A stretch of 35,398 nt of DNA. It comes from Planctomycetaceae bacterium. Lineage in GTDB: Bacteria > Planctomycetota > Planctomycetia > Planctomycetales > Planctomycetaceae. Below are positions 1-35,398 of this stretch, in pieces; position 1 is the first letter of the stretch, and each line of letters opens with the position of its first letter. The position numbers were made by a program, and so were the translations under genes. The notes under the pieces are model-generated. The model was not told the DNA's origin. It saw nothing but the letters and a program-made list of their open reading frames with translations, and searched no databases. The DNA is taken from NCBI GenBank assembly GCA_009691905.1, contig SIAF01000010.1, positions 1 to 35,398 on the forward strand, read 5' to 3'.

Positions 1-6
1 TGAGCC

Positions 7-69
7 AGCGAGCCGCCGGGTTTACCCCGGCGGGCCGTCGTACCGGTGGGGTAAACCCACCGGCTCGCT
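7..69. repeat. Paired-hairpin inverted element (two inverted half-units enclosed by an outer stem)
   Basis: Outer stem AGCGAGCC (7-14)/GGCTCGCT (62-69); hairpin 1 CCGCCGGG-TTTAC-CCCGGCGG (13-33); hairpin 2 CCGGTGGG-GTAAA-CCCACCGG (43-63); cores GGGTTTACCCC and GGGGTAAACCC are reverse complements. Confidence 0.85.
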
Positions 70-1534
70 ATCCCAGCAGCTCGCGGATGACATCACCACC
101 GCCCACGAGAGGGGCGGGGCGACCGGGGGACGCCAGCAGTTCTTCCCGCGCATCGACACCCAGCAGGTGGTACGCGGTACACAGCACATCTTTGGGATCG
201 ATCGGGCGATCGATCACTTCCGCCGCCGTCGCGTCGGTCGCACCGAGCACTTGCCCGCGCGGGACGCCAGCCCCTGCGAACAACTGGCAATAGGCGCGCG
301 ACCAATGATCGCGGCCCGGTGCGCCCGCGCCCGATGCAAAGAATCGTGGTGTGCGGCCGTGCTCGCTGAGGCACAGCACGAGCGTGTCATCCAGCAGGCC
401 GCGACTCTCCAGGTCGCCCAGCAGCGTCGCGAACGCGCGGTCGAATGCGGGCAACAGAAACGCACGTAACCGCGAGTGATGGTCGTAGTGCGTGTCCCAG
501 CTTTCGTCGGTTTGTCCGAATTCGTCCCAAACGACGGTGACCAGTTTGACCTCGGCCTGCAGCAATCGTCGGGCGGCAAGACACGCCTGCCCGAACAGCG
601 TCATCCCGTACGCTTCACGCAGGGATTCAGGTTCGCGTTCGATCTGCAGTGCCTCGCGCACCTGAGGCGTTGCCAGAAACTCGAACGCGCTTTCCCGCTG
701 GCGGATGTAACCACTGCCCGCCGGAGAGCGTTCGATCTCGGCACAACGCTGTTCGAACTGGGTCAGCAGCGATCGGCGGCGATCGAGCGTGTCGAGCGTC
801 AAATCGACCGTCCCGCTGGAACCGAACTCGAAACGTCCGTCGGGTGTGATCGCGCGAAACGGATCCCCCAGCGGCGCTTCGCCGCGGAATTCGGTCCACA
901 GCGGATCGTAGGCCGGCCCGAGAAATCCGCCGAACGTGCCGGCCCGCTTGTTCGGGCGTGCGAACAGGCTTTGCCGCCAGGGAAGCATCACGTTGGCCGG
1001 CACGCCGCGGGGTTGGGCGCCGAATTGCCCCCGACGTGCGAAGTAATCGACGACGCTGCCCAGGTACGGCCACTGATCGGGGTGCCGCTGCCGGCCTTCG
1101 ATCCGTTCGGTGTCGGGATTGCCGGTCAGCGTGTAGGCGGCCGAGTGGATGTTCCACGGATGCGACATCGAGCGGACCAGCGTGCCTCGATCGAGGATCT
1201 GCGCCGAGAGGGGCAGATGCTCGCAGATAGCCACTCCCGGCAGGCAGGTCGCGATCGACCCAAATTCACCCCGAATCTCGGCCGGGGCCTGTGGCTTGGG
1301 ATCGAACGTGTCGAGCTGACTCCAGGCACCGTAGATGTAAAGCACCAGGCAGCGTTTCGCGCGCCCGAACCCAGGCAGCGCGGCCGTTTTCGAGTGAACA
1401 GGACGGGCATCGGCTGTTCGGCCGCCTGCGAAACCCGTCAGGCCGCACAGGCCCAGCGCACCGCTGCGCAATAACTCGCGCCGATGGAGCCGCCCGGATT
1501 TCCAGCGTTCGGACCCGAGGATTTGCAACATCAC
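68..1534 (-). CDS. DUF1501 domain-containing protein, Tat-like N-terminus
   Basis: 488-aa ORF; RRELLRSGALGLCGLTGFAGG signal, LDTFDPKP, NIHSAAYTLTGN, SEHGRTPRF and GRDHWSRAYC typical of planctomycete DUF1501 proteins. Confidence 0.92.
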   Translation of the reverse strand: MMLQILGSERWKSGRLHRRELLRSGALGLCGLTGFAGGRTADARPVHSKTAALPGFGRAKRCLVLYIYGAWSQLDTFDPKPQAPAEIRGEFGSIATCLPGVAICEHLPLSAQILDRGTLVRSMSHPWNIHSAAYTLTGNPDTERIEGRQRHPDQWPYLGSVVDYFARRGQFGAQPRGVPANVMLPWRQSLFARPNKRAGTFGGFLGPAYDPLWTEFRGEAPLGDPFRAITPDGRFEFGSSGTVDLTLDTLDRRRSLLTQFEQRCAEIERSPAGSGYIRQRESAFEFLATPQVREALQIEREPESLREAYGMTLFGQACLAARRLLQAEVKLVTVVWDEFGQTDESWDTHYDHHSRLRAFLLPAFDRAFATLLGDLESRGLLDDTLVLCLSEHGRTPRFFASGAGAPGRDHWSRAYCQLFAGAGVPRGQVLGATDATAAEVIDRPIDPKDVLCTAYHLLGVDAREELLASPGRPAPLVGGGDVIRELLG

Positions 1535-1605
1535 CGCGCCCCTGCTGCTGCATTGCCGGTCGAAACATCAACAATCGTCGATAATACCGGCCCGGACCGG
1601 TCGCA

Positions 1606-2658
1606 TCAATTCGTAGGTGTCTGCGGCGCGGGTGCCGGTCGGCCGCGCAGGGGCGCCGGGCAGCAGTCTTCAGGGCAGACGTCGTGATTGGCAGGGTATT
1701 GGCCGATCGCACTGCGTTCGCAGCGGCCTGAGAGTCGTTCTTCGATCAGCTCGCGAATCATGCGCACGAACAGTGCATGCGTTCCGACGGTCCCGGCGCG
1801 GACCATTCGCAGCCCCAATTCGTCGGCGAGGTGACGGGCTTCGTAATCGAGGTCGTACATGACTTCCATGTGGTCCGACAGGAACCCGATCGGCATGATG
1901 ACGAGGTGGCGAACGCCTGCCGCATGCGTTGCCCGCAGGTGGTCGAGAACATCGGGCTCGAGCCAGGGATCTTCCGGTCGGCCGCTACGACTCTGGTAAA
2001 CCAGTTTCCAGCGGTCGGGCATGACGCCGGACGCCTCGGCGGTCAGCCGGCACGCCTCGCGCAACTGTCGTTCGTAGTCGCAGTTGCGCGACATCGACAA
2101 CGGAATGCTGTGCGCGGTGAAAGCGACTTCGACACGCGGCAACGCCGCAGACGGCAGCCGGGCCAGCGCCGATTGCAGTCGATCGGCGCTGGCCGTGACG
2201 AACAGCGGGTGGTTGTAAAAGACTCGCAGCTTGTCGATTTGGGGCACCGGCTCGGGCAAATCGCCCTGCGCCCGTTGGATATCTTCGCGGTACTGGCGGC
2301 AGCCCGAATACGACGAATAGGCCGAGGCAACGTACGCCAAGGCCCGTTTGACCCCGTCGGCCGCCATCTGTTTGAGCGTTTCCGACAGCAGCGGGTGCCA
2401 GTTGCGATTGCCCCAATAGATCGGCAATGTGATGCCATAACCGTCGAGTTCGGGCCGCAGCGCGGCAATCAGCGCGCGCATCTGGGCGTTGATCGGGCTG
2501 ACTCCATCGAAATGCTCGTAATGGGCGGCGACCTCGAGCATCCGCTCGCGCGGGACGTTTTTGCCGCGCAGCACGTTCTCGAGAAACGGCAACACGTCGC
2601 CCCGTTGTTCGGGGCCGCCGAATCCGACGATCAGAAGGGCATCGTAAACTGGCTCCAA
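1606..2658 (-). CDS. hemH: Ferrochelatase (proto- or coproporphyrin type)
   Basis: MEPVYDALLIVGFGGPEQRGDVLPFLENV N-terminus; VAFTAHSIP, YQSRSG, LVIMPIGFLSDHMEV motifs; Cys-rich C-terminus. Confidence 0.93.
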   Translation of the reverse strand: MEPVYDALLIVGFGGPEQRGDVLPFLENVLRGKNVPRERMLEVAAHYEHFDGVSPINAQMRALIAALRPELDGYGITLPIYWGNRNWHPLLSETLKQMAADGVKRALAYVASAYSSYSGCRQYREDIQRAQGDLPEPVPQIDKLRVFYNHPLFVTASADRLQSALARLPSAALPRVEVAFTAHSIPLSMSRNCDYERQLREACRLTAEASGVMPDRWKLVYQSRSGRPEDPWLEPDVLDHLRATHAAGVRHLVIMPIGFLSDHMEVMYDLDYEARHLADELGLRMVRAGTVGTHALFVRMIRELIEERLSGRCERSAIGQYPANHDVCPEDCCPAPLRGRPAPAPQTPTN

Positions 2659-2764
2659 AACGCATACTCCTGCGGGAAAGTCAGAGAATCACCTGGCGCG
2701 GCCTTCGGCCGCAACCCAAGGGAAAACCACGGATTTCACGAATCACACGGATGACTGTGGATGA

Positions 2765-2838
2765 GCAAAGGAAACGATGCGGTGCCGCAATGCAAAGTGA
2801 CCCTTCAGGGGGCTCACGCCCCCCGCTCGCCTGCTCAA
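2765..2838 (+). repeat. Dispersed ~73-bp repeat, copy 1
   Basis: gcaaaggaaacgatgcggtgccgcaatgcaaagtgacccttcagggggctcacgccccccgctcgcctgctcaa; near-identical to the reverse complement of 32519-32591; contains GGGGGC-TCAC-GCCCCC hairpin. Confidence 0.9.
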
Positions 2839-3159
2839 TCGTCCTGTGCTGCAGGAGCCCCTCTCCCTGCGTCTTTCTGCTTGCTCCTGTTCCTATTGTA
2901 GACCCTCAGTCAAAGCTTGTTGAGTGTGTCGATCGTTCGGGCGCGGCAAACTGATCTGACCAGTGAAACGCTGCGGCGCAGACTCGAAATGCGGAAGTCC
3001 CGACAGGGGTTAAGGGATTCGCGCAAAACGGTTGTACAGCACGGGGCAGAAACGCTGTTCGCGTTGCAGCGGGCAATCCGATTCCAGAGGGTGCAGGCAT
3101 GGAGTGCCGACTCTCTCGCACGGAAGCGGATGGTATCTCACGGTACCAGACCCCGATCT

Positions 3160-3207
3160 CGATTCCGAACTCCCCCGATTCCGAACTCCCCCCGACTCGC
3201 AACTTCC
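3160..3207. repeat. 16-bp tandem repeat CGATTCCGAACTCCCC (two exact copies plus a degenerate third)
   Basis: Exact copies at 3160-3175 and 3176-3191, then CGACTCGCAACTTCC. Confidence 0.85.
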
Positions 3208-3318
3208 GGGGCGGCCGCGATTTGACCGCGACCGTCGCCGACTCCGCAGGATGGAGCCAGTCTCAGCGCGTTTCGACGCCGCGCCTTCACTCCTCGGTCG
3301 TACAAGGATCGCCGACGC

Positions 3319-4338
3319 ATGCAGCGACTCAAGCAACTCTGGCAGCTCCGCAAATACTGTAAACTTCCGCACGGCGCCGTGCGGATGAACTGCCTGGCGG
3401 CCCTGATCGGGCTGATGGCCTTCGGGATTCTGGTCCTGAGTTTTCATGCGACCCCGGCCGGCGCCGGCCTCGACGCGGCGAGCCTGGCCGGCCCGCAGTT
3501 GACAACCGGCCCCGCCCCGGTCATTGCCTCGACGACGGGCGGGGGCACGGGGCTGTCGTCGTTGTCGATGGACGAGATCAACCAGCGCATTCAGGGGGCG
3601 ATTCACGGCAGCAAACTGGCGATGCAACTGCACGTGGCGCTGCTGGAAGTCGGCAAACAACGGCTCGAAAACTTTCCGGATTACACGGCGACCTTTTTCA
3701 AGCAGGAGAAGGTCGACGGCGACGACCTGCAGGAACTGCAGACGCTCCAGTTGAAGCTGCGGCACAAGCCGTTCAGCGTTTACATGAAATGGCTCGAGGG
3801 GGGCGACGTCGGGCGGCAGGTGCTGTACGTTGAAGGCGAATACGAAAACAGGATGCTCGTCAAGTTCGGCGGAGCGAAGGCCAGGCTGCTGCCGATTCTG
3901 AAGCTCGAGCCGACCGGCGCTCTGGCGATGAAGGAATCCCGCCATCCCATCGTCGAGATGGGCCTGCTGCAACTCTCAGAGCTGATCATCAAGTATCGCA
4001 AACGCGATCTGGGGCTCAAAGACGGCGTTCGCTGGCAGATGCTGGCCGACCAGAAGGTCATGGACCGCGACTGCCATTGCTTCATCGTCGAATACGACAG
4101 CAAGGAAATCGAACCCGTTTATCGCAAGTCGATCACCTACATCGACAAGGAATTGTCGATTCCGATCTGCGTCAGGAGTTATGGCTGGCCCGAAGCCGAC
4201 TCGCTCACCGCCGATCCGCAAACGCTCGATGCCGAGACACTCATCGAATACTACGGCTACAAAGACGTCGAATTCGAAAGCCGGCTGACGGCCAGCGACT
4301 TCGACAAAGCAAATGCCGAGTACAAATTTCGACGATAG
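3319..4338 (+). CDS. DUF1571 domain-containing exported protein
   Basis: 339 aa; hydrophobic N-terminal segment; NFPDYTATFFKQEKVDGDDLQELQTLQLKLRHKPFSVYMKWLEG...GREVLYVEGEYENRM-type DUF1571 signature. Confidence 0.85.
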   Translation: MQRLKQLWQLRKYCKLPHGAVRMNCLAALIGLMAFGILVLSFHATPAGAGLDAASLAGPQLTTGPAPVIASTTGGGTGLSSLSMDEINQRIQGAIHGSKLAMQLHVALLEVGKQRLENFPDYTATFFKQEKVDGDDLQELQTLQLKLRHKPFSVYMKWLEGGDVGRQVLYVEGEYENRMLVKFGGAKARLLPILKLEPTGALAMKESRHPIVEMGLLQLSELIIKYRKRDLGLKDGVRWQMLADQKVMDRDCHCFIVEYDSKEIEPVYRKSITYIDKELSIPICVRSYGWPEADSLTADPQTLDAETLIEYYGYKDVEFESRLTASDFDKANAEYKFRR

Positions 4339-4453
4339 TGTCCTGGTGGCCCTGACCCGCTGTGTCGCCCGGCACGTAGCAGGTTGACGTCGACGAGTTC
4401 GATGGGCAACGCTTACCCCCCGGGGTATGATCGCTTCCACTCGGAGGTGATGC

Positions 4454-5851
4454 ATGCTGTCGCGTGTCGTGGTTGCCGCGGCGTTCGTCTGGCTGCTGTG
4501 CGCGGGACGTGTCCCGGCGGCAGAACCGACACGCCCCAATTTGATCGTCCTGCTGTGCGATGATCTTCGTGCCGACTGCCTGGGCTGCGCTGGGCACCCC
4601 AAGCTGAAAACGCCGCACATCGATCGGCTGGCTGCCGAAGGGACGCGTTTTCGCAACGCGTTCGTCACCACGTCGATCTGTTGCGTTTCGCGCGCCAGCT
4701 TCATCACCGGGCAATTCGCGCGCCATCACAAGGTGGCTGACTTTGCGACGCCGCTGCCACCCGGGTCATTGCAGGCCGCCTGGCCCGCCATTTTGAAACG
4801 AGCCGGCTACCGCACGGGCTGCTTCGGCAAATGGGGGCTGGGGGGTGTCGAGCCGCGCGAGGTGTTCGACGCCTGGGATGCGTGGGGCGGGCAGGGGGAA
4901 TATTTCCACGAGGTCGACGGCGAGCAGGTTCACAATTCGGAGTACCTGGCGCGGCGGGCGGTGGAATTCCTGAGATCGGGGCCACCCGATAAGCCGTTTT
5001 GCCTGCTGGTGTATTACAAATCGCCCCACGACCCCCTGCAGCCCGACCCGCGTGATGCGGGGCTGTTTCGCGACGACGTAATCGAGGTTCCCGCGACGTA
5101 CAGCCTCGCGGCGTTCGAAGCGATGCCCGAATTCATTCGCGTTTCAGAAGGGCGCACGCGGGCGATCAAGGCGCATCCCACACCCGAGGCGTATCAGGAA
5201 TTCGTCAAGCAATACCTGCGCCTCGTGGCGGGAGTCGATCGTTCGGTCGGGAAGATTCGCGATGCTCTGGACGAATTGCGACTGGCCGACAATACGGTGA
5301 TCACGTTCAGCTCGGATAACGGTTTCTTCCTGGGCGAACACGGCCTGTCGCACAAGTGGCTGATGCACGAAGAGTCGATCCGCATCCCGCTGATTGTTCG
5401 CGACCCGCGCCTGCCGGCCGCGCGGCGCGGGCAGACGAATGACGAACTGGTGCTCAACATCGATGTGGCCCCCACGCTGCTCGATCTGGCTGGTGCCAGG
5501 ATTCCTGATTCGGTCGACGGTCGCAGTCTCGTATCGCTCCTGAGCGGCGAGCCGGTCAAGTGGCGAACCGATTTTTTTTACGAGCATCACTTTCACAACG
5601 CCGGGACAATCCCGCGCACCGAGGGAGTGCGCACCAGAGATTGGAAGTACATCACCTACTTCGACGTAAACCCGGCTTATGAAGAGCTGTACGACTTGAA
5701 ACACGACCCGCATGAAAAACGTAACCTCGTCAATGACCCGGCGCAGCGCGAACGGCTGGATCGGTTGCGACGCCGCTATCAGGAGTACGTCTCGCAACTC
5801 GGCCCGGCGGTGTTGCCACCGGGGCCGCCCCCGAAGCCAGTCGGTAGATGA
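4454..5851 (+). CDS. Sulfatase (arylsulfatase-like), exported
   Basis: RPNLIVLLCDDLRADCLGCAGHPKLKTPHIDRLAAEG, TTSICCVSRASFITGQ, GFFLGEHGLSHKWLMHEESIRIPLIV. Confidence 0.93.
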   Translation: MLSRVVVAAAFVWLLCAGRVPAAEPTRPNLIVLLCDDLRADCLGCAGHPKLKTPHIDRLAAEGTRFRNAFVTTSICCVSRASFITGQFARHHKVADFATPLPPGSLQAAWPAILKRAGYRTGCFGKWGLGGVEPREVFDAWDAWGGQGEYFHEVDGEQVHNSEYLARRAVEFLRSGPPDKPFCLLVYYKSPHDPLQPDPRDAGLFRDDVIEVPATYSLAAFEAMPEFIRVSEGRTRAIKAHPTPEAYQEFVKQYLRLVAGVDRSVGKIRDALDELRLADNTVITFSSDNGFFLGEHGLSHKWLMHEESIRIPLIVRDPRLPAARRGQTNDELVLNIDVAPTLLDLAGARIPDSVDGRSLVSLLSGEPVKWRTDFFYEHHFHNAGTIPRTEGVRTRDWKYITYFDVNPAYEELYDLKHDPHEKRNLVNDPAQRERLDRLRRRYQEYVSQLGPAVLPPGPPPKPVGR

Positions 5852-5898
5852 TCGGCTCGCTCGGCTGAAAATTCTTTCCGCTGCGCCGGTAAACACGA

Positions 5899-7842
5899 AT
5901 GAACTCCCTGACGAATTCGCTGCGTGTGACGCTGGTTGTCGGCGGCATGGTTTTGTTTCCAGCCGCGCTGCCGGCCGCTGAGCCTTTTTGCATCCAGGTC
6001 GTCGATGCCGAAACCGGTCGCGGCGTGCCGCTGGTCGAGCTGAAGACGGTCAACGACATCCGTTATTACACCGACAGTCAGGGAGTCGTGGCGTTTGATG
6101 AACCGGGGCTGGAGGGGCAATCGGTGTTCTTCCACGTGAAGAGCCACGGGTACGAATTTGCCAAAGATGGCTTCGGGTTTCGCGGCAAGGCGCTGACGGT
6201 GACTCCCGGCGGTAGGGGAAAACTGGAAATCAAGCGACTGAACATCGCCCGGCGACTGTACCGCGTCACCGGCGCGGGCATCTATCGCGACAGCCTCTTG
6301 TGCGGCATGAAAGCGCCGATCCGCGAGCCGCTGCTCAATGCGCAGGTGACGGGATCGGACAGCGTGGTCAACGCGTTCTATCGGGGAAAGATCTACTGGT
6401 TCTGGGGCGACACCAATCGGCCGAGTTATCCATTGGGAAATTTTCACGTCCCCGGTGCGACGTCGCTGACGCCGGAGCACGGAGGACTCGATCCGAACGT
6501 CGGTGTCGATCTTGAGTATTTTGTCGATGAAAAAGGGTTCGCCCGCCCGACCGCGCAATTGCCGGGCGAGGGGCCGACCTGGATTTTCGGCCTGACCGCC
6601 GTGCGCAACGCGGCGGGCCAGGATAGGCTGATGACCGGTTTCATGAAAGTGAAACCGCCGCTCGACGTTTACCAGCGCGGCATTGCCGAGTTCGACGACG
6701 CAACGAACTCGTTTCGCAAGCTGACCGAGTTCACGCCCGATGTGCCGCTGCACCCGGATGGGCAGCCGATGACGCTGAATAGCGAAGCGGGAGAGCACGT
6801 CTATTTTTCGGCGCCATATCCGCTCGTGCGAGTCAAGGCCGCCGCCGCATCGTTTGTCAACCTGGACGAGTACGAAGCGTATACGTGCTTGCGCGAGGGA
6901 AGCCGGTTTGAAAAACCGCAGATCGACAGCGATCCCGACGGGCGCGTGCGCTATGCGTGGAAACGGGGCACGCCGGCGGTCGGCCCGGCCGAGCAGAAAA
7001 AGCTGATCGAGCGACGATTGCTGAAGGACCACGAGGGATTGCTGCAATTGCGCGACCGCGACACGGGCAAAGCCGTGCAGGCGCACGCGGGATCGGTCTC
7101 TTGGAACGAATTCCGCAAACGGTTCGTGATGATCACGACCGAAATCGGCGGCGGTCCGTCGATGCTGGGGGAAACGTGGTATGCCGAAGCCGAGTCGCCG
7201 GTCGGCCCGTGGGTGTATGCCGTCAAGGTGGTGACCCACGACCGGTACAGTTTCTATAACCCTAAGCAGCACGCATTGTTCGACGCTTTTGGCGGCCGCA
7301 CGATCTATTTCGAGGGAACGTACACCAACACATTTTCGGGAAACCCCGATCAAACGCCTCGGTACGATTACAACCAGATCATGTATCAGCTCGACCTGGC
7401 TGACCCGCGGGTCGCATTACCGGTGGCGTTCGTATGGAGTTCGGACGCGAATCAAGACCGCATCGTTCGCACGTCGCTCCGCAGCGACGCCGATGAGGAA
7501 GACGCTCGCGAAAAGCGCCTCTTCCGACAGTTCGCCTTCTTCGCCTGCGATCGGCCCGGCGAGAAAACGATCGCCGTTTATGAGGGCGAAACCAAATCGT
7601 CCGATCCCTGCCTGCAACTCGAAAAAACCGAAACTGACGACGCCCGCGTTGAACCCCGGTTTCACGCGCTGCCCGCCGACCTCGGGCAACCCCCTTCCAC
7701 GACTGTGCCCCTGTACGAGTATCGCAGCGTCACCGGTGACAAACGCTTCTATTCGACCGATCCGAAACGGGACGATACGGGTTTTCAGCGCGGCGACAAG
7801 CCGTTGGTTCGGGTTTGGAAGAATCCGTATCGGGAACCGTAG
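5899..7842 (+). CDS. Exported hypothetical protein with N-terminal regulatory-like beta domain, propeller-like middle and DUF5648-like C-terminal segment
   Basis: 647-aa ORF, signal peptide; CIQVVDAETGRGVPLVELKTV; C-terminal PLYEYRSVTGDKRFYSTDP resembles a DUF5648-type repeat. Confidence 0.8.
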   Translation: MNSLTNSLRVTLVVGGMVLFPAALPAAEPFCIQVVDAETGRGVPLVELKTVNDIRYYTDSQGVVAFDEPGLEGQSVFFHVKSHGYEFAKDGFGFRGKALTVTPGGRGKLEIKRLNIARRLYRVTGAGIYRDSLLCGMKAPIREPLLNAQVTGSDSVVNAFYRGKIYWFWGDTNRPSYPLGNFHVPGATSLTPEHGGLDPNVGVDLEYFVDEKGFARPTAQLPGEGPTWIFGLTAVRNAAGQDRLMTGFMKVKPPLDVYQRGIAEFDDATNSFRKLTEFTPDVPLHPDGQPMTLNSEAGEHVYFSAPYPLVRVKAAAASFVNLDEYEAYTCLREGSRFEKPQIDSDPDGRVRYAWKRGTPAVGPAEQKKLIERRLLKDHEGLLQLRDRDTGKAVQAHAGSVSWNEFRKRFVMITTEIGGGPSMLGETWYAEAESPVGPWVYAVKVVTHDRYSFYNPKQHALFDAFGGRTIYFEGTYTNTFSGNPDQTPRYDYNQIMYQLDLADPRVALPVAFVWSSDANQDRIVRTSLRSDADEEDAREKRLFRQFAFFACDRPGEKTIAVYEGETKSSDPCLQLEKTETDDARVEPRFHALPADLGQPPSTTVPLYEYRSVTGDKRFYSTDPKRDDTGFQRGDKPLVRVWKNPYREP

Positions 7843-7846
7843 CTCG

Positions 7847-7996
7847 ACGTCGCGGTTGCAGCCCCGGTGCATACGGGTCGAGGCAATCGTGATCGAGGGT
7901 GATCGCCACCGACTCGTAGCCGGAGTCGGCGAGCAACGACAGCGCATCGTCCCAGCGGTGACAGGCCAGGCCGTTGGTGTTGTAGCCGAGGTGCAT
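7847..7996 (-). pseudogene. N-terminal remnant of a sugar phosphate isomerase/epimerase-like TIM-barrel gene
   Basis: MHLGYNTNGLACHRWDDALSLLADSGYESVAITLDHDCLDPYAPGLQPRR (~50 aa) starting with ATG overlapping the upstream stop (TGATG), then losing recognisable sequence next to the end of the convergent gene. Confidence 0.6.
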
Positions 7997-8619
7997 CAAT
8001 CCGGCAGCGCTTTGACCATGATATTCTTGTAGCGCGCGACGCTTTTGGGGTCGTGGGCCTGAATGGCAAAGCTCCCTTTGCTGAGCTTGCGGGTTCCGGT
8101 CACCCCTTCGGGTTCGACGTATTCGTACAACGTCTTGTCGTTGATCTTCACGGTGATCTGCTTGCCTTTGACGATGATGTGGTAGGTGTACCACTCGTTG
8201 TCTTTAACCGGGCTGCTGAACAGCTTGACGACGTTGTACAGGCTGCCCGATTTCACCGGGTCGCCTTGCGTCTGGTTGACCTGCACTTCGTACCCGTTGT
8301 TGGGAAACGTGTCTTCGTACTTTGTGTGGATGTACAGCCCCGAGTTGCTGCCGGGGGTCGTCAGGCAGTCGGCCTTGAACTCGAAATTCTTGAATTCCTG
8401 TTCGGTGAACAGGTGCGAGCGAATGGGGGGGGTCACGATTTCGCCGTTCTCGACTTTCCACTCGATTTTCTCGCTGGGCGTCCAGCCGGTCAGGTCTTTG
8501 CCGTTGAACAGTTTGACCCAGCCCTCTTCGAGCGGCTTCTCGTCGGCACCGACCACCAGGGCTGCCAGGGTGAACAGGGCGACAACGGCGGACAAAAACT
8601 GGAGACGTGAACGCTTCAT
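7996..8619 (-). CDS. DUF1080 (3-keto-disaccharide hydrolase-like) exported protein
   Basis: EGWVKLFNGKDLTGWTPSEKIEWKVENGEI, NFEFKADCLTTPGSNSGLYIHTKYED, GSFAIQAHDPKSVARYKNIMVKAL. Confidence 0.93.
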   Translation of the reverse strand: MKRSRLQFLSAVVALFTLAALVVGADEKPLEEGWVKLFNGKDLTGWTPSEKIEWKVENGEIVTPPIRSHLFTEQEFKNFEFKADCLTTPGSNSGLYIHTKYEDTFPNNGYEVQVNQTQGDPVKSGSLYNVVKLFSSPVKDNEWYTYHIIVKGKQITVKINDKTLYEYVEPEGVTGTRKLSKGSFAIQAHDPKSVARYKNIMVKALPD

Positions 8620-8654
8620 GGAGTTCTTCCTGGATGGAATGAATTTCGAGAAAA

Positions 8655-9410
8655 CTACTCGCCTGGCGCCGCTTGCCGCACCTGGACCTGCAGCGCCCCC
8701 AGCATACGGGTCAGTCGATCCTGCTTGGAATTGATCCCCATCACGTTTTCGAGCACGATCGCGCGCGGCTCGCTGCTGGGATGCAGAATCAGTCGTCCCG
8801 AGCGCAACAGGGCGTATTCGAAGACGTCGGTGATTTCCTTATCGATTTTCAGGTTCGGCGATGCATACCGCTCGAGGTTGCTGAGAACTCCGTGGTGGTG
8901 CAGCAGCTCGTTGGGGGTGACTTCCCAATAGTCGAACTGCACGTTGATGAACACCGCGAGGTAAACCAGCCCCAGGATACCGGCCACGGCAAAATAAAAC
9001 TTGGAGTTGGCCCAGGGCTCGAAGGCCGCCAGGAGCTGCGAGATGCGGGGCAGAATCTGGTCGTTCAGACGGAACACAAGCAACAGGCCCAGCACGATCG
9101 CCGCGATGCAGAAAAACAGCGTCAACGACGTCGTTCGCGGAAAGTCGAATGAAAAGACCACCAGATTCAGCGCCACGATCAAGAGAAAGATCGTCGACAG
9201 GACGTACGTGTCGTGATCCTTCACGGGATCCGCTCGGTCGGCGGCGACCGCCATGTAGATCCCGGCGGTCAGCGCCGCCAGAAACGTGGGGTAGAGAAAG
9301 ACGATTTTCGGGTACGAGACCAGAAAAACGCTCTTTGCCTTGTCTGTGTCGGGCTTGCCGGCCGCAGGAGGCGCTCCGGGAAGACCGATTGGCGGCGGGG
9401 ATTGCGACAT
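8655..9410 (-). CDS. Conserved membrane protein, several TM segments plus a soluble C-terminal domain
   Basis: Likely start MSQSPPPIGLPG at 9410, internal to the longer ORF; hydrophobic segments followed by FDYWEVTPNELLHHHGVLSNLERY. Confidence 0.75.
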   Translation of the reverse strand: MSQSPPPIGLPGAPPAAGKPDTDKAKSVFLVSYPKIVFLYPTFLAALTAGIYMAVAADRADPVKDHDTYVLSTIFLLIVALNLVVFSFDFPRTTSLTLFFCIAAIVLGLLLVFRLNDQILPRISQLLAAFEPWANSKFYFAVAGILGLVYLAVFINVQFDYWEVTPNELLHHHGVLSNLERYASPNLKIDKEITDVFEYALLRSGRLILHPSSEPRAIVLENVMGINSKQDRLTRMLGALQVQVRQAAPGE

Positions 9411-9573
9411 GGAAGTGGCTCTCTGCGTAGTGCGCGTTGGGAAACCAGCGCCCGGTAATATACGGCCGATGCCGGACACGTGCCAGCGACCCGGGCGACT
9501 CCTTGAGTCATTCGCCGCCGGCATCAATTGCTTGGGACGTCGTCTCAAACGTGCCGAACGGCCGACTGGATCA

Positions 9574-11412
9574 TTAAGCTCGCGCCTGGCTGCGTTCCGA
9601 GAGACTCGTCGGATGCACCTTCCCCGCCAGTTCGGTCGCTACACCCACCATGTCCCGCAGCACATTCAACCCCTTCTGCCAGAAGGCCGGGTCGGAAATG
9701 TCGGCTCCGACCCGCTGCAGCAGCACCTCGGGCGGGGCGCTCGAACCCGATTCGAGCAATTGCATGTACCGCGGCACAAACGACTTTCCCTCTTCCTGGT
9801 ACATGCGGTACAGCGACAGCACCAGCAGTTCGCCGAAGACGTACGCGTAACAGTAAAACGGGGTGTGAATGAAGTGCGGGATGTACGTCCATCCCCAACG
9901 GTACAAATCGAACATTTCGACCGCATCGCCGTACAGGGCCTGGTTGGCCGACCACCAGTGACCGCAAATCGCGTCGCTCGAGAGTTTTTCTTTGCGGCGT
10001 GCGGTGTGAGCGAGCTGCTCGAAACGCGTCAGGACGTTCTGCCGAAACACGGTGGCAAAGGCGTCTTCAATTTTGCTGCACAGCAGCCCCAATTGCACCT
10101 GCGGGTCGGTCGTCGATTCCATCACGTAATCGAACGTCAGAAACTCGCCGAACACGCTGGCGGTTTCGGCAATCGTCAACGGGTGGTGGAAGTTGAGATA
10201 CGATTGCCGGCGCGACAGGTACTGGTGGATGCCGTGGCCCAGTTCGTGGGCCATCGTCGAGATGTCGCGCAGCTTGTCAGTCCAATTCAGCAGAATGTAG
10301 GGGTGAACCGTGGGGATGGTGCTGGCGCTGAACGCGCCGCTGCGTTTGCCGGGACGCACTTCGGCATCGATCCAATCGTTCTCAAAGAATTTCGAGGCGA
10401 CGTCGCGCAGTGTGGGGTGGAATTTCCCGAACGCGTCCAGAACGGTCGCGCGGCCCTGCTCGTACAGGCAGGAGGGCATCTCGCCGGCGATCGGGGCATA
10501 CTGGTCGTAGGTTGCCAGGCGGGGTAGCCCGAGCAAACGCGCCTTGAGGCGATAGTAGTCGTGGGCGATGCCGTAATTGGCCTGGGTGACTTCGATCATC
10601 CGCTCGACGACCGCCGGGGCGACTTCATTGGCCAGGTGCCGGCTCGACATCGGCGAGTCGTAGCGCCGAATCTGATCGTTGAGACCGTGATCCTGGGCGA
10701 TGGCGTTGAAGATGTGCGTCAGCACCAGTTCGTGCCGGGTCAACTCGGCGAAAAAGCACGTCTGGGCCGCTTTGCGCAGGTTTCGATCAGAATCATAGTT
10801 GAGTGCCAGAATCGACGGCTGCGTCAGCACCCGCGTTTCGCCCTCGTATTCAAGCGTGTATTCAAGCGACGCCACGAACTCGTCGAACAGGTTCATCCAC
10901 GCGGCGCGGGAGGTCAGCGACTTCTGATTGAGCAGCAGCTCTTCGGGTTCGGATTTCGTGTGGGGCTTATAGCGCCGCGCGGCCGAAAGGTAGTGTTCGT
11001 AATCTGCCAGCCGCGGATCGCCAAACATGCGTGCGGCGCGATCGTCGTCGAGGGCCAGCCAGCAGAGTTCGAAAAATGCCAACTGGTTCTCGCGATCGAC
11101 CAACTGCTGGTGAATGCGGTCTTCGAGGATGCGGTAGACGTCGTTGGCGGTGTCGGCCGCCGTCAGCAGCCCGACGTAGGCTCCCAGGCGGCCCATCTGT
11201 TCGGCAATGCTCTCGTATTCCTTGACGGCAGCCAGCAATCCCTCGCGCGTCAGCGAGTCGTGCGTCGCGAACAGCGGCCGGAACCTTTCGGCAAAGGCCG
11301 TACAGCGGCGCTCGACGTCGCGCAGGTCGGCTTCAATCTGCGGATCCTCGGGACCGGCATACAGATCGATCAGATTCCATTCGATACCCGTCGCGGAAAA
11401 GAGAGTGGACAT
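9574..11412 (-). CDS. pepF: M3 family oligoendopeptidase F
   Basis: 612 aa; HELGHGIHQYLSRRQ zinc motif, FGEFLTFDYVM, HTPFYCYAYVFGELLVLSLY. Confidence 0.92.
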   Translation of the reverse strand: MSTLFSATGIEWNLIDLYAGPEDPQIEADLRDVERRCTAFAERFRPLFATHDSLTREGLLAAVKEYESIAEQMGRLGAYVGLLTAADTANDVYRILEDRIHQQLVDRENQLAFFELCWLALDDDRAARMFGDPRLADYEHYLSAARRYKPHTKSEPEELLLNQKSLTSRAAWMNLFDEFVASLEYTLEYEGETRVLTQPSILALNYDSDRNLRKAAQTCFFAELTRHELVLTHIFNAIAQDHGLNDQIRRYDSPMSSRHLANEVAPAVVERMIEVTQANYGIAHDYYRLKARLLGLPRLATYDQYAPIAGEMPSCLYEQGRATVLDAFGKFHPTLRDVASKFFENDWIDAEVRPGKRSGAFSASTIPTVHPYILLNWTDKLRDISTMAHELGHGIHQYLSRRQSYLNFHHPLTIAETASVFGEFLTFDYVMESTTDPQVQLGLLCSKIEDAFATVFRQNVLTRFEQLAHTARRKEKLSSDAICGHWWSANQALYGDAVEMFDLYRWGWTYIPHFIHTPFYCYAYVFGELLVLSLYRMYQEEGKSFVPRYMQLLESGSSAPPEVLLQRVGADISDPAFWQKGLNVLRDMVGVATELAGKVHPTSLSERSQARA

Positions 11413-11516
11413 GAATGCGGTTGTGCGAAGGCATCGTCGAGGAACAAGTTTAAGCGGCGGTCAGGGTAGCCGGTACGCGATCGGCAGTATACAGCAGCTT
11501 GGGGACTGGGGGAGGG

Positions 11517-11566
11517 AGTACCCAGTACCCAGTACTCGGTACTCGGTGCCCGGTACTCGGTGCCCG
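11517..11566. repeat. 7-bp tandem array (AGTACCC/GTACTCG/GTGCCCG)
   Basis: AGTACCC AGTACCC AGTACTCG GTACTCG GTGCCCG GTACTCG GTGCCCG read directly. Confidence 0.88.
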
Positions 11567-11590
11567 TGACAGGATCTGGACAGACACTGC

Positions 11591-12115
11591 TCAAACCGGC
11601 GGAAAATCATCGATCGGCGGTTTTGCCGAACTGGCTTTCGATGTTTCCGTCTCGAACAGGGGCGGCCGTTTGTTTCCCGTGAGTCGTTCGTATGACTCCC
11701 AAACCTGATCAGTCCAACTCCTATATGGTCTTTGGTGCTTCACCCCCGATCCATGCAGCACCATCGACTTCAGGAATGCCACAGTCATCTTTCGAATTTC
11801 GGTCCCGTCCTTGAATAGCCGCGCAAACTCAGTTTTGGTAATGAACCCGCGGTCATATGCGCTGCATAAATGCGACTGCGTTTCGTTCAGGCTTCCCAGC
11901 GAATAACCCAGAAACTGCACAAATTCACCTTGAGTTCCGCGCCCAAAACCTTCGGCGATATTCGCCATGACCGATTCGGACGAGTCGTTGATCTGCTCGA
12001 CAAGCCGCCGATCCTGCCGGAAAGCGGTCCCCTGCGTCTGCTCGAAAATCGACTTGGACCAGAACCTCGCCTTTTGCCAGAACATCAAGTCCGTGAAGAC
12101 TCGCGCGGCGGCCAT
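11591..12115 (-). CDS. Four-helix-bundle protein (23S rRNA intervening-sequence-protein-like)
   Basis: DLMFWQKARFWSKSIFEQ...LVEQINDSSESVMANIAEGFGRGTQGEFVQFLGYSLGSLNETQSHL is the family signature. Confidence 0.9.
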   Translation of the reverse strand: MAAARVFTDLMFWQKARFWSKSIFEQTQGTAFRQDRRLVEQINDSSESVMANIAEGFGRGTQGEFVQFLGYSLGSLNETQSHLCSAYDRGFITKTEFARLFKDGTEIRKMTVAFLKSMVLHGSGVKHQRPYRSWTDQVWESYERLTGNKRPPLFETETSKASSAKPPIDDFPPV

Positions 12116-12214
12116 GATTTGGTCTTTGGAATCAAAGGTTGATGCAGCACCTGGCCATCAGGCAAAGCCATAACTCGAACGGGGGGTGTCTTCGAGCCGC
12201 GAGTATAACAAGCG

Positions 12215-12259
12215 GTGTATCGTGTATCGAGGTACACGGTACTGAGTACTGAGTACTCG
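12215..12259. repeat. 7-bp tandem array (GTGTATC/GGTACAC/GGTACTG/AGTACTG)
   Basis: GTGTATC GTGTATC GA GGTACAC GGTACTG AGTACTG AGTACTCG. Confidence 0.88.
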
Positions 12260-12275
12260 ACCCCAGGCACCGGTC

Positions 12276-12728
12276 TCACCCGTTCTTCTGCGCCTTCCTC
12301 TCCAGCGCATACTCGAGATCGTCGGCGAGGCAGCGATTGTAACCGGCCAGAGTCGCGCGGATGCGTTCGACCGTGTTGCGGACCGGTTGTGACAGCCGCT
12401 TGATGATCTCGGCAGCGCTGTACTGCTCGAGGTCTTTGACCGTGTTCACCCGCAGAAACTCGAACACCTGCCGTGCGTGGTAATCTTCCTTGAACAGCAG
12501 GTACAGCAGTTCTTCATTCGTGACCTTGGGCCGACCCAGCGTCAGAGCTTTGCCCGCCTTCGCCTTGCGGGGCGTCGCTTTTTTCCTGGCAGCACTCGTT
12601 GCGACCTTCGCCTTTCCGGCTGACCTCCCATTTTTTGCGGACCTCCCGCTTTTTTCGGACACCCCATTTTTTGCGGACACTCGGGGGGCCGAACCTGTCC
12701 GAGCCTTTGCGGTTTTTTTGCCGGCCAT
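12276..12728 (-). CDS. Hypothetical protein with Lys/Ser/Gly-rich repetitive N-terminus and helical C-terminal domain
   Basis: AAAGGAG 6 nt upstream of ATG at 12728; MAGKKTAKARTGS...SEKSGRSAKNGRSAGKAK then KVTNEELLYLLFKEDYHARQVFEFLRVNTVKDLEQYSAAEIIKRLSQPV. Confidence 0.75.
   Translation of the reverse strand: MAGKKTAKARTGSAPRVSAKNGVSEKSGRSAKNGRSAGKAKVATSAARKKATPRKAKAGKALTLGRPKVTNEELLYLLFKEDYHARQVFEFLRVNTVKDLEQYSAAEIIKRLSQPVRNTVERIRATLAGYNRCLADDLEYALERKAQKNG
12622..12675. repeat. 18-bp in-frame tandem repeat inside the 12276-12728 gene
   Basis: gacctcccattttttgcg / gacctcccgcttttttcg / gacaccccattttttgcg. Confidence 0.88.
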
Positions 12729-12811
12729 CCTCATCTCCTTTACTGAATCCCGATGACACTGTTCAAAAATCGGTGGAATGCGACCGGTCAGGTGTCGTAG
12801 CATGCTCACCT

Positions 12812-13876
12812 ATGAGACGCCTGCCGACACCCAGACACCTGCCTAAACTTGGGGAAATGCATCACGCGTTCGAGGCACGGGATGCCTCGTTCGACGGCAT
12901 TTTCTATGTGGGGGTCCGCACGACGGGAATTTTCTGTCGCCCGTCCTGCCCGGCCAGAACCCCCAAACCCGAAAACCGCGAGTATTACGCAACGGCCCGC
13001 GAGGCGCTGTTCGCCGGGTTTCGACCGTGCAAGCGCTGCCGACCGCTGCATGCCGGCGGCACGCCGCCGTTCTGGATGACGCGGCTGCTCGAGCTGGTTG
13101 AGGCCGACCCCGCGCAGCGGCACACCGATGCCGACCTGCGCGAGCGCGGTTTCGAACCGGTTCGGGTGAGGCGCTATTTCGTGAAGCAGTTTGGAATGAC
13201 TTTTCAGGCTTTTTGTCGAGGACGACGCATGACCACCGCCTTTCAGCAGATTCGCAAGGGACGCAAACTGGACGACGTGGCGCTGGGCCACGGCTACGAG
13301 TCGCACAGCGGGTTTCGCGAGGCGTTCTCGCGAACATTCGGAACGCCCCCCGGCCGCGCGATGTCGACCGACTGCATCGTGGCCGGATGGATCGAAAGTC
13401 CGATCGGTCCGCTGCTGGCCGGCGCAACCGACGACGGCCTGTGTTTTCTCGAATTCACCGACCGGCGGGCGCTCGACGCTCAAGTGGCCTCCCTCCGCAA
13501 ACAATTTTGCCGTCCGGTGGTGCCCGGCGACAATCGCTATCTGCAACAGATCCGCGGCGAGCTGGCGGAATACTTCGACGGCCGCCGCCGCCGCTTTGAC
13601 GTCCCGCTACTTTACCCGGGAAGTCCTTTCCAGCAAGCGGTATGGAATGCCCTGCTCGAGATTCCTTATGGCCAGACGCGCTCGTACGAGTCGGTGGCGA
13701 CGGCCGTGGGAGCGCCGGGCGCCTGCCGCGCGGTGGGGCGAACGAACGGCCAGAACCGCCTGGCGATCGTGATCCCCTGCCATCGGGTCGTCAACAAAGA
13801 CGGCCGACTGTGCGGCTACGGCGGGGGGCTGTGGCGAAAACAGTTTCTGCTCGACCTCGAGCGACTCAAAACGTGA
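12812..13876 (+). CDS. ada: Bifunctional Ada: methylphosphotriester-DNA/O6-methylguanine methyltransferase and transcriptional activator
   Basis: GIFYVGVRTTGIFCRPSCPARTPKPENREYY...PCKRCRP Zn domain, AraC-type HTH, IPCHRVV active-site motif. Confidence 0.93.
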   Translation: MRRLPTPRHLPKLGEMHHAFEARDASFDGIFYVGVRTTGIFCRPSCPARTPKPENREYYATAREALFAGFRPCKRCRPLHAGGTPPFWMTRLLELVEADPAQRHTDADLRERGFEPVRVRRYFVKQFGMTFQAFCRGRRMTTAFQQIRKGRKLDDVALGHGYESHSGFREAFSRTFGTPPGRAMSTDCIVAGWIESPIGPLLAGATDDGLCFLEFTDRRALDAQVASLRKQFCRPVVPGDNRYLQQIRGELAEYFDGRRRRFDVPLLYPGSPFQQAVWNALLEIPYGQTRSYESVATAVGAPGACRAVGRTNGQNRLAIVIPCHRVVNKDGRLCGYGGGLWRKQFLLDLERLKT

Positions 13877-14750
13877 TTCGCAGCTCTTGCTCTTCGTCGA
13901 GAATCCGCGAACGGACTTTGATCGTGTCCTCAACGTTCCGCTCGGCCCCGGGGACGGCAATGACCATCTGACTCGATTTTTGAATAAATTTCCCCGTCTG
14001 TTCGATGATCTGGAAATACTGGTCGGTCCCTTCAACCGTGCCCGTCAGGTCGGTCCGGCGGGCTTCGAGCAGCTTCTTGTCTCTGGTTTTGGGCCACTGA
14101 ACTTCGATCACGATCAGATAATTCTGAAACGGCTTCGGATCGGAAGGCACCGTCCATGCCGAAAATTTTCCCCGTCGCGCGACCCCTCGACCGCCACCCG
14201 GCTTTGAGAATCCCTCGGTCAGATTGCCGACGCTCGAACCCTTCCCTTTTCCGCGACCGCCGCCACCACCACCGTCTGTGTTCACTTCGGTCAGCAAGTC
14301 GGCAGAGTTTTCAGGCGCCAATTCCGCCATGTCGATCTCACCCATGGCGGTCTCAAGCGACAGCTCCGGGCGAATCGTGTCGGCTGAAAGCTGCGCCCCC
14401 GGTGTGATCGTCGTCTGGACTTCGATGGGACTTCCCCCCAACGACAGGACGTCGTGACCGAGAACATCTTCCAAACCATACTGATCGGAATCATCGCCAC
14501 CCTGGTGGCCAGCGAGGGCAAACAGGCTCTCGCCGCTGCTGTGTCGAAACGCCATCAACGACAGGCACGTCAGAAGCGAAAGGTGGAGCAACAACGACGC
14601 ACCGCACGCGCGGCTGTCGGGTCCGGCGAGCCATGCCCGAAACCATTCTCGCCAGTCGACAGGGGCCGGCTCGGTCGCAGGGGCGATGGTCGTTTGCCGG
14701 ACCTTCTCCGCAGGGCGAGCGACTCGTTTCAAATGCGCTGTAGTCGACAT
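13866..14750 (-). CDS. Hypothetical membrane-anchored protein with Gly-rich linker
   Basis: TM segment GASLLLHLSLLTCLSLMAF; NTDGGGGGGRGKGKGSSVGN linker; C-terminal KKLLEARRTDLTGTVEGTDQYFQIIEQTGKFIQKSSQMVIAVPG. Confidence 0.75.
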   Translation of the reverse strand: MSTTAHLKRVARPAEKVRQTTIAPATEPAPVDWREWFRAWLAGPDSRACGASLLLHLSLLTCLSLMAFRHSSGESLFALAGHQGGDDSDQYGLEDVLGHDVLSLGGSPIEVQTTITPGAQLSADTIRPELSLETAMGEIDMAELAPENSADLLTEVNTDGGGGGGRGKGKGSSVGNLTEGFSKPGGGRGVARRGKFSAWTVPSDPKPFQNYLIVIEVQWPKTRDKKLLEARRTDLTGTVEGTDQYFQIIEQTGKFIQKSSQMVIAVPGAERNVEDTIKVRSRILDEEQELRITF

Positions 14751-14948
14751 GGTCTTGATCACGTCCGACAGGGTAATGCGCCGAACCACGCGAACTGCGG
14801 TCGAAGCAGCCCGCAGTCCCCCGAGGCAGTCCCTCGATCCGGTTCAATTGATAGTATACGCAATCGGTCGTTCGGAATATCGACAAAATCATTGCCGTCC
14901 CGTCGCAACTTCGTAATCTGCCGATGCCGCCGACTCAAAAGGACTGCA

Positions 14949-16130
14949 GTGCCCCGTATTTTCGTCGGAAATTTCGACTTTGAACACGAATTGGCTGCCT
15001 CCGACAAGGGACGCGTGTTCACGGCACGGAAGGCGCAGCAGGTTTCGCAGGCCCTGGCGACCGCCTGGATCGCCATAGCGAACCCCGACGATGTTGTCGT
15101 AACGACCGATCGGGTGGAATTCAACGACTTCGCAGCGCTTGCCGCACTCGGTCTGGCGCCGCCGCGATTCGTTTCCCGGTGGCGCGAGATCGAAAATCTC
15201 AGCGATGCCGAACTGGTGCCGTGGGGGTGGAGCACCTCGATGTCGAACCTGGCTGCCGAATCGGGCTGCCGCGCCGCCGCACCGCCGATGGAAGTCGTCC
15301 GCCGCGTCAACAGCCGCGTATTTCGTTTCGAGTCGGAAGTGGCTCTCGGTGTCAATCTGCCCGGTGCGGCCGTCGCGCGATCGCTTGATGAACTGCAAAC
15401 CATCGTCGCCGAACAGGGCGCAGGCCCGCGCGGCTGGGTGCTGAAAGCGAACTACGGCATGTCGGGCCGCGAGAGCGTGCGGGGTCGGGGCACCGCGCTG
15501 CCCGAGGGGCTGTGCAACTGGGCTCGAACCCGGCTGGCGTCGTCCGGCCCGATTGTGTTCGAGCCGCTTCTCGATCGAGTCGCCGAAGCGGGAATTCAGA
15601 TCGACATTCCCCCGATCGGCCAACCGCATCTCGTCGGCGTGACGCCGCTGCTGGTGGATAACGCGGGGGTCTATCGCGCCAGCCGGTTTGGATGTCTGAG
15701 CGAAAATGACGACCACTGGCGATCGGCAGTCGAAACGGCGATGGCTGTGGCACAGCGCGTCCAGCAGTTGGGGTATTTCGGTCCGCTGGGGATCGATGCC
15801 ATGCGGTATCGCAACGCCGAAGGGGCTCTGCAAGCTCGCCCTTTGCAGGATTTGAACGCGCGGTACACGATGGGGCGGCTGGCCCTGGGCTTTTCGCGGA
15901 TCCTGCCCCCCGGCTGGTGCGGAAGCTGGATGCATTCGGCAAGCCACACGCTGCGGCGAACCGATGAGCCGTCCCCGGCGGAATGGACGTTTGGCGACGA
16001 TGATTGCCGAATCGTTCCGACGTCGCCTCGATTGAGCGGTCATGCGGTGATGCCCGTTTCGCTCCTGGGGCTAGCCCGATCGCCGGAAATTCTCAGACAG
16101 ATCGAGCTCCGTTTTTCGGCCGCGCCGTGA
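14949..16130 (+). CDS. ATP-grasp-like protein
   Basis: GTG start preceded by AAAAGGA; PRIFVGNFDFEHELA, WVLKANYGMSGRESVRGRG, PLGIDAMRYRN...QDLNARYTMGRLA typical of ATP-grasp ends. Confidence 0.7.
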   Translation: MPRIFVGNFDFEHELAASDKGRVFTARKAQQVSQALATAWIAIANPDDVVVTTDRVEFNDFAALAALGLAPPRFVSRWREIENLSDAELVPWGWSTSMSNLAAESGCRAAAPPMEVVRRVNSRVFRFESEVALGVNLPGAAVARSLDELQTIVAEQGAGPRGWVLKANYGMSGRESVRGRGTALPEGLCNWARTRLASSGPIVFEPLLDRVAEAGIQIDIPPIGQPHLVGVTPLLVDNAGVYRASRFGCLSENDDHWRSAVETAMAVAQRVQQLGYFGPLGIDAMRYRNAEGALQARPLQDLNARYTMGRLALGFSRILPPGWCGSWMHSASHTLRRTDEPSPAEWTFGDDDCRIVPTSPRLSGHAVMPVSLLGLARSPEILRQIELRFSAAP

Positions 16131-16176
16131 ATGTTTTCAAACCGACCAGGATCCTTCGCGGTTGAGAGCAGAACAT

Positions 16177-16229
16177 TCGTGGCGGACGCTGCCAGCGTCC
16201 GAATCCGACGCAGGCTGCGTCGGCCACGA
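16177..16229. repeat. Paired-hairpin inverted element
   Basis: Outer stem TCGTGGC (16177-16183)/GCCACGA (16223-16229); hairpins GGACGCT-GCC-AGCGTCC (16184-16200) and CCGACGCA-GGC-TGCGTCGG (16205-16223). Confidence 0.88.
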
Positions 16230-16310
16230 TGCATTCGATTGTCAATTATCCACTGCATTTTATCCATTATTCCCATGCTCTGGCGCGTGGCCAACCAGAA
16301 CGTGACCGGT

Positions 16311-16330
16311 ACACTTGTTTGAACAAGTGT
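16311..16330. promoter_or_regulatory. Perfect inverted repeat ACACTTGTT-TG-AACAAGTGT
   Basis: 9-bp arms with 2-bp spacer read directly; function unknown. Confidence 0.55.
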
Positions 16331-16509
16331 TTCAGACCGCTTCTCACACGAGCGGCTCCGAAGCGATAAAACATCGAAAAAAGCCAAGAATTGCACTTTT
16401 CGGATCATTCCGCAGTCGCCGAAGTAAAATTACCAAAATTACCTAAACGACCTATAATCGGGGGCGTGGCCAACAAGCCCCTCGGCCGCTCGGTCAGACC
16501 CCTCCATAG

Positions 16510-16642
16510 CACAAGCGTCCCCGCTTGTGGGCGTTCGCGCTGATCCATCGGGAAACGGCTCGCCAGGAAATGATCCGGCTGGAGACCCCTCGGCGACCTG
16601 CTCGCTACCCGTTTTCCAACCAATCAAGCGGGGACGCTTGAT
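16510..16642. repeat. REPIN-like element: two inverted hairpins separated by ~95 bp
   Basis: CAAGCGTCCCCGCTTG (16512-16527) and its exact reverse complement CAAGCGGGGACGCTTG (16625-16640), each extended to a longer stem. Confidence 0.85.
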
Positions 16643-16800
16643 CTACGAACCCACGGCCAACAAGCCAGCGCCACGCAACCGTCTCCGCGCCGCGCATCCA
16701 CCATCCCCCATCGACAATCCACTTTTACTCGTGACGTTGGCGGGGATGGCCACCCCTTCAACGTTTCCGCGATCACGGTGAACTCATGCGCCCGGGCCCA

Positions 16801-17202
16801 TTAGAACAGCACCTCAAAACCGGCGGAGGCGAAGTGTTTGTCGCTCGTGAAGGCTTGTGTAATCCCGAGGCGGCGCATGACCGAGAAGGAGATGAGATCC
16901 ACCACGCTGGCAGTGCCCGGGGCGCCCCGAGAGTAGTCGTTCCAGGCTTGATCGAGTTCGACCGGAGTAGCCTCGAAGAGATCCCCCACGAGGCCCAGGT
17001 CTTCCCGGAGACGCACCACGTCGGTGCGATACGAACGGCGAACGGCCTGCTTCGCGCACTCCAGCAGAATGTACGAAGTCGTCACCAGCCGCGTGGTGCG
17101 GGGATCGAATGTCCTATACACCGAGTCCGCGGCCGTATGCCATTGATCGCGACGGCTCCAGACGGCGATCAAACCCACGGTATCCAGAAACACGGTTCTC
17201 AC
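16801..17202 (-). CDS. PIN-domain toxin (VapC-like)
   Basis: MRTVFLDTVGLIAVWSRRDQWHTAA...SYILLECAK...ASVVDLISFSVMRRLGITQAFTSDKHFASAGFEVLF. Confidence 0.88.
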   Translation of the reverse strand: MRTVFLDTVGLIAVWSRRDQWHTAADSVYRTFDPRTTRLVTTSYILLECAKQAVRRSYRTDVVRLREDLGLVGDLFEATPVELDQAWNDYSRGAPGTASVVDLISFSVMRRLGITQAFTSDKHFASAGFEVLF

Positions 17203-17411
17203 GGCTCGTGCTCATTGTGATTTTCGGAATCGCCGGGCTCGCCATCGTCGTAACGGTGCGACAGCGTTTCGAAAATGCGGCGGTGGGCCGCGCGGACTCG
17301 CTCGGCCGCGACATCTTCGGTTTCGATGATGACTTTCGTCCCTTCGGGCAAATCCACGGGATCGAGGGGCCGGAAGAGGCCCTTTTCATAGACGGCTGGT
17401 ATGGCGTTCAT
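17199..17411 (-). CDS. Antitoxin of AF2212/DUF104-like family
   Basis: MNAIPAVYEKGLFRPLDPVDLPEGTKVIIETED; stop overlaps toxin start by 4 nt. Confidence 0.87.
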   Translation of the reverse strand: MNAIPAVYEKGLFRPLDPVDLPEGTKVIIETEDVAAERVRAAHRRIFETLSHRYDDGEPGDSENHNEHEP

Positions 17412-17473
17412 CCCCTCACCTCATGCAGCTGGTTTCGCGTTTATACTCGTCCAATAGTATACCAGGTTCCGTC

Positions 17474-17508
17474 GGGTGTCACGGACAGCGATCCCGGCGC
17501 GCCGGGAT
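17474..17508. repeat. GGGTGYCACGGACAGCGA motif followed by 18-bp palindrome ATCCCGGCGCGCCGGGAT
   Basis: 17474-17492 matches 20327-20345 except at two positions; palindrome at 17491-17508. Confidence 0.75.
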
Positions 17509-17667
17509 ATGTGCGGAGAGCGGAAAGCCGAAAGCGGAAAACGGATGGTTGATGCCCGATGGCTTTGCTGTGGTCGCGGGCGGTTTGCGTTTCTGGTATC
17601 TCTGAAGGAAATCCATCCGTCGTGGGTTCATTCTCCGACCGCGTCGTGATTGCCAGGGGCCGTTGAT

Positions 17668-20220
17668 ATGCAACGTCGGGTCTTTATCAGTGCCGTCAGC
17701 GACGAGCTGAAGTCGTATCGCGTGCTCGTTGACCAGAAACTGCGGCTGCGCGGATATGAGCCGGTGGTTCAGGAGATTTTCGACCTCACCGATCAGGCGA
17801 TTCTCGACAAGCTGCGCGACAAGATCAGCGGCTGCGAGGCGGTCATCTGCCTGATCGGAGCGGCATACGGCGCTGAACCGATGCAACCGCCGGCGGGCGC
17901 ACCGCGGCGATCGTTCACGCAGTGGGAGTTCTTTCTCGCTCAGGAGCTGAAAAAGAACGTCTATCGCCTCGTTGCGACCGATGCGGCGCCCGTCGACCAC
18001 CCGAATGCCGAATCCGACGAGTTGCGGGCATTGCAGCAGACGTTTCGGGCCGATGTCACCGGCGATCGCGATTGGCGGTCATTCGCCAACCAGGCCGAGC
18101 TTCGGGCCGAGATTGCCGAGCTGCGGTTCCCCTGGGAGCCGGCCCGTGCCGGCGATTCCAAACCCCAGAACCTGCCGGCGAGCCTGGGAACCCTGTTCAA
18201 GGGACGCGACGAGTTTTTGAAGACGCTGCACGAGAGGCTGACGGCGGCCGCGGGACACGTCGCGGCGATCACCCCCCGGCACGCGATTCACGGGCTGGGA
18301 GGGGTCGGCAAGACGCAGTTGGCGGTCGAGTACGGCTGGCGGTATCGGGACGACTACACCGCGCTCTTGTACGTCTTCGCCGATTCGCCGCAGGCGCTGC
18401 TGGCCAATCTCGCCCGGCTGACCGGCGTGCTGCAGATCTCCGGGCTGGATCAGCAGGGGGACCCCGAACGGGCGCAGGGGGTGCTCGATTGGCTGCGGGA
18501 GCATCCCGGCTGGTACCTGGTGATCGACAACGTCGACACCCGCGAGGCGGTTCAGGGGGTGACCGCGACGCTCGATCGGCTTGTGGGGGGGCATGTGGTG
18601 ATCACCAGCCGCATCGCGCAGTGGCCCGACCTGGTCGAGCCGCTGGGGCTGGATGTGCTGGTCCCCGACGACGGCGTGGCCTACCTGCTCGAAGCGGCCC
18701 GGCAGCGCGACCGCGCGGCAGACGACGTCGACCAGGCGCGGGCCTTGGTCGGCCTGCTGGACGGGCTGGCATTAGCCCTGACGCAAAGCGCGGCGTACAT
18801 CAACAGGTACAAGATCGGGTTCGCCGAGTACCGCCGGCGCTGGCAATCGGGAGCCGAGCGGGTGCAGTCGTGGCACGATGCCAAAGCGATGACGTATCCC
18901 AGAAGCGTCGCCGTCACGTGGAACACGTCGGTCGAGCAACTTTCGGCCGGGGGCCGGCGATTGCTGGAGCTGTTGGCATGGCTGGCTCCCGAGCCGATCC
19001 CACGGGAGTTTCTGACGGGGATGAAGTCAGCGAATCCGCTGGATGAGGCGGGAGTCGACGCACCGGAAGAGATGCTGGCCGAACTGGCCGACCTGTCGCT
19101 GGTCAAGCTGACGGCGAACAGCGTGGAGGTGCATCGGCTGGTGCAGGAGATCACGCGCAACCAGGTCGCAGCAGATGAGCGTGCAGGCCGGGTCAAGGTG
19201 CTGCTGGCCTTGTTTGACGTCAATGAACTCGGAAATCCGACCGACCTCCAGACATGGCCCCGGTGGGAACCACTCGCGCCGCACCTGGCGGCACTGGTGG
19301 AACATGCCGACGCACTCGAAGTTGCCGAGGGGACCGCGCGATGGATGAACGGTCTCGGTTTGTATCTTGCTGAGCGAATCCGGTTAGTGGAAGCCGAACG
19401 GTTGTACCGGCGGGCGCTGGCGATCGACGAGCAAAGCTACGGTCCGAACCATTCCGATGTCGCCCGCGACCTCAACAACCTGGCTACATTGCTCCAGGCC
19501 ACGAACCGACTGGGGGAGGCGGAGCCGCTCATGCACCGCGTCGTTACGATCGTCGAGAAGAGTCTCGGCCAAGACCATCCGAATGTCGCTACGGCGCTCA
19601 ACAACCTGGCGCAGTTGCTCCAGGCCACGAATCGGCTGGGGGAGGCCGAGCCGCTCATGCGGCGGGCACTGGCGATCGACGAGCAGAGCCATGGTCCCGA
19701 CCATCCCAAAGTCGCCAGAGACCTCATTAACCTGGCTGCGTTGCTCCAGGACACGAACCGGTTGGGGGAGGCCGAGCCGCTCATGCGACGGGCGCTGGTG
19801 ATCGACGAGCAGAGCTATGGTCCCGACCATCCCGATGTCGCAAGAGCCCTCAACAACCTTGCGCAGTTGCTCCAGGCCACGAATCGGCTGGGGGAGGCCG
19901 AGCCGCTCATGCGGCGGGCGCTGGCGATCAACGAGCAAAGCTACGGTCCCGACCATCCCGATGTCGCAAGAGCCCTCAACAACCTTGCGCAGTTGCTCCA
20001 GGCCACGAATCGGCTGGGGGAGGCCGAGCCGCTCATGCGGCGTCATCTGGAGATCTTCCTGCAGTTCACGACCGCAACGGGCCATGAGCATCCCCACCTG
20101 CGTGACGCGGTCGCCAACTACACCGCACTCCTCGAAGAAATGGGCCGCACGCCGCACGAAGTCGAGGCCCGGCTCGCCGCGCTCACCCGGCAGTTCGGCA
20201 CGGGGGATAGTGGAGAGTAG
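17668..20220 (+). CDS. DUF4062 + NB-ARC (STAND NTPase) + TPR repeat protein
   Basis: MQRRVFISAVSDELKSYRVLVDQKLRLRG (DUF4062), AIHGLGGVGKTQLAVEYGWRY (Walker A), WYLVIDNVD (Walker B), ~6 kinesin-light-chain-like TPRs (42 aa). Confidence 0.92.
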   Translation: MQRRVFISAVSDELKSYRVLVDQKLRLRGYEPVVQEIFDLTDQAILDKLRDKISGCEAVICLIGAAYGAEPMQPPAGAPRRSFTQWEFFLAQELKKNVYRLVATDAAPVDHPNAESDELRALQQTFRADVTGDRDWRSFANQAELRAEIAELRFPWEPARAGDSKPQNLPASLGTLFKGRDEFLKTLHERLTAAAGHVAAITPRHAIHGLGGVGKTQLAVEYGWRYRDDYTALLYVFADSPQALLANLARLTGVLQISGLDQQGDPERAQGVLDWLREHPGWYLVIDNVDTREAVQGVTATLDRLVGGHVVITSRIAQWPDLVEPLGLDVLVPDDGVAYLLEAARQRDRAADDVDQARALVGLLDGLALALTQSAAYINRYKIGFAEYRRRWQSGAERVQSWHDAKAMTYPRSVAVTWNTSVEQLSAGGRRLLELLAWLAPEPIPREFLTGMKSANPLDEAGVDAPEEMLAELADLSLVKLTANSVEVHRLVQEITRNQVAADERAGRVKVLLALFDVNELGNPTDLQTWPRWEPLAPHLAALVEHADALEVAEGTARWMNGLGLYLAERIRLVEAERLYRRALAIDEQSYGPNHSDVARDLNNLATLLQATNRLGEAEPLMHRVVTIVEKSLGQDHPNVATALNNLAQLLQATNRLGEAEPLMRRALAIDEQSHGPDHPKVARDLINLAALLQDTNRLGEAEPLMRRALVIDEQSYGPDHPDVARALNNLAQLLQATNRLGEAEPLMRRALAINEQSYGPDHPDVARALNNLAQLLQATNRLGEAEPLMRRHLEIFLQFTTATGHEHPHLRDAVANYTALLEEMGRTPHEVEARLAALTRQFGTGDSGE
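19471..20042 (+). repeat. 126-bp tandem TPR-encoding repeats
   Basis: CTCAACAACCT-type units start at 19471, 19597, 19723, 19849, 19975; the last two agree almost perfectly. Confidence 0.95.
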
Positions 20221-20247
20221 ATAGTGGATGGTAGATAGTGGATGGTG
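20206..20247. repeat. 14-bp tandem repeat GATAGTGGATGGTA (three units)
   Basis: GATAGTGGAGAGTA / GATAGTGGATGGTA / GATAGTGGATGGTG; overlaps the STAND gene stop codon. Confidence 0.92.
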
Positions 20248-20326
20248 GCGGGGCGCGCAGTGGAGCTTTCCCGGCGGGGGCGTCCTGGGCAGAGTTTGGC
20301 GCGGCGTGAAAGGGCCGCATTCCTTC

Positions 20327-20479
20327 GGGTGCCACGGACAGCGACCAACGGGAGTCGTCCGTGCGTACGTCTCGTTGCGCTGCCAGTTCTCCCTCACGAC
20401 GTTCAGAATTCACTCAGGAAACGCACTCCGGTTTGCCACTCGCACGGACGACTCCCTTCGGTCGCTGTCCGTGGCACCC
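20327..20479. repeat. Long inverted repeat, 39-bp arms, 37/39 matching
   Basis: Arm 20327-20365 gggtgccacggacagcgaccaacgggagtcgtccgtgcg; arm 20441-20479 is its reverse complement except two loop positions. Confidence 0.93.
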
Positions 20480-20544
20480 GGCGCGGGGGAATCGTGGATA
20501 GTGGATCGTAACGGGACCGGTAGCGAAGCAGAGCTTCGGCGGGT

Positions 20545-20571
20545 GCGATCCCGAGCTGAAATTGGGATCGC
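20545..20571. repeat. Hairpin GCGATCCC-gagctgaaatt-GGGATCGC
   Basis: Perfect 8-bp arms, with flanking GGCGGGT/ACCCCGCC that can extend it. Confidence 0.65.
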
Positions 20572-20872
20572 TCTCACCCCGCCACCCAACGTTTCACAGC
20601 ATGACCGGGGTCCTGCCGATCGAAAGGACTTCGCTCCAACGCCTTGTCCCTGAGCTTCGTAGAACATCCCGGCGGATTGTCTCCCGTCTTTCGATCCGAT
20701 ACAAATGGGTTTTCTCCCCGTGTTTGTCGGTCGAACCCCGTTTCTCCCTGAAACCGGGGCTTGTCCCTGGAATCGGTCTCGTTCAGCGTCCTTACTTCCC
20801 GGCTGTGCCTTGAACTCTGTCGCTCTTTCCACCGCGGTTGAGGTTCCCTCGCAAGGGCCTTATCGGCTTTGG

Positions 20873-23227
20873 ATGAAACGCCGGCTGCCGCGGCCGGCCC
20901 TGTGTCTGGCTGCACTGTGGGGCCTGGTTGCGCTCGGCACGGCACCGCTGGCAGGTCAGGAACGCCCCCCGTCAACCGCGGAGACCTCCCCGGCCGGTAA
21001 TCACGGCATCGCCATCGAACGAATTGAGATCGGCCTGGCAGGTCACTACAAAGTCGGCGAATGGACGGCGCTGCGCCTCGTGGTCCGCGCTGCGACCCCG
21101 CAGCAGGTCTCGGTCGTTGTCGAAGCCCCCGATTCCGACGACAACCTCGCCCTGCTGCCCAGCCGCCTGTTCGATCTTCCGGCGAATGTGCCGACGCGGC
21201 TCGAATCCTGCTTCCGCACCGGGCGCCAGCACGGCGAATTGCGGATTCGACTGGTCGACCCGCAGGGGGGCCTGCTGCTCGAACGCCCGTTGCGGACGTC
21301 TGAAGATGAATCGGCGGTCTTGCGTCCCGCGCTGCGGCACGATGTGCCGCTGTGGGTCACGCTGCCCCAACTGCCCGACCTGGAGAGCGGGCCGGCGCGG
21401 GCCAGATCAGAAGCACGCAGCGCGGCGTTGCCGACGGCCGAGTCGAGCTACGAGCCGCAGGTCGCCCGGCTCCAATCGCTGGCAGAACTTCCCGAGCACC
21501 CCAAGGCGCTCGAATCGGTCGATATTCTTGTATTGCCGACGGCGCCGCGCGCTGACGGAGCCTCGCTGTTGGCGGGCATGACGGCCCAGCACGATCGGGT
21601 GTTGCACGACTGGGTTCGCGGGGGGGGACATTTGCTCGTGACAGTCGCTCAGGCGGCGAACGAGTATCGTGAGTCGCCGTTGGCAGCGTGGGTGCCGATC
21701 GAAGTCGCCGGTCGCGGATCGCTGCGACAGTTCACGGGGCTCGAGAGCTTCTCGGGAATTAGCGTGCCATTGCGGACTGGGGGATCGCAGCCGGTGGCGC
21801 GACTGGCGCCGCTGACGAACGGGAAGGCGATCGTCAAAGAAGGCAACGCCGTGCTGATCGCGGCCGCTCCCTACGGATTTGGCCGGGTCACGCTCGCCGG
21901 CATTGATCTCGAAACGCCGCCGTTTTCCACGTGGTCGGCACTGCCCAGCGTACTCCGAAAACTGGCGGGGGCGCCGGGCCGCGCGACGCAGCAGGCGGCG
22001 CGGCAGCCGAACCGGCAATTGTCGCAGACGGGAATCACCGACATCGCCACGCAATTGCAGACCGCTCGCGAGGATTTTCCGGCCGTGGCACGCCCCTCGC
22101 ATTGGTGGGTGATGGGCTTGTTGATCGCCTACCTGCTCGTCATCGGGCCGCTCGATTATTTTGTCGTGCATCGCTGGCTGCGGCGTCCGGAACTGACCTG
22201 GTTGACGTTTCCGCTGCTGGTGTGCCTGGGGGCGGGTGCCGCGACCTGGGGAGCGACGCGCGCCAATGCTCGCGGGCTGAAATTCAACCAGCTCGATCTG
22301 GTCGATTACGACGCGTCGACCAAATCGTGCCGCGGTCGCACCTGGATCTCGATTTACAGCCCCGAGAACCGGCGGTACGAAATCGCCGTCAAGCCGGGCC
22401 CAGTTAAACCCAGCACGGCCAAGCCGGGCACGGCCACACCAGTCACCCTGACCTGGAGTGGCGTTCCCGAGAATTCGGTCAGCGGCGTTTATCGTCCGGG
22501 GGGTGCGGGGGGAAGCCGGCGGGAATACGCTTTTTCGACCGACGCAACCCAGGTCGAGAACCTGCCGATCCTGCAGTGGTCCACAAAAAGCTTGTGCGCC
22601 ACCTGGGAATCGGACGTCGATTCGCCGCCGGTCGAGAGCCGCCTCGAAACCGCCGGTCCGGGACAAATTCGAGGGACCTTGACGCATCACCTGCCGGAAA
22701 CACTGGAAGACTGCCTGCTGATCGTCGGCGGCTGGGCGTATGCGCCGACACGCGCGAATGCCTCGATCGCGCCCGACGTTGCCTGGACGCCGGGGGGACC
22801 TCAAGGCCGGGCGCGCGATCTCAAGGCGCTGCTGACGGGTGAACGTCGCACCCGCAAGGAAAACGGCAAGCTTCAAACCGAAGTTTTGACCACCACCGCG
22901 CCGTACAATCCGTTCAACGTCAACCCGGTCGATCTGATCCAGATGATTTCGTTTCACCAGGTGGCCGGCGGCAGCGAATACACGGGGCTGGCAAACGCCG
23001 CGCTCCGCGACCTCGAACTGACGCACCTGATGAAACTCGGTCGCGGCATTCTGATCGGTCGCATCAAGTCGCCACAGGCGCAAGTTGCGATCGACGGCCA
23101 GACACCGACCCCCGCCGATGCGGCCGCATTCGTCAGGCTGATCGTGCCCGTGACCAATATCGAGCGGGCGCCGGCAGCGACAATTCCCAAAGCGGGTGAG
23201 CGAGAGCCGTCCGGCGTCTTGCAGTAA
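20873..23227 (+). CDS. Large exported/membrane hypothetical protein (possible glutamine-amidotransferase-like fold)
   Basis: Signal MKRRLPRPALCLAALWGLVALGTAPLAG; TM segment WVMGLLIAYLLVIGPLDYFVVHRWL; upstream ORF extension looks non-coding. Confidence 0.8.
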   Translation: MKRRLPRPALCLAALWGLVALGTAPLAGQERPPSTAETSPAGNHGIAIERIEIGLAGHYKVGEWTALRLVVRAATPQQVSVVVEAPDSDDNLALLPSRLFDLPANVPTRLESCFRTGRQHGELRIRLVDPQGGLLLERPLRTSEDESAVLRPALRHDVPLWVTLPQLPDLESGPARARSEARSAALPTAESSYEPQVARLQSLAELPEHPKALESVDILVLPTAPRADGASLLAGMTAQHDRVLHDWVRGGGHLLVTVAQAANEYRESPLAAWVPIEVAGRGSLRQFTGLESFSGISVPLRTGGSQPVARLAPLTNGKAIVKEGNAVLIAAAPYGFGRVTLAGIDLETPPFSTWSALPSVLRKLAGAPGRATQQAARQPNRQLSQTGITDIATQLQTAREDFPAVARPSHWWVMGLLIAYLLVIGPLDYFVVHRWLRRPELTWLTFPLLVCLGAGAATWGATRANARGLKFNQLDLVDYDASTKSCRGRTWISIYSPENRRYEIAVKPGPVKPSTAKPGTATPVTLTWSGVPENSVSGVYRPGGAGGSRREYAFSTDATQVENLPILQWSTKSLCATWESDVDSPPVESRLETAGPGQIRGTLTHHLPETLEDCLLIVGGWAYAPTRANASIAPDVAWTPGGPQGRARDLKALLTGERRTRKENGKLQTEVLTTTAPYNPFNVNPVDLIQMISFHQVAGGSEYTGLANAALRDLELTHLMKLGRGILIGRIKSPQAQVAIDGQTPTPADAAAFVRLIVPVTNIERAPAATIPKAGEREPSGVLQ

Positions 23228-23260
23228 ACCCGCTCTCTCTATCCTTTGCAGCGTGCCTTT

Positions 23261-24190
23261 GTGATTGAAACGCAAAAACTGACCAAGCGCTACGGCGACC
23301 TGATCGCCGTCAACCAGGTCGATCTCAAACTCGACGCAGGCGACGTGTTCGGGTTCATCGGCCCGAACGGGTCGGGCAAAACAACCACGATGCGGATGCT
23401 GGCCACGCTGCTCAACCCCGATTACGGCGAAGCCTACGTCTGCGGCATGTCGATCTACACGCATCCGCAGGAAATCCGCCGGCTGGTCGGTTTCATGCCC
23501 GACTTTTACGGGGTTTACGATGACATGAAAGTCATCGAGTATCTTGAGTTCTTCGCCGCTGCGTATCGCATCAACGGCCCCCATCGCCGCAAGGTCTGCG
23601 AAGAAAAGCTGGAACTGGTCGATATGACCTTCAAGCGCGACGCGATGGTCAACCAGCTTTCGCGCGGCCAGACGCAGCGAATCGGACTGGCGCGCGTGCT
23701 GCTGCACGAACCGCAGGTGCTGCTGCTCGACGAGCCGGCCAGCGGCCTCGACCCGCGGGCGCGCATCGAGATCAGGCGGCTGTTGAAGCGGCTGGGCGAG
23801 ATGCGTAAGACCGTGATGGTCTCCAGCCACATTCTGCCCGAGCTGGCCGACGTCTGTAACAAGGTGGGAATGATCGAAAAGGGCGAATTGTTCGTCAACG
23901 GGCGGGTCGAAGAGGTCATGCAGCTGGTGCGACAGGCGATTATCCTGCACGTCAAGGTCACCGGCGACGCCGAACGAGCCGCTAAGCTGATCGAGCCGCA
24001 CGACGACGTCGCCAAAGTCGAAGTCCGCCCCGAGTCGCTGATTGTCGTCACGCTGAACAAAGGGGTTCACGACTACAGTTTCCTGTCGGAACTGTTGCAC
24101 AATGCCGGCCATCGCCTGACATTGTTTCGCGAAGAAGAACTGAACCTCGAAACCGCGTTTATGGAACTGACGCGCGGTCTCGTGCAGTGA
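23261..24190 (+). CDS. ABC transporter ATP-binding protein
   Basis: FGFIGPNGSGKTTTMRML Walker A, LSRGQTQRIGLAR signature, VLLLDEPASGLDP Walker B; GTG (23261) or TTG (23246) start. Confidence 0.93.
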   Translation: MIETQKLTKRYGDLIAVNQVDLKLDAGDVFGFIGPNGSGKTTTMRMLATLLNPDYGEAYVCGMSIYTHPQEIRRLVGFMPDFYGVYDDMKVIEYLEFFAAAYRINGPHRRKVCEEKLELVDMTFKRDAMVNQLSRGQTQRIGLARVLLHEPQVLLLDEPASGLDPRARIEIRRLLKRLGEMRKTVMVSSHILPELADVCNKVGMIEKGELFVNGRVEEVMQLVRQAIILHVKVTGDAERAAKLIEPHDDVAKVEVRPESLIVVTLNKGVHDYSFLSELLHNAGHRLTLFREEELNLETAFMELTRGLVQ

Positions 24191-24214
24191 CGGCCGGCCC
24201 CGCCTTTACCGGCC

Positions 24215-25174
24215 ATGAGCAAGACCCTACTGGAATACGCCGACTGGCTCGACGAGCGGAACCTGCTGTGGCCCGCCGCACCCCAACCCGTCCCCGCCAA
24301 AGCCACCCCGTACCTGCCGCCTCTGCCCGAGGTGCGCGCGGTGACCTGGAGTGTGTACGGCACGCTGCTGTTGATCGCCGACGGGCGACTTCTGCCCAGC
24401 ATCGCCGAGCCAATCCGCATGGAGGTCGCACTCGAAAAGACCATCCACGAATTCAACATGTGGAACAGCATGTACCGCAAGCCGGGCGCTCCGTGGGAGT
24501 ACATGCTCCAGCAGTTTCGAAGTCTGGTCGAAATCCAGCGGCTGACCGGGGCGGCCCGCAAGGGTGAGGCGGCTGAAGTCAACTTGCCGCGCGTATGGCG
24601 CACGTTGATCGAACGCCTGCAACACAAAGACTATGCCTGGGACGAAGACGAGTTGGGCGACATCGACGAATTCAGCGAAAAGGTGGCCTATTTTTTTCAG
24701 TCGTGCCTGCAGGGACTTCAAGCGGCCCCCAATGCGCGGGCCGCTTTGGCCCACATTCGCCGATCGGGCTGCCGGCAGGGGCTGGTCGCCGATGGCCAGG
24801 TGTTCACGCTGACTCAAATCCTGCGGGCGCTGCGACGCGGCGTTAAAACCCCTTCGCTGACGAAACTGTTTTCGCCCGGATGCGTCAGTTTGTCGTACCA
24901 GTTCGGCGTCAGGCAACCGGCCGAATCGCTGTTCGAGGCGTGCCTCGCCAGTCTGCAGCGCGAGGGCATTTCTGCCGCCCAGACGCTGCACGTCGCCTCC
25001 CGCTTGCGGGACGAACTGGGCCCGGCGAAACGGCTCGGAATGCGCACCGCTCTCTATGCCGGCGATCGGCACAGCCTCGAAGCAACCCCCGCCGAGGTCG
25101 CCGACTCGGCCCTGCGGCCTGACCGCATCTTGACCGACCTGCGGCAGATTCGTCAAATAGTGCGTAGTGGGTGA
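24215..25174 (+). CDS. HAD-fold-like protein with degenerate catalytic motifs
   Basis: VRAVTWSVYGTLLL aligns by eye to HAD motif I (xFDxYGTLL); VASRLRDELGPAKRLGMRTALY aligns to HAD motif IV (VGDSxxxDxxGAKxxGMxT). Confidence 0.65.
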   Translation: MSKTLLEYADWLDERNLLWPAAPQPVPAKATPYLPPLPEVRAVTWSVYGTLLLIADGRLLPSIAEPIRMEVALEKTIHEFNMWNSMYRKPGAPWEYMLQQFRSLVEIQRLTGAARKGEAAEVNLPRVWRTLIERLQHKDYAWDEDELGDIDEFSEKVAYFFQSCLQGLQAAPNARAALAHIRRSGCRQGLVADGQVFTLTQILRALRRGVKTPSLTKLFSPGCVSLSYQFGVRQPAESLFEACLASLQREGISAAQTLHVASRLRDELGPAKRLGMRTALYAGDRHSLEATPAEVADSALRPDRILTDLRQIRQIVRSG

Positions 25175-25269
25175 GTGAGCGGGGGCGTGTGCAACCGGGC
25201 ACTCGGCTGCGCCTCGCGGCTAAACGGTGTTGGCGAACTTTAAACTTTAACCTTCAAGCGTTTTTTGGC

Positions 25270-25773
25270 ATGCCCCCCCCTGCTTTGTACGATTTGAGCA
25301 AGATCGACTTCAGCAAACCGCTGTATGACATCGACGCCATCCGCCGCGTGAACCTGCAGCGGAACCAGATGGAGCACCTTACGGCGGTCGTGTATGTCGA
25401 TACCGAACACCATGGTCTGGTCGGTTACAAAGATGTCACCGAAGACGAATTCTGGATCGCCGGACACATGCCCGGTTTTCCACTGATGCCCGGCGTGATC
25501 ATGTGCGAGGCGGCCGCGCAACTGGCCGGGTTCTACGCCAGGAAATTCAAGTTGCTGGGGGGTGACTTCGTCGGGTTCGGCGGAATGGACGAAATTCGGT
25601 TTCGCGGTCCGGTCTTTCCCAATAGCCGGTTGATCTTGCTCGTGCGACTGACGAGCCTGCGGCCCAACCGCCGCGCGACCTTCGACTTCCAGGGGATCGT
25701 CGACGACCGGATGGTATTCACAGGGGCGATGATCGGCGTCCCCATCAGCCGCGACCAGAAAATCGAGGTCTGA
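25270..25773 (+). CDS. 3-hydroxyacyl-ACP dehydratase FabZ-like (hotdog fold)
   Basis: GHMPGFPLMPGVIMCEAAAQLAGF motif; start chosen at MPPPALYDLSKIDF. Confidence 0.87.
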   Translation: MPPPALYDLSKIDFSKPLYDIDAIRRVNLQRNQMEHLTAVVYVDTEHHGLVGYKDVTEDEFWIAGHMPGFPLMPGVIMCEAAAQLAGFYARKFKLLGGDFVGFGGMDEIRFRGPVFPNSRLILLVRLTSLRPNRRATFDFQGIVDDRMVFTGAMIGVPISRDQKIEV

Positions 25774-25847
25774 GAGCCGGCAGCAATGCGGGCCCGACGC
25801 ATTCGAGAGCTCCGATCGGCGATCTCTTTTTTCAACACAGTTTCAAA

Positions 25848-26474
<627 letters not shown>

Positions 26475-26516
26475 AACGGGCCGCAGCTTTGTTCGATGAC
26501 GGTAAGCGCCGTCTGT

Positions 26517-26588
26517 GTTTCGCCGCGTCGCTTGCGACTCGCGTTTGCGCGATTCACGAAACGCGCCGAGCAAGCTCGGCGGCGAAAC
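26517..26588. repeat. 72-bp cloverleaf-like paired-hairpin element
   Basis: Outer stem GTTTCGCCGC (26517-26526)/GCGGCGAAAC (26579-26588); hairpins GTCGC-TT-GCGAC, CGCGTTT/AAACGCG and GCCGAGC-AA-GCTCGGC. Confidence 0.88.
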
Positions 26589-26633
26589 GGGTGCACCAAG
26601 ACTAAAAGTCACTCAAAACTTCGCCTGCCTGTC

Positions 26634-26650
26634 GCGTGGCGAGGCCACGC
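26634..26650. terminator. Hairpin GCGTGGC-GAG-GCCACGC downstream of the minus-strand membrane gene
   Basis: Perfect 7-bp stem, 3-nt loop, no T-run; terminator or REP-like. Confidence 0.4.
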
Positions 26651-26696
26651 CACACTCCCAGGTTGACGTTGTCGCTCACGAACCGCACGCTGCCCC

Positions 26697-27200
26697 TCAG
26701 CGACGATGCACCTTTGGCACCGAAATGTCTCTTTGTTGCGCGATGAACTTGAGAAAGCCCAGTCCCAGGAACCATTGGATGGCTGACGCCAACAGGTACA
26801 GGCGGTGGACGGAGTAGAACCGGCCATGGTCGACGACCGCCTCCATCCCCGGCTCGAGCATCGTGCTCAACCGGCCGTGGATGATGAACAGCGTGATCTG
26901 GCACACAACGAACAGGAACCATGCCGCCCAGAGGATCCGCGTTGCAGATCGCAGAAGCTCGACAAACAGCAGGACGGCCACGACCACGCCGATCAGATTC
27001 AAAGTCTGCGTGACGCGCTGGGTCACCAAACCCTGTGCCAGGCTACCCAATTGCTCCGTGCCTTCGGGAATCACAACCAGTCCGTAGAACGTCAATCCGC
27101 CCCACCATCCCGCGAGCGCCACAAACAGCACGAACCTCGGCCACTCGACAAACCAACTGTTGTGAGTGCCGGAACCACCGCAGTTTCGTCGCCACGCCAA
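26697..27200 (-). CDS. Small membrane protein (DUF4149-like), ~4 TM
   Basis: WPRFVLFVALAGWWGGLTFYGLVVIPEG, LIGVVVAVLLFVELL, ILWAAWFLFVVCQITLFIIHGRLS; exact start uncertain. Confidence 0.7.
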   Translation of the reverse strand: MAWRRNCGGSGTHNSWFVEWPRFVLFVALAGWWGGLTFYGLVVIPEGTEQLGSLAQGLVTQRVTQTLNLIGVVVAVLLFVELLRSATRILWAAWFLFVVCQITLFIIHGRLSTMLEPGMEAVVDHGRFYSVHRLYLLASAIQWFLGLGFLKFIAQQRDISVPKVHRR

Positions 27201-27337
27201 AATGCTGCTCGTCAGTCCACGTCAAAGTGAAACCTCGCTGCATGCGAATTCTCCTTGTGGCTTGATCATACGACACGCGCCGGCATGTTTGTAACGGTGC
27301 TGCACGCATTTTGCATTTGAGAGGTTCGTTAGAAAAA

Positions 27338-27356
27338 CGGCGGCTGGAAGCCGCCG
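27338..27356. repeat. Hairpin CGGCGGCT-GGA-AGCCGCCG
   Basis: Perfect 8-bp stem, intergenic. Confidence 0.7.
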
Positions 27357-27524
27357 CTATGGGGCGCTTCCTTAATCGAGTCGGGGCGAGTAGACTTTTC
27401 CCAGCGGCCGCAGCAGGCGGCCCACGGTGCGCGTGAAGGGTTGAACCTGCCTGCCTTCTCGTTTCTCTTGACCTTCTTTCGCCCGTGCGGCGCGCACACC
27501 GGGCTTTGTAAAGGAAGGTGTCTC

Positions 27525-28721
27525 ATGTCTGCGTTTTTGCCGCTGCGCGCGAATGTCGAATGGCTCAAAAAAGCCGCCAAAGATCGTCTGGCGGCGTTGC
27601 GTGCCGATCAGCCGACGGCCGAGCTGAACCAGGCGCAACTGCTGATCGCGCAGGAATACGGGTTTTCGAGCTGGAAGTCGCTGATCGCGCACGTCGAAGA
27701 GGTCCGCGAAACGCTGCGCTCGCTGATCCCGCCGGATCGGGACGACGCGGCCGACAGCACGCCGATTTCTCCCGACGATGCCGACCTGGCCGCGATGTTT
27801 GCGGCCATCGACGCGGGAGACCTCGCGACAGTGACGCATTGGCTCGGTCGTCGGCCGGGTCTGGCCAAAGCGCACGGGCCCGACGGGCAAACTCCCCTTC
27901 ACGCTGCCGCGCGGTGCAACGACCCGCGCCTGGCGGTCTATCTGCTGGCGTATGGTGCCGATCCGTATGCAAAGTTCGGCGAGTCGGCGCACACGGCACT
28001 CTCGTGGGGGGTCACCTGCAACTCGCACGAATTTGTCTCGACCCTGGTGCGGCTGGGAGCCAGGCTCGACTTGTTCACGGCCGCCGGTCTGGGATCGGTC
28101 GCCGATCTCGCCGTGTTCTTTGACGAAACCGGGGCGCTGCGTCCGGGAGCGGTCAGGAGCGGCAGTTCGCGTTTTGGTCGCGATGGCGCGCGATTGCCCT
28201 GTCCGCCGAACGAGCCGGTCGAGCAAATCTCCGATGCGCTGTGCATGGCGAGCCGAAACGGACATGCTGATGCCGTCCGATTCCTGTTGACGAAACAACC
28301 CGACCTGACATTCTGTTCGTATCTGGGGGGGACCGCGCTGCATTGGGCCTACTTCGGCGGATCGTCGGCCGTGATCGAAATGCTATTGAGCCGCGGTACC
28401 GATCCCACCGCACGAGACGACGAGTTGGGCTGCACGCCGCGGGCGTTCGGGATCTGTGCTCCGGCCAACTGGGGCTTTTTGTGGCTGGTTCGGGCGCGGC
28501 TGGATGCCGATGCCGATCTTGCGAATTTCATGGATGGCCGGACAAGCGCGCTGCACGAGGCGGCTCGCGGAGGGCACGTCGAGGTGATTCAGCTCTTGTT
28601 GGAGCGCGGCGCCGACCCGAAGCTGTGCGACGGCGACGGCAAACTGCCGCAGGAGATCGCTGCCGAGCGAAACTACCCGAACGCGGCCCTGGTGCTCCAC
28701 GGGGCGGTGCCGCGGCCTTGA
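27525..28721 (+). CDS. Ankyrin repeat protein
   Basis: AAGGAAGG RBS upstream of ATG at 27525; DGQTPLHAAARCNDPRLAVYLLAYGADP, TALHWAYFGGSSAVIEMLLSRGTDPTARD, SALHEAARGGHVEVIQLLLERGADPKLCDGDG. Confidence 0.9.
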   Translation: MSAFLPLRANVEWLKKAAKDRLAALRADQPTAELNQAQLLIAQEYGFSSWKSLIAHVEEVRETLRSLIPPDRDDAADSTPISPDDADLAAMFAAIDAGDLATVTHWLGRRPGLAKAHGPDGQTPLHAAARCNDPRLAVYLLAYGADPYAKFGESAHTALSWGVTCNSHEFVSTLVRLGARLDLFTAAGLGSVADLAVFFDETGALRPGAVRSGSSRFGRDGARLPCPPNEPVEQISDALCMASRNGHADAVRFLLTKQPDLTFCSYLGGTALHWAYFGGSSAVIEMLLSRGTDPTARDDELGCTPRAFGICAPANWGFLWLVRARLDADADLANFMDGRTSALHEAARGGHVEVIQLLLERGADPKLCDGDGKLPQEIAAERNYPNAALVLHGAVPRP

Positions 28722-28839
28722 TGCAGCGAATTCACGGAGTCGGTGTTCTCGCAACGGCCTGTGCCGCCGCATCGCTGAGGGAGTGTCGATTCACAGGCCA
28801 GAATTGAGCGACTTGCTCCGAAACATTTGAGTAGTCCGC

Positions 28840-31086
28840 GTGTTTATTACGACAGCACACCGTGGCGTAGGTCAGGCTGTGATCGGAACTTGCGTGGCGC
28901 TTCGAATGATCACAAACCGAATTCGCGGCTGGCTGGCAAGACGCCCAACGCGCGAGAAGTCGGGCCGCGGCGTCACGCCGGCCCGGTCGCGGGCCGTCGA
29001 TGCGCTGCACGTGTTCGTCCTGGTCAGTTTCGCGGTGGCGCAGCCGACCTATGACCGACTCGGCGAGCGAGCTTCGTTTATGATCGACAGCGGCATCACG
29101 CTGCAAACGGTGCTGGTTTGGATCGGGCTGGTGTCGCTGGCTCTCCCGGCAATGATCGTCCTGATCCAGAGGGCTGTGGCATTCCTGTCGGGGGCTTGCT
29201 GGGGGCCGCGAACTTACGAGGCCCTGCATGCGGTCGTCGTGTTTGGACTGCTGACGTTAATTGCCGCTTGCGGATGGACTCGCGTGAGTTTTCTGCCGGG
29301 CTTTTTTATCCTGGGGCTGGCGTTTGCCACGGCGACGGCAGCGACTTTGGTCTATTTCAAATGGCGGCGCGTGCGATCGGCGGTCACGCTGATGGCGATC
29401 GGAATCGTCGTGTTCCCGATAACGCTGATCTTTCACTCGTCATTCAGCGGGATGGTCTTCCCGCCGGAATTCGTTCGCATCCACGAGCGGCCCCAGGTTC
29501 CGGTCGTGCTCCTGGTGCTGGACGAGATTTGCGGCGCGTCGTTGATGACCCCCGATCGACAAATTGACGGCGGGAGATTTCCGAATTTTGCGCGGCTGGC
29601 TGAAGGGGCCACCTGGTTTCGCAACGCCACGACGGTGCATGACGAAACCTGGCAGGCGGTGCCGGCGATTCTTTCGGGAAAGCACCAGACGACCGGCGGG
29701 CCACCCGTGCCCGTCGATCTGCCGCTGAACCTGTTCAGCCTGCTGGTCTCCGGCGCACTCTACGATGTCGCTGCATTCGAGCCGGTTTCCAATCTCGCCC
29801 AAGATCGCCGCAACCGCAGCCTGATCGGGCCGAAATTGTGGGAGCAGACCCGCCTCCTGACTGATGCACTGGCGCGGGCATATCTGTTCGATGCGCTGCC
29901 CCTCGAATATCACCGTCATCTGCCGCGACTCCCGAAATTGTGGTTCGGCTTGCGAGATTCGGTTCAGGTTGACCGGGCGCAGCATCGAGGCGTGATTCGC
30001 TACGGGTGGAGCGACAATCGCACGCAACAGTTCGAACACTTTCTGGAGTGCATCGACGAGACCAAGGCGCCGACCTTGTACTTCATACACGCGGTTGTTC
30101 CGCATGTGCCCTGGGTCTATTTGCCATCGGGCCGGCGTTACACAGCCGACGCCGACATCTGGAACCTGACGACCTTCAACTCGCACGATAATCTGTTTGA
30201 ATTCTGGGGTCAGGACGATCTGCTGGTCGCTCAGTGCGAGCAGCGCTACCTGATGCAGCTCGAGTATGTCGACCGGCTCATCGGCGACTTGATCTCGCGT
30301 CTGAAAAAAACCGGCCAGTACGACGGCTGCCTGTTGATCGTGGCAGGCGATCACGGCGTTTCGTTTCGAACGGGCCAGCCCCGGCGCGCGACCTCGCCTG
30401 AGAATCTGTCCGACATTCTGTCGGTTCCCCTATTCGTCAAACGCCCGTTTCAAACGGTTGGCGCGACCAGCGACCGCCCGGTCGAGTCGATCGACATTCT
30501 GCCCACAATCGTCGATGTGCTGGGCATCAAACTCTCTTCTGAGACCGAAGGCTGGTCGGTGTTCGACACCTCGCGTGCCGATCGCGAGCAGAAGACGATT
30601 TACCACGGAACGGTGAAAACGGTGGTCGACCCCGCGGCAATCGTCAACAGCGACGTGCCAAGTCGGATCCGCGAGCGGTTCGGCGATGCGTCGGACCCCG
30701 ACCGCTTTTTTGGCATCGGGCCGATTTCAGAACTCGTCGGTCGCCGTGTCGACAGCCTCGAAGTTGGTGACGAGCCGGGGGTCGAAATCGAGTTGCATTC
30801 CCAGGATGATGTGTCTGGTCAGCCGCTCGTGAAATGCTATTTCCAGGGATCGGTCCGATCGCCAAAGGTGACCGATCGGCCCGTGATTCTGGCGGTCGCC
30901 GTGAATGGCATCATCGGTGCGGTGACTCGCACGTATTTGCTGGAAGGGATCCGTGATCGCTGGGCGGCGATGGTTCCCGAGACATTATTGACGTCGGACG
31001 CCAACGAGATTCGATTCTACAGCGTCGACGGCGACGAGAAGGCATGGCGCCTGTCGCCTTGTGTGATGCGACCTTTGGTCAAGTAA
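28840..31086 (+). CDS. Membrane-anchored sulfatase/alkaline-phosphatase superfamily protein (LTA-synthase-like layout)
   Basis: N-terminal TM segments then VPVVLLVLDEICGASL, FPNFARLAEGATWFRNATTVHDETWQAVPAILSG, LLIVAGDHGVSF, VPLFVKRPFQ. Confidence 0.85.
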   Translation: MFITTAHRGVGQAVIGTCVALRMITNRIRGWLARRPTREKSGRGVTPARSRAVDALHVFVLVSFAVAQPTYDRLGERASFMIDSGITLQTVLVWIGLVSLALPAMIVLIQRAVAFLSGACWGPRTYEALHAVVVFGLLTLIAACGWTRVSFLPGFFILGLAFATATAATLVYFKWRRVRSAVTLMAIGIVVFPITLIFHSSFSGMVFPPEFVRIHERPQVPVVLLVLDEICGASLMTPDRQIDGGRFPNFARLAEGATWFRNATTVHDETWQAVPAILSGKHQTTGGPPVPVDLPLNLFSLLVSGALYDVAAFEPVSNLAQDRRNRSLIGPKLWEQTRLLTDALARAYLFDALPLEYHRHLPRLPKLWFGLRDSVQVDRAQHRGVIRYGWSDNRTQQFEHFLECIDETKAPTLYFIHAVVPHVPWVYLPSGRRYTADADIWNLTTFNSHDNLFEFWGQDDLLVAQCEQRYLMQLEYVDRLIGDLISRLKKTGQYDGCLLIVAGDHGVSFRTGQPRRATSPENLSDILSVPLFVKRPFQTVGATSDRPVESIDILPTIVDVLGIKLSSETEGWSVFDTSRADREQKTIYHGTVKTVVDPAAIVNSDVPSRIRERFGDASDPDRFFGIGPISELVGRRVDSLEVGDEPGVEIELHSQDDVSGQPLVKCYFQGSVRSPKVTDRPVILAVAVNGIIGAVTRTYLLEGIRDRWAAMVPETLLTSDANEIRFYSVDGDEKAWRLSPCVMRPLVK

Positions 31087-31258
31087 ACCCGAACAATTCT
31101 GCCGCTGCCTGAAGAGACCTCAGCCGGGACCGCGCGAACGGAACCGGGGCGCGGTGATTCCCAGTGACGTGTTTCGCAACCAGTGCCGCTCAGGGCGCGC
31201 GACCGCCACGGTGCGCCCCGCCGCGGCGGAACTGTGCAGCGCGACGGAACACCGGAGA

Positions 31259-32461
31259 CTATTCGCGAAGTGCGGCAACCGCCAGCCGTTGAAATTCGGC
31301 GCGGACGTCTGATCCATCGCCGTTGCCGAAATTCTGCCGCTGGATCAACAGCACAAAAATCATCTCGCGCTGCGGATCGATCCAGCCCTGCGTCCCGAAG
31401 GCGCCTCCGTGGCCGTAGCTGCCCCCCGAGAGCATTTCGGTCGAGCCTTGCGGCACTCGCACGAGGCAAAATCCCAGGCCCCAGCCGTTTCCCGGTGTGA
31501 AACCGGTTTCGAGTTCGCCGGTTTGAAGCGTCGTCATTTGCCCGACGGCGTCTGCCGAAAGCACCCGCTGACCGTTCAATTCGCCCTCGTTCAAAACCAT
31601 CTGATAAAACCGCACCAGGTCGAGCGCCGTCGAAAACAGGCCGCCCGAGGGGTTGGCAGTCGTATCGTCACTGATTTCGAACAACCAGTGGTTGCCCGGC
31701 TCGATTTCTTTCTTGTCGGCGGTGGGCTGATATAGACGCGCCAAGCGTTTCTGCTGTCGGCTCGTCGGGCGGAACGAGGTGTCTTTCATTTCAAGAGGCA
31801 TGAATATCTTCTCGGCGAGAAACTCGTCGAACGACATTCCGGATACCACCTCGACGACTCGGCCGGCAACGCTCAAGCCGGGACCGTATTGCCACTTCGA
31901 GCCTGGTTCGAAGGCCAGTTCCAATTGGGCGAGCTGCAGGGCGGTATTTCCCAGCGTCCCCACGTTACGCTGATCGCTGACCAGCCCGTTCGTGTGCCGC
32001 AGGCAATCGCGAATGGTGATCTCGCGAGCCGGCTTTGCCCCGCCCGCCAGTTTCGTCTCCCGAAATGCCGGAATGTACTTTGACACCGGGTCATCGAGCT
32101 TGAGCTTCCCCACATCCTGCAGAATCATGACGGCGGCGGCCGTGATCGGCTTGGTCATCGAGGCGATGGCAAATAGCGTGTCGGTGGTCATCTCGCGGGT
32201 GGCGGCGACATCGGCGTTTCCCACGGCGGACAGATGTACGACGCGTCCCTTGCGAGTGACGAGCGTGACCGAACCAGCCATTTGCTTCGCATCGACGAAC
32301 TCGCGCATCCGGTCATCAATGCGCGCAAGGGCCGCGGCATCCATTCCCGATTCGGCGGGATCAGTCACTACCCCCAGCCGATCATCGCGGTTCTGGGCCG
32401 CGGAAAATTGCGGGAACTGCGACAAAACCAACGCCAGGAAACAAGCAGAGCGAATCGACAT
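31259..32461 (-). CDS. Serine hydrolase, class C beta-lactamase-like
   Basis: FAIASMTKPITAAAVM (SxxK), YGPGLSVAGRVVEVVSG, GHGGAFGTQGWIDP; signal peptide at MSIRSACFLALVLSQF. Confidence 0.9.
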   Translation of the reverse strand: MSIRSACFLALVLSQFPQFSAAQNRDDRLGVVTDPAESGMDAAALARIDDRMREFVDAKQMAGSVTLVTRKGRVVHLSAVGNADVAATREMTTDTLFAIASMTKPITAAAVMILQDVGKLKLDDPVSKYIPAFRETKLAGGAKPAREITIRDCLRHTNGLVSDQRNVGTLGNTALQLAQLELAFEPGSKWQYGPGLSVAGRVVEVVSGMSFDEFLAEKIFMPLEMKDTSFRPTSRQQKRLARLYQPTADKKEIEPGNHWLFEISDDTTANPSGGLFSTALDLVRFYQMVLNEGELNGQRVLSADAVGQMTTLQTGELETGFTPGNGWGLGFCLVRVPQGSTEMLSGGSYGHGGAFGTQGWIDPQREMIFVLLIQRQNFGNGDGSDVRAEFQRLAVAALRE

Positions 32462-32518
32462 AGCGGTTCTCTCGGGGCGTGAAGGACGAAGGGAAACGAA
32501 ATTGACACGCAGAAATAG

Positions 32519-32591
32519 TTGAGCAGGCGAGCGGGGGGCGTGAGCCCCCTGAAGGATCACTTTGCATGCGGCGCCGCATCGTTTCCTTTGC
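32519..32591 (-). repeat. Dispersed ~73-bp repeat, copy 2
   Basis: Reverse complement gcaaaggaaacgatgcggcgccgcatgcaaagtgatccttcagggggctcacgccccccgctcgcctgctcaa. Confidence 0.9.
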
Positions 32592-32690
32592 CGGTCCGCT
32601 TAGTCGCTGATCGTAACATACAATGGCGTTTAAGTCAGACGGTCGTCCGTTTTTTTAGTCGCTTCAGTCGGGGCGCCTCCGGCGGTGACT

Positions 32691-34214
32691 TTACTGTTCC
32701 GATTTCGCATCCCGCGGGGCGAGGCAGAAATCGACGATTTCATTCGCATCGCCCTGCAGGGGAATCAACTCGGGTTTTCGGGCGGTGCGGCGCAGATGGC
32801 CGGCCAATTGCCGCGTGAACTCGGCGATGCGGGGGGCTTGCCCTGGCTGGTCGGCGAGGTTCGTCAACTCCTGCGGATCGGCCTCAAGGTCGTACAGGCG
32901 AACCGTTCGTCCCGGCAGGGGGCGACCGGTTGTATAACCGTCCTGACGCTCGCGCCGGCCGGTGCCGTAGATGAACTTCCACTTCTTGGTGCGAATCGCC
33001 GCCTCTTCGTTTTCGGAATACTCGATGAACACGGCGTCGCGATGCGTGGTCGCCGCGCCCAACAGCAGCGGTTTGAGCGAGCGCCCCTGCACCATCGCCG
33101 GGACCGGGACGCCGCAGAATTCGAGAACCGTTGGCGCGATGTCGATGAATTCGACCAGTTCCCCGCACACCGAACCGGGCGCAATGCGTCCGGGGCAGCT
33201 CACGACCAACGGCGCGCGAATCGCCTCGTCGAAACAGCAGTGTTTCTCGAACCGTCCGTGATGCCCCAACAGGTAGCCGTGGTCTCCGATGAACACAACC
33301 AGCGTGTGGTCGGCCTGGCCTGAGCGATCGAGGGCGTCGAGGACACGCCCCACGTTGGCGTCGAGGAATTCGACCGACGTGTGGTAGGCCGCGGCGATCC
33401 CCTGTTTCTGGCGGTCGGTCAAATCGCGGAAGATCGCCGGGATCTGCGGGTCGTCATCGGCTCCGATCGGAGGCACCGGAAATTCGTCGGCCCGGTGACG
33501 TCCGCGATACTCCACTGGAAAGTGAAACGGCGAATGGGGCTCGTAGAAACTGACCATGAGAAAAAAGGGCCGCGCGGCACCGGCCGCCCGGCCGCCGAGA
33601 AACTGCGCCGCCTGCTCGGCGAACCACGTGCCGGGAATGTCGGCCTCAACCGCGCCGTAAGGGAGCACCTGGCTGTTGAGCCAGACGCTCGCCGCATCAC
33701 GGAACGGTCGCCACGCAAGTTGCGTTTCGATCCCATCGGGCAGTGGGGCGGTACCGTGTTGCTTGAGCCAGGCCTGGTGGTCGGGCACATCGAGTCGGCG
33801 GTCGAACCCATGGGCCAGCGTGCTGTTGAAGTGCATCTTGCCGATGGCCGCGGTGTCGTAGCCGGCCGTCTTGAGCAGTTCGGCGAGCGTGGTTTCGTTT
33901 TCGGGCAGGGGGGTCGCGAGTTGCGTCACGCCGATTGTCCGCGGGTAACGGCCGGTCAAAAACGATTGCCGCGACGCCGTACAAACCGGCGAATTGCAGA
34001 ACGCCCGATCGAAGCGCCGGCCCCGTGCGGCAAGTCGATCGATATTCGGAGTCTTCGCGTGCTGGCCACCGAATGTCCCGCAGGCGTACGCCGCCAGATC
34101 GTCAGCGCAGATCCAGAGAACATTCACCGGCGGCGGTTCAGCACCTCGCGCCAAGGATGCGGCGAGCAAACACATCACTGCCAGCATCAACTTCGAATCC
34201 GTCAACCCCGCCAT
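32691..34214 (-). CDS. Sulfatase (iduronate-2-sulfatase-like), exported
   Basis: VNVLWICADDLAAYACGTFGGQHAKTPNIDRLA, NSPVCTASRQSFLTGRYP, GDHGYLLGHHGRFEKHCCFDEAIRAPLVV. Confidence 0.93.
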   Translation of the reverse strand: MAGLTDSKLMLAVMCLLAASLARGAEPPPVNVLWICADDLAAYACGTFGGQHAKTPNIDRLAARGRRFDRAFCNSPVCTASRQSFLTGRYPRTIGVTQLATPLPENETTLAELLKTAGYDTAAIGKMHFNSTLAHGFDRRLDVPDHQAWLKQHGTAPLPDGIETQLAWRPFRDAASVWLNSQVLPYGAVEADIPGTWFAEQAAQFLGGRAAGAARPFFLMVSFYEPHSPFHFPVEYRGRHRADEFPVPPIGADDDPQIPAIFRDLTDRQKQGIAAAYHTSVEFLDANVGRVLDALDRSGQADHTLVVFIGDHGYLLGHHGRFEKHCCFDEAIRAPLVVSCPGRIAPGSVCGELVEFIDIAPTVLEFCGVPVPAMVQGRSLKPLLLGAATTHRDAVFIEYSENEEAAIRTKKWKFIYGTGRRERQDGYTTGRPLPGRTVRLYDLEADPQELTNLADQPGQAPRIAEFTRQLAGHLRRTARKPELIPLQGDANEIVDFCLAPRDAKSEQ

Positions 34215-35300
34215 TTATTCGCCCACAAGTTTCAGCACGCGATCGTTGTACGTATCGGCAATGTACAAGGTTCCCTCGGCGCGGACGCACACGCCATGCG
34301 GGAAGTTGAGCTGAACCTGCCGGGCCGGCCCGCCGGCGCCGGCTGAACCCTTCTCTCCCGTGCCGGCAACGCGCGTGATTTTTCCCGACTGCGGGTCATA
34401 GCGCCGGATCAGGTGATTGTCGGTGTCGGCGATCACGACCCGTCCGTCGCGATCGATGCACAGGTGCTTGGGTCCGCTGAGCTGCGCCGATCGGGCATCG
34501 CCGTCATCGCCGGCGGCGCCCGACTCCCCGGTGCCGACGACCGTGCGGATGCGGCCCGTTTTGCCGACGACGCGCAGCGCATGGCCGCCGCGCTCGAGAA
34601 CATAGACATTCCCTTCACCATCGGCCGCGACGGCGCGGGGATCGACGAGCGGGCTCTTTCGTGCGTCGCTGCCATCGGCGGGAATTCCTTTCTCGCCATT
34701 GCCCGCCACAAGTTCGACGCGGCCCGAAGTCATGTCGATGACGCGCACGCGGCGGTTTTCGAGATCGGCGACAAACAGCTTCGAGCAGTCGGGGTTGAAG
34801 GCGATGCAATACACGCCATTGAACGTGGCCTTGAGCGCCGGCCCCCCGTCGCCGCTAAACCCTTTTGTTCCCGTACCGGCGAAGGTTGAGATGACGCCCG
34901 ATTTCGCATCGATCTTGCGGACGCGGTGGTTGAGCGTGTCGGCGATGTACAGGTCGCCGATGGGAGAAATCGCCAGGTTGTGCATGGCGTTGAACACGGC
35001 CTTGTTCGCCGGCCCGCCGTCACCGACATCGCCCCTGGTCCCATCGCCGGCAATGGTCGAGAAGACATCCTTCGTATCAATCTTGTGAACGTGTCCGCCT
35101 TCGAGCTCGACGACGAACAGGTTGCCGGCGCGGTCGAAGTCGAGTCCGAACGGCGAATGCAGTTTGGCCTCGGTCGCCGGCGCGCCATCGCCCCCGGTGC
35201 CACCTCCGGCAACGATGACCAGACGCTCGGCGTAGGTGTGAGATTGGCCGGCGAGAAACGCGACACCCAGCAACATTCCATATGCGATGCGAGAGACCAT
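34215..35300 (-). CDS. NHL repeat (six-bladed propeller) exported protein
   Basis: Repeated AGTGTKGFSGDGGPALKATFNGVYCIAFNPD-type NHL blades; signal MVSRIAYGMLLGVAFLAGQSHTYA; directly abuts the downstream sulfatase gene. Confidence 0.9.
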   Translation of the reverse strand: MVSRIAYGMLLGVAFLAGQSHTYAERLVIVAGGGTGGDGAPATEAKLHSPFGLDFDRAGNLFVVELEGGHVHKIDTKDVFSTIAGDGTRGDVGDGGPANKAVFNAMHNLAISPIGDLYIADTLNHRVRKIDAKSGVISTFAGTGTKGFSGDGGPALKATFNGVYCIAFNPDCSKLFVADLENRRVRVIDMTSGRVELVAGNGEKGIPADGSDARKSPLVDPRAVAADGEGNVYVLERGGHALRVVGKTGRIRTVVGTGESGAAGDDGDARSAQLSGPKHLCIDRDGRVVIADTDNHLIRRYDPQSGKITRVAGTGEKGSAGAGGPARQVQLNFPHGVCVRAEGTLYIADTYNDRVLKLVGE

Positions 35301-35349
35301 GCGTTGAATCCTTTGAAGAAAATCCCGCCGTCCGCCGCTAAGTGGTCCC

Positions 35350-35398
35350 GCAAAGGACGCTATGCGGCGCCGCATGCGAAGCGACCTTTCAGGGGGCT
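35350..35398 (+). repeat. Dispersed ~73-bp repeat, copy 3 (cut by window end)
   Basis: gcaaaggacgctatgcggcgccgcatgcgaagcgacctttcagggggct. Confidence 0.8.

What the first reader, a model, noticed from the sequence alone, without database searches (positions are those of the whole stretch)
17668..20220. DUF4062-NB-ARC-TPR STAND protein: candidate conflict/defence sensor
Seen: an N-terminal DUF4062 domain, a P-loop NTPase with GLGGVGKTQLA, then TPR repeats. Established: the three-part layout (N-terminal effector/adaptor, STAND NTPase, repeat sensor) is found in bacterial immune and NLR-like proteins such as Avs-type systems. Inference: DUF4062 may be the signalling or effector module. It is divergent from a toxin-antitoxin pair and lies in a repeat-rich accessory region.
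Basis: partly seen in the sequence, partly recalled or inferred. Interest (0 to 1): 0.62.

Follow-up and report, generated by a model that had tools for sequence, protein, structure and literature searches.

The report
NLR-like receptor with NAD-cutting-type domain
This planctomycete gene encodes a bacterial relative of plant and animal immune receptors: a probable NAD+-destroying front end, an ATP-driven switch, and a sensor made of near-identical repeats whose ligand-facing positions vary most, which suggests that bacteria, like fungi, reshuffle repeats to change what such receptors recognise.

Summary
Confirmed: one intact 850-aa gene (17668-20220, +) with DUF4062, a NB-ARC-type STAND NTPase (GLGGVGKT), winged-helix DUF7779 and five near-identical 42-aa kinesin-light-chain-type TPRs, divergent from an AF2212-like/PIN toxin-antitoxin pair. 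DUF4062 models with high confidence (pLDDT 92) as a TIR-like fold; its best solved matches are SARM1, SPARTA and plant TIRs, and the TIR-type glutamate (E87, helix C) is kept in nearly all of 40 relatives. A May 2026 preprint showed DUF4062 to be a TIR-like NADase in antiphage defence (Swarozyc). Relatives are patchy, span five phyla and have no conserved partner gene. In this genome and a related one the same NTPase-TPR body carries a canonical TIR instead. New here: variation within TPR arrays sits on the concave ligand groove (16 of 16 arrays), repeat number differs at an orthologous locus, and repeat units are shared between unlinked receptor genes of one genome whose other parts are diverged. 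Most likely a single-gene, ligand-triggered NADase that kills or arrests the cell. NAD+ hydrolysis, trigger and phage protection are not shown; the contig is not a defence island, and known defence genes are rare near relatives.

The parts
17668..20220 (+). DUF4062-STAND(NB-ARC type)-TPR receptor gene, 850 aa
17668..18126 (+). DUF4062 / TIR-like domain, residues 1-153 (five parallel strands alternating with five helices)
   Evidence: Pfam; AF2 pLDDT 92.3; Foldseek SARM1 TIR E 4.8e-5
17926..17928 (+). codon of E87 (SFTQWE), candidate catalytic Glu in helix C
   Evidence: nearly invariant in 40 relatives, invariant in the same-architecture set; helix 83-93
18196..18702 (+). STAND NTPase core, residues 177-345
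   Evidence: NF040586; alignment A2; Foldseek
18292..18315 (+). Walker A GLGGVGKT, residues 209-216
18928..19179 (+). DUF7779 (winged-helix region of the STAND module), residues 421-504
19411..20040 (+). five near-identical 42-aa KLC-type TPR units, residues 582-791
   Evidence: variation on the groove
20041..20217 (+). C-terminal cap after the array, residues 792-850
   Evidence: diverged (third-base identity 0.42 to the C14 paralogue) while the array is not (0.78)
17199..17411 (-). neighbour: AF2212-like antitoxin (not part of the system)
16801..17202 (-). neighbour: PIN-domain toxin (not part of the system)

Best explanation
A single-gene, NLR-like conflict receptor. At rest the STAND NTPase holds the TIR-like DUF4062 domains apart. 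A protein or peptide ligand (probably of an invader) binds in the concave groove of the TPR superhelix, held by the near-constant Asn pair (TPR positions 5 and 6) and read by the variable positions (-1, 2, 3, 9, 12, 13). The NTPase then exchanges nucleotide and oligomerises, bringing DUF4062 domains together; these cleave NAD+ (Glu87) and stop or kill the cell before the invader spreads. Specificity changes by gain, loss and exchange of TPR units, within the gene and with other receptor genes of the same genome. Shown here: anatomy, predicted fold, conserved Glu and P-loop, effector interchange, groove-focused variation, unit-number change, unit sharing between loci. Inferred from published relatives: NAD+ hydrolysis, activation by oligomerisation. 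Inferred only: identity of the trigger, abortive infection in this host.
For: Fold and Glu; DUF4062 is a TIR-like NADase in the antiphage protein KpSwz and in human TEP1 (PMC13174449). Effector interchange: the same chassis carries TIR_2 in this genome (C450, L015, 103.8 bits) and in four loci of a family relative; closely related DUF4062 is joined to other NTPases in L099, L100, L105. Patchy spread: 13 of 392 genomes; about 38 relatives in five phyla. No conserved partner, so the gene probably holds its own effector. Sensor: the six most variable of 42 positions within arrays are TPR -1, 9, 3, 2, 12, 13; the published binding positions 2, 5, 9, 12, 13 (PMC1261162) vary more than the rest in 16 of 16 arrays, permutation p 4e-4; pN/pS about 1.05 at TPR 2, 9, 12, 13 against 0.36 elsewhere. 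Orthologous locus in two Accumulibacter MAGs: body 90.5% identical, 6 against 10 full units. Unit sharing between loci: array third-base identity 0.78 to C14 and 0.62 to C450 against 0.42 and 0.39 in the adjoining cap; second case in a cyanobacterial MAG, units 0.70, NTPase 0.41.
Against: Neither this window nor the relatives' surroundings is a clear defence island. Human NPHP3 and NWD1/2, also DUF4062-STAND, showed no NADase activity when purified (PMC13174449), so a kept Glu does not prove activity. KpSwz has no STAND module, so its activation route does not carry over directly. Groove positions vary in TPRs in general (PMC1261162), so part of the pattern may be relaxed constraint. Assemblies of near-identical repeats from short reads can be collapsed or chimeric (PMC12222747). 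'Invader' as the ligand is inference; self/non-self recognition of kin could fit as well.
Confidence: 0.6

Rival explanations
1. Same receptor, but the trigger is not a phage: a self/non-self (allorecognition) or competitor-effector sensor that kills the cell when a foreign variant of a bacterial protein enters, as fungal NLRs with high-identity repeats do.
For: Same repeat type (42-aa, KLC-like), same groove-focused diversification and repeat-number change as fungal NB-ARC/TPR NLRs (PMC4986451); weak link to defence islands; relatives frequent in aggregate-forming wastewater bacteria such as Accumulibacter (titles).
Against: No bacterial precedent found in the papers searched; the published bacterial DUF4062 protein responds to a phage portal (PMC13174449).
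Confidence: 0.2
2. The DUF4062 domain makes a nucleotide signal or modifies another substrate rather than depleting NAD+, with a downstream effector elsewhere in the genome.
For: Some TIRs make signals; further fold matches are nucleoside 2'-deoxyribosyltransferases and DNPH1.
Against: No conserved partner gene near 25 relatives; TEP1 and KpSwz give ADP-ribose and nicotinamide (PMC13174449).
Confidence: 0.12
3. A regulatory STAND protein (MalT/AfsR style, or the TPR partner of an FxSxx-COOH peptide system) without an immune role.
For: NCBIfam names NF040586 FxSxx_TPR just over its cut-off (321.7 against 300).
Against: The match leaves out residues 1-176; close relatives fall below the cut-off (293 and 234 bits); no FxsB over cut-off in the genome; no DNA-binding domain matched; the FxSxx partner itself is described as a conflict-system AP-ATPase with N-terminal TIR (PMC7159879).
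Confidence: 0.05
4. A decayed or scaffold protein: TIR-like fold without activity, TPRs as a general protein-binding surface.
For: Human NPHP3 is a DUF4062-STAND-TPR protein with no activity seen (PMC13174449).
Against: Open 850-aa frame, kept Glu and Walker A, and pN/pS near 0.36 outside the groove.
Confidence: 0.05

Closest known systems
Swarozyc (KpSwz), bacterial DUF4062 antiphage NADase (PMC13174449)
   Same: N-terminal DUF4062/TIR-like domain with conserved Glu; single protein
   Different: KpSwz carries a winged-helix auxiliary domain that binds the phage portal; here a STAND NTPase and TPR array take that place
FxSxx-COOH-associated AP-ATPase-TPR proteins (NF040586; PMC7159879)
   Same: same NTPase-DUF7779-TPR chassis, and the published version has an N-terminal TIR
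   Different: DUF4062 instead of TIR; no peptide-processing genes found
TIR-NB-ARC-TPR proteins (own genome C450; L006, L012, L016, L018)
   Same: same chassis; the C450 protein is 42% identical over NTPase and TPRs
   Different: canonical TIR_2 effector
Fungal NB-ARC/TPR NLRs with high internal repeat conservation (PMC4986451)
   Same: 42-aa KLC-type TPRs, near-identical units, variation on the concave face, repeat-number polymorphism
   Different: fungal effectors (lipase-like, prion-forming and others) and allorecognition role; not bacteria
Human nephrocystin-3 (NPHP3), TEP1, NWD1/2
   Same: DUF4062 next to a STAND NTPase; NPHP3 also ends in TPRs (the Pfam NPHP3 TPR model passes its cut-off here)
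   Different: the eukaryotic proteins are described with NACHT, not NB-ARC; NPHP3 inactive as purified
Avs and bNACHT bacterial STAND defence proteins
   Same: tripartite effector-NTPase-sensor logic
   Different: no PADLOC model hit; different NTPase class and sensor

Membership tests
DUF4062 TIR-like NADase | Pfam DUF4062 over its cut-off | tested here: met
   42.8 bits against 24.7
DUF4062 TIR-like NADase | TIR-like fold | tested here: met
   AF2 pLDDT 92; Foldseek SARM1 and SPARTA TIR, E down to 4.8e-5, TM-scores about 0.45-0.6, so the same fold but not close
DUF4062 TIR-like NADase | conserved catalytic Glu in helix C | tested here: met
   E87; the equivalence to KpSwz E97 is by motif and topology, not by a residue-level superposition
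DUF4062 TIR-like NADase | NAD+ hydrolysis | not testable with these tools
   needs an assay
Swarozyc defence system | auxiliary portal-binding winged-helix domain directly after DUF4062 | tested here: not met
   a STAND NTPase and TPRs follow instead
STAND / NLR-like receptor | N-terminal effector, NB-ARC-type NTPase with Walker A and winged helix, C-terminal superhelical repeats | tested here: met
STAND / NLR-like receptor | ligand-induced oligomerisation | not testable with these tools
   needs biochemistry
Avs / PADLOC-listed defence system | match to a model of the system | tested here: not met
   no PADLOC hit at E 0.01
FxSxx-COOH system TPR protein (NF040586) | model score over the equivalog cut-off | tested here: inconclusive
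   321.7 against 300, but residues 1-176 unmatched; relatives below the cut-off
FxSxx-COOH system TPR protein (NF040586) | radical-SAM FxsB in the genome | tested here: not met
   best match 27.4 bits against a cut-off of 370; the genome is 93.7% complete

The most novel reading that the evidence does not exclude
Bacteria keep a recombining pool of near-identical TPR units shared among several STAND receptors with different effectors (DUF4062, TIR and others), so that ligand-groove residues are reshuffled between receptors: a bacterial counterpart of the repeat-shuffling NLRs of fungi, built on NADase effectors.
Probability: 0.35. Interest if true: 0.8.

Novelty: new variant of a known kind. 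Interest (0 to 1): 0.6.

Why it matters
It joins three lines of work: DUF4062 as a TIR-like NADase (2026 preprint), bacterial NLR-like receptors, and the repeat diversification known from fungal NLRs. If the groove variation and unit exchange hold up, it gives a bacterial receptor family whose specificity may be read from sequence and tested by swapping units, and a bacterial parallel to the DUF4062-STAND-TPR layout of human nephrocystin-3.

Tried and rejected
A first DUF4062-only alignment was too diverse to search with. FxSxx-COOH membership was considered and rejected. Operon or effector partner: none found. Empty-site comparison: the downstream gene is core (60 of 61 family genomes), but upstream genes are not syntenic in the relatives taken, so no clean empty site could be shown. 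Exchange between this gene and C450 was weak on synonymous counts alone (pS 0.44 against 0.61); it became convincing only with C14 and the cap control. Viral, metagenome, plasmid and phage collections were not searched. No known structured RNA; promoter scan uninformative. Diversity-generating retroelements were considered from the literature (PMC10907252) but not tested.

Full report
A single open frame at 17668-20220 (+) gives 850 residues. Pfam places DUF4062 at residues 4-89 (42.8 bits, cut-off 24.7), DUF7779 at 421-504 and strong TPR matches towards the C-terminus, including the nephrocystin-3 TPR model over its cut-off. NCBIfam NF040586 covers the NTPase (177-542). Walker A is GLGGVGKT at 209-216. 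The TPR part contains five units of 126 bases. Upstream and divergent lie an AF2212-like antitoxin and a PIN protein. PADLOC has no model for the protein, and the other contig proteins tested show only generic ABC-ATPase and ankyrin-type hits, so this is not a recognised defence island.

The N-terminal domain is TIR-like. AlphaFold2 with 40 sequences gives pLDDT 92.3 and a five-strand alternating fold. Foldseek against the PDB puts SARM1 TIR first (E 4.8e-5), then TIR-STING, plant RRS1/RPS4 TIR, SPARTA TIR, and nucleoside deoxyribosyltransferases. TM-scores are moderate (about 0.45-0.6), so the relation is distant. The motif S-[FY]-T-Q-[WFL]-E sits at the start of helix C (helix 83-93); E87 is nearly invariant across 40 sequences and invariant in the same-architecture set. 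One of the two scan patterns used to collect relatives contained this motif, so part of that conservation is built in; relatives found in other ways (L023, L024, L026, L035, L036, L041, L044-L047, L008, and L075) keep it too, and one, L025, has lost it.

This matters because a May 2026 preprint (PMC13174449) reports that DUF4062 is a family of TIR-like NADases: K. pneumoniae Swarozyc needs E97, depletes NAD+ and is activated by a phage portal; human TEP1 is active through E1008; human NPHP3, NWD1 and NWD2 were not active as purified. Its main text does not mention TPR or tetratricopeptide.

The chassis is a STAND receptor. The full-length model (pLDDT 85.8, pTM 0.67) finds kinesin light chain TPR-peptide complexes, a STAND-TPR protein (6mfv), plant TIR-NLR RPP1, NRC resistosomes, APAF-1, CED-4 and the near-identical TPR repeats of Podospora. 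In this same genome a second gene (C450, L015) has TIR_2 (103.8 bits) followed by the same NTPase and TPRs (42% identity), and four loci of a family relative do likewise. Conversely, closely related DUF4062 domains are joined to other NTPases (L099, L100, L105). So DUF4062 and TIR take the same place on an interchangeable body, which is what an effector domain would do. Kaur et al. describe a TIR-AP-ATPase-TPR protein with FxSxx peptide systems (PMC7159879); no FxsB over its cut-off is present in this genome.

Distribution is accessory. Any match to the first 240 residues is found in 13 of 392 genomes of the phylum, yet about 38 same-architecture relatives occur across Planctomycetota, Pseudomonadota, Cyanobacteriota, Nitrospirota and Bacteroidota. 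The tree mixes phyla in places, but MAG binning and paralogy make this no proof of transfer. Among 91 neighbour genes of 25 relatives no family occurs more than twice, and only a few are restriction-type genes. The protein seems to act alone.

The sensor shows the most interesting pattern. In 16 arrays with at least four units and 60% or more mean identity, the six most variable of 42 positions are unit positions 16, 26, 20, 19, 29 and 30, that is TPR positions -1, 9, 3, 2, 12 and 13. Taking instead the positions named beforehand by Magliery and Regan (2, 5, 9, 12, 13; PMC1261162), variability is 0.55 against 0.18 elsewhere, higher in 16 of 16 arrays, permutation p 4e-4. Helix-B positions taken as convex-side surface stay constant (0.14). 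At TPR 2, 9, 12 and 13 the proportions of nonsynonymous and synonymous differences are 0.39 and 0.37; elsewhere they are 0.11 and 0.29, so the contrast lies in amino-acid change. These are uncorrected proportions, arrays are partly related, and removing near-duplicates leaves the top six unchanged. The Asn at position 6, a position that contacts peptide backbone in TPR complexes, is nearly fixed. Fungal NB-ARC/TPR NLRs show the same behaviour on the same repeat type (PMC4986451).

Units are gained, lost and shared. At an orthologous locus of two Accumulibacter MAGs the flanks are 92.7% and 83.5% identical and the body 90.5%, but one array has six full units and the other ten. In the window's genome a third array at the start of contig C14 has a unit that matches one of this gene at 94% of 126 bases; array third-base identity is 0.78 while the adjoining cap is at 0.42; for the C450 TIR gene the values are 0.62 and 0.39; arrays of other species reach 0.31-0.60. 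A cyanobacterial MAG repeats the pattern: two genes with NTPases at 31% identity (third-base 0.41) share units at 0.70, there together with the cap. Exchange or copying of arrays between receptor genes is the simplest reading. Chimeric assembly is the main worry, since the window's genome comes in 490 contigs and C14 begins inside the array; the shared units are alike but not identical, which speaks against simple assembly copies.

Mechanism and rivals: the best-supported account is ligand binding in the TPR groove, NTPase-driven oligomerisation, and NAD+ cleavage by DUF4062, ending in growth arrest or death. The fold, residues and diversification are shown or predicted here; the enzymatic step is inferred from relatives; the trigger is unknown. 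Recognition of non-self cells rather than phage remains a serious alternative. By kind it is a new variant: a DUF4062 effector on a NB-ARC-TPR receptor with groove-focused repeat diversification.

Noticed in passing
window 17473-17489, 20326-20342, 20464-20480: Dispersed intergenic repeat CGGGTGYCACGGACAGC; 36 places in the genome with up to one mismatch, none for the reversed pattern. Two copies bracket the receptor gene and two form a 40-nt inverted pair after it.
   Followed up: partly
L002 (G000:C42:10464-10688): A second DUF4062 protein in the genome, next to a Ser/Thr kinase-like gene, appears to lack the Glu of the TQxE motif; possibly an inactive sensor.
   Followed up: no
L011 (G000:C64): Same NTPase-TPR chassis with a different N-terminus that holds cysteine pairs like an HNH or zinc module; no Pfam match there.
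   Followed up: no
L062 and L064: A 4.5-kb stretch is 96.7% identical between a Planctomycetota MAG and a Zoogloea MAG: recent transfer or misbinning.
   Followed up: no
L023 (G052:C49): A same-architecture relative is broken by several in-frame TGA codons, two at the same place of successive TPR units: pseudogene or recoding.
   Followed up: no
L035, L041, L044, L045, L046, L047 (G052): One planctomycete genome holds at least six further DUF4062 genes; those read through show DUF4062, a membrane helix and a different repeat array.
   Followed up: no
L100 and L105: Two genes of one cyanobacterial MAG share DUF4062 DNA at 81% identity and then diverge: recent domain shuffling.
   Followed up: partly
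window 20705-24190: The gene after the receptor is conserved in 60 of 61 family genomes and is followed by an ABC ATPase: probably a core export-type operon.
   Followed up: partly
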